A stretch of 64,000 nt of DNA from Pseudomonadota bacterium (lineage in GTDB: Bacteria > Pseudomonadota > Alphaproteobacteria > UBA1280 > RI-95): NCBI GenBank assembly GCA_016125375.1, contig WGLU01000007.1, positions 1-64,000 on the forward strand. Direction: 5' to 3'. Positions 1 through 64,000 of this stretch are shown here, piece after piece. The position numbers and the translations under genes were made by a program. The first letter of the stretch is position 1. Every line of letters starts with the position of its first letter. Below the pieces are notes generated by a model. It saw nothing but the letters and a program-made list of their open reading frames with translations, had not been told where the DNA came from and made no database searches.

Positions 1-1029
1 AAGGATTTCCGCGATTTCGACTAGGCTGGCCCCGTTCATGGCGAGGTAGCTGGCCGTCGAGTGCCGCAGGTCGTGGAATCGGAAGTCGTTGATCTTGGCC
101 GTGTCGCGGGCGTTCTCCCACGCCTTGCGGATGTCGATCGGTTCTTGGCCGTCCCGCCGGGGGAACAGCCACCGCCGGGGGGCAGGGGGCTCCAACTCGT
201 CGTAGAAGGTGTCAATCTTCTCTGCTTGGTCCTCCAGCAGGTCGTGCAGGTGATGGACAACCGGCACGGCGCGGGTGTCGCCGTTCTTGGTATCCCGCAG
301 GACGGCCGTGTCTCGCTTGAGGTCGATGTCCGACAGGGTGAGGCCGAGGATTTCGCTCTTCCGCGCTCCGGTCGAAAGGGCGAACACCACGACGGGATAG
401 AGGTGCTCGTTGTCGCTGGCCTTGCAGGCATCGAGCAGCTTCTTGCGCTCGTCCTCGCTCAGGAAGCGGATGCGCTCGTTCCGGATTTTGGTGATCTTGT
501 TCACGCCGTCGAGCGGACTGGAGCCGACCCAGCCCCACTGCATCGCGTGCTTGAACAGCACGGCGAGCGTGTCGCGATAGTGCTTGAGCGTCTTCCGGCT
601 TTTGGGCTTTGGCGGCGCGACGGGCTTGCCGTCGTCATCCACAGCTTTCCGCCGGGCGTCCCCGGCGGCGGCCAGCTCCGCCAGTTTCTCGCTCACCATG
701 TCCGGCGTGATGTAGGCCAGGGCGTAGCTGCCGAGGGTCTTTTCCCAATAGGCCAGGAATGAGCCTTCTGCCCGCTTGGTCGTCTCCGCCCGGTGGACGA
801 ACACTTCCTTGCGGAAGCGGTCGATAACGTCCTGAAGGGTCTTGGTCGCCGCCGTTCGGACGACGTTCTTCACCTCGCCCTTGCGAATGCCGCTTTCGGT
901 ATCGGACGCCCACTGTTTGGCGTCTGTCAGGCGCTTGAAGGTTCGCACTTGGTCGGGGAAGCCCTTCATCCGAACCATGACCCGATAGGATGGGCCTTTC
1001 TTGCCTTCGCGCTTCTGGATGGTCGCCAT
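1..1029 (-). CDS. Tyrosine recombinase/phage integrase, C-terminus cut off by window edge
   Basis: Reading the minus strand from the ATG at 1029 gives an open frame to position 1: MATIQKREGKKGPSYRVMVRMKGFPDQVRTFKRLTDAKQW...LSTGARKSEILGL...FRFHDLRHSTASYLAMNGASLVEIAEIL. It aligns with the integrase at 4695..5840. Absent from the ORF track because no stop lies in the window. Confidence 0.9.
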   Translation of the reverse strand, partial: MATIQKREGKKGPSYRVMVRMKGFPDQVRTFKRLTDAKQWASDTESGIRKGEVKNVVRTAATKTLQDVIDRFRKEVFVHRAETTKRAEGSFLAYWEKTLGSYALAYITPDMVSEKLAELAAAGDARRKAVDDDGKPVAPPKPKSRKTLKHYRDTLAVLFKHAMQWGWVGSSPLDGVNKITKIRNERIRFLSEDERKKLLDACKASDNEHLYPVVVFALSTGARKSEILGLTLSDIDLKRDTAVLRDTKNGDTRAVPVVHHLHDLLEDQAEKIDTFYDELEPPAPRRWLFPRRDGQEPIDIRKAWENARDTAKINDFRFHDLRHSTASYLAMNGASLVEIAEIL

Positions 1030-1088
1030 GATGTGCCTCGGGAACCGAGAAGAGGAGAGGGGGCGGCGCTGATGTGCCAAACCGTTTT

Positions 1089-1106
1089 TGGCACATTTTT
1101 GGCACA
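1089..1106 (+). repeat. Direct repeat pair TGGCACA-TTTT-TGGCACA (putative integrase arm-binding sites)
   Basis: TGGCACA at 1089-1095 and 1100-1106 (11-nt period), with an inverted TGTGCCA at 1073-1079; lies between integrase 1 and the tRNA fragment. Confidence 0.6.
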
Positions 1107-1223
1107 CTGAAAACCAAAAACTCTCAACAAGAGCCTGAAGGGCTCAACGGAAAAATAGCATGATTTCAGCATTATGATTGTTGAGAAGTATTGGCAGAGT
1201 GTGCCGAGAATGGCTTTTCGCTT

Positions 1224-1271
<48 letters not shown>

Positions 1272-1301
1272 GCATCTGTCTGAAAAGACACGATATTATA
1301 G

Positions 1302-1333
1302 AAAGCCCCGATCCTCACGGACGGGGCTTTCTT
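1302..1333 (+). terminator. Rho-independent terminator-like hairpin
   Basis: AAAGCCCCG...CGGGGCTTTCTT downstream of the tRNA fragment. Confidence 0.6.
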
Positions 1334-1339
1334 GCATTT

Positions 1340-1357
1340 TGGCACATATTTGGCACA
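1340..1357 (+). repeat. Second TGGCACA-TATT-TGGCACA pair on the other side of the att core
   Basis: TGGCACA at 1340-1346 and 1351-1357, same 11-nt period as the pair at 1089-1106. Confidence 0.55.
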
Positions 1358-1421
1358 CTCAAGGCCAAGCTGTGCCGTGTGCCTACAACAAATCTCAGCA
1401 ACTTGCCGATCACTTTGCACC

Positions 1422-2696
1422 TCATTTCGGGCTCGCCCAGGCCGGCAGTGCGTCGAGGTATCGCAGCTCTTCACGAACCACAGGATCTAGCGCCTCGGGC
1501 AGCAAGTGTCGGAGCATCAACCATTCCTGCGACCGCTCATCGGCTTGTACGTCGCTCCGGTACCGACGCAGATGCTCCCCAACCCTAGCGTTAAGCAATC
1601 CGGCCATGGTCGTGTTCGCTATCAATCTTGTCAGTAGATCGGTGTAGCCACCGAAGGTACCAGCATGCAGGTAGGTGTTGAGCATCGCCCGGATGTTCGG
1701 GTGTGCGCTCGCGTAGTTGCGCTCCTTCCCGTTGGCCGCCGCGACGATAGAGAAGGCCGCAGCCATAAGCAGGCTTTGAGGACGGTCAAGGCCGGGGAGC
1801 GGTCCCTCGTGGTCCCACTTGGCGAGACTGTTGAACCATGGCCGGCGCCGTTGTTCGATGTCCGCAAGGAGCGGCGCTACGATCCGGTCTTCATGGTACG
1901 GGAGCTTTGACCGCGGGATGATCAGCTCATCGAATCGGACGAGCTGCGGCGGATCGAATCCGTCACCATTCCGCAGATAGCAGCTCAAGACCAGCGTGTG
2001 TTGCTTCTTCGAGGCCGATACCGCCGGAGGGTCGAGGACGAAGGCGTTGCCCCGGTGCCGGCGAATGACATCGAGAAAGCTCTGCTGCACCTGGACCTTG
2101 GTGTCGATGCCGAACAAGATCCAAAGCAGTGGTACTCCTTCGCGCTCATAGTGTTTGCAGCGGGCCGAAATCTCCGTCTGGAAGGTGCCCGACATCTGGA
2201 ACTCGACGGCGAACGTGCCGAAGCCTTCCCATTCGACATAGACATCCGGAAACCGGCCATGCGCCGTCTCCGTCGGTGGCAGATATTCCGCCATCGTATG
2301 CCTGACATAGCGCGGGTCGAGCGCGACAAGCGCTGCCACTTGCTCGCACATGAGCCGGTGGAAATCTGATTCTTGGCGACCGCCATACTGGGCCGCGCGG
2401 ACATCATCCGGCGTGGCGTTGCGGCCGTGGTGCCATGGGCATCTCGGGTCGCTACCGCTGTAATGTGCGAAGAGCGGAAGGCTGACGCCGCGTCGCCGCG
2501 CCGTTTTGATGTAGACGTGGCTATCGCATGCCAAACATTTGGCGAGAAGGCCGTCGTTGCCCTGTCTCCGGTCCGTGATCCGGTCGCGCAGTAGACCCCA
2601 GGTGTCTTCCGGCATTGCGACTAAGTCTTGAGCCGTCACAGGGCCAATGCCTTCGATCAGGGCAGCTTCAACAATCCGCTGTGGCTTCCGTGCCAT
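1422..2696 (-). CDS. CoiA-like / PD-(D/E)XK-fold nuclease candidate with N-terminal Cys/His region
   Basis: 424 aa; CLAC and FAHYSGSDPRCPWHH resemble a zinc site, and GRFPDVYVEWEGFGTFAVEFQMS resembles the CoiA-type D...ExQ nuclease motif. Confidence 0.5.
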   Translation of the reverse strand: MARKPQRIVEAALIEGIGPVTAQDLVAMPEDTWGLLRDRITDRRQGNDGLLAKCLACDSHVYIKTARRRGVSLPLFAHYSGSDPRCPWHHGRNATPDDVRAAQYGGRQESDFHRLMCEQVAALVALDPRYVRHTMAEYLPPTETAHGRFPDVYVEWEGFGTFAVEFQMSGTFQTEISARCKHYEREGVPLLWILFGIDTKVQVQQSFLDVIRRHRGNAFVLDPPAVSASKKQHTLVLSCYLRNGDGFDPPQLVRFDELIIPRSKLPYHEDRIVAPLLADIEQRRRPWFNSLAKWDHEGPLPGLDRPQSLLMAAAFSIVAAANGKERNYASAHPNIRAMLNTYLHAGTFGGYTDLLTRLIANTTMAGLLNARVGEHLRRYRSDVQADERSQEWLMLRHLLPEALDPVVREELRYLDALPAWASPK

Positions 2697-2714
2697 CCCA
2701 ATCAGTCGCAGCCG

Positions 2715-3473
2715 CTATGTTAGGGCATACGCCGAGCGGAGAAGCTCGACCGCCTCGTCGCGCGTGAACGGGACATCAAAAGTTTTGGGGTCCAGGGTTC
2801 CGTCAGCTTGCGCCGCTTCGACGAATCGCCGGAGATCGTCGCGGATTGGTGCGGAAACTTCGATCGCGACCCCTTCCGGCAGGAGTTGCACCAGACGGAA
2901 CACGTCATTGCGGTGTTTCTTGATGTTCTTGCTGTCAACCTTCTCTCCGCTTTCCAAGCGAGCGCTCAGGTCGAGGAACGCCCGGGCCTTGAACGGAATG
3001 AGCAGGGATTCGTCGATGATCGTCACGCCGTCCACCTGCCGCTTGGCCGCTTGTAGGGCCTCATAGTAGCCATCATCGAGAAGGATAGCCGACAGGCTGA
3101 CCACATCCTCTTCGACGGGGATCGGCGTAAAGCCCGTATCCTCCGAGAGCTCGATTGTTCCCGGCTTCCGAGAGAACAGCTCGATCATGAAAGGGAAGTT
3201 GGGGTCTTTCGGGCGGTGAAACCGATAGAACTCCTTCGCGCCGTCACTCCGCTCGCGTGCCTCGTACTCGCCGGCATCGAGGAAAGCTTTGAAAGCATTT
3301 CCGAACGCGGCGTCGACGACTTCGACACAAAGCACCATGTCGATGTCTTTGGTCGCTCTAAAATCGAGACCCGCGGCGCCGAACAGAAGATCGCAGGCAG
3401 TCCCGCCGATGATCGCGTATTGGTCCTCGTGGCCGGCGAAATGCTCTCGGAACTTCTCGATTCCAACTACCAT
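2715..3473 (-). CDS. Nucleotidyltransferase-fold protein, AbiEii-like
   Basis: Motif IIGGTACDLLFGAAGLDFRATKDIDMVL fits the hG[GS]...DxD NTase signature; overlaps the upstream gene by 7 nt. Confidence 0.6.
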   Translation of the reverse strand: MVVGIEKFREHFAGHEDQYAIIGGTACDLLFGAAGLDFRATKDIDMVLCVEVVDAAFGNAFKAFLDAGEYEARERSDGAKEFYRFHRPKDPNFPFMIELFSRKPGTIELSEDTGFTPIPVEEDVVSLSAILLDDGYYEALQAAKRQVDGVTIIDESLLIPFKARAFLDLSARLESGEKVDSKNIKKHRNDVFRLVQLLPEGVAIEVSAPIRDDLRRFVEAAQADGTLDPKTFDVPFTRDEAVELLRSAYALT

Positions 3474-4474
3474 ACAACCCTCTCCAATAGTCGTTCAGCC
3501 GCCATGGACACACGTTCGTCGCGGTGATCGCGGAATTGCGCATAAAGCGATAGTGGGTCCACGACGTGCGTGTCTGACAGGCCGGCCGGATCGTAAGACC
3601 ACGTCTCCACAACGTAGTCTGCTCGGTCACGGTCGGTTTCTGTCACGCCGTCGGCTTGTGCAATGGCTTTCCAGGCACTGGCGGCAACGGCATAGGTTTC
3701 CAGATGCGGCCGGGACAAGTCGGTTAGCTCTGCTAGAGCACTCTCTCCCCCGCGCTTCGACATTCGGAGGGCGTGGCCGTCCCTGATAAACTTTTCGGCG
3801 CGCACTGGACTGCGCAACAGCTCTCGCGCGGCATCGAATAGTTGTCTCCCGTCGCTTTTGAACCGGATATGTCTCTCCTTGCCGTACTTATCCGAATAGG
3901 CGAGGCCCGCGGCGATGAGATCGTCAAAAGCCCTACCGATGGACATGGCCGAATAGCGCAGTCGTGCGGCAATCTGCGATGGCGTCGTTGCTGTTACATC
4001 GAGTCTCAGAAGGTGATGAAACAGAACGGCTTGGGCCGCCGGTGACAGTCCGTCGGCGTGTCTGTTCTTGAGGGCACGGAAATGCTCACGAAGATCCATG
4101 GCCAAGTCGGGAATGTAGAGTTGATTGCCTGGCACGACGAACGGTACGCCCTGGCCGATAAGGCGGGAACGGTTGTGGGCGCTAAGCGACGGCGTGGCGA
4201 AGATGACGATCGCATCGAATGCGTCACGTACCAGACCGATGTGCTTGGCAACATCGGACGGGGTGGCGTGGTTTTCCGAAGATGCCAGGAAGATGCACTT
4301 TCTCCCGGCAATATGGCCCTCAAAGAGGCTGTATGTGCGCCCTAGGAAGGCGGGCAGGCCGGGTGCGCGTTCGAGCGTGTCCACCCGGATCCGATCATGG
4401 AGCGTTTCGCCGAGATACCGCTCCAGCGCCCCAGCAAACTGCCTTCCGAAAATGTCGTGCTTCGTCTCTAACAT
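3467..4474 (-). CDS. Putative winged-helix regulator/antitoxin partner of the NTase
   Basis: MLETKHDIFGRQFAGALERYL...; middle segment TPSQIAARLRYSAMSIGRAFDDLIAAGLAY looks like a wHTH. The ORF track uses a GTG at 4492; ATG at 4474 is more likely. Confidence 0.5.
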   Translation of the reverse strand: MLETKHDIFGRQFAGALERYLGETLHDRIRVDTLERAPGLPAFLGRTYSLFEGHIAGRKCIFLASSENHATPSDVAKHIGLVRDAFDAIVIFATPSLSAHNRSRLIGQGVPFVVPGNQLYIPDLAMDLREHFRALKNRHADGLSPAAQAVLFHHLLRLDVTATTPSQIAARLRYSAMSIGRAFDDLIAAGLAYSDKYGKERHIRFKSDGRQLFDAARELLRSPVRAEKFIRDGHALRMSKRGGESALAELTDLSRPHLETYAVAASAWKAIAQADGVTETDRDRADYVVETWSYDPAGLSDTHVVDPLSLYAQFRDHRDERVSMAAERLLERVVW

Positions 4475-4508
4475 GATATTGAACACTAACACTGATATTG
4501 TTAGCGTG
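4474..4508. promoter_or_regulatory. Putative operator upstream of the three-gene operon
   Basis: TGATATTG at 4474-4481 and 4493-4500; inverted repeat CTAAC (4486-4490)/GTTAG (4500-4504), at the start codon of the first gene. Confidence 0.4.
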
Positions 4509-4694
4509 CAAGATCGATGTTATCCCACTGTTAGAAATAGGCCAACTCCCACAAAGGATGCCTGTTCTTCATTTGCGACGCGCGTCGGGAGGGTGTCTCT
4601 CGCGACGATGGAATAGAACATAAAAAGAACAATCTGCCGCCGCCGCGAAGGATCACTTATGACCAGGATCATGCGGGAAAGGCTCTCGTGAGGC

Positions 4695-5840
4695 TCACTT
4701 CCGAGCCTTCTTTTTATGCTTTAGGACGGCCACGTTGTCGTTTGCGGGTTCGTCGAAGATGGCTCTATTCATACTTTCGACGACCTTCGATACGTGCTGG
4801 TCGCTCAGGTGAGCATAGCGCTTCACCATCTGAAGCGTCTTATGGCCGAGAACCTCGGCGATCTCGGCCAAACTTGCGCCGTTCATCGCGAGATAGGACG
4901 CAGCGCTATGGCGCAGATCGTGGAATCGAAAGTCGGTGATCCCGGCTGTTTCCAAAGCCGCCAGCCAATGCTTGCGGATTTCCATCGGCGCTAATCCATC
5001 TTGCCGAGGGAAAACCCAACCTGTGTTCGGGCATCCTTCGATCTCATGATGCTCTTTCATGATCTCCAAAGCATGGTGTGTCAGTGGGAGTGTGCGACGT
5101 TCCTTGTTTTTCGTCCTCTCTAGGCGTGCAACTCCACGCGCGAGATCGACCTGCTCCCAGGTCAGATGCATGATTTCGCTGTAGCGGGCACCGGTAGACA
5201 GGGCAATAACGACGATCGGGTACAAGAGTGGACATGAACTGCTTTTGCAAGCTTGCAAGAGCCGGGTCCGCTCAGCATCGCTCAGGAACCGCGCACGTGG
5301 TTGAGGCAAGCTAGGCTTTTTCACCTTTCGCATCGGGTTGCTATCGAGCCATTCCCATTCTTGAACTGCAATAGTGAAGGCTTGCGACAATATGGCCATA
5401 TAGCGGGCTACTGTAGCCGGACTCTTCGTCTTGTCTTCCGTCCGATTTTTGGCGTTCCTGTTTCGCTCAGACGGCGATCGCAATAGCTTGTTTCTAGCTT
5501 CGGCTAACATGGACGGCGTCAGCGCTTGAAGTGTTGTTTCCCCCAATTCGTTTCGCCACCATCCGAGACAGTTGCGGATCTTCTGTTGCTCTGCGGCTTC
5601 CCGTTTCGGGAGTTCCAGCCGAATGTAATCGTCGATCAAATCGGCCAGTGTCTTCCTTTGAGCTTCGCGCCCCTTGAAATAGCGCTCCTCCCGGATGGCT
5701 GCTTCGGTTTGAACGAGCCAGGCCTTGGCTGCGCGGAGTTCATTGAAGGTGGCCGTCTGGGTGGGGGTACCTTTTAATCGTACAACGACCTTGTACCTTG
5801 TCCCGCCGTCTTTGGTGTTTCGTGACGTAATCGTTCCCAT
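4695..5840 (-). CDS. Tyrosine recombinase/phage integrase
   Basis: MGTITSRNTKDGGTRYKVVVRLKG...LSTGARYSEIMHLTWEQV...FRFHDLRHSAASYLAMNGASLAEIAEVLGHKTLQMVKRYAHLS; catalytic R, HxxR and Y motifs visible. Confidence 0.93.
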   Translation of the reverse strand: MGTITSRNTKDGGTRYKVVVRLKGTPTQTATFNELRAAKAWLVQTEAAIREERYFKGREAQRKTLADLIDDYIRLELPKREAAEQQKIRNCLGWWRNELGETTLQALTPSMLAEARNKLLRSPSERNRNAKNRTEDKTKSPATVARYMAILSQAFTIAVQEWEWLDSNPMRKVKKPSLPQPRARFLSDAERTRLLQACKSSSCPLLYPIVVIALSTGARYSEIMHLTWEQVDLARGVARLERTKNKERRTLPLTHHALEIMKEHHEIEGCPNTGWVFPRQDGLAPMEIRKHWLAALETAGITDFRFHDLRHSAASYLAMNGASLAEIAEVLGHKTLQMVKRYAHLSDQHVSKVVESMNRAIFDEPANDNVAVLKHKKKARK

Positions 5841-5915
5841 GAAAAATAAACTCGACAATTGTACGTTGATTAATATTGTATATACCTAAATAATACCATG
5901 AACGAGGCGTTGTTG

Positions 5916-5933
5916 TGGTACAGTTTTGGTACA
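5916..5933 (+). repeat. Direct repeat pair TGGTACA-GTTT-TGGTACA (putative arm sites of integrase 2)
   Basis: TGGTACA at 5916-5922 and 5927-5933; the same architecture as 1089-1106, with C changed to T. Confidence 0.6.
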
Positions 5934-6052
5934 ATGATTATTAAATTAAGATCGATGAGCGCAACTGTATACAAAAATATTATCGGACAAGTCCTTGTAA
6001 ATAAAGGTGTGTGAACTTTCTCGTTGTAAATGTCTTTGACTTGAAAGCACCT

Positions 6053-6097
6053 CTCATAATGCCTTGGTCGGGGGTTCAAATCCCTCTGGGCCCACCA
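6053..6097 (+). other. 3' fragment of a tRNA(CAT) with GGGCCCA-type acceptor, putative att core
   Basis: CTCATAATGCCTTGGTCGGGGGTTCAAATCCCTCTGGGCCCACCA; no complementary AGGCA stem or 5' GGGCCCA acceptor upstream. Confidence 0.75.
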
Positions 6098-6117
6098 AAC
6101 TTAAGCAGATGGTAATC

Positions 6118-6423
6118 ATGTCCAAACGCAAGAACAGGCAGCATTTTCTGAGCGCGCTATTCGCGGCGCTGCTGTTTGTGGCTGTGCAGATTGGTGCGGT
6201 TGTCCACCAGGCTGAATATGGCCCGGGTGAGCACAAGCACCATGGTGAAATCTGTCAAATTTCCGTCTTCAGTGAACACCAGAAGCTCTCCGGCACGCCG
6301 GAAACTGTTATTGTGCCGGTGTATGTTGCGCTCACTGTGTTTGCTACGCCTGTCAGTGCCGTTGTTCCTGTATCTGGCGGTGCTGCCTCTGCCTATCCCC
6401 GTGCTCCTCCGGTTGTTCTCTGA
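6118..6423 (+). CDS. Small His-containing secreted/membrane protein (DUF2946-like)
   Basis: MSKRKNRQHFLSALFAALLFVAVQIGAVVHQAEYGPGEHKHHGEICQ; hydrophobic N-terminus, HKHH, one Cys. Confidence 0.5.
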   Translation: MSKRKNRQHFLSALFAALLFVAVQIGAVVHQAEYGPGEHKHHGEICQISVFSEHQKLSGTPETVIVPVYVALTVFATPVSAVVPVSGGAASAYPRAPPVVL

Positions 6424-6517
6424 TTTTTCCTGAAAAATCTGGGTTTATGCCCGCGTTGCCGCATATGCGGCGTGCGGTTGCGTATCCCGCACAGTGATAC
6501 AATTGGAGAAGACTAAA

Positions 6518-7864
6518 ATGTTGCGTTATGCAAAAACGGGCGCGGTTGCGCTGCCCATCATGATGCTGCACGCCAATGCGATGGCGGCAACAGACAGCGA
6601 TATTGAGTCGCTGAAAAATGAAATCCAGAACATGCGGAGCACTTACGAAAGCCGCATCAATCAACTGGAAGATAAACTGCAAACCATGCAGGCCGAGCAG
6701 GCTGTTGCGCCGCAGACTGCGGCACCGGCAGCTAAACCTGCGGGCGGGAGCGGTGTGTTCGACAACAGTTTTAATCCGGCGGTTGGGATTATCCTGAACG
6801 GGACCTACGGCGGTTTCTCCGGATCGGATTCCAAACTGTCCGGTTTTGCCATCGGCGAAGAGGGCGGGCGACTGCCGCAGGGCCTGTCGCTGGGCGAGTC
6901 GGAGTTGAACTTTGGCGCGAATATCGATGACAAGTTCAGCGGGTCGCTGACGGCTGCGATCGCCAGCGAGGACGGGCAGGATACGCTGGAGCTGGAGGAA
7001 GCGTTTGTCAAAACCTCCGGTGGCACGTTGCCGGGTGGCCTGACCGCCAAATTCGGTCGCATGCTGGCCTCTGTGGGTTACCTCAACGACCACCATGCCC
7101 ACACGGATGACTTTGCCGACAGGCCACTGCCTTACCGCAACTATCTGAACGGCGCCTATAAGGATGATGGTCTGGAAGTGTCGTGGATTCTGCCGACCGA
7201 CCTGTACGCCGAACTTGGCGGTGGGGTTTTCCGCGGTGATCATTTCCCGTATGGGAGTGCATCCGGTAATGGCAGTGGGTCGTGGACACTGTTCGCCCGC
7301 ACCGGTGGTGACATTGGCGATAACCAGAACTGGCGCTTCGGTCTATCAACCCTGCAAGGGGATACGCCGGAACGTAAGGGGAACGATGATAATGTCACCT
7401 TTGCCGGTGACAGCGACCTCTATATTGCCGACCTGCGTTACACGTGGGCGCCGACCGGCAACCCCTACGATCAAGAGGTGATGTTGCAGGGTGAATACCT
7501 GTACCGTAGTGAAAAAGGCACATACGCCGATACCAATGCCGCTATCGCTGCCACACCGTACGACAGCAACGATAATGGCTGGTATGCGCAAGCCGTGTAC
7601 AAGTTCCTGCCGCAGTGGCGTGCGGGTACCCGTTACGCCCGCCTGAACGCGCCGAACATTCCGGCCGGACTTGCTGGCAGCGAGCTGGACAGTCAGGGGC
7701 ATGACCCTTACAGCATCAGCGCGATGGTGGAGTGGGATAACAGTGAATTCAGCCGCATCCGGTTGCAGTTCAACCATGAACGCCCTGCCGCCAGCCTGAC
7801 AGACGATCAGATTATCCTGCAATACACCATGAGCCTCGGCGCTCACGGTGCCCACAGCTATTAA
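6518..7864 (+). CDS. Porin-like outer-membrane protein with N-terminal coiled coil, zinc-cluster associated
   Basis: Signal peptide, then IESLKNEIQNMRSTYESRINQLEDKLQTMQAE, then beta-barrel-like sequence with aromatic strand ends. Confidence 0.65.
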   Translation: MLRYAKTGAVALPIMMLHANAMAATDSDIESLKNEIQNMRSTYESRINQLEDKLQTMQAEQAVAPQTAAPAAKPAGGSGVFDNSFNPAVGIILNGTYGGFSGSDSKLSGFAIGEEGGRLPQGLSLGESELNFGANIDDKFSGSLTAAIASEDGQDTLELEEAFVKTSGGTLPGGLTAKFGRMLASVGYLNDHHAHTDDFADRPLPYRNYLNGAYKDDGLEVSWILPTDLYAELGGGVFRGDHFPYGSASGNGSGSWTLFARTGGDIGDNQNWRFGLSTLQGDTPERKGNDDNVTFAGDSDLYIADLRYTWAPTGNPYDQEVMLQGEYLYRSEKGTYADTNAAIAATPYDSNDNGWYAQAVYKFLPQWRAGTRYARLNAPNIPAGLAGSELDSQGHDPYSISAMVEWDNSEFSRIRLQFNHERPAASLTDDQIILQYTMSLGAHGAHSY

Positions 7865-7872
7865 GGAGGTGC

Positions 7873-8799
7873 ATGATGAAACAGTTTTTCATGCTGACAC
7901 TGGCTGCGGCTGCGGTTTTGGCCGCACCGCATGCTGCGCACGCCGCTATCCACGTTTTTGCCTGCGAACCGGAATGGGCCGCGCTGGCGAAAGAACTGGG
8001 TGGCGACGCTGTAACCGTAACAAGTGCAACAACGCCGCAACAGGATCCGCACCACGTGCGTGCCAAGCCCAGCCTGCTTGCGGCCATGCGCAAGGCCGAC
8101 ATGGTGGTCTGTTCGGGCGCGGGGCTGGAAATCGGCTGGTTGCCGATTCTGCTCGGCAAAGCCGGAGGCGCACAGGTGCAGCCCGGAGCGGATGGCTACC
8201 TGATGGCCGCCGACTTTGTCAAACGGCTGGAGGTGCCTGCCGTGGTTGACCGTGCACAGGGCGATGTTCACCCTGAGGGCAACCCCCACATTCAGACTGA
8301 TCCGCGCAACATTGCCGCCGTGGCGGCGGTGTTGGGCAAGCGTCTGGCGGTGATAGACCCGGCTCATGCGGCAGCGTATGAAGCCCGTACGGCGGATTTT
8401 CAAAACCGTTGGCGTGCAGCAACTGCCAAGTGGGAACGTGAGACTGTGTCGCTGAAGGGGATGCCGATCGTGGTTCACCATAAGGCGTGGGTGTATCTGG
8501 TGAACTGGCTGGGGCTGACCGAGGTGGGGTCGCTGGAGTCGAAGCCCGGCATTCCACCGACGAGCGCCCATCTGGAAGAGCTGCTGGCAAAAGTACGTCA
8601 GCAGCCGGTACAGGTGATTGTGCGCACGCCGTATGAGTCGGCAGATGCTTCTGACTGGTTGGCAGAAAAAACGGGTACTCCTGCGGTTGTTCTGCCGTTC
8701 ACCGTGGGTGGCGACGCGCAAAGTACGGACCTGTTTGCCCTGTTTGACCAAACGGTTCACGTTCTGCTGGGGGCTGCGCATGCACCTGCCCGGTTCTGA
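7873..8799 (+). CDS. znuA: Metal (zinc) ABC transporter substrate-binding protein, ZnuA-like
   Basis: Signal peptide; FACEPEWAALAKELGGDAVTVTSATTPQQDPHHVRAKPS and GNPHIQTDPRN match the SBP-A1 metal-binding family. Confidence 0.85.
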   Translation: MMKQFFMLTLAAAAVLAAPHAAHAAIHVFACEPEWAALAKELGGDAVTVTSATTPQQDPHHVRAKPSLLAAMRKADMVVCSGAGLEIGWLPILLGKAGGAQVQPGADGYLMAADFVKRLEVPAVVDRAQGDVHPEGNPHIQTDPRNIAAVAAVLGKRLAVIDPAHAAAYEARTADFQNRWRAATAKWERETVSLKGMPIVVHHKAWVYLVNWLGLTEVGSLESKPGIPPTSAHLEELLAKVRQQPVQVIVRTPYESADASDWLAEKTGTPAVVLPFTVGGDAQSTDLFALFDQTVHVLLGAAHAPARF

Positions 8800-9544
8800 A
8801 ACGCTGGAAATTGTGGGGCCTGCGCTTGCCGCAGGCCTCATGATTGCGCTGACCCACGCACCGCTGGGTATAGAAGTGTTGCGGCGGGGGATTATTTTTA
8901 TCGACTTGGCGATTGCACAAGTGGCGGGCTTGGGGTTGGTGCTGGCCAATGTCTACTGGCCGGAGGCGCCTGCATACGGCGTACAACTTGCGGCACTGGC
9001 CGGAGCATTGCTGGCAGCAGGCGGGTTCCGTATGGTGGAACGCTACCTGCCGGATGAGCAGGAGCCGATTATCGGTTGCGCATTCGTGCTGGCAGCTTCG
9101 TGCGCGCTGCTGGTTCTTGCGGACCAGCCGCATGGTGGGGAGGAGATTCAGCACTTGCTGTCGGGCCAGATGCTTTTTGTTACCTGGCAAGATGTGGCAA
9201 TGCATGCGCCCGTTTACGGGGCGATTTTAGCGTTGTGGTTCCTGTGGCCCCATATCCGCAGAGGCAGCTTGTTTTTTGCTGCCTTTGCCTGCGCCATTAC
9301 CTCATCCGTTCAGCTTGTAGGCGTTTATGTGGTGTTCGCGAGCCTGATTCTGCCAGCGCTTGCAACCCGTCCGTTAACAGGCTCCCGGCAGCCTCTGTGG
9401 GCGATGTGCTGCGGTCTGCTGGGTGTTTTTCTGGGCATCGTGGCTGCATTGCTGCTGGACGTGCCTGCGGGGCCTGTGCTCGTACTCATGTATGCTGCTG
9501 TGGCAGGTGTATTGCGGATGGCGCTGTTAAAGGGGGGTAATTAG
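8780..9544 (+). CDS. znuB: Metal ABC transporter permease, ZnuB-like
   Basis: Multi-TM ABC-3 family-like sequence (ALTHAPLGIEVLRRGIIFIDLAIAQVAGLG); start overlaps the znuA end. Confidence 0.8.
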   Translation: MHLPGSETLEIVGPALAAGLMIALTHAPLGIEVLRRGIIFIDLAIAQVAGLGLVLANVYWPEAPAYGVQLAALAGALLAAGGFRMVERYLPDEQEPIIGCAFVLAASCALLVLADQPHGGEEIQHLLSGQMLFVTWQDVAMHAPVYGAILALWFLWPHIRRGSLFFAAFACAITSSVQLVGVYVVFASLILPALATRPLTGSRQPLWAMCCGLLGVFLGIVAALLLDVPAGPVLVLMYAAVAGVLRMALLKGGN

Positions 9545-9622
9545 TAAGGCACAACCGTTAAGGCGTACCTATACATGACATTTTGGGATAGGTCGGATGT
9601 ATATCAATTAGAATTATTTTAT

Positions 9623-9693
9623 ATTTTTATACAACCCATTAGTTAACTTTGTTATACTACTTTAGCATGTATAAAAATAATAAGCTAATGGGT
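9623..9693. promoter_or_regulatory. Two interleaved perfect inverted repeats around a TATACT hexamer upstream of a porin
   Basis: ATTTTTATAC 9623-9632 / GTATAAAAAT 9669-9678, and ACCCATTAG 9634-9642 / CTAATGGGT 9685-9693; order a-b-a'-b'. Confidence 0.6.
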
Positions 9694-9704
9694 GTTTTTC
9701 CGTA

Positions 9705-10817
9705 ATGAACAAATCCTTGCTCTCTGCCGTCTGTCTGGCGTGTGTGCCGGGCTTGGCTCAAGCCGCCGAAATTAAACTCTCCGGTCAGGTGAACAAATCT
9801 ATTGTCGCTTTTGACGATGGTCGCGATACCGAAGTTGTTTTTGCCGACAACAACATTTCCAAAACCAAGTTTGCGCTGGAAGGCGAGCAGGAATTGGACA
9901 ATGGCCTGACGGCATCGGTTCTGTTGTCCAGCTACGTATCGGGCAACCGCAGTAATGCATTCTCGCAAAACACCACGACAGGTCAGTCTTCTACACCAAC
10001 AGCCGGCGCTGCAACTTTGCAGGAAGAAATGACCCGTGTAGGTCTGGCTGGCCGCTATGGTGCGGTTTTTATCGGCTTTCAGGATACGGCGATTGATGAT
10101 GCGTTCTACCATGATTTGGGTGCCGCTTCCGATGTGCTGACCAACGGCTTTACATCCCACGGGGGTGGTCTGGGTTTCCGTGCCTCTAACGGTGGCGCAC
10201 TGGTGAATCTGGGGGGCTCTCTGGCGACGCCCGTTGCCATGTCGCTCGCCTTTGACGGCTCTACCGAACGTTTGGCAGGGGTGCGTTTTAACTCTGCCTC
10301 CTGGAATGGTTTCAACTTTAGCGTGTCCGACAGTCAGGGCGGCGATATTGATACTAACCTCCGCTATGCAAATACTTATGGTAGTGAGTGGACCGTTGAT
10401 AGTGCCGTTGGCCTTGCGTTCGAAAATAACACCGCAACGGGAACAGATGTACCCGAATACACGTGGAACGCTTCAGCCTCGGTCAAACACGCAAGCGGAG
10501 TTGCAGCAACTGTGGCGTACCTGAAACAAACACTGGAACGCAAGACAGCCGGCAAACAAGAACCGGAAGGGCTGTACGTTAAACTCAGCTATGCGCAAGG
10601 TCCCTGGGGTGTTGGTGTTGATTATGCCAATGTCGATAACCCTGTTGCCGCTGCAACAGTTGACCACAGCATGAACGTGTTCGGTCTAGGCGCCCAGTAT
10701 GATCTGGGGCATGGTGTTAGCCTTGCTGCCCTGTACCGCATGTACGATGCCGATATCACAGGTACCCCAACAGAAGATATCAACGTCTACGCGCTGAATA
10801 TGAAGGTGACCTTCTAA
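9705..10817 (+). CDS. Gram-negative porin
   Basis: [39 protein letters not shown]...[19 protein letters not shown]-terminal VTF. Confidence 0.85.
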
Positions 10818-10839
10818 TTCAACGGGGAGACTAATAAAA

Positions 10840-12888
10840 ATGATACGCGTGAGCTTTAGAACAAAAATAATTCTGTCGCTGCTTGTGGCGGGTATTACAC
10901 CGGTAGCTATTACTTCGTACCTCGATATGTCCCGCATGGCCAAGTTGTCCGAGCAGGCGGCGTATGACGAAGTAACCAGCGTCTTGGACTTGAAGGAAAA
11001 CCGGATTGAGGAATACTTCGAGACTATAGAAAAGCAGGTCAAAATTCTCGCGGATCAAGAATCTACACGTAATGCCCTTGAGGCCTTTACAAGTGGTATA
11101 GAAACGCTTGGAAGCACAGGGCATCAGGTGGATAAGGCAGCCCTGACGGAACGCTACAGCTATCAGGTTGAGCATACCGTCGGGGCATCACCTGCCGACG
11201 CAGACCGCTGGATGCCACACGACACAGCTGGTCAGTTGATGCAGTCACTCTATATTGCTGAAAACCCCAACCAGATTGGCAGCAAGGAAAATATGGACGC
11301 TGCGTCTGACGGGAGTGCATACAGCGTTGCACACCGCGAGTTCCACCCACCACTGCGCGAGTTTCTGCGTAGTTCCGGTTATTACGATATTTTCCTGGTT
11401 GATGCCAAAAGCGGTCGGATTGTTTACACCGTATTTAAAGAGGTGGATTACGCCACAAACATTGTCAAAGGCCCGTACAAGGATACGGCGCTTGGACGCG
11501 TGGTGCGCAAGGCATTGGCATCAGATGATCCCAAAGCTGTCTACATGAGCGATTTTGAGGAATATGCGCCATCCTACAACGCGTGGGCAGCGTTTGTCGC
11601 CTCCCCAATTTTTGAAGGCGGTAAAGTAGTCGGTGCGCTGGCCTTCCAGCTGCCGGTGGAGAAAATCAACCACATTGTTGCCAGAACAGTGGGCGATTAT
11701 AAAACCTTCGACACCTACATCGTCGGTAAGGACAAGCACCTGCGCTCCAAACCGCTCCTGCTCGAGAAAGAGGATATCGGCTCGCCTATTTCCAGCCCGC
11801 TTGTTGATCTTGCCTTGCAAGGTAAGGCTGGCTCGGCCCATACGCATAGCGCCGGAGGTATAGAAGTATTTGCCTCATATGTTCCTCTTAAACTTGATGG
11901 GCGTGACTGGTACCTGATTGCTCAGGTCACCAAAGATGAGGTGCTTGAGGATCTTGAAAATGCGCTTCATGAAAGTTTGATTACCATTGGCATCCTGTTC
12001 CTGGTGATTGTTGCTGCCGGCTTTGTGCTTGCCACACTCTTGCTGCGTCCGGTCCAAAAGCTTGGCCAGGATTTCAGCAAGCTGGTTGTAGAAACCATGA
12101 AGATTCTTGCCAGTGCCTCAAGCATGGCCAAGATGTCGGCAGAATCCATGGTGGCGACAGCCGAACAGACCAGCCGCCAAAGTGTGGTGGTGAAAGAGAA
12201 CTCCAACGAAGCTGCCGCCCGTGTGTCCGGTATGGCTGCCGCGATTGAGGAGCTGACAGCCTCTATTGGCGAGATCGTTAACGGAGTGACGGCAACGGCA
12301 ACTCTTGTCGACAATACAAATGAAAAAGCTGCTGAGGCTAACCGTGTTCTGCAGAATCTGGAAACGGCCACGGCACGTATCAGCAGTGTTGTGACGTTTA
12401 TTAACGATATTGCCGACCAAACCAACCTGTTGGCGCTGAATGCGGCCATCGAGGCGGCGCGCGCAGGCGATGCGGGTCGCGGTTTTGCGGTAGTAGCCGA
12501 AGAGGTGCGCAAACTTGCCTCGCAGACAACGCAGTCAACAAAGGAAATCTCTAACGAGGTGTCTGCTGTTACAGCGGCGGTAACCGAGAACGTGGCTGCT
12601 ATGCGGGCGATTACAGGCGCGATTGCACAGGTACGTGATCAGGCAGCAACCATGTCTACGGCAGCAGAAGAGCAGGGCTCGGTGACAGAGGAAATTAGTG
12701 GCAACATGACAGAGGTCTCCGGTCGTGTTGCGGCTGTTGACCAAAACATCTCAGGTGTTGAGGAAGCCTCTAACGATGCCGCAACCGCTGCCGGTAACGT
12801 GTTGCAGCAGATGGACCAAGTTGATGAGGCGAGCCGAAAAATGGACGCGGCAATCAAACAGTTCATGGATAGATTGAGACACTTATAA
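10840..12888 (+). CDS. Methyl-accepting chemotaxis protein with periplasmic Cache-like sensor
   Basis: Two TM segments and the signalling hairpin [38 protein letters not shown]. Confidence 0.95.
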
Positions 12889-12908
12889 TACATGCCAGTC
12901 GAACAGAG

Positions 12909-12937
12909 GGCCCCCACACATGTGGGGGCTTTTTGTT
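12909..12937 (+). terminator. Rho-independent terminator
   Basis: GGCCCCCACACATGTGGGGGCTTTTTG. Confidence 0.8.
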
Positions 12938-13043
12938 CCTTGTCAGGAAATCAGAGCGCTATTTTTATGTTGTCATTCATATATAGTAGTAAGAAGATGT
13001 TTTCAGGGAAGTCTTCTTCTATTTTCTGGGCTGGAGGTCCGTC

Positions 13044-14018
13044 ATGATGTTCCGTAAGCTGTTGAGTGCGTCTGTAAACGCTACCGTGGGTTTGTACGTT
13101 CTCTTGGGGGCTGCTCTTGTCGCGCTTCCTGAGAATGCCTTGGCACAAAGCAAGTTTTTTTCCTCATCCTCTCGCGGTGGTGGCGAAGGCGCTAAACAAA
13201 ACGCGCAGGTAACCTCACTCCAGGGTGAGAACGACCGCATGAATGCCTGTACTGCGGCGGGTATGATTTACGCCCCCACCCACGCCAGCGCCAATCCGCA
13301 AGGATGTGTCCCCAATTTCACCTTTACTAATGGTGTTACCGTGGATAACGGCCTGACCGTCAACAGTGGCGGTGCTACTGTCAACGGTCTGGCAACCCTG
13401 AATAACGGCGCCACAGTAAATAACGGTTTGAGCGTGCCGTCAGGCAACGTTGACGTTACGAACCGCGTTACCGCCGGCCAGTTGTATGTGGGCAGCGGCA
13501 ACGTGGGTAGTGTTCCTACCTGTACAGGCGACAACAAGATCCAATGGGACGGTACATCTTGGACATGCGTGAATGACGCACTAGGCGCAACTGCTGCCAC
13601 GACCGAGACCGACCCGCAGGTCGGCGGTCTGACGAACGGTGCGTTGTGCCGTTCAAACGGTGCGCAGGTTATTTGTGACGCTGCCGTACCGGCTTCATCT
13701 GCCTACACAAACCCGCCAGCCTGTCCGGGCAGCCAGAAGCTGTACTGGAGCGGCGGTGCATGGAGCTGTATTGCCGATCAGGGCCTGACATCTGAGAGCG
13801 ATCCCAAAGTAGGTAGTCTGACTAGTGGTAAGTGGTGCACGACCAATGGCAGTACCATTAATTGTACTTCGGACGCCCCGTCTGGAACGACCACCACAAC
13901 GACAGGCGGTAGCTGTGTAAGCTGTAGCAGTATCTGTGGCTGCGGTGGTGTTTTGACCGGATGCTCGACGTGTAGTTGCTATAGCTGCTCCGGTGGTGAT
14001 GATGGCGGTGACTGGTAA
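13044..14018 (+). CDS. Secreted repeat protein with Cys-rich C-terminus, unknown function
   Basis: Signal peptide; NGxTVNNGLTV-type short repeats, two copies of a ~70-aa Trp/Cys unit, tail CVSCSSICGCGGVLTGCSTCSCYSC. Confidence 0.7.
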   Translation: MMFRKLLSASVNATVGLYVLLGAALVALPENALAQSKFFSSSSRGGGEGAKQNAQVTSLQGENDRMNACTAAGMIYAPTHASANPQGCVPNFTFTNGVTVDNGLTVNSGGATVNGLATLNNGATVNNGLSVPSGNVDVTNRVTAGQLYVGSGNVGSVPTCTGDNKIQWDGTSWTCVNDALGATAATTETDPQVGGLTNGALCRSNGAQVICDAAVPASSAYTNPPACPGSQKLYWSGGAWSCIADQGLTSESDPKVGSLTSGKWCTTNGSTINCTSDAPSGTTTTTTGGSCVSCSSICGCGGVLTGCSTCSCYSCSGGDDGGDW

Positions 14019-14040
14019 CCAACCATCCGGCTATTCAAAA

Positions 14041-14077
14041 GGACTGCCACCGGTTTAGGGTGGCAGTCCTTTTTTGC
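14041..14077 (+). terminator. Rho-independent terminator
   Basis: GGACTGCCACC-GGTTTA-GGGTGGCAGTCCTTTTTTG. Confidence 0.8.
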
Positions 14078-14083
14078 GGGGTG

Positions 14084-16093
14084 TTATTTGGTCAGGGCTT
14101 TCTCAAGGGAGGGCCACCAGTTATCCGGATACTGTTCGGTATCATTCCAACGGGTACTCCATTGCGGGGCTTTTTCCTTTGGCAGCCAGACCAGGTTGTT
14201 AGGGAAGATGTCCGCCATGCGCTTTTCCATGTCCATGCCGATGCTATGGCCGCCGTACAACGGCAACCACAAGGCGTTTGTAACGTGGACAGGGACTTTA
14301 ATTTTGGACATAAAGCCCTTCATCAGGCGGGTGAGCTCTTCGGGTGCGCAGACGTATGTACCGATTGCGCGCCAGGGATCGAATAGAAACAGTTCATCAA
14401 AGTTGTGATTGGCAGCTTCAGCCGACATAAGGGGCAGTGAGCCGGCATCGTTCGCAATGCCGATGATTTTCTCGTAACCGCTTGCCTTAAGCCAGATAGC
14501 AGCATTCGTGAAGTGTTGGTCGGATGACCGGATGCCCCACAGGTAGCGCGGCTTTTTACAGCTGGTATTGAGGAACTCTGGCGGTACAGCATCGGTTTCG
14601 CCGTAGGAGTAGCGCTGCACCACAAAAACATCACCATGGTCCATCAGCTTTTTAATCAACGGCATGGCGAGCAGGTCGTATATCCGCACAAACATGCTCA
14701 TGGAGCGATTTACGATACCATGGGACAGGACATAAACCGTGCGGCTGGGGTTCTCCGGGTCTTTCATGTACAGGCGGGCATCCAGGCTGCCTCCCATAGA
14801 AGCTAGTTCCTCGCTTTGCGGGCGCGGATACACACCGTCAACATAGCCGCGGCGGACGGCTTCCATCATCAAATCAGACACAGTCGTTAAATTGCGGTTC
14901 TGTATAAAGGGGAAGCTGGTTACCTGTTTGACCTCATCTTCCGTCAGGTATTCAGACAATACTTTTTCCAGATAGAACACATCGCCGTTATTTACACGGA
15001 TGAACAGGTCTTTAAGGGTTTCCTTGGCACTTGCATCGTCCAGAGCCTTTTCTATCTGAAGCGCCATCACAGGGGCGATTGCATGCTTAAAGGCGTAGGC
15101 GTCTATCGGGGATGCATTGTCCGCACCCTTCCAGTCCGTCGCGAGTTCCGTATTTTTGTGACCATAGAGACGTTGGTCGATTGGCTGCGATTTCTCGTCG
15201 CCGTCACCCAGGTATCCTAAGGTGTCCAACAGCTTCTCGTATAGCTGCCGATTACGCTCAACGGCATTATTGGCGTAGACAAGGCTGGCCCATCCGGCCA
15301 GCAGGGCATCGTAGTCAGCCAGACTCAACTCGGGCTTCTTGGCGTTAAAGTCAATTTTCAGGTTGGCACGGCGCTGGCGCTCTTTAGGACCCAGTTCGGG
15401 ATGCGGATATACTTTTGTGTATAGGCGGATGATGTCCCGAATCAGCTCTTCATCCAGCTTGGGGTGGTCGAAAGGCATGTCGATAACAGCAAGGCTGGGC
15501 CCCTCGTTCGGAGACAGCAAGTCTTTGGGGCCATCGCCACGGATACCGAAGTCACGACGCACCTGACTCATAACCTCGTCACTGATGATGTTCATGCCGC
15601 GTACCTTGCCGCCGCGCATGGCACCTGTCGTAACGAGCCAGTCAAAGGTAGGGTGTTCGCTGTTTTCACCAAACCCTTTTGGGAAAAGGGGAGCAATCAG
15701 CTCGTTAAAGGTTTCGATTTTTTTGACCAGCATCTCTACGTCCGGTTTTTTGACCGTCTCGGGCGTATAGAGGTGAATTTCGAACGGTGCTTTGGGCAGT
15801 TTGATGACCTGCTTTGCATATTGGTCGGTATTAATCAATACACCGGATTGACCTTCCGGAAATTTGGCGCAGCCATCATGCAGCGTTGTCCCAAGTGGGG
15901 CCCAGGGCGCCTGAACGGTATAACTGGTGTCTCCGGTATCAAAGACACGTAATGCTTTGGAGTCGATGGTCTTGTGGCCATCAAACGCGAGTTCTTCCTT
16001 ATATGCTGGCAGCAGGTCACAACGCTGGGCGGCTAGGGCCGGAGAAACTGGAGCTATCACGAAAGGAAGCAGAGTAAGAATACGCAAACCCAT
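14084..16093 (-). CDS. Secreted protein of unknown function (~670 aa)
   Basis: Signal peptide MGLRILTLLPFVIAPVSPALA; long in-frame ORF, no family recognised. Confidence 0.75.
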   Translation of the reverse strand: MGLRILTLLPFVIAPVSPALAAQRCDLLPAYKEELAFDGHKTIDSKALRVFDTGDTSYTVQAPWAPLGTTLHDGCAKFPEGQSGVLINTDQYAKQVIKLPKAPFEIHLYTPETVKKPDVEMLVKKIETFNELIAPLFPKGFGENSEHPTFDWLVTTGAMRGGKVRGMNIISDEVMSQVRRDFGIRGDGPKDLLSPNEGPSLAVIDMPFDHPKLDEELIRDIIRLYTKVYPHPELGPKERQRRANLKIDFNAKKPELSLADYDALLAGWASLVYANNAVERNRQLYEKLLDTLGYLGDGDEKSQPIDQRLYGHKNTELATDWKGADNASPIDAYAFKHAIAPVMALQIEKALDDASAKETLKDLFIRVNNGDVFYLEKVLSEYLTEDEVKQVTSFPFIQNRNLTTVSDLMMEAVRRGYVDGVYPRPQSEELASMGGSLDARLYMKDPENPSRTVYVLSHGIVNRSMSMFVRIYDLLAMPLIKKLMDHGDVFVVQRYSYGETDAVPPEFLNTSCKKPRYLWGIRSSDQHFTNAAIWLKASGYEKIIGIANDAGSLPLMSAEAANHNFDELFLFDPWRAIGTYVCAPEELTRLMKGFMSKIKVPVHVTNALWLPLYGGHSIGMDMEKRMADIFPNNLVWLPKEKAPQWSTRWNDTEQYPDNWWPSLEKALTK

Positions 16094-16190
16094 GACGGAT
16101 ATCACCTATATGAATTAATAACATAGCGGCATTGTAGAATATAACGGCCCATATGTAAAAGTTATACCACTATATTATGTATATATGACA

Positions 16191-16218
16191 AAAGACCCCC
16201 GCGAAATGCGGGGGTCTT
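16191..16218 (-). terminator. Rho-independent terminator of the M48 peptidase gene
   Basis: AAGACCCCCGCGAAATGCGGGGGTCTT immediately past its stop. Confidence 0.7.
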
Positions 16219-16222
16219 GACG

Positions 16223-16996
16223 TTAACGGACCGAGCGGATGCTGTTGGCTTCCGCCCGCAGGGCATCGATACGCGCGCTGAGCGGCGGATGCGATGGGAA
16301 GGCGCGGTTCCAGATGACTTGCCCCAGCATCGGGGTGTAAGGCATGTCTTTGGGGCGCTTCATATCCTTGAGTTTTTGCAGGGCATCGGCACCGGCGGTG
16401 GCGTTACCCGTGAGCAGGATGGCACCGCGGTCGGCGGCGCGCTCATTCGCCTGGCTGATCTGCGAGTCGGCAAAGCTCGACAGCGCCAAAACGCCGATAA
16501 CGAGCCACAGGTAGAGCGCCATCTTGCCGTGATTCTCCCGCCAGAAGGCGAGCGGAATGGCAACGATGCCGGTTACCACCAGCATGAATGACAGCAAGAG
16601 CACGAGCAGGCGCGGGAAGATGCTTTTGACCATATGGTCTTCGAGCATATGGGTCATTTCATGGCCCATAACGAATGCCAGCTCGGCGTCGTTGCACATG
16701 CGCATCAGGCCGATGGTGACACCGACTTCGGAGTTGGTAGCATATGCCTGCGGCAGGATGCTCGGTTTGATGACCATTCGCGGCCGCCAGCTGTCTCCTT
16801 TGCCGGCGGCTACCGCCAGCTCGCCGATGATACGGTCGAGGCGGTCATAGTCGGCCTGAGTCGGCTTGTTCGCCGGATCCTCGTGGCCCAAGGACATGGT
16901 TTGGCTGCTGCTGATGAAGGTGCCGATGACGTTCTGGCCAACCAGAACGGCAATCAACATGCCCAGCGCCATTGCAAGGGTGCGGAAAGTGGCCAT
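16223..16996 (-). CDS. M48-family membrane metallopeptidase (HtpX-like)
   Basis: HEMTH zinc motif in AELAFVMGHEMTHMLEDH, plus TM segments. Confidence 0.85.
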   Translation of the reverse strand: MATFRTLAMALGMLIAVLVGQNVIGTFISSSQTMSLGHEDPANKPTQADYDRLDRIIGELAVAAGKGDSWRPRMVIKPSILPQAYATNSEVGVTIGLMRMCNDAELAFVMGHEMTHMLEDHMVKSIFPRLLVLLLSFMLVVTGIVAIPLAFWRENHGKMALYLWLVIGVLALSSFADSQISQANERAADRGAILLTGNATAGADALQKLKDMKRPKDMPYTPMLGQVIWNRAFPSHPPLSARIDALRAEANSIRSVR

Positions 16997-17166
16997 AGGG
17001 GTTGCGGCAGGAATGCCGTCCTCTGCAAAGAAAGGGAAAAGCAGTGAGTGATGAAAACGTGAGGAAGTTAAGTGGCCATCAGGTTAAACGCCCGCGTGAG
17101 CGATGGCAACAGAAAGTGCAAACGGCGCGTAGGTAACGCGCCGTTTTGTCGGGTGGTATTTCGGGT

Positions 17167-18213
17167 TCAGGCGTTCTTAAGTGATTGCATATCAATCACA
17201 AAACGGTACTTCACATCCGATTTCATGATGCGATCATACGCGGTGTTAATGTCTTGCATGTCGATGACCTCGACATCGGAAACAATGTTATGCTCGGCGC
17301 AAAAATCCAGCATTTCCTGTGTTTCCTTAATGCCGCCAATCAGGGAGCCTGCAATGCTCTTGCGGCCCATAATCAGACCAAAGCTGTGTGTGTTCTCCAA
17401 CGGTGTGGCACCCACAATCGCCATTGTCGCATCCCGTTTGAGCAGCGGCATGTAGGGGTTGATGTCATGGCCGACGGGAACAGTGTTCAGCAAAAAGTCA
17501 AAAGTGCCTGCGTGGGCGGCCATGGCGTCAGCGTCTTTGGAGATGAGCACCTCATGAGCGCCAAGGCGTTTGGCGTCTGCCGCCTTGTTGGGCGATGTCG
17601 TAATCATCACGACATGTGCGCCCATGGCTGCTGCAAACTTAACGCCCATGTGGCCCAAGCCACCAAGGCCGATAACGCCTACCTTGTCGCCCTTTTTCAC
17701 TTCCCAGTGGCGCAGTGGAGAGTAGGTGGTAATACCGGCGCATAGCAGGGGAGCAACGGCTTTCTCGTCCAGTTTTTCGGACACACGGAGCACAAACTTT
17801 TCGTCCACGACAATCTTGTCCGAATAACCACCGTGGGTCATGCCGCCCATAATCGGGTCCGGACTACCGTAGGTCATGGTCATGCCTTTTTCACAGAATT
17901 GTTCCAGGTCATCCTTACAGGCCGAGCATTCACGGCAGGAGTCGACCATACAGCCAACGCCAACCAGATCGCCTTTCTTAAAAGCCGTGACCTTCTTACC
18001 GACCTCTGTAACGCGGCCAATGATTTCGTGGCCCGGCACAACGGGGTAGACGGACATGCCCCAGTCATTGTGGGCCATATGAATATCGCTGTGACAGACG
18101 CCGCAGTAGGTAATATCAATTTTTACGTCCAGCGGACCAACTTCGCGACGGTTGAAGGTGAAAGGGGCAAGCGGTTTATCTGTGCTGTAAGCGGCATAAG
18201 CTTTAGTGTTCAT
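17167..18213 (-). CDS. Zinc-dependent NAD(P) alcohol dehydrogenase (YahK/CAD-like)
   Basis: GVCHSDIH, GHEIIGRV, CRECSACKDDLEQFC, GLGGLGHMGVKFAAAMGAHV. Confidence 0.92.
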   Translation of the reverse strand: MNTKAYAAYSTDKPLAPFTFNRREVGPLDVKIDITYCGVCHSDIHMAHNDWGMSVYPVVPGHEIIGRVTEVGKKVTAFKKGDLVGVGCMVDSCRECSACKDDLEQFCEKGMTMTYGSPDPIMGGMTHGGYSDKIVVDEKFVLRVSEKLDEKAVAPLLCAGITTYSPLRHWEVKKGDKVGVIGLGGLGHMGVKFAAAMGAHVVMITTSPNKAADAKRLGAHEVLISKDADAMAAHAGTFDFLLNTVPVGHDINPYMPLLKRDATMAIVGATPLENTHSFGLIMGRKSIAGSLIGGIKETQEMLDFCAEHNIVSDVEVIDMQDINTAYDRIMKSDVKYRFVIDMQSLKNA

Positions 18214-18371
18214 GGGGGCATCCTTTCTTGTGGAGAATGTGCACTGGACCGTTCAGTCTTGTGGATATTACGCTTGAAAGGGGAATGCGTAAAGGGGGAA
18301 TAATGGGAGCATCTTTATGATCCTGACTGCCTCTGTTCTTAGTAACGCGCGCCAAACCATGTTATAAAATG

Positions 18372-18578
18372 GCCACAATCGGAGTTGGTGTAGCCAGCTC
18401 CATTTTTATTTGATTGGGAAAGCCCGCCTAAAGATGGGCACTCGGGAGAGGCTTATGGGTGCCCGCTGTTGGGCTGAGGATATTAACCCCGAAGGTGCGT
18501 CCTAGGTGGAGAAGGTGTTCAACGCCAAGTACCGGTGATTATAACAACAAAAAACCCTTCCTCGCGGAAGGGTTTTTA
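18372..18578 (+). ncRNA. Unassigned structured small RNA candidate
   Basis: TATAAA-like -10 near 18363; stem GGAGTTGG/CCAGCTCC (18381-18401); nested stems AGCCC/GGGCT (18421-18425/18471-18475) and GGGCAC/GTGCCC (18436-18441/18459-18464); ends in a strong terminator. Confidence 0.4.
18551..18578 (+). terminator. Rho-independent terminator
   Basis: AAAACCCTTCCTCGCGGAAGGGTTTTTA. Confidence 0.75.
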
Positions 18579-18666
18579 TGGCGGAGAAGACAGGATTCGA
18601 ACCTGCGAGGGGTTTCCCCCAACACACTTTCCAGGCGTGCGCCTTAAACCACTCGGCCACTTCTCC
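18579..18666 (-). tRNA. tRNA-Ser(GGA)
   Basis: GGAGAAGTGGCCGAGTGGTTTAAGGCGCACGCCTGGAAAGTGTGTTGGGGGAAACCCCTCGCAGGTTCGAATCCTGTCTTCTCCGCCA; cloverleaf with long variable arm. Confidence 0.97.
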
Positions 18667-18749
18667 GCAGGCCGCTAGTAAAGCGTCCCCATCATACTGA
18701 AAAAAAAGCAAAGATAAAGGCTTTTTTTGCCGTGAAAGATGGAAGGCTG

Positions 18750-19095
18750 AAACAAAGGCAGTCCGCCTGTAAGCCGGGTTCTGTCGAGGGCCGTCATTCA
18801 TCTACGGCGGCCGTTACCGGCCGTCTCTAGCAACCTACCCGCCAACCACCTGCGGGCCACAGTTAAACGGTTGGCCTATTTGGTCTTGCACCGGATGGGG
18901 TTTAGCCTGCCTTGCCTGTTACCAGCCAAGCGGTGGGCTCTTACCCCACCATTTCACCCTTACCCCTTGCGGGGCGGTATCTTTTCTGTGCCACTTTCCC
19001 TAGGGTTGCCCCCGCCGGGCGTTACCCGGCATCCTTCCCTGCGGTGCCCGGACTTTCCTCCCTTGCGGGCGACGGTCCGGCGGACTGCACGGCGT
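18750..19095 (-). ncRNA. rnpB: RNase P RNA
   Basis: Reverse complement of ...AAGCCGGGTTCTGTCG...GCCCGGACTTTCCTCCC...; hallmark conserved RNase P segments. Ends approximate. Confidence 0.93.
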
Positions 19096-19165
19096 GTATA
19101 GCATGGGAAGCGGAGTGTGTCATCCCGTCCTTTATTTTTCTTTTGAAAACTGGCAGGTTAGGGGC

Positions 19166-19852
19166 ATGGAAAACGATATTCTCATCCGCCGCACCAACCG
19201 CCGTCGCAGTCTTGCACTGGTGATGCGCCCTGATGGGCGTTTCGAGGTGCGCGCTCCTGACTGGATAAGCCAGAAAAAAATCGATGCCTTTGTGGCCGAA
19301 TATACGCCCTGGATGGAGAAGAAACGTGCGCAGCGGGGGAGTTGGCCTGACCCCGTCACACGCACGTGGCAAACGGGGGATGTGTTCTACCTGCACGGCG
19401 AGCCTTTGGTACTGACTGTGCTCCAAAGTACCAAAAGTAAAGTGGAGGCGGAAGAAGGGCGGTTGCTGGTTACGGTATCCGTACCGGAGGACTCAACCGT
19501 TGTCGCACGCAGAGTCATTCGCTGGTACCGCCATCAGGCTAAGGAGCATTTCACGCCACGGGTGGCAGCGCTAGCTGCCCAGATGGGGGAAGAGGCCCCT
19601 GATCTGGCCTTTTCAAACGCGCATACACGCTGGGGGAGCTGCCGGGCATCCACCCGTAGTTTGCGCTTGGCATTGCGCCTGTTAATGGCACCCAAGCCGG
19701 TGCAGGATTACGTGATAATTCATGAGCTTGCGCACCTAACGCACATGGATCACTCGCCGAGGTTCTGGGGTCTTGTCGAACAATTTATGCCCAACTGGAA
19801 AGAGCATGCCGAGGTTTTGCGCACCCATGACGGGTTGTGGCAACTTATTTGA
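19166..19852 (+). CDS. YgjP-like metal-dependent hydrolase (DUF45)
   Basis: RWGSCRASTRSLRLALRLLMAPKPVQDYVIIHELAHLTHMDHSPRFW. Confidence 0.9.
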   Translation: MENDILIRRTNRRRSLALVMRPDGRFEVRAPDWISQKKIDAFVAEYTPWMEKKRAQRGSWPDPVTRTWQTGDVFYLHGEPLVLTVLQSTKSKVEAEEGRLLVTVSVPEDSTVVARRVIRWYRHQAKEHFTPRVAALAAQMGEEAPDLAFSNAHTRWGSCRASTRSLRLALRLLMAPKPVQDYVIIHELAHLTHMDHSPRFWGLVEQFMPNWKEHAEVLRTHDGLWQLI

Positions 19853-19998
19853 CAAAAAATGTGCCCTTTGCCCTTGACGTAGAGGGGGTGGCATTCTATC
19901 TAAGGGTCTGATTCGTTACTACGGTCCATCTTTTCGCGTTTTTCTATCGATACCCTCCTACTCTTTTTACCAGATCCTGAGAGAAGGAAAGAGAGACT

Positions 19999-20574
19999 AT
20001 GACCTTCGAAACCCTCATCGGCTCGGTCAAGAAGAGCTATGCCCAGATCGGCTTCCTGCTGCTCGTCTCGATCGGCGCGATCGCCCTCGGCATGATGCTC
20101 GGCGGCAACGCCGTGCTGGCCGGTGCCGCCATCGTCGGCGGTGTCGCCCTGATCGTCAACGGCGCCAAGAAGCGTGCCGATGCCGACAACGCCTACGCCC
20201 TGCGCGATGCGACCTACGTGACCTACGTCGGCGTCTCCGTCACCGCGGGCACCCTGTTCACCGCGGGTTCGGGCTTCTTCGGCTTCGTCCTGTTCGTCGC
20301 CGGCCTGGCCCTCATCGCGGGCACGGGTCTGCTGACCGGCATCAAGACCGTCGAGGTCCTCGATGCCACGTCCAGCGGCAAGGCGCTCGAAGAGGCGGTC
20401 GATGCCCGCTTCGCCGAAGTGACCACCAAGCTCGACGGCATCGGCGAGAACGTCGCCGACCTGCAGCGTAAGCAGACGCTCCTGACCAAGGCGCTCGACG
20501 CCAAGTCCGACAAGCGCGGCGCTTCGGCCGACGCCAAGGGCGCGGTCGACGAGCTGAACGGCGGCGCGTCGTAA
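19999..20574 (+). CDS. Small membrane protein of unknown function, strongly C/G-ending codons
   Basis: 191 aa with 3-4 TM segments and a charged C-terminus; followed by a terminator. Confidence 0.7.
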   Translation: MTFETLIGSVKKSYAQIGFLLLVSIGAIALGMMLGGNAVLAGAAIVGGVALIVNGAKKRADADNAYALRDATYVTYVGVSVTAGTLFTAGSGFFGFVLFVAGLALIAGTGLLTGIKTVEVLDATSSGKALEEAVDARFAEVTTKLDGIGENVADLQRKQTLLTKALDAKSDKRGASADAKGAVDELNGGAS

Positions 20575-20594
20575 GCCAACCTCCCCATCAAGAA

Positions 20595-20624
20595 GGAGCT
20601 CCCATCGGGGAGCTCCTTTTTTTA
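20595..20624 (+). terminator. Rho-independent terminator
   Basis: GGAGCTCCCATCGGGGAGCTCCTTTTTTT. Confidence 0.8.
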
Positions 20625-20663
20625 TGTCATCAAAGGCATTGTATACATATTTTCTATATCTTG

Positions 20664-20688
20664 TGGGTGGTTATGGGCAGGAATGGGA
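20664..20688 (+). promoter_or_regulatory. MraZ-box-like array (TGGGN x3, 10-nt period)
   Basis: TGGGT-GGTTA-TGGGC-AGGAA-TGGGA; TGGG at 20664, 20674 and 20684, upstream of mraZ. Confidence 0.7.
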
Positions 20689-20790
20689 AAAACACCCCCA
20701 AGACCTTGTGTGCGGGTCAGAATCCACAAAGTTATCCACAGCCACAGCCCGCGCAAATGCTTGTCTTTTACACTTTTTGTGTTGCGCTAT

Positions 20791-20825
20791 CCCATGCCAT
20801 CCCATATCATACCATTATGACCCAT
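20791..20825 (-). promoter_or_regulatory. Second, inverted MraZ-box-like array
   Basis: CCCAT at 20791, 20801 and 20821 on a 10-nt grid (20811 slot degenerate ACCAT). Confidence 0.4.
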
Positions 20826-20912
20826 GAGAGGACGGGTAACGTCCCATACAAGGCGGGCACCAGACCTGCCGGGTCATCCCCAAAGGGGGAAACGGGTAAG
20901 AAAGAGCGGACT

Positions 20913-21368
20913 TTGGCAACATTCCTGTCGTCATACACCAATAAGGTGGACAAGAAGGGGCGCGTAAGCGTGCCTGCCGATTTTCGTGCGGAATTGTCGC
21001 TCCAGAGCCGCCAGACGGTGGTGGTGTATGCAGCGCCCGATGAGGGGTTCCTGTTTGCGTGGGGTTACGATGACTTTTTGCAGTTCGCAGAACGTATCAA
21101 GCGTCTGCCGCCCATGAGCAAGGAGCGTCAGCGTCTGGGGCGGAGCATCCTGGCGGCAGCGCGTCCGCTGGGCTTTGACTCGGAAGGGCGCATCATGCTG
21201 CCCGAAGCTTTTATGAAGATTGCCGGTGTGACCGAGCAGGCGTTGTTTGCCGGTCAGGGGGAGTACTTTACGATTTGGGATCCGTCTCGTTATGACACGA
21301 AACAGGCTGAAGACCTGACGTTCTACGAGGCTGACCTGTCGGTTCTGTCTGAAGGGGATGGACAGTGA
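20913..21368 (+). CDS. mraZ: Transcriptional regulator MraZ (TTG start proposed)
   Basis: FLSSYTNKVDKKGRVSVPADFR is the canonical MraZ N-terminus; the ORF-track upstream extension (from 20661) overlaps the operator-like repeats. Confidence 0.85.
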   Translation: MATFLSSYTNKVDKKGRVSVPADFRAELSLQSRQTVVVYAAPDEGFLFAWGYDDFLQFAERIKRLPPMSKERQRLGRSILAAARPLGFDSEGRIMLPEAFMKIAGVTEQALFAGQGEYFTIWDPSRYDTKQAEDLTFYEADLSVLSEGDGQ

Positions 21369-22288
21369 GTGACGGCCACATTCCCGTTATGTTGCGGGAA
21401 GTGGTTGAAACCCTGAAGCCCATCGACGGCGGGGTGTATGTAGATGGCACCTTTGGCGGCGGTGGATACACAAAAGCCATACTGGAGGCTGCGCAATGTA
21501 CGGTTATCGCAATAGATCAGGATCCTGACGCCATTGCCCGCGGGCAGTCGCTCCAAAAACAATACGGCGACCGTTTGCGGCTGGTGCATGGCAATTTTGG
21601 GGATGTTGCCACCCATGTTGCCGGGCTTGGATACAAAACAATAAACGGCATCGTGCTGGATCTGGGGGTTTCCTCCTACCAGTTGGACGAAGCGGAGCGA
21701 GGGTTTTCGTTTATGCGTGATGGGCCATTGGATATGCGGATGGGGCGGCAGGGGCCGTCTGCCGCTGACCTTTTGGCAGCGCTGGACGAGAAAGAACTTG
21801 CGGACATCTTTTACCTCTACGGCGAAGAGCGCCATTCCCGTAAAATTGCCCGTCATCTGGTGAGCCGCCGCAAGGTGCTCCCATTCACACGCACACTTGA
21901 TCTGGCGGAGGCTGTTGCAGATGCCAAGCCGGGCCCACGCGGGAAAATCCACCCTGCTACACAGGTTTTTCAGGCGCTCCGTATCGCTGTTAACAGCGAA
22001 CTGGACGTGTTGCAGAAAGCTTTGAGTGAAGGGGCTGAGGCACTGGGGGCAGAAGGCCGTTATGTGGTTGTGAGCTTCCATTCCCTCGAAGACCGTATCG
22101 TCAAGACAACGTTTAAGGATATGGCAGGCCCGCGCCGCCGTGTGAATCGTTACAAGCAGGACGGTGAGGCTGTAACCAGCGGTTTTGATCTGCCACTGCG
22201 AAAGGCGTTGGAGTGTTCGGCTGAGGAAGCCAGAATCAACCCGCGTTCCCGTTCAGCAAAATTGCGTGTATTGGAGCGGTTGGCATGA
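21365..22288 (+). CDS. rsmH: 16S rRNA m4C1402 methyltransferase
   Basis: HIPVMLREVVETLKP...VDGTFGGGGYTKAIL...GVSSYQLDEAERGFSF. Confidence 0.97.
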   Translation: MSDGHIPVMLREVVETLKPIDGGVYVDGTFGGGGYTKAILEAAQCTVIAIDQDPDAIARGQSLQKQYGDRLRLVHGNFGDVATHVAGLGYKTINGIVLDLGVSSYQLDEAERGFSFMRDGPLDMRMGRQGPSAADLLAALDEKELADIFYLYGEERHSRKIARHLVSRRKVLPFTRTLDLAEAVADAKPGPRGKIHPATQVFQALRIAVNSELDVLQKALSEGAEALGAEGRYVVVSFHSLEDRIVKTTFKDMAGPRRRVNRYKQDGEAVTSGFDLPLRKALECSAEEARINPRSRSAKLRVLERLA

Positions 22289-22569
22289 ACAAGTGGGCAG
22301 TATTTAGCGCGTTCTTTGCACTCGTGGCGCTCATTTTTATGGCGACCATGCACGTTAAGAATGATGTGCAGGCCCTGCGTGACAAACGTGACCGTCTGGT
22401 GGAGCGCCAGATGCGCCTGAATGAATCCATGCGTGTTCTGCAAGCCGAATATACCTATCTGTCCCGCCCTGAGCGGTTGCGTCAGTTTGCAAGTGTGCTG
22501 AACCTGGCGCCTGTCGGCAGCATGCAGGTTGTGCCTTTGACGGTCGCCTTTGATGGGGGGCAGCCATGA
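22285..22569 (+). CDS. ftsL: Cell division protein FtsL
   Basis: Small single-TM coiled-coil protein between rsmH and ftsI. Confidence 0.85.
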   Translation: MNKWAVFSAFFALVALIFMATMHVKNDVQALRDKRDRLVERQMRLNESMRVLQAEYTYLSRPERLRQFASVLNLAPVGSMQVVPLTVAFDGGQP

Positions 22570-24266
22570 CCTATCGTCCGCGTGCCCGTCGTCTGGATAA
22601 TAAGCCCAAGGTACAGCAGAAGCCCTGTGCGGGCATCAAACTGCGTGCGGCCTTTGTGATGGGGCTGTTCGTGATGGCGTTTTGCGGCCTTCAGGTCAAG
22701 CTTGTGACGCTGGGGATGCTGGATGGGTATGAGCCTGCTGGCAATACCATTCAAACACGGCTGTCGGCGGATATGCGTCGCGGCGATATTTATGACCGCA
22801 ACGGTGAATTGCTGGCAACCACATTGAACACCTACTCGCTTTATGCGGATCCTAAAACGATTATGGATGTGGGCGAGGCCGTCACCAAGATTGCCGGCGT
22901 CCTGCCGGATATGGATACCACCATCCTGCGTGACCGGTTGCGTCGCAAGGGGCGGTTTGTGTGGTTGCGCCGTAATTTGACGCCCCAACAGGCCTGGCAG
23001 ATCAACGCACTGGGCCTGCCCGGTCTTGGTTTCCGTCAGGAAATGGCACGGGTTTACCCGCATCAATCGCTGCTGGCCCATGCGTTGGGGAGTGTCAATA
23101 ACGAAGGTCAGGGCATTGCCGGTGTTGAGGCGACGGAAGAAGAGCGCCTGAGCCAAGGGCAGGATGTGCATCTGGCGCTGGATGTGCGCCTGCAACAGGC
23201 CCTGCGTGACAGCCTGATGGAAACACTGGTGAAAACCCGTGCAAAAGCTGTCTGGGGTATTTCCATGGAACCTGATACGGGGGAGATTGTCGCGGCGGTC
23301 AGCCTGCCTGACTTCGACCCCAATCATTATGGCAGCGCGCATGAAGAGCAATGGCTCAACCGCATCAGCGGCGGCGTGTATGAAATGGGTTCGACCTTTA
23401 AACTGTTTACTGCGGCTGAGATGATGGACCGTAAAGGTGTGTCGCCGGATCAGGCTTACGACTGTACCAGTTCCATTAGCATTGGCCGCTTCCGCATTCA
23501 CGACCCTTACCCCAAAAGCCGCTGGCTGACACTGACGGAGATTCTGCGTTACTCCTCCAACATTGGTGCCGCGCGTATGGCTGATACGTTGGATGAAGGT
23601 GAGCAGAAACGCTTCCTTGACGAGCTGCATTTGCTGGATCGCACCGATGTCGGGTTCAGCCATGTCGCAACCGCACTGACACCCCAACGCTGGAAACGCA
23701 TCCAGACCATGACGATTGCCTTTGGTCACGGGATTGCCGTATCGCCCGTGAACATGGTTGCTGCGGTCAGCACGCTGGTGGGCGATGGTAACTGGCGTGA
23801 GCCGAGCTTGATTCGTGACCGTGCCCACGCTGCCCCTCAGCGGGTGGTGAAGCCGGCAACGGTCGAGCGGATGCGCAACATTATGCGTGACGTGGTTGAA
23901 AACGGTACTGCAACACGTGCAAAGGTTTTAGGGTATGATATCGGTGGTAAGACCGGTACGGCAGAGAAGAACGAGAACGGTGCCTACCTTAAAGACAAAC
24001 ACCTTGCGTCGTTTGTCGGCGTTGTACCCCTTGATAAGCCACGCCTTGTTACGTTAATTATGGTGGATGAGGGTTACGACGGCGAGAAGCCCGGTGGTGG
24101 CGGCTCTGTTGCTGCGCCCGCTTTCGCCTCTTTTGTCCGCCGTGCCGCACCGATTTTGGGGATTACACCGCAAATTACCGGGGATATGCCACTTGTGGCC
24201 GAACACCCCCGGGTACAGAGGGTTGGATATGAAACTGTCAGCTTTAATTGGGGCGCCCGTCGCTAA
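22566..24266 (+). CDS. ftsI: Peptidoglycan transpeptidase FtsI/PBP3
   Basis: EMGSTFKLFTAAE, YSSNIGAARM and GKTGTAEK (SxxK, SxN, KTG). Confidence 0.97.
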   Translation: MTYRPRARRLDNKPKVQQKPCAGIKLRAAFVMGLFVMAFCGLQVKLVTLGMLDGYEPAGNTIQTRLSADMRRGDIYDRNGELLATTLNTYSLYADPKTIMDVGEAVTKIAGVLPDMDTTILRDRLRRKGRFVWLRRNLTPQQAWQINALGLPGLGFRQEMARVYPHQSLLAHALGSVNNEGQGIAGVEATEEERLSQGQDVHLALDVRLQQALRDSLMETLVKTRAKAVWGISMEPDTGEIVAAVSLPDFDPNHYGSAHEEQWLNRISGGVYEMGSTFKLFTAAEMMDRKGVSPDQAYDCTSSISIGRFRIHDPYPKSRWLTLTEILRYSSNIGAARMADTLDEGEQKRFLDELHLLDRTDVGFSHVATALTPQRWKRIQTMTIAFGHGIAVSPVNMVAAVSTLVGDGNWREPSLIRDRAHAAPQRVVKPATVERMRNIMRDVVENGTATRAKVLGYDIGGKTGTAEKNENGAYLKDKHLASFVGVVPLDKPRLVTLIMVDEGYDGEKPGGGGSVAAPAFASFVRRAAPILGITPQITGDMPLVAEHPRVQRVGYETVSFNWGARR

Positions 24267-25668
24267 CGACATCGAAGTGACGCGCGCAGTCGATGATTCC
24301 CGTCTTGTTGAGGCGGGAGATATTTTTATTATCGACAGCCGACAGGGGCCGGAAGCCGAGACCTACGTCAAAATGGCGCTGCAACGTGGTGCGGCCTACA
24401 TCATCAGCGATGATTTTTATAAGGGTGACAAGCCCGCTAACCTGTTCCTGTCCGACCGTCCCGGCATCTATATGGCCAAATGGGCTGCCCAACACTGGCC
24501 GCATCAGCCGCAGTACGTCATGGGCGTAACGGGTACTAACGGTAAAACATCTACGGCGTGGTTTGCACGCGAACTGGCTATGCTGGCCGGCAACAAGGCG
24601 GCCTCTCTGGGCACGTTGGGACTGTATGAGAACGCCGATTATAAGGAATACTTTGGCTTTACCTCGCCGCGTCCGGCAAAGCTGCATACCATGCTGGATG
24701 ATCTGGCCAAGAGAGACTTTAGCCACGTGGCGATGGAAGTTTCCAGCCATGCGCTGGAACTGGGGCGTATGGAAGGTGTCAATTTTGCCGCCGCCGCTTT
24801 TACCAACCTGACACAGGACCATTTGGACTTTCATGGCAGTATGGAAGGGTACTTTCAAGCCAAGGCCCGTCTGTTCAGCGAGGTGATGAAACCCGGTAGC
24901 ACAGCTGTCATTAATGTTGGCCGACTGGAATCCATGCCTTTGCTGGCAACGGCTAAAGGTGCGGGGTTGAACGTGCTGACCTATGGCAGCGCCAACGCGG
25001 AGTTGGTCGTACGGATTAAGAACTTCTCCGCCGCTGGTATGGATGTGGAAATCAAATACAACCACTGGAACGAGTTGGTGACCGTGCCGCTGGTCGGGCT
25101 CTTCCAGGGCGAGAATCTGGGTGCCGCGATTGGTCTGGCGCTGTCCGCCAACATCGGCATGGACAGTATCCTGCAAAATCTGCCCAAGCTGACTGCCGTT
25201 CCCGGCCGTATGGAGGCTATTGTAACCCCCAACACCAAGCAGCCGACAGTTGTGGTGGATTATGCACACACACCGGACGCGCTTAAATCCGCGTTGGAAA
25301 GTCTGCGCCCACAGGTTAAGGGCAAGCTGTGGGTCGTCTTCGGGTGCGGTGGTAACCGCGATAAAACCAAACGTCCGCTGATGGGTAAAATCTCCAAGGA
25401 CTTGGCAGACCGCGTTGTCGTAACGGACGATAACCCGCGTTTTGAGGAGCCGGATGTCATCCGTGGCGAAATTATGGCCGCTGCCACTGGAGCTGAAAAT
25501 ATTGGCGACCGCCGTAAGGCTATCGAGTATGCGCTCAGCCATGCCGCCAGTGATGATGTTGTCCTCATTACAGGCAAAGGGCCGGAGTCCGGTCAAATCG
25601 TCAAAGGGGTGACCACGCCGTTTGATGACCGCGAGGTCGCGCGTGAGATTCTGGAGCATCTGGCATGA
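24229..25668 (+). CDS. murE: UDP-MurNAc-tripeptide synthetase
   Basis: GVTGTNGKTSTAWFAREL...VVVDYAHTPDALKSAL; start refined to 24229. Confidence 0.95.
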   Translation: MKLSALIGAPVANDIEVTRAVDDSRLVEAGDIFIIDSRQGPEAETYVKMALQRGAAYIISDDFYKGDKPANLFLSDRPGIYMAKWAAQHWPHQPQYVMGVTGTNGKTSTAWFARELAMLAGNKAASLGTLGLYENADYKEYFGFTSPRPAKLHTMLDDLAKRDFSHVAMEVSSHALELGRMEGVNFAAAAFTNLTQDHLDFHGSMEGYFQAKARLFSEVMKPGSTAVINVGRLESMPLLATAKGAGLNVLTYGSANAELVVRIKNFSAAGMDVEIKYNHWNELVTVPLVGLFQGENLGAAIGLALSANIGMDSILQNLPKLTAVPGRMEAIVTPNTKQPTVVVDYAHTPDALKSALESLRPQVKGKLWVVFGCGGNRDKTKRPLMGKISKDLADRVVVTDDNPRFEEPDVIRGEIMAAATGAENIGDRRKAIEYALSHAASDDVVLITGKGPESGQIVKGVTTPFDDREVAREILEHLA

Positions 25669-26999
25669 TTCTCTGGACCTCTGCCGAAGTAGAACAGGCG
25701 CTGGATGTATTTGGCCTTCCCGCCTTTCAGGCCAGCGGCGTGAGTATCGATAGCCGCACACTCCAGAAAGGTGACATCTTTATTGCCCTGACGGGTCAGA
25801 CTGATGGTCATGCCTATGTACAGGCAGCGTCGGACAAGGGTGCCGTTGCAGCAATTGTAAGCAAGGCAAACCCTGCCTGCAAATTGCCGCAGGTTCTGGT
25901 GCCGGATACACAAAAGGCGCTCGAGCAACTGGGGCAGTTCGCCCGCAAACGTGCGGTACATCTGGCAGCTATTGCCGTGACCGGCAGCAGCGGCAAGACT
26001 TCCACCAAAGAAATGCTCGCCACCACGCTTAAAGCCCACAAGAGTGTCGCCAGCTACAATAACCACTTCGGCGTGCCGCTTACGCTGGCCCGCACACCTG
26101 CCGATGCCCAATATGGCATCTACGAAGTGGGCATGAACCATGCCGGTGAAATTGCACCTCTGTCCAAACAGATTCAGCCTTACGTCGCTGTGATAACCAA
26201 TGTGGGTACGGCGCATTTGGGCAATCTGGGTAGTCTGGAAAACATCCTGAGCGAGAAACTTTCTATTGAAGATGGCCTTGTAAAAGGTGGCTATCTTGTT
26301 GTGCCCCATGACCTGATTACGGCTGGTGTGCGCGAAGATATTACCGTTAAACGCTTTGGCGGCGTCAAGGGTGACGCCCGCGTGACCGAGGTTCTGCCGC
26401 AGGGTGATGGCTGGAAAGTTTGGGCGCATGTGGAAGGCCATGATGTGGTTTTTGACGTGCACCACCCGGGCGTCCATCAGGTGACCAACGCGCTGGCAGC
26501 ACTGTTGGCGGCATCTCTTGCCGGAGCCGATGTGGCCGAATCTGCTATGCGCTTGAGCCGTGCCGAGGCCGTTGTGGGCCGTGGGAACGTGCATCATCTG
26601 CCGGGTGGTGTCACATTGATTGATGACAGTTACAACGCCAACCCGCACTCCATGCGCGCCGCTCTTGAAACACTGATTCGCCGCCCTGCCAACCGGCGTA
26701 TCGCCGTCCTTGGCGATATGCTGGAGCTGGGCGAGCACAGCATTGCATATCACCGGGCACTTGCAGACGCTTGTATGGGTGTGGATACGGTCATTACCGT
26801 CGGTACGCACAGCAAAGCCTTGCAGGACGCCCTGCCGGATAGCCAAAAAGGCGGCCATTTTAATAAACAGGAAGATGTCAGACTAAGTTTGCAAGGAGGG
26901 GACACCCTGCTTGTCAAAGGCTCTAACGGTATTGGTCTGTCCAAACTTGTAGCACGGTTGACCCAACTCCAAAACGGAACCCATAAGCATGCTGTATAA
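25665..26999 (+). CDS. murF: UDP-MurNAc-tripeptide D-Ala-D-Ala ligase
   Basis: AVTGSSGKTSTKEML...LIDDSYNANPHSMRAAL. Confidence 0.95.
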   Translation: MILWTSAEVEQALDVFGLPAFQASGVSIDSRTLQKGDIFIALTGQTDGHAYVQAASDKGAVAAIVSKANPACKLPQVLVPDTQKALEQLGQFARKRAVHLAAIAVTGSSGKTSTKEMLATTLKAHKSVASYNNHFGVPLTLARTPADAQYGIYEVGMNHAGEIAPLSKQIQPYVAVITNVGTAHLGNLGSLENILSEKLSIEDGLVKGGYLVVPHDLITAGVREDITVKRFGGVKGDARVTEVLPQGDGWKVWAHVEGHDVVFDVHHPGVHQVTNALAALLAASLAGADVAESAMRLSRAEAVVGRGNVHHLPGGVTLIDDSYNANPHSMRAALETLIRRPANRRIAVLGDMLELGEHSIAYHRALADACMGVDTVITVGTHSKALQDALPDSQKGGHFNKQEDVRLSLQGGDTLLVKGSNGIGLSKLVARLTQLQNGTHKHAV

Positions 27000-28080
27000 C
27001 CTGCTGACCCCGCTGGCGGATCAGATCCAATTTTTCAATCTTTTCAAATACATTACAGTTCGTTGCGGCGGGGCCTTGGCAACTGCTCTATTTGTCAGCC
27101 TGCTGGTTGGTCCGGCGCTTATCCGGCATTTTGCCCGTATCCAGCATCATTACAAAACCGTGCGCGACGACTTGCCAGCCCGCCATGCGGAAACAAAAAC
27201 AGGTACCCCCACCATGGGTGGGGTGCTGATTCTGGGCACGCTGCTGCTGTCGACCCTGTTGTGGGCGGATATGACCAACTTGTACGTCCTGCTGACTTTG
27301 TGTGTGGTGGCTGCTTTCGGATTGATTGGCTTTGTGGATGACTGGCTCAAGATTACTCTGAAACGCCGTGGCGGCCTGCCCGGGCGTGTGCGCCTTGGGG
27401 CAGAGGCTGTTGTGGCTATACTGGCGCTCTACGGCGTAAGTCTGGTGCTTGGCACAGCCGCCCTATACACATTGTTCATTCCGTTCTTCAAAACGCTGGC
27501 TCTGCCGTTGGGTGTGTGGGGATTCCTTGCTTTTGGATCGCTGGTGATTGTTGGTTCCGCCAATGCCGTTAACCTGACGGATGGTCTGGATGGTCTGGCG
27601 ACCGTCCCTGCAATGATTGCCGCTGGGTCATTTGCGCTGATTGCCTATATTGTCGGCCGTGTGGATTTTAGCGCATACCTGCTGGTGCAGTATGTGCCGG
27701 GCGTGGGCGAACTGGCTGTTTTCTGTGCGGCGCTGGTTGGTTCCTGTCTTGGCTTCCTGTGGTTTAACGCACCGCCTGCCCGTATTTTCATGGGCGATAC
27801 CGGCTCGCTGGCGATGGGCGCTGCGCTCGGTATGGTAGCCGTGCTGACCAAGCATGAGCTGGTGCTGGCAATTATCGGCGGTATTTTTGTGCTGGAAACC
27901 GTTTCGGTTATGGTGCAGGTGACCTCCTTCAAACTGACGGGACGGCGGGTATTCCGTATGGCACCGCTCCACCACCACTTTGAGCAAAAGGGCTGGGCAG
28001 AATCGACAATCGTCATCCGGTTCTGGATTATTTCCCTGATTCTGGCGTTGGTCGGTCTGGCCTCGTTCAAGCTGCGTTAA
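26989..28080 (+). CDS. mraY: Phospho-MurNAc-pentapeptide transferase
   Basis: GTPTMGGVLI...NAVNLTDGLDGLA...PLHHHFEQKGW. Confidence 0.97.
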   Translation: MLYNLLTPLADQIQFFNLFKYITVRCGGALATALFVSLLVGPALIRHFARIQHHYKTVRDDLPARHAETKTGTPTMGGVLILGTLLLSTLLWADMTNLYVLLTLCVVAAFGLIGFVDDWLKITLKRRGGLPGRVRLGAEAVVAILALYGVSLVLGTAALYTLFIPFFKTLALPLGVWGFLAFGSLVIVGSANAVNLTDGLDGLATVPAMIAAGSFALIAYIVGRVDFSAYLLVQYVPGVGELAVFCAALVGSCLGFLWFNAPPARIFMGDTGSLAMGAALGMVAVLTKHELVLAIIGGIFVLETVSVMVQVTSFKLTGRRVFRMAPLHHHFEQKGWAESTIVIRFWIISLILALVGLASFKLR

Positions 28081-28090
28081 GGGCAAGCCG

Positions 28091-29449
28091 ATGGGGACGT
28101 TTGCCGGTAAAACCGTTTTCGTGCTGGGTCTGGGGAAAACAGGCCAGTCGGCAATGGATTACCTGCTGGCCGAAGGTGCCAATGTTCTCGCGTGGGATGA
28201 CGACCCCAAAAAACATAAGCCGTTGCCCAAAGGGGTGGAACTGGTGAATCCGGAAGGTCTGGACTGGCGCCGCGTGCATGAGCTGCTCAAAAGCCCAGGC
28301 GTGTCGGAGGATGTTCCTGCCGTTCAGGCTGCGCTGGCTGCAGGGGTGATGCTGACCAGCGATATTGACCTGCTTTACCTGCGTGAGCAACAGAGCGCCT
28401 TCATCGGGATTACCGGAACGAACGGCAAGTCCACCACAACAGCACTGATTGGGCACCTGCTGAAAGAGGCAGGATACAAGGTCGCCGTCGGCGGCAACAT
28501 CGGTGTCGCGCCGCTGACGTTACCGAGTCTTGGGAAGGACGGTATTTATGTGCTGGAATTGTCCTCCTACCAGCTTTTGCAGACGAACAAATTGCGCTGC
28601 CATGTCGGTGTGCTGCTCAACCTGACGCCGGACCACATGGAACGTCATAAAACCATGCAGGGCTATCTGGTCGCCAAGACCCGCATCTTCAACCATCAGA
28701 CGCCGGAAGATATCCGTGTGGTGGGTGTGGATACCGAACCCACTGCCACTTATGCCCAGAATGCCTACGGCGGCAATATCCTCCACCCGGTCAGTGTACA
28801 AGGGCATCCAGCAAGCGTACTGGTGGATATGGACGGATATCTGAAAGATGCCGAGAGCACCATGCGCCCCGTCGTTATTGTTGACTGCCGCACCCTGACC
28901 AATCTGCCCGGCCGCCATAATTGGGAGAATGTGGCCTGTGCCTGGGCGGCACTGAAGACATACATGACGGCAGACGTGTTTGTAAAAGGCCTGCGTAGCT
29001 TTAAAGGGTTGCCGCACCGGCTGGAGCAGGTGGTGACAAAAGATGGCGTCACTTTCGTGAACGACTCAAAAGCAACCAATGCCGACGCTGCCAACAAGGC
29101 GCTGACCAGTTTTGACAATATTTACCTGATTGCGGGCGGTCAGCCTAAAGCAGAGGGGATTGACCCCTGCATCCCGTACCTAAAGACGGTGCGCAAGGTA
29201 TATCTGATCGGGCAGGCGGCAGAGGACTTTGGCAAAGCGCTGGACGGTCACGTCAAAACCCAACAGTGCGGTACATTGGATGTTGCCATTGCAGCCGCCT
29301 ATGCCGATGCCAAGGCGGATAAAAACCGCCCGGCTTATGTGATGTTGTCCCCGGCCTGTGCGTCGTGGGACCAGTTTGCCAATTTTGAGGAACGGGGCGC
29401 GCTGTTTGCAAAACTGGCGCTTGAACTGGCGGGGAGGGGGCGTGCATGA
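28091..29449 (+). CDS. murD: UDP-MurNAc-L-Ala-D-Glu ligase
   Basis: GITGTNGKSTTTALIGHLL...FVNDSKATNADAANKAL. Confidence 0.96.
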   Translation: MGTFAGKTVFVLGLGKTGQSAMDYLLAEGANVLAWDDDPKKHKPLPKGVELVNPEGLDWRRVHELLKSPGVSEDVPAVQAALAAGVMLTSDIDLLYLREQQSAFIGITGTNGKSTTTALIGHLLKEAGYKVAVGGNIGVAPLTLPSLGKDGIYVLELSSYQLLQTNKLRCHVGVLLNLTPDHMERHKTMQGYLVAKTRIFNHQTPEDIRVVGVDTEPTATYAQNAYGGNILHPVSVQGHPASVLVDMDGYLKDAESTMRPVVIVDCRTLTNLPGRHNWENVACAWAALKTYMTADVFVKGLRSFKGLPHRLEQVVTKDGVTFVNDSKATNADAANKALTSFDNIYLIAGGQPKAEGIDPCIPYLKTVRKVYLIGQAAEDFGKALDGHVKTQQCGTLDVAIAAAYADAKADKNRPAYVMLSPACASWDQFANFEERGALFAKLALELAGRGRA

Positions 29450-30588
29450 AAATGTTCCGTCTATCCGGTCACCCGTTGGTCCGTTGGTGGTGGAGTATTG
29501 ACCGCACGGCTGTTTTTGTGGCGCTGGGGCTGATGCTTCTGGGGTTGGTAATTGTCACGACAGCCTCCTCCGGCGTTGCGACCGACTATGATGTGGACCC
29601 GTACTATTTTGCCCGTCGCCAGCTGTTGTTTTTTGCGCTGTCGTTCCCCTTCATGCTGCTGATTACGTGGCTTTCCCCGCGGGGGGTGCGTAATACGGCG
29701 CTCGTGCTGTTTATTTTGGCGGCTATCGGTGTTGTTGCCACCCTGTTTACTGGGGAAGAAACCAAGGGCGCAACCCGCTGGATACGCTTGGGCCCACTGG
29801 GTGCCGTGCAACCGTCCGAGTTCCTGAAACCCGCCTTTGTCATTTTGACCGCATGGCTGATGAGTGGGGAAGATGGTGCCTCCCGCATGAAAGGATTCCT
29901 AACCTCCATGGGGTTGCTGGCGGTTATGTGCGCACTGTTCATGCTCCAGCCCAACTTTGCCATGGTTGCCGTGTTCGGTCTTGTCTGGTGGCTGCAATGT
30001 TTTATTTGCGGGGCACCGCTGCGTATTCTGGTGCCGATGGTCCTGATGGGGCCTGCCGTGCTGGCGCTGGCCTACACCACGCTGCCGCACGTTAAATCCC
30101 GTATCCAGCGTTTTATCGACCCGACCAGTGGCGATACGTTCCAGGTGGATCAGGCGCGCGAGGCCTTCATGTCCGGCGGGTTTATGGGCCGTGGCCCGGG
30201 CGAGGGTGTGGTCAAACAGCTCCTGCCGGATGCCCATACCGACTTTATTTTTGCCGTTGTTGGCGAGGAGTTCGGCATTATTGCCTGCATGATTCTGCTG
30301 GTGTTATACGGTGTATTGTTTTGGCGATCATTCTCGCGCCTGATGTCGCAGGAAGACCGCTTCATTCTGCTGGCGGGAAGTGGCCTGCTGGTGCTCTTCG
30401 GGGTGCAGATTCTGGTGAATGTGGGGGTCGCCCTCCATATTCTGCCCACTACGGGTATGAGTTTGCCCTTTATCAGCTACGGCGGTTCCTCTATGTTGGC
30501 ACTTTCCATCGTAATGGGGTATGTTCTTGCGTTGACACGCAAGGGGGGAAAACATGTCGTTAAATCCGTTAAAGACGTCCAACCGTGA
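29446..30588 (+). CDS. ftsW: FtsW SEDS glycosyltransferase
   Basis: TRWIRLGPLGAVQPSEFLKPAF...LPTTGMSLPFISYGGSSML. Confidence 0.97.
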   Translation: MKMFRLSGHPLVRWWWSIDRTAVFVALGLMLLGLVIVTTASSGVATDYDVDPYYFARRQLLFFALSFPFMLLITWLSPRGVRNTALVLFILAAIGVVATLFTGEETKGATRWIRLGPLGAVQPSEFLKPAFVILTAWLMSGEDGASRMKGFLTSMGLLAVMCALFMLQPNFAMVAVFGLVWWLQCFICGAPLRILVPMVLMGPAVLALAYTTLPHVKSRIQRFIDPTSGDTFQVDQAREAFMSGGFMGRGPGEGVVKQLLPDAHTDFIFAVVGEEFGIIACMILLVLYGVLFWRSFSRLMSQEDRFILLAGSGLLVLFGVQILVNVGVALHILPTTGMSLPFISYGGSSMLALSIVMGYVLALTRKGGKHVVKSVKDVQP

Positions 30589-31759
30589 GGAAGGCACCGC
30601 ACACACAGCTGGCCGTCCCCGCATCCTGATTGCGACAGGGGCATCCGGCGGGCATATCTTTCCGGCCATCGCCATCGCCGATGCGTTGAAAGACCGCGGC
30701 TACGATTGCGTATTCGTCGGCTACGGTGGCAAGTTTGCAGGCCCCGTACTGGAGCGCGGTTATACCTACGAACAACTCCCTGCTTACCCTTGGAACGTGT
30801 CCAACCCGCTTAAAAAAATCCGCGCCGTCTGGGGGTTGGTACAGGCACTGGTGCGCGCCATGCATCTGATTCAACGTTACCATCCATCTGTCGTGTTGGG
30901 CATGGGCGGCTACGCCACAGTTGCGGCAGTTATTGCCGGTAAGCTCTCCGGCGTGCCGACAGCTATCCACGAACAGAATGTCCTGCCGGGCCGCGCCAAC
31001 CGTCTGTTGATGCGCTGGGTGGACAAGATGCTCCTGTCCTTTGACCGCAGCCGCAAGTATGTGCACAAGGTGCCGGACGCCCGGTTGCTCCTGTGCGGTA
31101 ATCCGGTCCGGCAGGAAGTGCTGGACGCCATGTCCATCAAGCGGCCGGATGATGGGGATTTTTACATCACTGTCATGGGTGGCAGTCAGGGTGCACGCGT
31201 CCTGTCCGACGTGGTGCCTGCCGCGGTAGCCATGCTGGGTGCGGAGGTGCGTAAAACGCTGCGCGTCGTCCATCAGGCGCGGGAGGAGGATGTCCTGCGC
31301 GTCAAACAGGCATATGTAGATGCCGGCGTTGTATGCGATGTCGCACCGTTCTTTACCGATATGGCCGTGCGCATCCGCCGTTGCCATCTGTTCATCGGGC
31401 GGGCAGGGGCCGGTACGGTTGCCGAATGTGCGGTGCTTGGTCGCCCTGCCGTTTTCGTGCCGCTCAAACTGGCGGACGGTCACCAGTTCGACAATGCCAA
31501 GGTCATGACCGACGTTGGAGCCGCCACCATTATGACCGAAGAGTCCTTTACAGCGCAGGCGCTGGCCGACTGGCTGCGCGACCTGCTCGCCGATCCGAAA
31601 CGTCGCCAGCAGATGGAACAGAATGCCCTCAGGGTTGCCGTGCCCGATGCCGCACTGCTGTGCGCACAGGCCGTTTGCGACCTGAGTAAAGACGATGTGA
31701 TGCATATGGTCCGTCCGGTCGACGCCACACCCCAAGCCAAGGAGGTAAATGCCAAATGA
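30554..31759 (+). CDS. murG: UDP-GlcNAc transferase MurG
   Basis: ATGASGGHIFPAIAIA...AIHEQNVLPGRANR...GRAGAGTVAE. Confidence 0.96.
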   Translation: MSLNPLKTSNREEGTAHTAGRPRILIATGASGGHIFPAIAIADALKDRGYDCVFVGYGGKFAGPVLERGYTYEQLPAYPWNVSNPLKKIRAVWGLVQALVRAMHLIQRYHPSVVLGMGGYATVAAVIAGKLSGVPTAIHEQNVLPGRANRLLMRWVDKMLLSFDRSRKYVHKVPDARLLLCGNPVRQEVLDAMSIKRPDDGDFYITVMGGSQGARVLSDVVPAAVAMLGAEVRKTLRVVHQAREEDVLRVKQAYVDAGVVCDVAPFFTDMAVRIRRCHLFIGRAGAGTVAECAVLGRPAVFVPLKLADGHQFDNAKVMTDVGAATIMTEESFTAQALADWLRDLLADPKRRQQMEQNALRVAVPDAALLCAQAVCDLSKDDVMHMVRPVDATPQAKEVNAK

Positions 31760-33192
31760 ACACCATTAAAACGCTGCCCGTAAATATGGGCGTGATGCAC
31801 TTTATCGGCATCGGCGGTATCGGTATGAGCGGTATCGCCGAGATTCTGCTGGGCATGGGCTATACCGTGCAGGGCTCTGACGCGGCTGAAAGCTACAACA
31901 CCGAACGGTTGAAGAAAAAGGGCGCGTCCGTCTTTATCGGCCACGATGCGGCACATATTCAGGGTGCGACTGTCGTTGTGGTTTCCAGCGCGATTAAGGG
32001 AGAGAACCCCGAGTATGCCGCGGCACGTGCGGCAGGCATCCCCATTATTCACCGTAGCGAGATGCTGGCGGAGATTATGCGCTTCTATCACAACGTCGCC
32101 ATATCAGGCACCCACGGAAAAACAACGACGACGACGATGGTCTACAGCTTGCTGGAAGCCGGCGGCATTAGCCCTACGGTCATCAATGGCGGTATTCTGA
32201 ACGCGCTGTCGTCCAATGCCCGCATTGGCGACGGGTCATGGATGGTGGTGGAGGCGGACGAATCCGACGGCTCTTTCACCCGCCTCAAACCCACCATTGC
32301 TGTCATCACCAACATGGACCCCGAGCATATGGAGCACTACGGCGACATGGAGAAGATGCGCCGCGCTTACCTGACGTTTGCCGACTCGGTTCCATTCTAC
32401 GGTCTGGCTGTCCTGTGCGCCGATCATCCGGAAGTTGTCCGCATGCGGGGCAACCTGACCAACCGCCGCAGCGTCAGCTACGGGTTTTCCCATCAGGCGG
32501 ACTATCATGCCCATTCCCTGCGGTTTGATGGTATGACGACAACCTTCGACCTCACCATCCGTTTGGACGGGCAGGTTGTGGAAGAAAAGGACCTCACCCT
32601 CAATATGCCGGGCCAGCACAACGTGCAGAACGCCTGTGCCGCCATTGCCGTCGCCCGCGAACTGGGCATCGATATGGCCGACATTCGTAAAGGCCTGGCT
32701 GCCTTTGCTGGCGTCAAACGCCGGTTCACGCTGGTAGGCAAGCTGCCTAGCGGTGCAACGGTTGTGGATGACTACGGGCACCACCCCGTAGAGATTGCCG
32801 CAACGCTTAAAACCGCGCGGGGTGTGTTTGGCAAACATAAGGTGCTGGCAGTCATCCAACCGCACCGATATAGCCGCCTGAAGGACCTGATGAACGACTT
32901 TGCGACCTGTGCCATGGAAGCTGATGCGGTACTAGTGGCACCGGTCTATCCGGCAGGGGAATTGCCCATTCCCGGTGTGGACCATGCGACGCTGGCCGAG
33001 AAAATGCGCCGTAGCGGCCACCACAATGTACAGGCGATTGCCGACGAAGACGCCCTGTTTGCCTACGTTTCCGAGCATATGACACAAGGGGATGGGGGTA
33101 TCTGTCTGGGCGCAGGCAGCATTACCAAGTGGGCACAACATCTGGTAGAGAGATTTAACATAAATGCAGACGCAACCGCAGCACATAAATAA
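31756..33192 (+). CDS. murC: UDP-MurNAc-L-alanine ligase
   Basis: HFIGIGGIGMSGIAE...SGTHGKTTTTTMV...VDDYGHHPVEI. Confidence 0.97.
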   Translation: MNTIKTLPVNMGVMHFIGIGGIGMSGIAEILLGMGYTVQGSDAAESYNTERLKKKGASVFIGHDAAHIQGATVVVVSSAIKGENPEYAAARAAGIPIIHRSEMLAEIMRFYHNVAISGTHGKTTTTTMVYSLLEAGGISPTVINGGILNALSSNARIGDGSWMVVEADESDGSFTRLKPTIAVITNMDPEHMEHYGDMEKMRRAYLTFADSVPFYGLAVLCADHPEVVRMRGNLTNRRSVSYGFSHQADYHAHSLRFDGMTTTFDLTIRLDGQVVEEKDLTLNMPGQHNVQNACAAIAVARELGIDMADIRKGLAAFAGVKRRFTLVGKLPSGATVVDDYGHHPVEIAATLKTARGVFGKHKVLAVIQPHRYSRLKDLMNDFATCAMEADAVLVAPVYPAGELPIPGVDHATLAEKMRRSGHHNVQAIADEDALFAYVSEHMTQGDGGICLGAGSITKWAQHLVERFNINADATAAHK

Positions 33193-34102
33193 TTTGCCTA
33201 AAAAATGGGCAAACCTCCCCTTCATACGGGGTATGTACAAGTGCGATGAACCGCTTGATGCGTATACAACTTTTCGTATCGGCGGCCCTGCAGAGGTGCT
33301 GGTTGAACCCCAAGATTTAGACGATTTCTGCGCTTTCCTGCGGGGTAAACCACAAGATGTTGGATTGACAATCATAGGCGATGGAAGCAATATTCTGATA
33401 CGGGATGGCGGCATTTCTGGTGTGGTTATCCACCTCGGTAAAGGGTGCGATTCCGTGTCGGTAGAGGGTAACAAGATCCGTGCTGAAGCGGGCGCCTCCA
33501 CCGGCAAAGTTGCCCGCGCTGCACGCGAGGCGGAGCTTACAAATCTTGAGTGGATTTGCGGGATTCCGGGCTCTATCGGCGGTGCGCTGGTAATGAATGC
33601 AGGCTGCTACGGCTGGGAAATGGTTGATGTCCTTGAGGAAATCACACTCATTGACCCACAGGGCACACAACATGTCGTGGCCCCACAAGATGTAGCGCCC
33701 CGCTACCGCGGAACCACCATCCCGGACGGATGGTATTACGGCGGGTGCGTGTTCCGGCTCGAAGCCGGAGATAAAGACGAGATTCGCGAGCGGATGCGCG
33801 AGGTGAATACCAAACGCCGCCTCTCGCAGCCGCTGGAGCTGCCAAATGCAGGGTCGTTGTTTAAAAACCCTGACGGGCACAAAGCTTGGCAGCTGATTGA
33901 AAAGTCAGGTTGCCGGGGGCTCCGTAAAGGTGACGCGCAGGTGTCGGAAAAGCATTGCAACTTTTTCGTTAACCGGGGCAAAGCCACGGCGGCAGATATG
34001 GAAGATTTGGCCGAGGATGTACGTGCCAAGGTACTGACTGCAACAGGTATAACGCTGGAGTGGGAAGTACGGCGCCTCGGCGAACGGACGAAAAGCTGGT
34101 AA
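33164..34102 (+). CDS. murB: UDP-MurNAc dehydrogenase
   Basis: YTTFRIGGPAEVLVEP...GDGSNILIRDGGI...GIPGSIGGALVMNAGCYG. Confidence 0.96.
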   Translation: MQTQPQHINNLPKKWANLPFIRGMYKCDEPLDAYTTFRIGGPAEVLVEPQDLDDFCAFLRGKPQDVGLTIIGDGSNILIRDGGISGVVIHLGKGCDSVSVEGNKIRAEAGASTGKVARAAREAELTNLEWICGIPGSIGGALVMNAGCYGWEMVDVLEEITLIDPQGTQHVVAPQDVAPRYRGTTIPDGWYYGGCVFRLEAGDKDEIRERMREVNTKRRLSQPLELPNAGSLFKNPDGHKAWQLIEKSGCRGLRKGDAQVSEKHCNFFVNRGKATAADMEDLAEDVRAKVLTATGITLEWEVRRLGERTKSW

Positions 34103-34136
34103 ACGACTAACAACAAAAATAAAAACGGGCAGACCA

Positions 34137-35072
34137 ATGCGCAAACCGGTAGCGATTCTTTACGGCGGCACCTCGGCAGAGCGGGCCGTGTCGTGTGCGA
34201 CGGCCGATGCGGTTGCAAGTGCTCTGATGCGCCTCCAGCGCCCGTTCGAGCGTGTGGATATGACCTCCTCCAGCGCATGGATCGATACACTGCGCAAAAT
34301 GGACCCCGAGATGGTGTTTATTGCTCTGCACGGCGGCAGCGGCGAGAACGGTACCGTTCAGGCCGTGCTCGACATGCTGGGGCTGCCATATAACGGCAGC
34401 GGCGTCATGGCCTCGGCTCTGGCAATGGATAAAGCTCGCGCAAAAATTATCTTTGCCGATGCGGGCTTAAGCGTTGCGGCTGACCGTACCTATCCCGCCC
34501 ATGCTGTTCCGGTGGACTTTACCGAAGTAGGGCTGGCATTGCCGGTTGTGGTTAAGCCCGTTTCCGAAGGCTCCAGCGTAGGTGTCAGCATTGTCCGCAA
34601 TGCAGCTGAGTGGAGCAAAGCCGTCAAGCAGGCCGCCGGTTACGGCCAGCCTGTGATGGTTGAAGAATACATCCCCGGCCGCGAGCTGACCGTTGCCGTA
34701 ATGAGCGGCAAAGCGATGGCTGTGACAGAAATTCTGCCGGAGAAAGACGCCTTCTATAACTACGAAGCAAAATACGCCACCGGTGGCTCCCGCCACATCG
34801 TGCCGGCCAATTTGCCCGATAAGGTGTATACACGCGCCCTGCGAGATGCGGAAAAAGCGCACGATGCCTTGGGTTGCGAGGGTGCAACGCGTACCGATTT
34901 CCGGTACAATGAAAAAAGTGGGGATCTGGTTGTTCTTGAGCTGAACACTCTGCCCGGTATGACAGGTACCAGCCTGTTGCCGGAACAGGCCGCCTATCTG
35001 GGCGACAGCTTTGAGGAATTGGTCCGTAAAATCGTGGAGGGCGCCAAATGCGCAGCACACAAAGTCGCGTAA
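34137..35072 (+). CDS. ddl: D-Ala-D-Ala ligase
   Basis: ILYGGTSAERAVS...LHGGSGENGTVQ...ELNTLPGMTGTSLLPEQA. Confidence 0.96.
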   Translation: MRKPVAILYGGTSAERAVSCATADAVASALMRLQRPFERVDMTSSSAWIDTLRKMDPEMVFIALHGGSGENGTVQAVLDMLGLPYNGSGVMASALAMDKARAKIIFADAGLSVAADRTYPAHAVPVDFTEVGLALPVVVKPVSEGSSVGVSIVRNAAEWSKAVKQAAGYGQPVMVEEYIPGRELTVAVMSGKAMAVTEILPEKDAFYNYEAKYATGGSRHIVPANLPDKVYTRALRDAEKAHDALGCEGATRTDFRYNEKSGDLVVLELNTLPGMTGTSLLPEQAAYLGDSFEELVRKIVEGAKCAAHKVA

Positions 35073-35833
35073 GACGGCTGCAACTGCCGGCTACCCGCCG
35101 CCTGATTGGCGGTGCGGTTGCGCTTGTTGTGCTGGGTACGGCAGCAGCGGGTGCCCAGTGGTGCAACGCCAATTGGGATAGCGTTAAAGCCGAGGGTGAG
35201 GAGTTTATTGCCCGTCAGATTGGTGCCAAGGTAGACCGCATCATGGTAACGGGCATGGTGAATACGAACCCGCAAGCCATGCGTGAAGCGCTGGGTATGA
35301 AAAAAGGCGACTCGCTGGTTGGATTCAGCGTGGCAGATGCCCGTAGCCGTATCGAAGATCTGGACTGGGTTGCCCGTGCCAGCGTGGTACGCGAGCTGCC
35401 CAGCACCTTGAAGGTAGAAATCGAAGAATACAAGCCGCTGGCCCGTTTGGAACTGAATGACAGTACCTGGGTGATTGACCGTGACGGCACGCTGATTACC
35501 AGCCATGTAGACGGTTTCGACAAACTGCCCTTGCTACAGGGTAAAGGTGCTGCGGCACAGGCAGCCGGTCTGTTTGCGTTGATTGGCGAAATGCCGGAGC
35601 TGTCTTCACGCTTTGTCGGTGCCACGTACGTGGGCGAACGTCGTTGGGATTTGCAGTTCAGCAGCGGCGTATCCGTTATGCTGCCGGAAGAAAACCCCGG
35701 CCGTGCTCTGCGTATGCTGAAGATTCTGGACAGCCGCCGCGGTGTGCTGGCCATGGAAAATGGCGCGGTGGATTTTCGTCTGCCAGACCGTATTGTCCTG
35801 CGTATGGGCGATGCGGCGAACGGTTTGTTGTAA
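35048..35833 (+). CDS. ftsQ: Cell division protein FtsQ
   Basis: POTRA-like segment (DRIMVTGMVNTNPQAMREALGMKKGDSL...LDWVARASVVRELPSTLKVEIEEYKPLA); dcw position. Confidence 0.92.
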   Translation: MRSTQSRVRRLQLPATRRLIGGAVALVVLGTAAAGAQWCNANWDSVKAEGEEFIARQIGAKVDRIMVTGMVNTNPQAMREALGMKKGDSLVGFSVADARSRIEDLDWVARASVVRELPSTLKVEIEEYKPLARLELNDSTWVIDRDGTLITSHVDGFDKLPLLQGKGAAAQAAGLFALIGEMPELSSRFVGATYVGERRWDLQFSSGVSVMLPEENPGRALRMLKILDSRRGVLAMENGAVDFRLPDRIVLRMGDAANGLL

Positions 35834-35839
35834 GAAGGG

Positions 35840-37096
35840 GTGAGGGACTTGCGTCAACGTCATAACATCATCGCAGGATTGGATATCGGCAGCAGCAAGG
35901 TGTGCTGTTTCATCGCCGAATTGGACGATTTTTCCAATCCGCGTGTTATCGGCTATGGCGTGCAGGCCTCCCACGGTATGAAACGCGGCATGATTGTCGA
36001 TATGGACCAGACCGAACGTGCCATCCGCGAGGCGGTGCATCAGGCCGAAGAAATGGCCGGTGTCGAAATCTCCGCCGTGTACGTGGGCGTTGGCGGGGTT
36101 CACCTGACCAGCCATATGACCGACGGCCTGATTGTACTGGGCCAGCACGAGATTACCGATGCCGATCTCGACAAGGTAGTTGATGTAGCTTGCGCCAAAC
36201 AGCTCGAGGGTGACCGCCAGATCATCCACGCACTGGCCACGGCCTACGTGCTGGATAACCAGAAAGACATTCGTGACCCCCGCGGCATGACCGGTGCACG
36301 CTTGGAGTCGGAAGTGCATATTATCTCTGCCGCGAAGGCATCCGTACGTAACATCCAGCGCTGCGTGGAGCGGTGCAATCTGGAAGTTGCCGGCACGGTT
36401 GTGGAGCCCTATGCCTCGGCTCTGGCCACGCTGGTCGAGGATGAAAAAGAACTCGGCGTCTGCATGGTTGATGTAGGTGGCGGTACGTGCGATATCGCGA
36501 TTTTTGACGAAGGCGCGCTGCTGTATACCGCGGTTGTGCCAATTGGCGGCAACCACATTACCAGCGATATTGCCCGCGGCCTGTCCACGCCATTGCACCA
36601 CGCTGAACGTATCAAAACATTGTATGGCTGTGCCATGGCTTCGATGGTCGAAGGGGATGAAAATATTGACATTCCCCACGTCGGCGAAGACGAGGAAACC
36701 ATGACCGGTCACATTACACGCGGCCAGCTGGCTGGCATTATCCAGCCGCGCTGCGAAGAGATTCTCGAGATGGTAAGGGGCCAGCTCGAGAAATCCGGCT
36801 ACGAGTCGGTGATTGGGCGCCGCATTGTGCTGACCGGTGGGACGAGTCAGCTCCGCGGTATTAAAAATCTGGCCGAAATTGTCCTCGACAAGACGGTCCG
36901 GATTGCCAAACCGGTAGGACTGGAAGGCCTGACAGGCATGAGCGGTATTCCGCAAAATGCGACGGCTGCCGGTCTTATCCTGTTCGGGGCACGTCAAGCC
37001 TCGCGTCAGCTGCGCAGCCGCCGCCGCGAGTCACCAGTGTCCGGTTGGGTGGGGAGCCTGAACCGCTGGCTGCGGGAGAGTTTTCAGGCAGGATAA
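35840..37096 (+). CDS. ftsA: Cell division protein FtsA
   Basis: IAGLDIGSSKVCCFIAE...MVDVGGGTCDIAIF. Confidence 0.97.
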   Translation: MRDLRQRHNIIAGLDIGSSKVCCFIAELDDFSNPRVIGYGVQASHGMKRGMIVDMDQTERAIREAVHQAEEMAGVEISAVYVGVGGVHLTSHMTDGLIVLGQHEITDADLDKVVDVACAKQLEGDRQIIHALATAYVLDNQKDIRDPRGMTGARLESEVHIISAAKASVRNIQRCVERCNLEVAGTVVEPYASALATLVEDEKELGVCMVDVGGGTCDIAIFDEGALLYTAVVPIGGNHITSDIARGLSTPLHHAERIKTLYGCAMASMVEGDENIDIPHVGEDEETMTGHITRGQLAGIIQPRCEEILEMVRGQLEKSGYESVIGRRIVLTGGTSQLRGIKNLAEIVLDKTVRIAKPVGLEGLTGMSGIPQNATAAGLILFGARQASRQLRSRRRESPVSGWVGSLNRWLRESFQAG

Positions 37097-37149
37097 TTCC
37101 TGAATGAAAAAAAACAAAAAAACGCTGTTATAAGAGGGAACAGAAAACA

Positions 37150-38400
37150 ATGATCAACATCAGCATGGTGCCAGAGCAAAGCCATCGCCCGCACATCTCG
37201 GTCATCGGGGTGGGGGGAGCCGGTGGTAACGCGGTTGCCAACATGATTCACGCCAATCTGTACGGTGTGAACTTTGTTGTTGCCAACACCGACGTTCAGG
37301 CACTGGAAATGAATCCGGCCGAAAAGAAAATCAAACTGGGTAACACTATTACCGAGGGTCTGGGCGCAGGCGCAAACCCCGAAGTAGGCGCTGCCGCGGC
37401 TGAAGAAAGCTTTGAAGAGATTCAGGAAGCCCTGCGCGGCTCCCACATGGTCTTCATCACTGCCGGTATGGGCGGTGGTACCGGTTCCGGTGCGGCGCCT
37501 GTTGTTGCGCGCGCTGCCAAGGAACTGGGTATCCTGACCGTAGCGGTCGTGACCAAGCCCTTCTCCTTTGAAGGTGCCCGCCGTATGAACGTGGCGACTG
37601 CCGCTGTGGAAGAACTGCAGCAGTATGTTGATACGGTCATCATGATCCCGAACCAGAACCTGTTCCGTATCGCCACCGAGCGCACCACGCTGCAGGAAGC
37701 CTTCAAAATGGCTGACGACGTGCTGTACAAAGGCGTACGTGGCGTGACCGACTTGATGGTTGTTCCGGGTTTCATCAACCTGGACTTCAACGACATCAAG
37801 ACCGTCATGTCCGAAATGGGTCAGGCAATGATGGGCGCAGGCGAGGCCGAAGGCGAACGCCGCGCTATCATGGCAGCCGAGATGGCCATTTCCAGCCCGC
37901 TGCTGGATGGTATTTCCATGCAGGGCGCCCGTGGCGTACTGATCAACATCACCGGTGGTGATGACATGACCCTGTACGAAGTTGACGAAGCCGCCAACCG
38001 CATCCGCGAGGAAGTGGACCCAGATGCCAACATCATCTTCGGTACCGCGTTCGACAGCACACTGGAAGGCCGCATCCGCGTCAGCGTCGTGGCAACCGGT
38101 CTGGGTGGCATTACCAACAAGAAAACCGGTTTTGCCGACCGCAGCCTGAGCACCAACGCTTTTGCTCGTCCGGCAGCCCCGGCGGTAAAAAAGCCTGAGC
38201 CGCAGAAAGCAACTGTCCACACCCCGGTAGCGGACACCCCTGCGGAAGTGACGGCGAGCGCAGAATCTTTCCTGTCCTCCTCCTCGGCAGCCAGCACCCG
38301 CAAGGTTGACGAGCTGAGCAAGGTACGTAAGGAGAAAGAAGAGACTGCCGACTTTGACGATCTGGAAATCCCCGCTTTCCTGCGCCGTCAAGCCAACTAG
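37150..38400 (+). CDS. ftsZ: Cell division GTPase FtsZ
   Basis: [14 protein letters not shown]...[16 protein letters not shown]-terminal [12 protein letters not shown]. Confidence 0.99.
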
Positions 38401-38466
38401 CCTGTCTTAAGTACATTCCCTCTGGGCGTTCGTGAAAGCGGCGCCCATTTTTTTACCGCAAAAGAA

Positions 38467-38497
38467 AACCCGCCCCCTTGTGAGGGGGCGGGTTTGT
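38467..38497 (+). terminator. Rho-independent terminator after ftsZ
   Basis: AACCCGCCCCCTTGTGAGGGGGCGGGTTTG. Confidence 0.75.
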
Positions 38498-38505
38498 TAT
38501 TCGCT

Positions 38506-39042
38506 TCAGGCCAGAACGGTCTGCTGCTTCTGGGGCAGCATCTGGAGCCAGTATTCACGCGTGGTGCCGAAAGTTTCGGCCAGGCGGTGAGCCAGCGCGG
38601 CGTACATCTTGCCGGAGCCGCTGACCAGCTTGCGCACATAGCGCACGGGCAGGTGCAGGCGGCGGGCGAGGTCTTCCACGCTCATGCCCATCGGGGCCAT
38701 GAAGTTCTCGGCCAGGACCTTGCCGGCTTCGGCCACGGGGGCCGCTTCGGCAACCGTAGCAGCCACGGGCGCACCGATCTTGGCAGCCTTGTAGTCCATC
38801 CAAGCGTCGTGCTTGTGCTGGAGACCCATCCAGAACTCGGGCGTACGGCCAAAAACCGCCGGTAACTTGGCAGCCAGGTCGTCGTCCATGTCGATCAGGC
38901 CTTCGATGAACCCCTGCATGTGCAAGGGGCTGATGTCCAGCAGCCTTGCAGCGTACTCGATGCTGCAGCCGACCGGCCACATGAAGTACTTGAGCACCAC
39001 AAAGCCGGGGTGTCCGGCAACGCGGGGGGTATTGCGGATCAT
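38506..39042 (-). CDS. Protein with two tandem HigA-like HTH domains
   Basis: Both halves repeat PxGxSxxxxAxxL...LAxxLxxxFGxTxEFW: MWPVGCSIEYAARLLDI..LAAKLPAVFGRTPEFWMGLQ and MAPMGMSVEDLARRLHL..LAHRLAETFGTTREYWLQML. Confidence 0.75.
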   Translation of the reverse strand: MIRNTPRVAGHPGFVVLKYFMWPVGCSIEYAARLLDISPLHMQGFIEGLIDMDDDLAAKLPAVFGRTPEFWMGLQHKHDAWMDYKAAKIGAPVAATVAEAAPVAEAGKVLAENFMAPMGMSVEDLARRLHLPVRYVRKLVSGSGKMYAALAHRLAETFGTTREYWLQMLPQKQQTVLA

Positions 39043-39204
39043 CGGGAAAAGCTCCCGTCAAAGAGGGTTGAGGAAGAAAAAGGCAGGTAAGAGGTACAGG
39101 TATCAGCGGAATATTGTAGGTATTTGTGCAGTGCAATCAAGCGGTGTTTGCGCAAAATAAAGCACGACTTGCAAAAGGCGGCTGTCCGCGCCACAATGCG
39201 CCTT

Positions 39205-40110
39205 ATGAAAAAGCTTATGCAACGCACACTCAAAAAATCGGTCGAGGCCTCAGGCATCGGTTTGCACTCCGGCCGTACTGTCTATCTGCGCTTAGACCCG
39301 GCCCCTGTGGACACGGGCATCGTGTTTCGCCGTACCGACGTAGGTGCAGAGTTCAAAGTCACGCCCGACTGCGTGATGGACACCATGCTTTGCACGAAAA
39401 TGGGCAATGCCGAGGGGGTAACGGTCAGTACCGTTGAACACCTGATGTCCGCCCTCTATGGTGTTGGTGTAGATAACGTGATTGTGAGTCTGGATGCAGA
39501 AGAGATTCCGATTTTTGATGGCAGTGCTGCACCGTTTGTCTACCTGCTCGAGGATGCTGGCCTTGTTGCACAGGAAAAGGCGAAGAAGGTCATTAAAGTC
39601 ATGCGCAAAGTCGAAGTGAAAGACGGCGACAAGCGTGCATCTTTCAGTCCTTCAGACCACTTCTCTGTCTCATTGGAACTGGATTACAACCACCCTATTG
39701 TTCCTGCGCAGAGCAATAAGTTCCTCATTAACGGGGACTTCTATCGCAGCGGGATTGCGCGCGCGCGAACCTTCTGCTTTCAGGGCGATGTGGAAAAAAT
39801 GCAGAGCGTTGGTCTGGCGCTGGGTGGTGGTCTGGACAACGCCATTGTCGTCGGGGACTTTAGTATCCTCAACAGCACGGGCCTGCGTTATAACGACGAG
39901 TTTATGCGCCACAAGGTGCTAGACTGCATCGGTGACCTGTACATGATTGGTCACCCCATCATTGGTGCGTTTGAAGCCAGAATGACTGGCCACGGCCTGA
40001 ATAACAAACTCCTGCGGGCGCTAATGGCCGATCCTATGAATTACCGCTTCATGGAAGTCCCGTCGGACAGTGATGTTCTGCCTTTGGCACCTATAGAGGT
40101 TGCCGCCTGA
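39205..40110 (+). CDS. lpxC: UDP-3-O-acyl-GlcNAc deacetylase
   Basis: QRTLKKSVEASGIGLHSGRTVYLRL...VSTVEHLMSALYGVGVDN...HKVLDCIGDLYMIGHPIIG. Confidence 0.97.
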   Translation: MKKLMQRTLKKSVEASGIGLHSGRTVYLRLDPAPVDTGIVFRRTDVGAEFKVTPDCVMDTMLCTKMGNAEGVTVSTVEHLMSALYGVGVDNVIVSLDAEEIPIFDGSAAPFVYLLEDAGLVAQEKAKKVIKVMRKVEVKDGDKRASFSPSDHFSVSLELDYNHPIVPAQSNKFLINGDFYRSGIARARTFCFQGDVEKMQSVGLALGGGLDNAIVVGDFSILNSTGLRYNDEFMRHKVLDCIGDLYMIGHPIIGAFEARMTGHGLNNKLLRALMADPMNYRFMEVPSDSDVLPLAPIEVAA

Positions 40111-40111
40111 T

Positions 40112-40142
40112 AAAAACCCGCCTCACGGCGGGTTTTTCTTTT
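40112..40142 (+). terminator. Rho-independent terminator
   Basis: AAAACCCGCCTCACGGCGGGTTTTTCTTTT. Confidence 0.75.
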
Positions 40143-41457
40143 AGACCGTATCGAAGGTCGAAAGGTGCGGGCTGACAAAGACCTGCAAGTCAAAGTGTTT
40201 GACCAGCTCATAATTGCGCACGTCAATAACCGCCAGCCCCCGGTAGGAGCTACCCACGGCAATGTAAGGCGTGCCTGGAATATCCGATACACCGCGGATG
40301 GTATCAATGCCGTATTTGAGCATATCCAGACCGAAGGCAGGGCCGTCTTTTGGCATGACGGCCAGCGTGTTGGTGTACAGGTACGTGGCAAACACCGTAC
40401 CCGTCATGGTGTTTGTGGCAACCGACTGCGAACGGTTTTGTTGTTTGCCGATGAAAATGCGCTCCACCTCACCGTTGAGCGGATTGATTTTCAGCGTCGG
40501 GAGAGGGATGGATATCCGTTTGCGGCGGATGGAATCCTCGTGGAAGGCAATATCGATGTCAGGGTGACCCAGAATAGCCCGCAGAACATCCAGCGCGCGT
40601 GCCCTGTCTTCCGGTGTCTTGAGGCGGATGTACTGGTTCAGCACGGCATAGACGTGGCCTTCCGGCCCAATGTCCATGTGGGTGAGAATCGCATTCACAT
40701 CCTGCACATAGTGGCGGACAGGCTTGAGCGTTGCCGCATCGTAAACGGTCAGCTTTGGCTCAACAATATTCATCTCCAGCGGGTTGCCCGGGTTGAACTC
40801 GGCGACCTCGCCATAGTGGGTGACCACCATTTCCTTGCGGCCGGGCAGCATGCGGATTTCGTGCGGGTGGATACCACCGCTATCGAGCTTGTCCAACAAC
40901 TTGAAGGTTTGCAGGTCGTAGATTTCCAACCTGCCTGTATCTTTAACGCTGCGTGCCTGTGCGTGGCGCACTGGCAGAATAAAAACGCCTTTTTCAGGCA
41001 AGGGCTGGCCGTGACCGCCGTAGACATACCCTTCGTCAGATACGAACTGGTGTTTGACTTTATGGTCCTCGTCCACGACCAGAGATACGGGGCCGTGGTG
41101 GGCAATACAGACAACTTCACCGTTCTTGGTAGGCAAGGCATGGTGCGCACCGTGCATGGGCAGCCACGTTTGCTTAATGGCGCCTGTTGCCATATCTACT
41201 TCAGACAGAACAGCGCCACCAAAACCTGTTTTAAGGCTGTTTTCCATTCCGATGGGGTGAAGGTCACCTGTTGCACCCAGCGCAAACAGGCGGCCTTTGA
41301 GGGTGTATTCCTTGGCTGCTGGTGCGGTTGCCGCACCGGATAGAGCCGTGCCTGCCTGCGTATGTTTGGTATCCAGAACGTCGGTCGCTTTGGCGGCCGC
41401 CGCGCCGGCCAGAGCACCCCCCAGGCCAATCAATATATCGCGGCGTGTTGTTGCCAT
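40141..41457 (-). CDS. DUF1513-like secreted beta-propeller protein, twin-arginine-like leader
   Basis: MATTRRDILIGLGGALAGAAAAKA; HGAHHALPTKNGEVVC...GHGQPLPEKGVFILPVRHAQ...GGIHPHEIRMLPG. Confidence 0.65.
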   Translation of the reverse strand: MATTRRDILIGLGGALAGAAAAKATDVLDTKHTQAGTALSGAATAPAAKEYTLKGRLFALGATGDLHPIGMENSLKTGFGGAVLSEVDMATGAIKQTWLPMHGAHHALPTKNGEVVCIAHHGPVSLVVDEDHKVKHQFVSDEGYVYGGHGQPLPEKGVFILPVRHAQARSVKDTGRLEIYDLQTFKLLDKLDSGGIHPHEIRMLPGRKEMVVTHYGEVAEFNPGNPLEMNIVEPKLTVYDAATLKPVRHYVQDVNAILTHMDIGPEGHVYAVLNQYIRLKTPEDRARALDVLRAILGHPDIDIAFHEDSIRRKRISIPLPTLKINPLNGEVERIFIGKQQNRSQSVATNTMTGTVFATYLYTNTLAVMPKDGPAFGLDMLKYGIDTIRGVSDIPGTPYIAVGSSYRGLAVIDVRNYELVKHFDLQVFVSPHLSTFDTV

Positions 41458-41589
41458 GGCTTTCCCCTTTTCATAACCTGCAAGTGGCTTTGCACCACGT
41501 ATTCTTATGGTTTTACTCGCCAGTAAAGGAGCTGACAAGCTGATCGAATCATGCATTCAGCATAGCACTTAGATGATTGGCGAAAAAGA

Positions 41590-42606
41590 TCATAGACCCT
41601 TATCCCGTGCCCTCAGGGATGCATTTAGCTCTGTAATCATCAGAAATACAAATAACAGATAGCCAATTAGGATGGCAGCAGGTACGGCATAGTTAAGGAT
41701 GCCTCTATCGATGGCAATGAGGCGCTGTTTGCAACTTAGAACCTCCACTTGTGCACCTATGGGGTAGCGTGGGAAGGAGCTATAACCATCAGTGACATGC
41801 ATCTGCGCGCCATTTGCCAAGATCAGTTCAGGCAAATAATAGGGATCTTTCAACCGTTTTCGGGGATTATCTGGGGATATGTATGTTTTTACATAACCAG
41901 TTACTTTGCCAGATACGCGTTCCTGCTCAGAGCTGTCGGGGCAAAAAGGAGCAGATGATTGCAGCAAAAAAAAGATTACAAAAACTGAAGCAAAGCAAAC
42001 TAACCAGAAGAACCTGAAAATACTCCGCCATTTGGGCGGGGCTCGCCCTTCTTTATCGTGGAAGGGCAGGCGTTTAAGTAAAGCCCTATGTAAGTTTGAT
42101 GCGAGACGGTTTGTTGATTGTTGGGCGCTTTTAGACTGCTCCATTGCTGGCTGGAAGGCGACGTATACATAAAGAACGGCACAGATAATTGGAATGATCA
42201 TTTCGTATCCATAAGAGAGCCACGTGGACATCAACAAACCTATAATGGTCAGGAAGAGGGTCATGATTGCTGCATGTGCACGGCTTGATTCTGTTACGGC
42301 GGTTACAGATTGGTTAGCCACTAAACGCAGAACAATTTCATCATCTGGCACACGGCGTCCAAAGTAAAACACCTCTTCGCGATGTTCTCTGCCGGCGTGT
42401 GAGTAACAGACAGATAGTAGGCTTTCTGTCTGCATTTTAGACCAATCAATACTACTTGGCCTTATGACGATGTAGTGCTTGCGATTGACGATTTTACCAA
42501 ATGCATAACTACCGTAGAGTGCCAGAAAATACCAATAGATATGTTCAATCGTCAGCTCCCCCCAGAAGGGCGGTAAGGCATTGGTCAGGATATCAAGTAC
42601 CTGCAT
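41590..42606 (-). CDS. Membrane protein, DUF3592-like (paralogue A)
   Basis: LPPFWGELTIEHIYWY...WLSYGYE...VTDGYSSFPRYPIGAQVEVLSC...DRGILNYAVP. Confidence 0.6.
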   Translation of the reverse strand: MQVLDILTNALPPFWGELTIEHIYWYFLALYGSYAFGKIVNRKHYIVIRPSSIDWSKMQTESLLSVCYSHAGREHREEVFYFGRRVPDDEIVLRLVANQSVTAVTESSRAHAAIMTLFLTIIGLLMSTWLSYGYEMIIPIICAVLYVYVAFQPAMEQSKSAQQSTNRLASNLHRALLKRLPFHDKEGRAPPKWRSIFRFFWLVCFASVFVIFFLLQSSAPFCPDSSEQERVSGKVTGYVKTYISPDNPRKRLKDPYYLPELILANGAQMHVTDGYSSFPRYPIGAQVEVLSCKQRLIAIDRGILNYAVPAAILIGYLLFVFLMITELNASLRARDKGL

Positions 42607-42614
42607 GGCAGCAC

Positions 42615-43601
42615 TTACCCGTTGCGGGGACGGTTGAAACTCAGGGGAATCAGCTCCCCAATGGCAATCAGCGCCAGCAGTGGGAAGGCAAACAGCCAGC
42701 CGAGGGGGAGCAGGTAGGTGAACAAGCCTCTGTCGATATAGGCAGGGGTGTTGCGGCCCTGACAGGTAATCAGGTTGACTTGCGTACCCGTCGGGTAGGC
42801 GCGGTAGAACTTGTCACCATCGGTTACCTGAATGGTCTGATGGTCCGGCAGGCGCACGACTGGCAGATAAGTATAATCAGAGAGGAAAAAAGTATTCCTG
42901 CCGGAACTATGTGTTCGTTTGACTGCGGTATAGTCTTCTATCACCCCGGTTAAAGGTTCCTCACGGTTGAACAGGCAAAAGTCCTGCACGGAATACCATG
43001 CACTGGCCAGCGAAATTGCAAGAACAGCAAGCAGGATGACGGACTGCGCTTTGAGGACGGTATCCCCAGCACGGCACAGCAGTGCATAGACGGCATTGTA
43101 GAAGCCGTTATGCCGCCAGTCAGGGGCTCTGGTTGGGAATGCGCGGGGTTTAACCGTCAGGCCCAGCAGGACCAAAAGCCCGGTACAAAATAGCAAAGGG
43201 GCCTCGTACCCGTACGACAGCCATGCAGCTGCCGAAAAAGCCAAGACAAGAAAGAAAAACTGGATATAACCTGCGCTGCGCCATTTGTTGTAGCCCGCAT
43301 GCGCCACCTTGCCGCTGATAATAGTCAGCCACAGGGGATAACCCTCAATCGGAGGAGCAAGGAAGACAATTTTCTGCTCCTGCAATTTACCATCCAGATG
43401 GAACGTGACTTTGATGGTCCAGTCGTTGGTTTGGTTGTCCCAGTCAACGGTTTCAGCAGGGAGGACGCTAATAGAACGCCGGTGGCCCAGCCAACTGCCA
43501 ACACGTATGGCAAAAAAGACGAGCACGATGTACGCCAGAACGTGCGCAACGGTCAACTCCCCCCAATATGGAGGGAGCTGACTCAGGAAGATATCCAGCA
43601 C
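42615..43601 (-). CDS. Membrane protein, DUF3592-like (paralogue B)
   Basis: LPPYWGELTVAHVLAY...WLSYGYE...VTDGDKFYRAYPTGTQVNLITC...DRGLFTYLLP. Confidence 0.6.
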   Translation of the reverse strand: MLDIFLSQLPPYWGELTVAHVLAYIVLVFFAIRVGSWLGHRRSISVLPAETVDWDNQTNDWTIKVTFHLDGKLQEQKIVFLAPPIEGYPLWLTIISGKVAHAGYNKWRSAGYIQFFFLVLAFSAAAWLSYGYEAPLLFCTGLLVLLGLTVKPRAFPTRAPDWRHNGFYNAVYALLCRAGDTVLKAQSVILLAVLAISLASAWYSVQDFCLFNREEPLTGVIEDYTAVKRTHSSGRNTFFLSDYTYLPVVRLPDHQTIQVTDGDKFYRAYPTGTQVNLITCQGRNTPAYIDRGLFTYLLPLGWLFAFPLLALIAIGELIPLSFNRPRNG

Positions 43602-43608
43602 GGAGCTG

Positions 43609-45468
43609 TTATTCCTTCACGTAGGTACCGGGAGCCGGGCACAGTGGTGGATGTTTGGCATCGCCGAGTTTCTTCGGCGCAGCGACTTCCTCGCCAGAGA
43701 GCTTCTTGACCCATTCTTTCCAATCCGGCCACCAGCTGCCTTCGGTCTGCTTCTGACCTGCCAGCCATTTTTCGCTGTCGTCGGTGTTCACGTCACCGGC
43801 CCAGAAGTAACCACGCGGGTTGCTTGCAGGGTTGGCAACGCCAGCTACGTGGCCAGAGTTACCCAGAATGAACCGCACCTTGGACTTGAGCTTGTTCATG
43901 GGAGCGTAGCAGCTCTTCCACGGGGTAATGTGGTCGGACTTGGCGCTCACCATGTAGATGGGTTGGTCGATGAGGCTGATGTCGATTTTCTCGCCCAGCA
44001 GGGAGAGTTTGTCCTTCTTCACCAGATTGTTCTGCAGGTACATGTTGCGCAGGTAGTAGCTGTGCATGGCGCAGGGCATGCGGGTGTTGTCGTCGTTCCA
44101 GTAGAGCAGATCGAACGGGAACGGATCCTGACCCAACAGATAGTTGTTGACGACGAACGACCAGATGAGGTCGTTGGAGCGCAACATGCTGAAGGTTGCA
44201 GCCATTTCGGAACCATCCAGATAGCCGCGGTCGTTCATGCGTTTTTCCAGATCGGTCACTTGCTCTTCGTCGATGAAGATGCCCAGCTCGCCGGCTTCGG
44301 TAAAGTCCATCAGCGTGGTGAAGAAGGTTGCGGAGTTAACGCGCTTGTCCTTTTTCTTGGCCATGTAGGCCAAAGTGGCGGAGAGCAACGTACCGCCGAT
44401 GCAGTAGCCGATCATGTTCAGGTCTTTTTGGCCTGTGATGGCCAGCACCTGCTCGATGGCTTCCAGAATGCCTTCCTTCATGTAGGTGTCAAAGCCGACG
44501 TCCTTGTAGGACGAGTCCGGGTTCTTCCAGCTGATGATGAAAGTTTGCAGGCCGCAGTCTTCCACGCAGTAACGCACGAAGGAGTTCTCCGGGCGCATGT
44601 CCAGAATGTAGTACTTGTTGATCCACGGCGGCGAAATCAGCAGTGGGCGGGCATGGACTTTAGGTGTTTTGGGTGTGTATTGAATAATTTCGATCAGGCG
44701 GTTGCGGAATACGACCTCACCCTCGGTCACAGCAATGTTTTTGCCGATTTCAAAGGCGTCACGGTCGGTCATGCTGATACGCAGTTGGCCTTTGCCGCGC
44801 TCCAGATCGTGCAGCAGGTTTTGCAGACCCTGAACCAGGTTCTTGCCACCTGTTTCCATAGTTTTGCGCAGAACTTCGGGGTTGGTGAAGGGCGAGTTGG
44901 TGGGTGCTGCCGCATCAATAAACTGGCGGACGTAAAAATCTACCTTTTCGCGGGTTTTGGGGTCCAGACCTTCTACGCTGCGCACGTTATCCAGCATCCA
45001 GTTGGCGGTAAGCAGGTAGGATTGCTTCATGAAGTCGAACACCATGTTCTGGGTCCAGTCCTCATGGTTAAAGCGGCGGTCGCCTTTTTCCGGGGTCGCA
45101 ACAGGTGTGGGGGTTTTGCCCATCATACGTTCGGCGACATTTGCCCACAGCGCCAGTTGTTTCTGGTACCAGTCCAGCTGCATTTGTACGATTTTTTCCG
45201 GGTTGGCCATCATTTTTTCGTTCAAAGCCATGAACGCTTTGACCACGCTGTTCATGCTGCCCATGCCCAGGCCAACTTCGCCATGCTTCTCCATGAAATG
45301 CTTCATGATTTTGGCGCTTTCCTCGCCAATGTGGGCCATGTTCAGGCTTTGTAGGCCCTTGGTGGCAAACTCGTGCATCAGCTTGGCTTGTTGCTCGGCA
45401 ATGTCGGTCATATGCACGGCATGCGGGCTGGTCGAAGAAGCTTTTTTCTTTTCGGTAGCGGGGGCCAT
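43609..45468 (-). CDS. phaC: Class I poly(3-hydroxyalkanoate) synthase
   Basis: PPWINKYYILDM...IGYCIGGTL (lipase-box-like Cys)...HIAPWKS-like SDHITPWKS...GNSGHVAGVANP. Confidence 0.95.
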   Translation of the reverse strand: MAPATEKKKASSTSPHAVHMTDIAEQQAKLMHEFATKGLQSLNMAHIGEESAKIMKHFMEKHGEVGLGMGSMNSVVKAFMALNEKMMANPEKIVQMQLDWYQKQLALWANVAERMMGKTPTPVATPEKGDRRFNHEDWTQNMVFDFMKQSYLLTANWMLDNVRSVEGLDPKTREKVDFYVRQFIDAAAPTNSPFTNPEVLRKTMETGGKNLVQGLQNLLHDLERGKGQLRISMTDRDAFEIGKNIAVTEGEVVFRNRLIEIIQYTPKTPKVHARPLLISPPWINKYYILDMRPENSFVRYCVEDCGLQTFIISWKNPDSSYKDVGFDTYMKEGILEAIEQVLAITGQKDLNMIGYCIGGTLLSATLAYMAKKKDKRVNSATFFTTLMDFTEAGELGIFIDEEQVTDLEKRMNDRGYLDGSEMAATFSMLRSNDLIWSFVVNNYLLGQDPFPFDLLYWNDDNTRMPCAMHSYYLRNMYLQNNLVKKDKLSLLGEKIDISLIDQPIYMVSAKSDHITPWKSCYAPMNKLKSKVRFILGNSGHVAGVANPASNPRGYFWAGDVNTDDSEKWLAGQKQTEGSWWPDWKEWVKKLSGEEVAAPKKLGDAKHPPLCPAPGTYVKE

Positions 45469-45652
45469 GTGGGTGTTCCTTGTGGCTTGGTTGCACATAA
45501 AAAAGTCAACGCGGCCAGTATACGCCATCTTTTGTGCAGAGCAAAATAAACAGCGCACTTTTATTGCGGGGATGACGGCCATGCCTTTTATGGGTACAAT
45601 ACTCGCCGAACATGCAAGAACGCATAAAAAGAGACGCGGGGATACCAAACAC

Positions 45653-46534
45653 ATGACACAGCTTTTTCTGCGCGCCGGACTGACAGCCGTTGCCGTAGCC
45701 GTGCTTGCTGCCTGTAGCGCAGGAGCAGGTGCGCCGATGCTCTCGTCCGTGCCGGAGACGATGCCCAGCCTTGATAACGACCGCGCTCAAATGGAGACCG
45801 ATATTCAGCAAAGCCGCGTGCAGGTTCTGAAAGAGCGTATGGCCGCTCTTAAGGATGAAAAAGCTGCCGAGGCCGAACAGGCCGTCCGTGATGTCACCAT
45901 CAACGATGCGCCCGACGGCCCGACCAAGGTGAATGTGCCTGTTCAACCGGATGTGCAAGTGAGCGCGCAGGTGGATAATCCCGCCGACAAGGTGAAGAAC
46001 GTTCTGGCGCAGACATCCGGCCACGCTGCCTCCGCCTTCGCTGGTATGAAAGAACTGGCTGCAACGGAAGAAATGCCTATCCCCGCCGCAGGTGATAACG
46101 AAGCTGAGGTTGCCGAAGCACCTCGCCCCGCTCCGGCCTCCAGCCCCGAAGAGGTTAAACGTAAACTGGCCGACGTGTTTGTTTCCCGCGATACATACAG
46201 TCACTATTTGGGCGCAATCATGTTCGCAAACGGGCAAAAGGAGCTGACCCAGAAGCAGATGGGCGAGCTGTCCACTATGGTGGAGCGCCTGCTTAAAAAG
46301 AACGCCAAAGGTACCTACGTTGTACAAGGCTTCTCCTCGTTCGATAAAAACCGCACCACCCAGTCCGACTTTGCCAACCTTAAGCTCTCGCTCAAGCGGG
46401 CCGAGGTTGTGCGTGACGCGCTGGTGTTCATGGGTGTCAACCGGGAGAATATCCATCTGGAAGCTCACGGTATCGACAACCCGTACAATCTGGAACAGCC
46501 GAACCGTCGTGCGCTGGTCTGGTTCCAGCAGTAA
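45653..46534 (+). CDS. OmpA-family lipoprotein
   Basis: Lipobox AVLAAC; C-terminal DFANLKLSLKRAEVVRDALVFMGVNRENIHLEAHGIDNP. Confidence 0.8.
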   Translation: MTQLFLRAGLTAVAVAVLAACSAGAGAPMLSSVPETMPSLDNDRAQMETDIQQSRVQVLKERMAALKDEKAAEAEQAVRDVTINDAPDGPTKVNVPVQPDVQVSAQVDNPADKVKNVLAQTSGHAASAFAGMKELAATEEMPIPAAGDNEAEVAEAPRPAPASSPEEVKRKLADVFVSRDTYSHYLGAIMFANGQKELTQKQMGELSTMVERLLKKNAKGTYVVQGFSSFDKNRTTQSDFANLKLSLKRAEVVRDALVFMGVNRENIHLEAHGIDNPYNLEQPNRRALVWFQQ

Positions 46535-46554
46535 CGCCTCTTAAGGAGCTTCCC

Positions 46555-47547
46555 ATGACCGTCCATTCCCTCAACACCGAAAGCCTCGGTGCCCGTAAGC
46601 CTGCCAACATCAGTCGGTCCATGTCGCTGGAGTTTGTTCGTGTGACCGAGGCAGCTGCACTTGCCGCCAGCCGCTGGATGGGTAAGGGGGACAAGAATGC
46701 AGCCGATCAGGCAGCGGTAGATGCCATGCGCCGCGCGCTGGCGGATATTGATATGGATGGCACAATCGTTATCGGCGAAGGGGAGATTGACGAAGCCCCT
46801 ATGCTCTACATCGGCGAGAAGCTGGGTCGCGGCGGACAGAAACTCGACTTGGCCGTCGATCCTCTGGAAGGCACCACTATTACCGCCAAAGGCGGCGACA
46901 ATGCGCTGGCCGTGATTGCCGCGGCTGAAGACGGCAAGTTCCTCCACGCGCCCGATACGTATATGGACAAACTTGCTGTCGGTCCAGCGTTTGATATTTC
47001 TGCTTTCTCGCTGGATATGACGCCTGCGCAGATTGTTCAACTGGCCGCCCGTCAAAAAGGCATCGGCGTGGATGAACTGGTTGTCTGTATGCTCGATAAA
47101 CCCCGCCAGCAGGAGCTGATTGATGCCGTCCGTGCCGCGGGTGCGCGTCTGCGCCTGATTCCGGATGGGGATGTGTCCGGTGCCATTGCCTGCGCGGTGG
47201 AAGATACGGGCGTGGATATCCTCCTCGGCCGCGGCGGCGGGCCGGAAGGGGTACTGGCCGCGGCTGCCCTGCGCTGCCTGGGTGGCGGTATGCTGGGTCG
47301 CCTGTACTTCCGTAATGATGACGAGCGCGCCCGCGCCAGAACAATGGGCATTACTGACCTGAATAAAACCTACACCACCGAGGAGCTGGCAGGTGGCGAG
47401 GTAATTTTTGCCGCAACAGGCGTGACCAACGGCGCCATGCTCAAAGGTGTACGTAAACTCCACACCGGCGAGTACGAAACCGAGAGCGTGGTCATGCGTT
47501 CCAAAACCCGCACCGTCCGCTGGGTGCGGACGCGACATGCATTCTAG
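46555..47547 (+). CDS. glpX: Class II fructose-1,6-bisphosphatase, GlpX type (copy 1)
   Basis: LEFVRVTEAAALAASRWMGKGDKNAADQAAVDAMR...VIGEGEIDEAPMLYIGE...DPLEGT. Confidence 0.95.
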   Translation: MTVHSLNTESLGARKPANISRSMSLEFVRVTEAAALAASRWMGKGDKNAADQAAVDAMRRALADIDMDGTIVIGEGEIDEAPMLYIGEKLGRGGQKLDLAVDPLEGTTITAKGGDNALAVIAAAEDGKFLHAPDTYMDKLAVGPAFDISAFSLDMTPAQIVQLAARQKGIGVDELVVCMLDKPRQQELIDAVRAAGARLRLIPDGDVSGAIACAVEDTGVDILLGRGGGPEGVLAAAALRCLGGGMLGRLYFRNDDERARARTMGITDLNKTYTTEELAGGEVIFAATGVTNGAMLKGVRKLHTGEYETESVVMRSKTRTVRWVRTRHAF

Positions 47548-47564
47548 TTCTGCATAGCCAATAA

Positions 47565-47590
47565 AAAGCCGCCCTTTCGGGCGGCTTTCG
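47565..47590. terminator. Bidirectional-type terminator
   Basis: AAAGCCGCCCTTTCGGGCGGCTTT between convergent genes. Confidence 0.7.
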
Positions 47591-47842
47591 TTATTTGGTC
47601 TGTTTGCCTTTCCAGGCTTTGTAGGCATCGCGCATGCAGTTACCGCAGGGGCGGTAGCCGTGGGCCTCGGCCTCCTGAACAGAGGCAAAGAACACGCGGT
47701 TGCTGCGCTTCATTCGCTTACCGCCTTTGCAGGTCAGTGTGCCGTAAATCTTGTAGCCGCAGTGGCCGCCCACCAGTGCGGGCGTCCGGCGGATGAGGCG
47801 GAACACATCCGCATCCGTCAGGTCACGATGGTGGTGTATCAA
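47591..47842 (-). CDS. Ada-type metal-binding domain protein
   Basis: KIYGTLTCKGGKRMKRSNRVFFASVQEAEAHGYRPCGNCMRDAYKAWK. Confidence 0.8.
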   Translation of the reverse strand: MIHHHRDLTDADVFRLIRRTPALVGGHCGYKIYGTLTCKGGKRMKRSNRVFFASVQEAEAHGYRPCGNCMRDAYKAWKGKQTK

Positions 47843-48133
47843 GGTGGGTAACCTCTAGGGCTAGGGGTGCAAACGGGAGGGAGTTACAACATCTATAAAT
47901 CCCTACCATGGTTGATTTTTTAGCACAAGATTTATTGTATACACCTCTTGCAAAGCGGGAACGGAAGAGGTATGTTTGAGCCACGTTTCTGCGTTAGGTG
48001 CATCTCTTCACCGTTTCCACGCAGGCGTTCTGCGCTCTAAAATCCGAGAGTTTCTCACTTTTATCCTTTTCGTTTTCCCGCCGGAAATCCCGATTTTTTC
48101 GGGTTCTTCGGCATGCCACAAGGAAACCTCCCC

Positions 48134-49063
48134 ATGTCGACCAACGACGTCAAAGTCCACGTGCTGGACATGCGCTCGCCCGACTTCATCCCGAACTTCA
48201 TCGCGGCCTGCCGCCGCCCGGGTGCGGTGCTGCTGACCAACCACGGCATCCCGCAGGAAGTCATCGACGCCGCCTACGCCGAGTGGATGCCCGAGAAGGG
48301 CGGCTTCTTCGCCCTCCCGGACGAGGTCAAGAAGCAGTTCCTCTACAGCGACCTCAGCCCCAAGGTGAACGACCCCGAATCCGGCTTTTACCCCTTCAAG
48401 TCGGAGAAGGGCAGCGAGCACAAGGACGGCAACAAGGGCTCGGTCAACCTGAACGAGTACTACCACATCAAGACCGGCATCGCGGGCTCGTACCCCACCA
48501 CGGGTGCCTTCACCGCGACCAAGCTGCTGGCCGAGCTGAACTACCAGCTCGTCGCCAAGCTGCTGACCCTGCTCGACGCCTACGGCCCGTCCAAGGACGA
48601 CGCGCCGTTCTTCGGCAAGCTGGTCGAGAGCCTCAGCGCCGACAAGTGGTCCACGTTCCGCATCCTGCACTATCCGCCGCTTCCGATGCCGGAAGACGGC
48701 AGCGACGAGGAGCAGGAGCTGATCAAGGTCCACAAGGACAAGGGCTGCGTCACCACGGTCATCAGCCCGTCGGCCTCGGGCCTCGCGGTCGAGGATCCGG
48801 AAAATCCGGACGCCCCGTACATGCGCGCCCCGCACGTTGCCGGCAGCATCCTCTTCCAGATCGGCGAAGGTCTGGAGCTGATGTCGAAAGGCTTCTACAA
48901 GGCTGGTCGTCACACCGTGATGGGCCGTCCGAGCAAGCTGCAGGGTCACCGCACCAGCATGGCCCGTTTCTGGCACTTCACGCCGGAGACCCGGCTCAAC
49001 GCCGACATGACCAACGGCGACATGATGCGCAAGTACTGGGAGAAGAAGGACCTCAAGGTCTGA
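48134..49063 (+). CDS. 2-oxoglutarate/Fe(II) oxygenase, isopenicillin-N-synthase-like
   Basis: GAVLLTNHGIPQEVIDAAYAEW...FALPDEVKKQF...LHYPPLP...GHRTSMARFWH. Confidence 0.8.
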   Translation: MSTNDVKVHVLDMRSPDFIPNFIAACRRPGAVLLTNHGIPQEVIDAAYAEWMPEKGGFFALPDEVKKQFLYSDLSPKVNDPESGFYPFKSEKGSEHKDGNKGSVNLNEYYHIKTGIAGSYPTTGAFTATKLLAELNYQLVAKLLTLLDAYGPSKDDAPFFGKLVESLSADKWSTFRILHYPPLPMPEDGSDEEQELIKVHKDKGCVTTVISPSASGLAVEDPENPDAPYMRAPHVAGSILFQIGEGLELMSKGFYKAGRHTVMGRPSKLQGHRTSMARFWHFTPETRLNADMTNGDMMRKYWEKKDLKV

Positions 49064-49084
49064 TCCCACAGCGCCAAGCGATCG

Positions 49085-49116
49085 AAAGCCACCCTTCGGG
49101 GTGGCTTTCTTTTTTG
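49085..49116 (+). terminator. Rho-independent terminator
   Basis: GAAAGCCACCCTTCGGGGTGGCTTTCTTTTTT. Confidence 0.75.
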
Positions 49117-50376
49117 TTATTTGGCCCCGGGTACGCCCGTAACCTGTTCCCGCTCAACCTGCTTTTGGTAGGCCGGTATCATGTTTTCCCATGTCTCGGC
49201 CATTTTGGGATTGTCTTTTTTATACAGTTCGCTGAGTCGTTTGCACAGGATGAGCATCTCCTGCGGTTTGATCCGCTTATAGTTCTCGGACACACGTTTA
49301 TGGGTAATCTCGCGCCAGCGTTTAAATTTCTCCGGATCGTCGCGGCTGAAAGCAATGGCCAGATGGAGCGCTGCAAAAGGATTCTTGAAGTCCTCCCACT
49401 CCTTGGTCAGCTGCTCCTCTTGCGCTTTGTACATGTTGCGCTCGTCCAGTGCCTGCTGCTCGGCAACCAGAGCAACCACATAGTCGCGCCATTGTTTGGC
49501 GGCTGCAGGGTTATCTGCCTCGTAGGCATTACTCAGGGCACGGGCATCTTCGGCTATTAAACCTGGTGCGGTTTTAATGCGCTCCGCCCAGTCGGCACGA
49601 ATAACTTCGGATGCTTTTCTTCGCCAGTCGTTGTATCGGGTTGTGTTGCCGTGCTTTTTATAAAGCTCCGCGAGATTGAGCGCGCTGGTGACATTCTTTT
49701 TCGTATCCCACTCTTTCATGGCGGCATCAATTTCACCCGCACGTCTGTTCTGGGTAAAGCGGCGGTCCCAGTCGAAAGCGAGGGTATCCTGACCGATTTC
49801 CTTATAGGTGCCGGCAATCATGACAGACATTTTTTCTGTCCGGTAAAAGTTCACCTGTACGTCTTCACCGTTGATGACCTTGTCTTCTGCCACAATCAAC
49901 CAATTAAGAGCACGTTGTTCCTCGCGTTTCTGGTGGAAGCCGACAGCCAGCCGGTAGAGTATCTCGCCGGTTATGGGTGTGTTGTCGGGTGTTTTGTGCA
50001 GATAGCGGTTGGCCCATTCTTCCGCGTCTTCCATGGCACCTGCGCTGGTAAAGCGCGTGACAAGAAAACGGTACGGTTCTTCAAGCGTTGAGATGCTGAC
50101 ATTCTGGTCGAACTTTTCTGCCAGTGCGCGGAGGTTTCTGAGGCGTTCTTCCGGCAGAATAGCTGGGTTATCACTGTAGTCACCGGGGCGCGGGGGTAGT
50201 GGGCCTGCCGCATCCAGCATTGTTTGCCATGTAGCCATAAGAGCTTGCGTGTCCGGGCTTGTAGGTGCCGTATCCGTTGTAGATGCTTCTACGGAGGCAG
50301 GGGCAGAGGTCTGCGCCGCGACACTGGCAGGCGCATTCAAGGCAAAAGCGAATAAGGCATAAAAAACTAGTTTCAT
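49117..50376 (-). CDS. Secreted helical-repeat-like protein, unknown function
   Basis: Signal peptide MKLVFYALFAFALNAPASVAAQ; alpha-helical, TPR/Sel1-like appearance. Confidence 0.6.
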   Translation of the reverse strand: MKLVFYALFAFALNAPASVAAQTSAPASVEASTTDTAPTSPDTQALMATWQTMLDAAGPLPPRPGDYSDNPAILPEERLRNLRALAEKFDQNVSISTLEEPYRFLVTRFTSAGAMEDAEEWANRYLHKTPDNTPITGEILYRLAVGFHQKREEQRALNWLIVAEDKVINGEDVQVNFYRTEKMSVMIAGTYKEIGQDTLAFDWDRRFTQNRRAGEIDAAMKEWDTKKNVTSALNLAELYKKHGNTTRYNDWRRKASEVIRADWAERIKTAPGLIAEDARALSNAYEADNPAAAKQWRDYVVALVAEQQALDERNMYKAQEEQLTKEWEDFKNPFAALHLAIAFSRDDPEKFKRWREITHKRVSENYKRIKPQEMLILCKRLSELYKKDNPKMAETWENMIPAYQKQVEREQVTGVPGAK

Positions 50377-50487
50377 CAGCAAGCCTGTTTTTCTTCTGGT
50401 TCTTTATGTGCGGCTGCACAAGCGCGGCTGTTGTTTTTATTCCAAATAGGCTACACTCCCTGCGTATTTTGACAAGGAGAGAAGCAA

Positions 50488-51501
50488 GTGACCCACTCGA
50501 CCCGTTATGGCGAGCGTATTGACGCCTACGTTGACCGCAATATTGTTATGGAGCTGGTTCGTGTGACCGAGGCGGCAGCTATGGCCAGTGCAGAATATAT
50601 TGGGACAGGGGATAAGAAAGGTGCCGATCAGGCAGCTACCGATGCCATGCGCCGGGCACTGAACTGCCTTGATATTGACGGCACAATCGTGATTGGCGAA
50701 GGCGAACGCGATGAGGCGCCTATGCTCTATATCGGGGAGAAGGTTGGCACCGGTACCGGCATGAAAATCGACATCGCCGTTGATCCTCTGGAAGGAACAG
50801 ATGTCTGTGCCCGTGGTGCGGAGAACTCTATTTCCGTCATAGCCGCTGCCGAGCATGGCAAGTTCCTGCATGCACCTGATGTGTATATGGAAAAGCTGGC
50901 ACTGGGTGCGGGGTACGATATCTCCAAGTTCGACCTCGACATGCCTGCCGATGCTGTTGTGCGCGAAGTTGCACGCCAGAAAGGCGTGCCTGTAAACCGT
51001 GTTATGGTCTGTATGCTGGACCGTGAGCGCCATCAGCCGCTGATGGCGGGCGTGCGCAAAGCAGGAGCCCGCATCAAACTGATTGGCGATGGCGATGTTG
51101 CCGGCGCTATTGCAGCCGTGATGCCGGATAGCGGCATTGACGTACTTCTTGGTAGTGGCGGTGCACCAGAAGGTGTGTTGGCTGCTGCGGCACTGCGTTG
51201 CATGGGTGGCAATATTCTGGGCCGCCTGGTGTTTAAAAACGATGCGCAAATTGAGCGCGCTCAATCAATGGGCGTGCGTGACCCCAAACAAACATTTACC
51301 ACAACAGACATGGCGTCCGGCGAGGTGATGTTTGCGGCAACCGGCGTAACGTCGGGCACATTTTTGCAGGGTGTGACAGAGATTCCCGGTGGTTGTACAA
51401 GCCACAGCCTTGTAATGCGCTCCAAAACCGGGACAATCCGGAAGATTGAGACCTTTCACCGCGACAGTAAGTTCGCAGAAATGATGAAGGCCGCCAGTTA
51501 G
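50488..51501 (+). CDS. glpX: Class II fructose-1,6-bisphosphatase, GlpX type (copy 2)
   Basis: MELVRVTEAAAMASAEYIGTGDKKGADQAATDAMR...VIGEGERDEAPMLYIGE. Confidence 0.95.
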   Translation: MTHSTRYGERIDAYVDRNIVMELVRVTEAAAMASAEYIGTGDKKGADQAATDAMRRALNCLDIDGTIVIGEGERDEAPMLYIGEKVGTGTGMKIDIAVDPLEGTDVCARGAENSISVIAAAEHGKFLHAPDVYMEKLALGAGYDISKFDLDMPADAVVREVARQKGVPVNRVMVCMLDRERHQPLMAGVRKAGARIKLIGDGDVAGAIAAVMPDSGIDVLLGSGGAPEGVLAAAALRCMGGNILGRLVFKNDAQIERAQSMGVRDPKQTFTTTDMASGEVMFAATGVTSGTFLQGVTEIPGGCTSHSLVMRSKTGTIRKIETFHRDSKFAEMMKAAS

Positions 51502-51518
51502 GCGGCCTTCGGGTTTTT
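51487..51518 (+). terminator. Terminator overlapping the glpX2 stop
   Basis: AAGGCCGCCAGTTAGGCGGCCTTCGGGTTTTT. Confidence 0.7.
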
Positions 51519-51526
51519 AACGTGCA

Positions 51527-51883
51527 TTAAAAGGGGAGCTTGCCCGACGGTGTGAGGCCTGTATTCGGGTTTGTACCCGGAATGGCGCCTGCACCGGGTT
51601 TGGCGGCAGTTGCGCCGCCGGCAGCATCCTGACAGCTGCGCCCGTTGTAAACCTTACCCTGCGAGCCGCACTGAATCATGGCATTGGCCGCTGTTTGCAG
51701 TTGTTGGATAACCTGGGTTTGCTGCTGAATTTGCTGCTGTAGCTGGGTAATGGTCTGATTCTGCTGGTCCTCCAACGGGTCACCTGTGCTGGACGGATAG
51801 CGCACACGTTGTGCCTCTGCGGTCAGGGCAAGGGCGCTGGCAAAAAGGGTAATCAGGGCGGCAACAGTTAACAGGCGGGTCAT
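51527..51883 (-). CDS. Secreted Gln-rich coiled-coil protein
   Basis: MTRLLTVAALITLFASALALTAEA; QNQTITQLQQQIQQQTQVIQQLQ; two Cys. Confidence 0.6.
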   Translation of the reverse strand: MTRLLTVAALITLFASALALTAEAQRVRYPSSTGDPLEDQQNQTITQLQQQIQQQTQVIQQLQTAANAMIQCGSQGKVYNGRSCQDAAGGATAAKPGAGAIPGTNPNTGLTPSGKLPF

Positions 51884-52094
51884 GGTTGGTCGGCTCCTTG
51901 TGGCTCTTAAATGTGTTCTCAGCATAGCACGGGCCCATCGGTCCCCCAAGTAGCTGTGTTGCATAAAAAGCGCATCCCCCTCCACCTGAAAAAATATTTT
52001 TATAAATCCCCCTTTTTTCAGACAGTTGGCGGGATTAGATTACGTGGTGTAAGGCCCCCATAGTGGTGGGCTTTGTATAAGGGGAGCTAAAAAC

Positions 52095-52334
52095 ATGCTG
52101 CGTTCCATCCTGATCGCACTGCTGAGCACCGGCGCACTGCTGGCCGCTCAAACCGTAATGTCTGTACAAGCTGCACAGGCACAAGAACATGCCGATGATG
52201 AAGCTGTAGACAGCAGCGACACCACCGACGAAGGCCATGCCGGCATGGATAGCGAAGACGCTACTCATGAAGACGCCAACACTCATGGCGACGAAGAAAC
52301 AACTGACGAAGAAGACTCCAGCGAAGGCCGCTAA
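52095..52334 (+). CDS. Small secreted Asp/Glu/His-rich protein
   Basis: Signal peptide, then HADDEAVDSSDTTDEGHAGMDSEDATHEDANTHGDEETTDEEDSSEGR; terminator follows. Confidence 0.6.
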   Translation: MLRSILIALLSTGALLAAQTVMSVQAAQAQEHADDEAVDSSDTTDEGHAGMDSEDATHEDANTHGDEETTDEEDSSEGR

Positions 52335-52356
52335 CTCTCCGCCACGTTTTTCAAAC

Positions 52357-52388
52357 GGGGGCACCTCTTCAGGTGCCCCTTGTTTTTT
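52357..52388 (+). terminator. Rho-independent terminator
   Basis: GGGGCACCTCTTCAGGTGCCCCTTGTTTTTT. Confidence 0.8.
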
Positions 52389-52914
52389 AGCCTAACCCTT
52401 GACCTTCGTTGTGCCACATCCGGGCAGACAGGTTGTCAGCAGCATGCACAAGTGCGGCAAGTTCATTCATCTTGCGCTCTTTCTTGCTGTGCGCATGGAC
52501 CTCGCCATGGGCATATTCCAATGCATTCAGCTCGGTATTTGTCAGATGAATGCCGTATGTCTCCGGTAATGTCGTCATGTAAAAGTGGCCTTTATCAAAC
52601 CCTTCGGGCAGTCCGGTTGTGTACTGCCAGATTTTCTCCACATCATGGAAGTACAGGCAGATGAGTGCACTCGCCAGCGTAAAGGGCAGAGGGCGTGCCG
52701 TATCGAACTGGCTGTACATGACTTCGGCCAGCCGGAACGTTTCTGCCAGATGGTCTTTATAACCACCCACCCACGCCTGATGGTTATGGGATGACCCATG
52801 GGCTCGCTCAATCAGGGGCTGGTGTGTACGGTGGAAGGCCAGAATGGCCTCTTTGCGTGGATCTTCCAAACTGTTCAAATAGTCGGAAAGTTTTTTATGA
52901 AGCAGGTCTTTCAC
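52387..52914 (-). CDS. HD-domain-like phosphohydrolase candidate
   Basis: HNHQAWVGGYKDHLAE...LYFHDVEKIWQY...LVHAADNLSARMW. Confidence 0.65.
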   Translation of the reverse strand: MKDLLHKKLSDYLNSLEDPRKEAILAFHRTHQPLIERAHGSSHNHQAWVGGYKDHLAETFRLAEVMYSQFDTARPLPFTLASALICLYFHDVEKIWQYTTGLPEGFDKGHFYMTTLPETYGIHLTNTELNALEYAHGEVHAHSKKERKMNELAALVHAADNLSARMWHNEGQGLG

Positions 52915-52959
52915 CTGACGATCTCCTTCTCAATAATTGACCGCGCCTACATCCTAACA

Positions 52960-52987
52960 AAAAAGGCTGCCAGAGGCAGCCTTTTTT
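52960..52987 (-). terminator. Rho-independent terminator downstream of glmS
   Basis: AAAAAAGGCTGCCAGAGGCAGCCTTTTTT. Confidence 0.65.
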
Positions 52988-53005
52988 GCTCTTGAGGGAA
53001 GCGGG

Positions 53006-54835
53006 TTATTCCACTGTGACCGACTTGGCCAGGTTACGCGGCTGGTCCACATCGGTGCCTTTCATCACGGCCACATGATAGGCCAGCAGTTGAACGGGCA
53101 ACGTGCTCAGAATGGGCTGAACAAATGGATGCGCGTCCGGCAGCACAATCATGCCGCCGTTAACGGTACCTGCCGCGGCAGCACCTTTTTTGTCGGTAAT
53201 CAGGTAGACGCTGCCTTTACGGGCCGCAACTTCCTGCATGTTGGAAACTGTCTTCTCGAACAAGGTATTCCACGGGGCGATGGTGATGACGGGTACGCCT
53301 TCCTCAATCAGGGCAATGGGGCCGTGTTTCATTTCGCCTGCTGCATAACCTTCGGCGTGGATGTACGAGATTTCTTTCAGCTTCAGGGCACCTTCCAGCG
53401 CAATCGGGTATTGGCTGCCGCGGCCCAGATACAGCGCACTGCGGGCGTGCATAATCTGCTCGGCCATTCTTTGCAGGGTACTGTCCATATCCAGTACTGC
53501 TGTCATACGGGCGGGCACTTCGGTCAGGGCATGGATGAGTTCGGCAACTTTCTCGCCACTCAACAGACCTTTCTGGCGACCGGTCTCAATAGCCAGCAGC
53601 GCTAGTACCATCAGCTGTGTCGTAAAGGCTTTGGTGGAAGCCACACCAATTTCCGGGCCTGCCTTGGTTTGCAAAACCGCATGAGATTCACGCGCGATGG
53701 AGCTGCCCGGTACGTTAACGATGCTCAGGATCTGCTGCCCTGCTTTTTTGCAGTATTCCAGCGCAGCGAGTGTATCCGCAGTTTCTCCAGATTGGGAGAT
53801 GAACACGCAGACGCCACCTTTAACCAGCGGGGGCTGACGGTAACGGAATTCGGAGGCGATATCCACGTTCACCGGAATTCCAGCCATTTCTTCCAGCCAG
53901 TATTTGGCGACACAGCCAGCGTAGTAGGAGGTGCCGCAGGCAACGATCGTCACTTGGGTTGCTTTGGACAAATCGATGCTCACGTTGTCGAAGCAGATTT
54001 TGCTGCGGGTCGCGTCCAGATAAGCCGTCAGGGTTTCGCCTGTCACGGTGGGCTGCTCGTGGATTTCTTTCAGCATAAAGTGGCGGTAACCATTCTTGCC
54101 AGCCAGTGCGTCACTCACATCAACCGTTACAACAGGGCGGTTGGCTTTTTTACCATCCAGTGTGTAGACTTCGGCGCCTTTGGTGGTCAGCACGGCTACA
54201 TCATCATTTTCCAAGTAGATGACTTTGTTGGTGAACGGCGCTAATGCCAGCGCGTCAGAGCCCATGTAGGTAGCGCCTTCAGCAAGGCCGACAACCAACG
54301 GGCTGCCACGGCGCGCGGCGATAATCTGGTTTTTATCATCGTTGAACAGGATGCCCAGGGCAAAAGCGCCTTCAACTTCTTTCATTGTTTCAATAACTGC
54401 ATCCAATTTGCCTTTGCCTGCATCCATGTGCTGGCTGATGAGCATGGGCACTGTTTCGGTATCGGTATCAGACTTAAAGCTCGTGCCTTCTTTCATCAGG
54501 CGGGTGCGGAGCTCTTTGTAGTTTTCAATAATCCCGTTATGCACAACGGCGCAGTGCTTGCTCAGGTGCGGGTGTGCGTTGGTTTCATTCGGCTCGCCGT
54601 GGGTAGCCCAGCGGGTGTGACCAATAGCGGCCTTATCGCCATCATGCAGGGGTTTTTGGGTCATTAACTCTTCAAGGGCGGATAGCTTCCCCGCGCGGCG
54701 GCGCAGGTCAATTTGCCCATTTTCCAGTGCAGCAATCCCGGCTGAATCATAGCCACGGTATTCAAGCCGTTTCAGGCCTTCAAGAACCTGATGGGATGGA
54801 TTGTTTGAGCCAATTACACCAATGATGCCACACAT
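53006..54835 (-). CDS. glmS: Glucosamine-6-phosphate synthase
   Basis: MCGIIGVIG (N-terminal Cys)...GHTRWATHGEPNETNAHPH; C-terminal AKSVTVE. Confidence 0.98.
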   Translation of the reverse strand: MCGIIGVIGSNNPSHQVLEGLKRLEYRGYDSAGIAALENGQIDLRRRAGKLSALEELMTQKPLHDGDKAAIGHTRWATHGEPNETNAHPHLSKHCAVVHNGIIENYKELRTRLMKEGTSFKSDTDTETVPMLISQHMDAGKGKLDAVIETMKEVEGAFALGILFNDDKNQIIAARRGSPLVVGLAEGATYMGSDALALAPFTNKVIYLENDDVAVLTTKGAEVYTLDGKKANRPVVTVDVSDALAGKNGYRHFMLKEIHEQPTVTGETLTAYLDATRSKICFDNVSIDLSKATQVTIVACGTSYYAGCVAKYWLEEMAGIPVNVDIASEFRYRQPPLVKGGVCVFISQSGETADTLAALEYCKKAGQQILSIVNVPGSSIARESHAVLQTKAGPEIGVASTKAFTTQLMVLALLAIETGRQKGLLSGEKVAELIHALTEVPARMTAVLDMDSTLQRMAEQIMHARSALYLGRGSQYPIALEGALKLKEISYIHAEGYAAGEMKHGPIALIEEGVPVITIAPWNTLFEKTVSNMQEVAARKGSVYLITDKKGAAAAGTVNGGMIVLPDAHPFVQPILSTLPVQLLAYHVAVMKGTDVDQPRNLAKSVTVE

Positions 54836-54954
54836 ACTCTGGGGGTACTCCCGTTGTTGTCGTTTCTCGTGTTCATGTCGTGAACAGAGCAGCATTCTAG
54901 CAGCACCGGTGGTGCTGGCAAAGCATTTTATTTAGAGCTAGAAAAGCGGCTGAA

Positions 54955-56358
54955 TTACGCGCCTTTTTTGGCGGGCCGCTTATAACCTGTACGTGTTTTC
55001 TGCTCCGCACGGGTTACGGCCAAAGCCTCTGGTGGCACATCTTTGGTGATGGTAGAACCAGCACCAACTGTTGCGCCTACGCCAATTTTCACCGGCGCAA
55101 CCAACGAGGTGTTCGAACCGATGAAAGCACCATCTGCTATAACCGTCTGATGTTTATTGGCACCGTCATAATTACAGGTAATCGTACCTGCACCGATGTT
55201 AACCTCAACGCCGACAACGGCATCACCAATATATGACAAGTGGTTGACCTTGCTGCCTTTGCCAATTGTGGTTGCCTTTGTTTCCACAAAGTTGCCTACT
55301 TTGGCACCGTTTTCCAGCAGGGTCCCCGGGCGCAGGCGTGCAAACGGGCCTATGCTGCATTTGGCACGCACTTTCACGCCTTCAAGGTGGCAGAAAGCAT
55401 AAATGTGTGTGTCGTCATGGACGGTTGTGTTGCGCAGGTATGAGCTGCCTTCCAGCTCGACGCGTTCGCCCAGCGAGACGTTTTCGAAAAAACGGCAGTT
55501 CGGGCCAATTATGCTGTCACGTCCGATTTGCGTATCAGCAGAAAGATAAGTTGTTGCAGGGTCGATGAAGGTGACACCATCAGCCATCAGTTCCGCACGT
55601 TTGCGCTGTTGGAACAAGTGCTCGGTTGTAGCCAGTTGCGCGCGGGAGTTCACGCCGAGCAGGGCCTCGCCATCATCTACCTTGCACGTGCCGACTTTCA
55701 GGCCGTCCTGAAGAGCAAGCGTGACGATATCCGTCAGGTAATATTCACCTTGGGCATTGTTATTACCTGTTTTACGGAGCAGGTCGTAAATCAGCGGCGC
55801 TGCAACGGCGTAAATGCCTGTGTTGATTTCATCAATCATGCGCTCCTCATCTGTGGCATCTTTATGCTCAACGATTCCCACGAACTGGTTGCCTTTGCGG
55901 CGAATGCGGCCAAGGCCAGTTGGGTCGTCAGCTGTCGTGGTGACAACGGTCACGGCGTTGTCCTTTTCTAGATGTTTTTCTGTCAGCGTGAACAGCAAAT
56001 CGGGTGTAACCAGCGGTACATCGCCGGAGAGAATGAGCAGGTGACCCTCGAAGCCTTTCAGAGCGTCTTCGGTTTGCAGGACGGCATGGCCGGTACCCAG
56101 TTGCTGGGTTTGTTCGGCAGCTTGTACATCGCTGCTGTAAGCAGAGATAAATTCGCGCACCTTGTCAGCACCGTGACCGACAATAACAACCGTATGCGTC
56201 GGGGCCAGCTCGGCGGCGGCATCCAGCACGTGACCAAGCATGGGTTTGCCTGCAACAGGATGCAGAACCTTAGGCATGTCGGACTTCATCCGGGTGCCTT
56301 TGCCACCGGCCATAATGGCGACGGCAAACTGTTCGTTGCTGGCAGATTTTTTGGTCAT
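54955..56358 (-). CDS. glmU: Bifunctional UDP-GlcNAc pyrophosphorylase/acetyltransferase
   Basis: IMAGGKGTRMKSDMPKVLHPVAGKPML; left-handed beta-helix hexapeptides; NYDGANKHQT. Confidence 0.97.
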   Translation of the reverse strand: MTKKSASNEQFAVAIMAGGKGTRMKSDMPKVLHPVAGKPMLGHVLDAAAELAPTHTVVIVGHGADKVREFISAYSSDVQAAEQTQQLGTGHAVLQTEDALKGFEGHLLILSGDVPLVTPDLLFTLTEKHLEKDNAVTVVTTTADDPTGLGRIRRKGNQFVGIVEHKDATDEERMIDEINTGIYAVAAPLIYDLLRKTGNNNAQGEYYLTDIVTLALQDGLKVGTCKVDDGEALLGVNSRAQLATTEHLFQQRKRAELMADGVTFIDPATTYLSADTQIGRDSIIGPNCRFFENVSLGERVELEGSSYLRNTTVHDDTHIYAFCHLEGVKVRAKCSIGPFARLRPGTLLENGAKVGNFVETKATTIGKGSKVNHLSYIGDAVVGVEVNIGAGTITCNYDGANKHQTVIADGAFIGSNTSLVAPVKIGVGATVGAGSTITKDVPPEALAVTRAEQKTRTGYKRPAKKGA

Positions 56359-56436
56359 CGTACGCGGTCCTTCGTTTCTTACAGGCGCGCATTCTAACCC
56401 AACATGGGGAGAGGATAAAGCCGGAAAAACGGCTGT

Positions 56437-56865
56437 TTATCGGGCTGGTTTTTTAACCTGTTCGGTCTGTTGCTTTTCTTTTTGGCTGCTGCGCTGGATT
56501 TTACCTTCCAAATCGCCGTAAAACCAAGCGACACCGAGGAGCTGGGCGAAGAAGAACAGCCACATAGGAATAATAAAGCCCAGCTTGCTGGTTTTATGGT
56601 TGAAAACGCCACGGCCTGCAAAAATGCCCGGAAAACCGCCGACAAGGCCGAGGAGGTGGTAGGTCAGTTCCGGTGTGCGGCGACTGCCGGACTTTGCCGC
56701 CCATTTATCCATGCCGAAACTAAAAAAGGTGACTATATTCAGGCACATAAACCAGATATAGGCGGTGTCGAGCGGCAAGACAGTGTCCAGCAACAGGGTC
56801 ATGGTACCTGCGATAGCGCAATGCAGGACGAACGAGCGTATTTTGACACTATGCAGGAATATCAT
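56437..56865 (-). CDS. DUF1294-like small membrane protein
   Basis: NIVTFFSFGMDKWAAKSGSRRTPELTYHLLGLVGGFPGIFAGRGVFNHKTSKLGFI. Confidence 0.8.
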   Translation of the reverse strand: MIFLHSVKIRSFVLHCAIAGTMTLLLDTVLPLDTAYIWFMCLNIVTFFSFGMDKWAAKSGSRRTPELTYHLLGLVGGFPGIFAGRGVFNHKTSKLGFIIPMWLFFFAQLLGVAWFYGDLEGKIQRSSQKEKQQTEQVKKPAR

Positions 56866-56874
56866 GCCCTTAGT

Positions 56875-57852
56875 TTAGCCTGCGGCACGCGTCTGCGCCA
56901 GCGCTTTACGCACGACGGGCTCGGTCAGGCGCAGGGTCATGGCATCGGGATCGACGCCCAGCTCAACTTCTGCGCCGACGGGCAGGGTGATGATGGTCTT
57001 TCCGTGGCCGCAGGGGACGTTGGTGACGACTGGAATATCCATATCGCCCAGAGCGTCGTGCACCATTTCCTCGATAGAGAAGCCGTAGGGGATGGTGGCG
57101 GGCGGAATGTCGGTAAACTCGCCCACAATCAGACCTTTGATTTTATCCAGCTTGCCCGCACGTTTGAGGTGCAGGATAAAGCGGTCGATGGAATAAAGCG
57201 CCTCGCATTCATCCTCGATGAACAGGATGCAGCCATCGGTATTAAAGTCGGTGGCGGTGCCGATAAGGTGGGACAGCAGGCACAGGTTGCCGCCAACAAG
57301 GCGGCCCGTGGCAGTGCCCGAAATGTACGGGCTGATGGCATGTTCGGCCTTGGTCAGGACCAGCGGCGTCATATCACCGGAGAGTACCCCCTCCCAGTGG
57401 CCCCATGTCAGGGCGTCCGGCTTGGTGGGTCGCAGGTTGTGCAGCATGGGGCCGTGGAAAGTCACCAGCCCCGTTTTTTTGTGAATCCCGTTCAGGAGGG
57501 CGGTTATGTCACTGAAGCCGCAGAAGATTTTCGGGTGACGGGCAATCAGCTCGTAGTCGAGAATATCCAGCAGCCAAAGGCTGCCTGTGCCGCCCTTGGC
57601 GCAGACGATGGCATCAATTTCAGGGTCATGGAACATGTCTTCAATCGCGTCGGCCCGCTGTTCCATGTTACCGGCATACTGGTGGTGCTGGGTCGCGTTT
57701 TGCGGGTGGACATACACCTCGTACCCCATTTTTTGCAGGCGGCTGGCGGTCATGGCCAGTTCGTCAGCGGGCATCCAGCGCCCGGGCGAGACGATACCGA
57801 TGGTGTCGCCTTTTTTCAGAGCGGGGGGGAGGAGTAAAGGTTTAGCGGGCAT
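56875..57852 (-). CDS. ldcA: LD-carboxypeptidase (peptidase S66)
   Basis: KGDTIGIVSPGRW...DIDAIVCAKGGTGS...KIFCGFSDITALLNGI...GPML; start refined to 57852. Confidence 0.9.
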   Translation of the reverse strand: MPAKPLLLPPALKKGDTIGIVSPGRWMPADELAMTASRLQKMGYEVYVHPQNATQHHQYAGNMEQRADAIEDMFHDPEIDAIVCAKGGTGSLWLLDILDYELIARHPKIFCGFSDITALLNGIHKKTGLVTFHGPMLHNLRPTKPDALTWGHWEGVLSGDMTPLVLTKAEHAISPYISGTATGRLVGGNLCLLSHLIGTATDFNTDGCILFIEDECEALYSIDRFILHLKRAGKLDKIKGLIVGEFTDIPPATIPYGFSIEEMVHDALGDMDIPVVTNVPCGHGKTIITLPVGAEVELGVDPDAMTLRLTEPVVRKALAQTRAAG

Positions 57853-57922
57853 GGTGTGTACGTCCTTCAAAAGGCTTTTGAGTTTGCCCATTTTACAAAG
57901 CATGGCCGCAGAATCCAAGCAA

Positions 57923-57954
57923 CAAAAACCCCCACCGTGCGGTGGGGGTTTTCT
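57923..57954 (-). terminator. Hairpin between ldcA and the deaminase gene
   Basis: AAAAACCCCCACCGTGCGGTGGGGGTTTTC. Confidence 0.65.
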
Positions 57955-57956
57955 CG

Positions 57957-58469
57957 TTACAGGGTGACGGCGCGCACGCGTACGCCGGCCTCGGCCAGCA
58001 TGGTGCTTACGCGCTGGAAGTCGAACTCCCAGCGGCTGCCGCGGCTGCGGTAGCTCTCGGTGAAGGCGTAGTCGAGCACCAGCTCGGCGATGCCCGCATC
58101 GATGATGGCCTGTGCACACTGCATGCAGGGCATGAGCAGGGCATACATGGTGGCCCCGCGCAGGGCGTTGCCGTCACGCGCGGCGTGGCAGACGGCCTTG
58201 CGCTCGGCATGGTTGAGCCAGTCGTACTTGCCCTGGTCGCCGTCGGCATGGGTGGCCGGGGTGGGGCGGCTCGTGCGTTCCGGATGGGCATGCACACCAG
58301 CCGGCAGGCTGTTGTAGCCTTCGGCCAGCACAATGCCGTCGTTGTTGACGACCAACACGCCGAGGGGCGTGTCCTTGTCGTCGCTGTTGTCGGCGGCAAT
58401 GGCGCGGGCGTTCATGAAACAGGCATGGTCGAACGCGCTTGCTTTGGTGGGAGTGTAGAGGGCGGTCAT
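57957..58469 (-). CDS. Cytidine/deoxycytidylate deaminase family protein
   Basis: WLNHAERKAVCHAARDG...MPCMQCAQAIIDAGIAELVLDY (HAE...PCxxC). Confidence 0.9.
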   Translation of the reverse strand: MTALYTPTKASAFDHACFMNARAIAADNSDDKDTPLGVLVVNNDGIVLAEGYNSLPAGVHAHPERTSRPTPATHADGDQGKYDWLNHAERKAVCHAARDGNALRGATMYALLMPCMQCAQAIIDAGIAELVLDYAFTESYRSRGSRWEFDFQRVSTMLAEAGVRVRAVTL

Positions 58470-58652
58470 ATCGGCCTCTTAGGTCTGAGGGGAAGATAAT
58501 AAAAAAACGGAACAAATGGAAAAAGCGTGCCTATGGATTGTATACAAAGATGCGCCCCAGTCAACCGAAACAAGCAATACCGGTATGTATGGGGTGCGCC
58601 CACCCGCTGCACGCTTGCAAGATTTCAGCTATGCCCCATACTGTTTAGTGTC

Positions 58653-59045
58653 ATGAAGCATATTTTGAACATTCTGATGATCGGCATTCTGGCGATGCTC
58701 CCTGCATGTGCCAGTGCCACGCCGTGCAGAATGGGTGTTGGCAGTTATGCAGCGCCATGTCCGCATGGGCATGAGGTCGCGCATACGTGCCCGCATGGCA
58801 AGGGTGTGCATGGGTGTGACATGCTGACGTCGGACTGTCTGGGTATTGGCAAGGGCACGGTGCCCGTGGTTGCCGATATGTCGTTGCCGCTGAAGGCGGG
58901 ATGCACTGCCGGTTGCTGTCTTCCTACACGTCCTCGCTTACAGGAAGGTGTGCCGGTACGGCGCAGCCATGACCCGCCCCTCATGGGCGCAGTTGGTTTT
59001 TCTTACCCGTCGATTGTTATCCTGACGGGCCGTTTACGTATTTGA
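58653..59045 (+). CDS. Small secreted Cys/His-rich protein at the head of the copper operon
   Basis: MKHILNILMIGILAMLPACASATPCRMGVGSYAAPCPHGHEVAHTCPHGKGVHGCDML; directly upstream of copA. Confidence 0.6.
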   Translation: MKHILNILMIGILAMLPACASATPCRMGVGSYAAPCPHGHEVAHTCPHGKGVHGCDMLTSDCLGIGKGTVPVVADMSLPLKAGCTAGCCLPTRPRLQEGVPVRRSHDPPLMGAVGFSYPSIVILTGRLRI

Positions 59046-59115
59046 TCCTGTCGCCGGTATGAAACTTCCCGCTAATACGCGGGTACTTTGTATTGATGAT
59101 GATAAAGGTGACGAC

Positions 59116-60837
59116 ATGAAAACAATCAGTTTAATCAAGGTGGCGGTGCTGCTGCTGGCGGGGGTCCTGCCAACGGTATGCTCTGCTGGTACCTATACGC
59201 TGGAAATTGCCAAGAAAAAGGTCAACCTGACCGGTAAAACCGTAGAGAAGATGGCGATTAACGGGCAAATACCCGGCCCAACGCTTCATTTTAAGGAGGG
59301 GGAGCAGGTCACCATTCATGTGACCAATAAGATGGACGTACCAACCTCTGTCCACTGGCACGGCATGCTGGTTCCGGCAGAGATGGACGGCGTACCGGGT
59401 CTGAACGGGTTCATGGGCATTATGCCGGGTCAAACATTCACCTATACGTACACAGTCCGCCAGAACGGGACGTACTGGTACCATTCCCATTCGCAGCTTC
59501 AGGAACAGGAAGGCCTTTACGGGAGCCTGGTTGTTTCGCCCAAGGGCGAGGATCCGGTCAAAGCCGATCGGGATTACGTGGTTGTCCTGTCCGATTTTAC
59601 CGATGAGTCGGGGGATGATGTCCTTGGCCATCTGAAGGCGGACGCCGGCTACTACAACTATGCCAAGCGCACACTGGCGGACTTTTTCCACGATGTGCGT
59701 AAAAAGGGCTGGTCGGCAGCATGGGCAGACCGCAAGGCATGGGGGCAGATGCGTATGGACCCGACCGATATTGCCGATGTGAGCGGATATACGTTCCTGA
59801 TGAACGGCAAAACGCCGGACCAGAACTGGACAGGTATTTTTAAACCGGGTGAGCGGGTGCGCCTGCGGTTTATCAATGCATCCGCCATGTCGTTTTACGA
59901 TGTGTGGATACCGGGCCTGAAAATGCAGGTGGTACAGGCTGATGGCCGTGGTGTTGAACCGGTACAGGTGGATGAGTTCCGGTTTGGTGTGGCAGAAACA
60001 TACGATGTGATTGTTCAGCCGCAAGAAGAGGCGGCTTACACCATTGCCGCCGAATCGGTAGACCGCAGCGGCTTTGCCATCGGCACACTGGCCCCCCGCG
60101 AAGGGATGCATGGTCCGCAACCGGAGGCCCGTCCCCGTACGCTGCTGACGATGGCCGACATGGGCATGACGCACGACATGGATGGCATGGACATGGCGGG
60201 TATGGACATGGCGGGTATGGAAGGTATGGGCGGCATGCATGATATGCACCATATGCACGGCATGCACCATGCCATGCCGGCGCAAAAAGCGGATGATGTG
60301 GCAAGAGGGTGGGCGGACGCCTCTACCCCACAGGGGCACAAGGCCCTGAGCTACGCCGATCTGCGCTCACTGGAGCCGCAAAGCGACGTGCGTCCACCTG
60401 AAAGGGAGATCCTCGTCACGCTGGGCGGCAATATGGAGCGGTATGTGTGGACCATCAATGGCGAGAAGTTCGAGAAAATCGGCCCCATTGAGCTCAAATA
60501 CGGCGAACGAGTGCGGCTGAAGTTTGTGAACGAAACCATGATGGCGCACCCCATGCACCTGCACGGTATGTTTGTTCAGCTGGAGAACGGCCAACCGGCA
60601 GGCAGGCTGCCGGATAAACATACGATTATCGTACCGCCGGGGCAGTCGTACTCGGTCCTGTTGACGGCCGACGAACCCGGTGAGTGGGCCTTCCACTGCC
60701 ATCTGCTCTATCACATGGCCTCAGGCATGATGACGAAAGCCGTGGTTGCAAGACTCTCTGAGGATGCGGTGCCCGAAAAACTGAGGAAAAAGGTCAAGAA
60801 AACCGAAGCCGGGGAGGGACATAGCCATGCGCATTAA
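59116..60837 (+). CDS. copA: Copper-resistance multicopper oxidase CopA
   Basis: SVHWHGMLVP, YWYHSHSQLQEQEGLYG, HPMHLHGMFVQ, WAFHCHLLYHMASGMM; Met/His-rich insert. Confidence 0.95.
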   Translation: MKTISLIKVAVLLLAGVLPTVCSAGTYTLEIAKKKVNLTGKTVEKMAINGQIPGPTLHFKEGEQVTIHVTNKMDVPTSVHWHGMLVPAEMDGVPGLNGFMGIMPGQTFTYTYTVRQNGTYWYHSHSQLQEQEGLYGSLVVSPKGEDPVKADRDYVVVLSDFTDESGDDVLGHLKADAGYYNYAKRTLADFFHDVRKKGWSAAWADRKAWGQMRMDPTDIADVSGYTFLMNGKTPDQNWTGIFKPGERVRLRFINASAMSFYDVWIPGLKMQVVQADGRGVEPVQVDEFRFGVAETYDVIVQPQEEAAYTIAAESVDRSGFAIGTLAPREGMHGPQPEARPRTLLTMADMGMTHDMDGMDMAGMDMAGMEGMGGMHDMHHMHGMHHAMPAQKADDVARGWADASTPQGHKALSYADLRSLEPQSDVRPPEREILVTLGGNMERYVWTINGEKFEKIGPIELKYGERVRLKFVNETMMAHPMHLHGMFVQLENGQPAGRLPDKHTIIVPPGQSYSVLLTADEPGEWAFHCHLLYHMASGMMTKAVVARLSEDAVPEKLRKKVKKTEAGEGHSHAH

Positions 60838-61549
60838 TGTGAAGCATATCGCGTTGCTTGTTGCTGCTCTTGTTGCCGCCGCGCCTGCAAGGGCAGCGGA
60901 TGCGGACATGCCTAAACACGGTGAAAGTGGCGTGTTCCACGCGGCTACAGCGGATATAGACATCACACACGGCCGCGAAGGGAACCTCAAAACATGGGAC
61001 GCGGATGGCTGGATTGGCGGCGATGTGAACCGCCTCTGGTTGGCAAGCGAGGGGGACGTGGTCGACAGTAAGGCCACAAAAGCTGAGCTGTGGGCCATGT
61101 ACGGACGGAATGTCAGCCCGTTCTGGGACGCACAGTTAGGGGTCAGGCATGATTTTGCCCCCCGCGACACAACCTACCTTGTTGCAGGGCTGGAGGGGAT
61201 GGCACCCTACTTTTTTGAAACAAGGGTCCACCTTTTTGTGAGCGAGGAGGGTGACATCAGCGCCCGCGTCAAACAAGAGCTGGATTTACCGGTTACGCAG
61301 CGGTTGATTACACAGCCGCATCTGGAGCTGAACCTGTTTGCTCAGGATGTACCCGAGCTTGAAAAGGCGGCGGGTTTGGCCGAGGCGGAAGTGGGGTTGC
61401 AAACCCGCTACGAAATTACCCGTGAGTTTGCCCCGTATCTGGACATCAACTACACCCGCAAAGTTGGGGAAAATGCGGGCTTGGCACACCGTCATCAGGA
61501 GCCTGCGGACGACCTGACCTTGCGGTTGGGCATCCGGCTAAAGTTTTAA
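60827..61549 (+). CDS. copB: Copper-resistance outer-membrane protein CopB
   Basis: DADGWIGGDVNRLWLASEGD...LGVRHDFAPRDTTYLVAGLEGMAPYFFE...TLRLGIRLKF. Confidence 0.92.
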   Translation: MRINVKHIALLVAALVAAAPARAADADMPKHGESGVFHAATADIDITHGREGNLKTWDADGWIGGDVNRLWLASEGDVVDSKATKAELWAMYGRNVSPFWDAQLGVRHDFAPRDTTYLVAGLEGMAPYFFETRVHLFVSEEGDISARVKQELDLPVTQRLITQPHLELNLFAQDVPELEKAAGLAEAEVGLQTRYEITREFAPYLDINYTRKVGENAGLAHRHQEPADDLTLRLGIRLKF

Positions 61550-61559
61550 GAGGAGATGA

Positions 61560-61589
61560 AAAAACCGCCCTTAGCAGGGCGGTTTTTTA
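61560..61589 (+). terminator. Rho-independent terminator
   Basis: AAAAACCGCCCTTAGCAGGGCGGTTTTTT. Confidence 0.75.
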
Positions 61590-61604
61590 TGCAGTATCAG
61601 CAGG

Positions 61605-64000
61605 TTAGTCCTCTTTGGGGGCGTAGCCGCGGCGCATGGTGTTTTCGGTCACCACGCGGGGTTCCACAAAGTGGAGCAGGTAGTCGGGCCCGCCGGCCTT
61701 GGTGCCGGTGCCGGACATTTTTGCCCCGCCGAACGGTTGGCGGCCAACCAGGGCGCCGGTAACGCCGCGGTTGATGTACAGGTTGCCCACGCGGTAGGTG
61801 CGTTTGACCTGCGCAATCGTTTCCGGGTTACGGCTGAACAGGCCGCCGGTAAGGGCGTAGGCGCTGTCCATGGCCATATCCACGGCCTCGGCAACGGTGG
61901 CGGCCTTGTAGACGGCCAGTACCGGGCCAAAGACCTCTTCCTGCGTCAGGCGGCTACCTTTTTTAAGGTCAGTGAAAACGGTTGGCGGCACAAAGTTGCC
62001 CTGTGCGCCTTTGGGTGCTGCGGCCTGAGCCAGCAGTTTGCCGTCCTTTTTGCCGATGGCGATGAAACTTTCAATCTTCTCTTTCGCTTCGGCATCAATC
62101 ACGGCGTTCACGTCGAACACGGGGTTGTTGGCGGCGCCGACGCGCAGGCCGTCGACCATCTCTTTCAAACGGGCGACGAAGGGCTCGTAAGCACTGCCGA
62201 CCACAATCACGCGGGAGCAGGCCGAGCACTTCTGCCCCTGAAAACCGAAGGCGGATTTGACCACGCCCGGAACGGCCTCGTCGAGGTCGGCGTCACTGTC
62301 GACGATGATGGCGTTTTTGCCGCCCATCTCGATGACGCATTTTTTGACGTCGGTCTGACCGGGGCGGACTTTGCCCGCGGCTTCCAGAATCTTGAGGCCG
62401 ACTTCACGCGAGCCGGTAAAGGCAATCATGGCGACCTGCGGGTGCTCGACCAGCGTGGCGCCGACTTCTGCCCCGTCACCGGGGAGGAAGTGCAGCACGT
62501 CCGCGGGCACGCCAGCCTCGCGGAAAATGCGGTACATGGCCTGACCGTTGGCAGAGGTCTGCTCGGCCGGTTTGTACACCACGGGGTTGCCGGCAACCAG
62601 CGCTGCGGCCGTCATGCCGGTGCTGATGGCGAGCGGGAAGTTCCACGGTGCAATGACCGCCGCAACGCCACGCGGGTCGTAGACGGTGGTGTTTTTCTCG
62701 CCCCAGACGGACAGGGGTTGCATGCGCTCTTCCAGCGTACGGGCCTGCCACGCGTAGAAGCGCAGGAAGTCGATGGCCTCGGCAATGTCGGCGTCGGCAT
62801 GGAGCCAGTCCTTGCCGGACTCGACCACTTGCAGGGCGAACAGTTCGTCCCAGTTGGCTTCCATCAGGTCGGCGGCACGTTCCAGAATGGCGGCGCGCTT
62901 GTCAAAGCCCAGATTGCGCCAGTCGTTACGGGCGGCGTGGGCGGCTTCCACAGCTTTATCCGCATCCTTGGCAGTGGCGTAGTAGACGCTGGAGGCGGTG
63001 GTTTTGCTGTCCCACGGGCAGGCGACTTTGTGCGCCTTGTTGGGGCTCAGGGTTTTGCCGGCAATGACGGGGCGGACTTCCATCGGCATGCGGGGCAGCC
63101 AGTGGTCCAACGCTGTTTGTGCCTTCTCGCGCAGGGCAGTGTGGGAGAAGTCAAAGTCCGGCCGGTTGGTGAAGGGGCGGGTTTTCTTGTCCTTGCTGCC
63201 GGGAGCGACGGGTTCGGCCAGCAGGAGCTCGGCCGGTGCCTCGTTACGGGCGCGCATACGCAGGAACGATTGGTTGGCAGTGTTTTCCAGCAGGCGGCGC
63301 ACCAGATAGGACATGCCGGGGATGAACGCACCCACCGGGCAGTATTGGCGCACGCGGTAGCCCATGGCTTTAACGCCGTCGCGGAAGTTGTCGGCCATGC
63401 CGAACAGGGCCTGAAACTCCACATCGCCTTTGCTCAGGCCGCATTCTTCAATCGTGCTCAGGGCAACGGCAAGGCTGCGGGCGTTGTGGCTGCCGATGCA
63501 GGGGCGCACGGTCGGGAACGCCTTGATGAGTTTTTTGGTGAGTTTTTCGTAATTGATGTCGGTCTCTTCCTTAAAGTCGAAGACCGGGCACGGCCAGCCG
63601 CGTTGCTCGGCATTGGCTTGTTCGAAATCCCAGTAGGCGCCTTTGACGAGGCGAATGGAGAACGGTGTACCGCGCTGTTTGGCGAAGGCGAGCAGATCGT
63701 CCAAAATGCTTTCGCTGCTCTTGAGGTAGGCCTGCACCACAATGCCCACGTGCGGCCAGTTTTTGTATTTGTCGCTCATCAGCACGCGTTTGAAAACGGC
63801 CAGCGTGATGGGCACCAGTTGGAACTGCTCGGTATCCACGTGGATGTAGCAGCCATGTTCCATGGCGGTATCCAGCAGGGCGCCGAAGCGCTCGGACAGA
63901 ATGTCCACGGTTTTATCGTGGGCGGCGATATCCATGTGCTCGTACAGGGCAGACAGCTTGATGGACACGTTGGCGCGCATGATGGGGCCAATAGCGTCCG
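61605..64000 (-). CDS. putA: Bifunctional proline dehydrogenase / P5C dehydrogenase (PutA-type), N-terminus cut off by window edge
   Basis: PRODH segment (SIKLSALYEH...RLVKGAYWDFE) followed by ALDH (APWNFPLAISTGM...GFQGQKCSACSRVI). The frame stays open through 64000 (DAIGPI before the ORF-track Met). Confidence 0.93.
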   Translation of the reverse strand, partial: DAIGPIMRANVSIKLSALYEHMDIAAHDKTVDILSERFGALLDTAMEHGCYIHVDTEQFQLVPITLAVFKRVLMSDKYKNWPHVGIVVQAYLKSSESILDDLLAFAKQRGTPFSIRLVKGAYWDFEQANAEQRGWPCPVFDFKEETDINYEKLTKKLIKAFPTVRPCIGSHNARSLAVALSTIEECGLSKGDVEFQALFGMADNFRDGVKAMGYRVRQYCPVGAFIPGMSYLVRRLLENTANQSFLRMRARNEAPAELLLAEPVAPGSKDKKTRPFTNRPDFDFSHTALREKAQTALDHWLPRMPMEVRPVIAGKTLSPNKAHKVACPWDSKTTASSVYYATAKDADKAVEAAHAARNDWRNLGFDKRAAILERAADLMEANWDELFALQVVESGKDWLHADADIAEAIDFLRFYAWQARTLEERMQPLSVWGEKNTTVYDPRGVAAVIAPWNFPLAISTGMTAAALVAGNPVVYKPAEQTSANGQAMYRIFREAGVPADVLHFLPGDGAEVGATLVEHPQVAMIAFTGSREVGLKILEAAGKVRPGQTDVKKCVIEMGGKNAIIVDSDADLDEAVPGVVKSAFGFQGQKCSACSRVIVVGSAYEPFVARLKEMVDGLRVGAANNPVFDVNAVIDAEAKEKIESFIAIGKKDGKLLAQAAAPKGAQGNFVPPTVFTDLKKGSRLTQEEVFGPVLAVYKAATVAEAVDMAMDSAYALTGGLFSRNPETIAQVKRTYRVGNLYINRGVTGALVGRQPFGGAKMSGTGTKAGGPDYLLHFVEPRVVTENTMRRGYAPKED

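Follow-up and report, generated by a model that had tools for sequence, protein, structure and literature searches.

AbiE systems are characterised by a bacteriostatic toxin, which is neutralised without direct contact, and by GTP binding. Such pairs can provide phage resistance and stabilise plasmids or ICEs, as described in PMC3985639 and PMC11062541. Motifs I to IV of the nucleotidyltransferase (NTase) AbiEii are defined in PMC3985639, where the C-terminal domain of S. agalactiae AbiEi is also reported to suffice for neutralisation. CoiA, in turn, carries a PD-EXQ variant of the active site with a conserved arginine (PMC1189080). Our literature search found nothing relevant that ties CoiA to AbiEii or to defence or anti-phage roles, and nothing relevant on DUF6035.

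We found that a 64,000-nucleotide contig stretch from a Pseudomonadota bacterium (hereafter the window) holds a three-gene locus with likeness to both: gene A, a regulator and putative antitoxin, gene B, a putative NTase toxin, and gene C, a CoiA-family protein. All three lie on the minus strand, B at 2715-3473 (252 aa) and C at 1422-2696 (424 aa). A, called from ORF and profile evidence, is open over 3467-4492 and reads as 335 aa from an ATG at 4474 (3467-4474) or as 341 aa from a GTG at 4492; the ATG is most likely the start, because homologues begin at the equivalent methionine and the GTG falls inside the predicted promoter. A and B overlap by 7 nt (3467-3473), B and C are separated by 18 nt (2697-2714), and the genes are flanked by two minus-strand tyrosine integrase genes, one cut by the contig edge (1-1107) and one recognised by ORF and profile (4695-5858). 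In gene number, strand, overlap, spacing and flanking integrases, the locus agrees with the original prediction, and the gene identities proposed there (wHTH regulator, AbiEii-like NTase, CoiA-family nuclease-like protein) all gained profile, motif and profile-profile support. Comparison of the window with the trios of Telmatospirillum sp. J64-1 (L010) and genome G047 (L027) gave a pN/pS of 0.25-0.26 in A, 0.15-0.17 in B and 0.15-0.22 in C, so that each gene is under purifying selection and none of the ORFs is a product of chance.

Gene B most likely encodes an AbiEii/DUF1814-like NTase. Fourteen sequences of its family share the invariant residues G23-G24, R39-x3-D43xD45, E98, K162, A165 and K186-H187-x-x-D190. 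Among these are motif I (hGG; G23 G24) and motif II (DhD; D43, D45) with its preceding arginine (R39), at a spacing of 18 in B versus 15 in PMC3985639, as well as K162 of motif III, whereas motif IV reads K186-H187-x-x-D190, with histidine in place of the first aspartate of +DxxD. B scores 16.9 bits against Pfam AbiEii, under the curated cut-off of 22.5, six of the 14 members match this profile weakly (best E 0.0016), and hhalign connects the families with an E of 4e-5 in the motif I/II region only. A PDB profile search with B gave one weak NTase, and PADLOC models produced scattered weak matches only across the family. Since the curated AbiEii cut-off is missed and motif IV differs, we name the pair AbiE-like and do not file it as AbiE.

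The regulator A combines an N-terminal alpha/beta domain, a MarR-like wHTH (aa 142-192) and a conserved C-terminal domain. MarR/wHTH-type domains are its only Pfam finding, with a score under the gathering cut-off for MarR_2. Profile-profile comparison by hhalign, with a five-member alignment on the AbiEi_2 side, places A colinear with AbiEi_2 antitoxins over its full length (E 1.4e-5 over 276 columns). Compared domain by domain against 60 column-shuffled alignments, the N-terminal domain alone scores 29.9 (null maximum 17.5) and the wHTH alone 20.2 (null maximum 19.2), with none of the 60 shuffles reaching either value; the C-terminal domain alone, at 13.9 and a null maximum of 18.9, has no significant likeness to AbiEi_2. 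Its structure model is good (pLDDT 86.8), but a Foldseek search with it returned generic wHTH matches only, none at E<=1e-3, and the PDB profile search likewise led to generic wHTH proteins. A survey of 58 + 200 genomes with Pfam AbiEi_2 gave a single match. We also considered A as a CARF protein (PADLOC CARF3, E 0.004) and rejected this candidate, as the match is confined to the wHTH region.

A and B travel together. By tblastn, B was found in 51 plasmid records and A in 35, many of the listed records holding both genes, adjacent and in the same order. A lies directly 5' of B in 16/16 fetched A-B loci from plasmids and phages and, equally, in all 16 IMG/VR viral contigs. The fetched loci comprise Pseudomonadota (Shinella, Yoonia, Methylocella, Novosphingobium, Mesorhizobium, Sphingobium, Croceicoccus, Pseudomonas), Campylobacterota, Bacillota, Actinomycetota, Bacteroidota and one faecal phage record; C is absent from the fetched stretches of both the 16 plasmid/phage and the 16 viral loci. 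Within the 385 genomes of the class, B occurs in two, the window's own and G047. A search of PADLOC-DB with A, B and C returned no meaningful match. Judging from its sequences, A-B is most likely a divergent toxin-antitoxin pair of type IV (AbiE-like), a cross-phylum pair that Pfam cut-offs and PADLOC overlook. In Methylocella tundrae (L022 6762-9077), another gene takes the third place behind A-B, overlapping it by 4 nt; its product is an nSTAND3 NTPase that has a weak Mrr-like domain and resembles the PADLOC candidate PDC-S73. As this case illustrates, A-B may be a host of variable third genes. On an Azospirillum plasmid (L035 4025-4966), A occurs without B and is followed by a DEAD/DEAH helicase similar to MkoC.

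The original prediction had placed a repeat-based operator at the head of the genes, and such an element is present as the 33-nt palindrome TTGCACGCTAACAATATCAGTGTTAGTGTTCAA (4511-4479, minus strand), of the form TTGCAC..TAAC-N9-GTTA..GTGCAA. It begins 37 nt 5' of the ATG at 4474, and its half-sites are complementary at 11 of 13 positions, the right arm being imperfect in the window. Within it lie the predicted -35 (TTGCAC, 4506-4511, minus) and -10 (TAGTGT, 4483-4488, minus) elements. The -35 TTGCAC stands 17 bp from the -10 (TAGTGT/TACTAT/TATCGT), which is followed by the ATG after 8 nt; transcription of A is accordingly predicted to start at or beside ATG 4474, with a leaderless or nearly leaderless message. 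Telmatospirillum, Shinella, Yoonia and Methylocella carry a motif TTGCAY-N2-TAAC-N9-GTTA-N2-GTGC that begins at -36 or -37, the sphingomonads have shorter TAACA/TGTTA palindromes in the corresponding interval 5' of A, and most viral A-B loci have TGCAC...GTGCA palindromes of similar half-spacing near A. Single palindromes reach 9-12 of 13, near the shuffled maxima, and the window locus alone lies within the shuffled range (null maximum 11). We nonetheless judge the operator to be real, because recurrence at a fixed offset from the ATG exceeds chance. It offers a simple handle on the control of such pairs.

Gene C encodes a CoiA/DUF6035-family PD-ExQ nuclease-like protein. It scores 26.2 bits against CoiA_nuc (PF06054), over the curated cut-off of 20.3, and its relatives match CoiA_nuc in 12/12 cases (E<=0.1) and DUF6035 in 11/12. 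Invariant in these 12 sequences are Zn-ribbon-like residues (C54-x2-C57...H78...C86) and a nuclease signature (P150 D151...E165-x-Q167...R179), in which R179, by its position, would correspond to the conserved arginine of PMC1189080; the C-terminus is helical. An AF2 model built from a four-sequence alignment (pLDDT 44) was set aside and lends the nuclease reading no support, a PDB profile search with C matched nothing, and no HEPN domain was matched.

Relatives of C, which are seen in plasmids and prophages, mostly lack an A-B pair, and five of the 385 genomes of the class, the window's own included, have C. A plain listing of their defence-gene neighbours, not set against a random-gene control, includes HamB-like helicases (Leisingera, Bosea), a group VI reverse transcriptase (Leisingera, L020), type II methyltransferases and restriction enzymes (a Histidinibacterium prophage, L029), AbiEi/AbiEii (Bosea), AbiEii (Caulobacter, Thalassospira) and RES-Xre (Thalassospira). 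Apart from the HamB-like helicase, common to Leisingera and Bosea, we found no conserved neighbour that C loci share. In Sphingobium (L018 5950-7943), where a CBASS cyclase lies nearby, the C homologue has a 4-nt overlap with a PD-Lambda-3_B (TIGR02391) gene, which is possibly a second partnership of this nuclease family. This overlap suggested C as PD-Lambda-3_A, a candidate ruled out by PADLOC models, which matched 0/12 members of the C family. The family thus lies repeatedly beside defence genes, yet is missing from PADLOC. Should C prove to be a nuclease directed against phages, a fold familiar mainly from natural competence would acquire a part in defence.

The order A-B-C was seen in three genomes. 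Identity to the window trio is 68% (A), 82% (B) and 87% (C) in Telmatospirillum sp. J64-1 and 71%, 81% and 77% in G047, where a different integrase and an AlbA_2 gene flank the trio, near a tRNA-Arg. In trees, A and B of the trios cluster, and their sister is Shinella, which is without C; in the tree of C, the window clusters with Telmatospirillum and the position of G047 is not settled. This pattern fits, but does not prove, a single joining of C to A-B with subsequent transfer. The trio is genuine, though rare, and the A-B and C surveys rule it out as a generally conserved three-gene system. The three-gene system of the original prediction is thus weakly supported: the trio does recur in two other genomes in different element contexts, but all other A-B loci examined are without C and C is mostly without A-B.

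Downstream of C, the window and the Telmatospirillum locus have in common a terminator and GGCACA repeats, together with a 47-bp part of tRNA-fMet. In the window, these are an intrinsic-terminator-like inverted repeat (1300-1332, no strand assigned) that is conserved in Telmatospirillum, a GGCACA-type attachment arm repeat on the C side (1337-1368, plus), which is 88% identical to a copy of the same type on the side of integrase 1 (1086-1117, plus), and between these a core (1224-1271, plus) from the 3' part of tRNA-fMet, of which about 47 bp are identical to the intact Telmatospirillum tRNA-Met. There, this tRNA gene is followed by 5S and 23S rRNA genes, which makes the trio the outermost cargo of an element in tRNA-fMet behind an rrn operon and places C at the attachment end in two genomes. 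In the window, the tRNA is reduced to its 3' part, and since this truncated core is flanked by arm repeats, the interval 1086-1368 resembles an attP or a tandem-element junction, which suggests that elements are joined in tandem or as a circle at a tRNA-fMet hotspot linked to rrn. On contig C7 of the same genome (L063 7060-7108), a further partial tRNA-fMet core lies about 120 bp from the contig end, an indication that the hotspot holds a second element or junction. A second tRNA 3'-end fragment (6050-6097, plus) beside integrase 2 is the putative attachment site of that enzyme; no second copy was found in the assembly, and its intact tRNA is therefore missing or diverged.

Taking these observations together, we consider it probable that A-B is an autoregulated, AbiE-like toxin-antitoxin pair with a maintenance or abortive-defence function, into whose operon an independently mobile CoiA-family nuclease was captured. 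Conservation of the pair, the AbiEii motifs of B, the colinearity of A with AbiEi_2 and the operator over the -35 and -10 elements carry this reading. Carried by integrative elements, A would bind the palindrome over its own promoter, block it and so repress the operon; if A were lost or overridden, B, as a DNA-polymerase-beta-type NTase, might modify a cell component and halt growth, and this arrest, against which A would normally protect, could stabilise the element, abort phage infection, or both. C, normally a stand-alone cargo of defence-rich regions, would have been captured directly 3' of B in one alphaproteobacterial lineage, where it is placed for co-transcription from the A-controlled promoter and for action on incoming DNA. 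In a bolder version, which we regard as rather doubtful, the pair transcriptionally controls the PD-ExQ nuclease, and once A is lost or titrated in the course of infection or invasion, a growth-arresting NTase and a DNA-degrading effector are derepressed together; if this is true, tRNA-fMet integrative elements would carry a two-tier defence at their attachment end.

An obligate three-gene defence or stability system, in which A-B senses a trigger and licenses or restrains C as nuclease effector, would account for a gene order and close spacing shared by three genomes whose element contexts differ, for the purifying selection on all three genes, and for the classical AbiEi-AbiEii pair 5' of a C homologue in Bosea and the AbiEii genes near C in Caulobacter and Thalassospira. 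We think it unlikely, as every other A-B locus examined, the sister pair in Shinella included, does without C, and C stands alone in prophages and plasmids; the Bosea genes, moreover, are 363 nt apart, and AbiE relatives of the Bosea pair are without annotated C. Less probable still is a reading without a toxin-antitoxin pair, in which A would be a common MarR-type regulator and B an NTase of metabolism or housekeeping: the bare MarR/wHTH assignment of A in Pfam and the sub-threshold AbiEii score of B would agree with this, but such genes would hardly be expected mainly on plasmids, phages and islands, sporadic in the class (2/385 genomes, the window's own included), in fixed order with overlap or near-overlap behind an operator over their own promoter, with an N-terminal domain in A that matches AbiEi_2 outside the wHTH and AbiEii motifs kept in B. 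In HEPN/MNT, the NTase MntA is an antitoxin that modifies its toxin (PMC7641770), and B here does adjoin a nuclease-like gene; that B is likewise an antitoxin modifying C (e.g. by adenylylation), with C as the toxin, is nevertheless very improbable, because C, which lacks a HEPN match, is missing at nearly all A-B loci and hence is not a general partner of B.

Compared with described systems, C shares with CoiA (PF06054/COG4469) and DUF6035 (PF19500) the Zn-ribbon-like N-terminus, the PD-ExQ signature and the conserved arginine (PMC1189080), but differs in its long helical C-terminus and in its location among the defence genes of plasmids, prophages and islands, with competence genes not linked here. 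B resembles AbiEii in motifs I-III and most of motif IV and departs from it in K-H-x-x-D versus +DxxD, in its score under the Pfam cut-off and in going unrecognised by PADLOC. In A, the wHTH is central, behind the N-terminal alpha/beta domain, whereas it is N-terminal in S. agalactiae AbiEi, and the promoter of A is apparently leaderless, whereas +1 lies 26 bp from the ATG in S. agalactiae AbiE. The pair nevertheless shares with AbiE (AbiEi/AbiEii, PMC3985639; AbiEi_2, PF09952) a regulator gene that comes first and is overlapped by the NTase gene, a wHTH, inverted repeats at the promoter and carriage on plasmids and integrative elements. The available part of the report on ICESsuHN105 (PMC11062541) mentions no CoiA-like third gene and describes an AbiEi that also binds oriT and is assisted by a second TA system; as proposed for the AbiE-like pair of our locus, an AbiE pair resides there on an integrative element, and its antitoxin binds palindromes in its own promoter.
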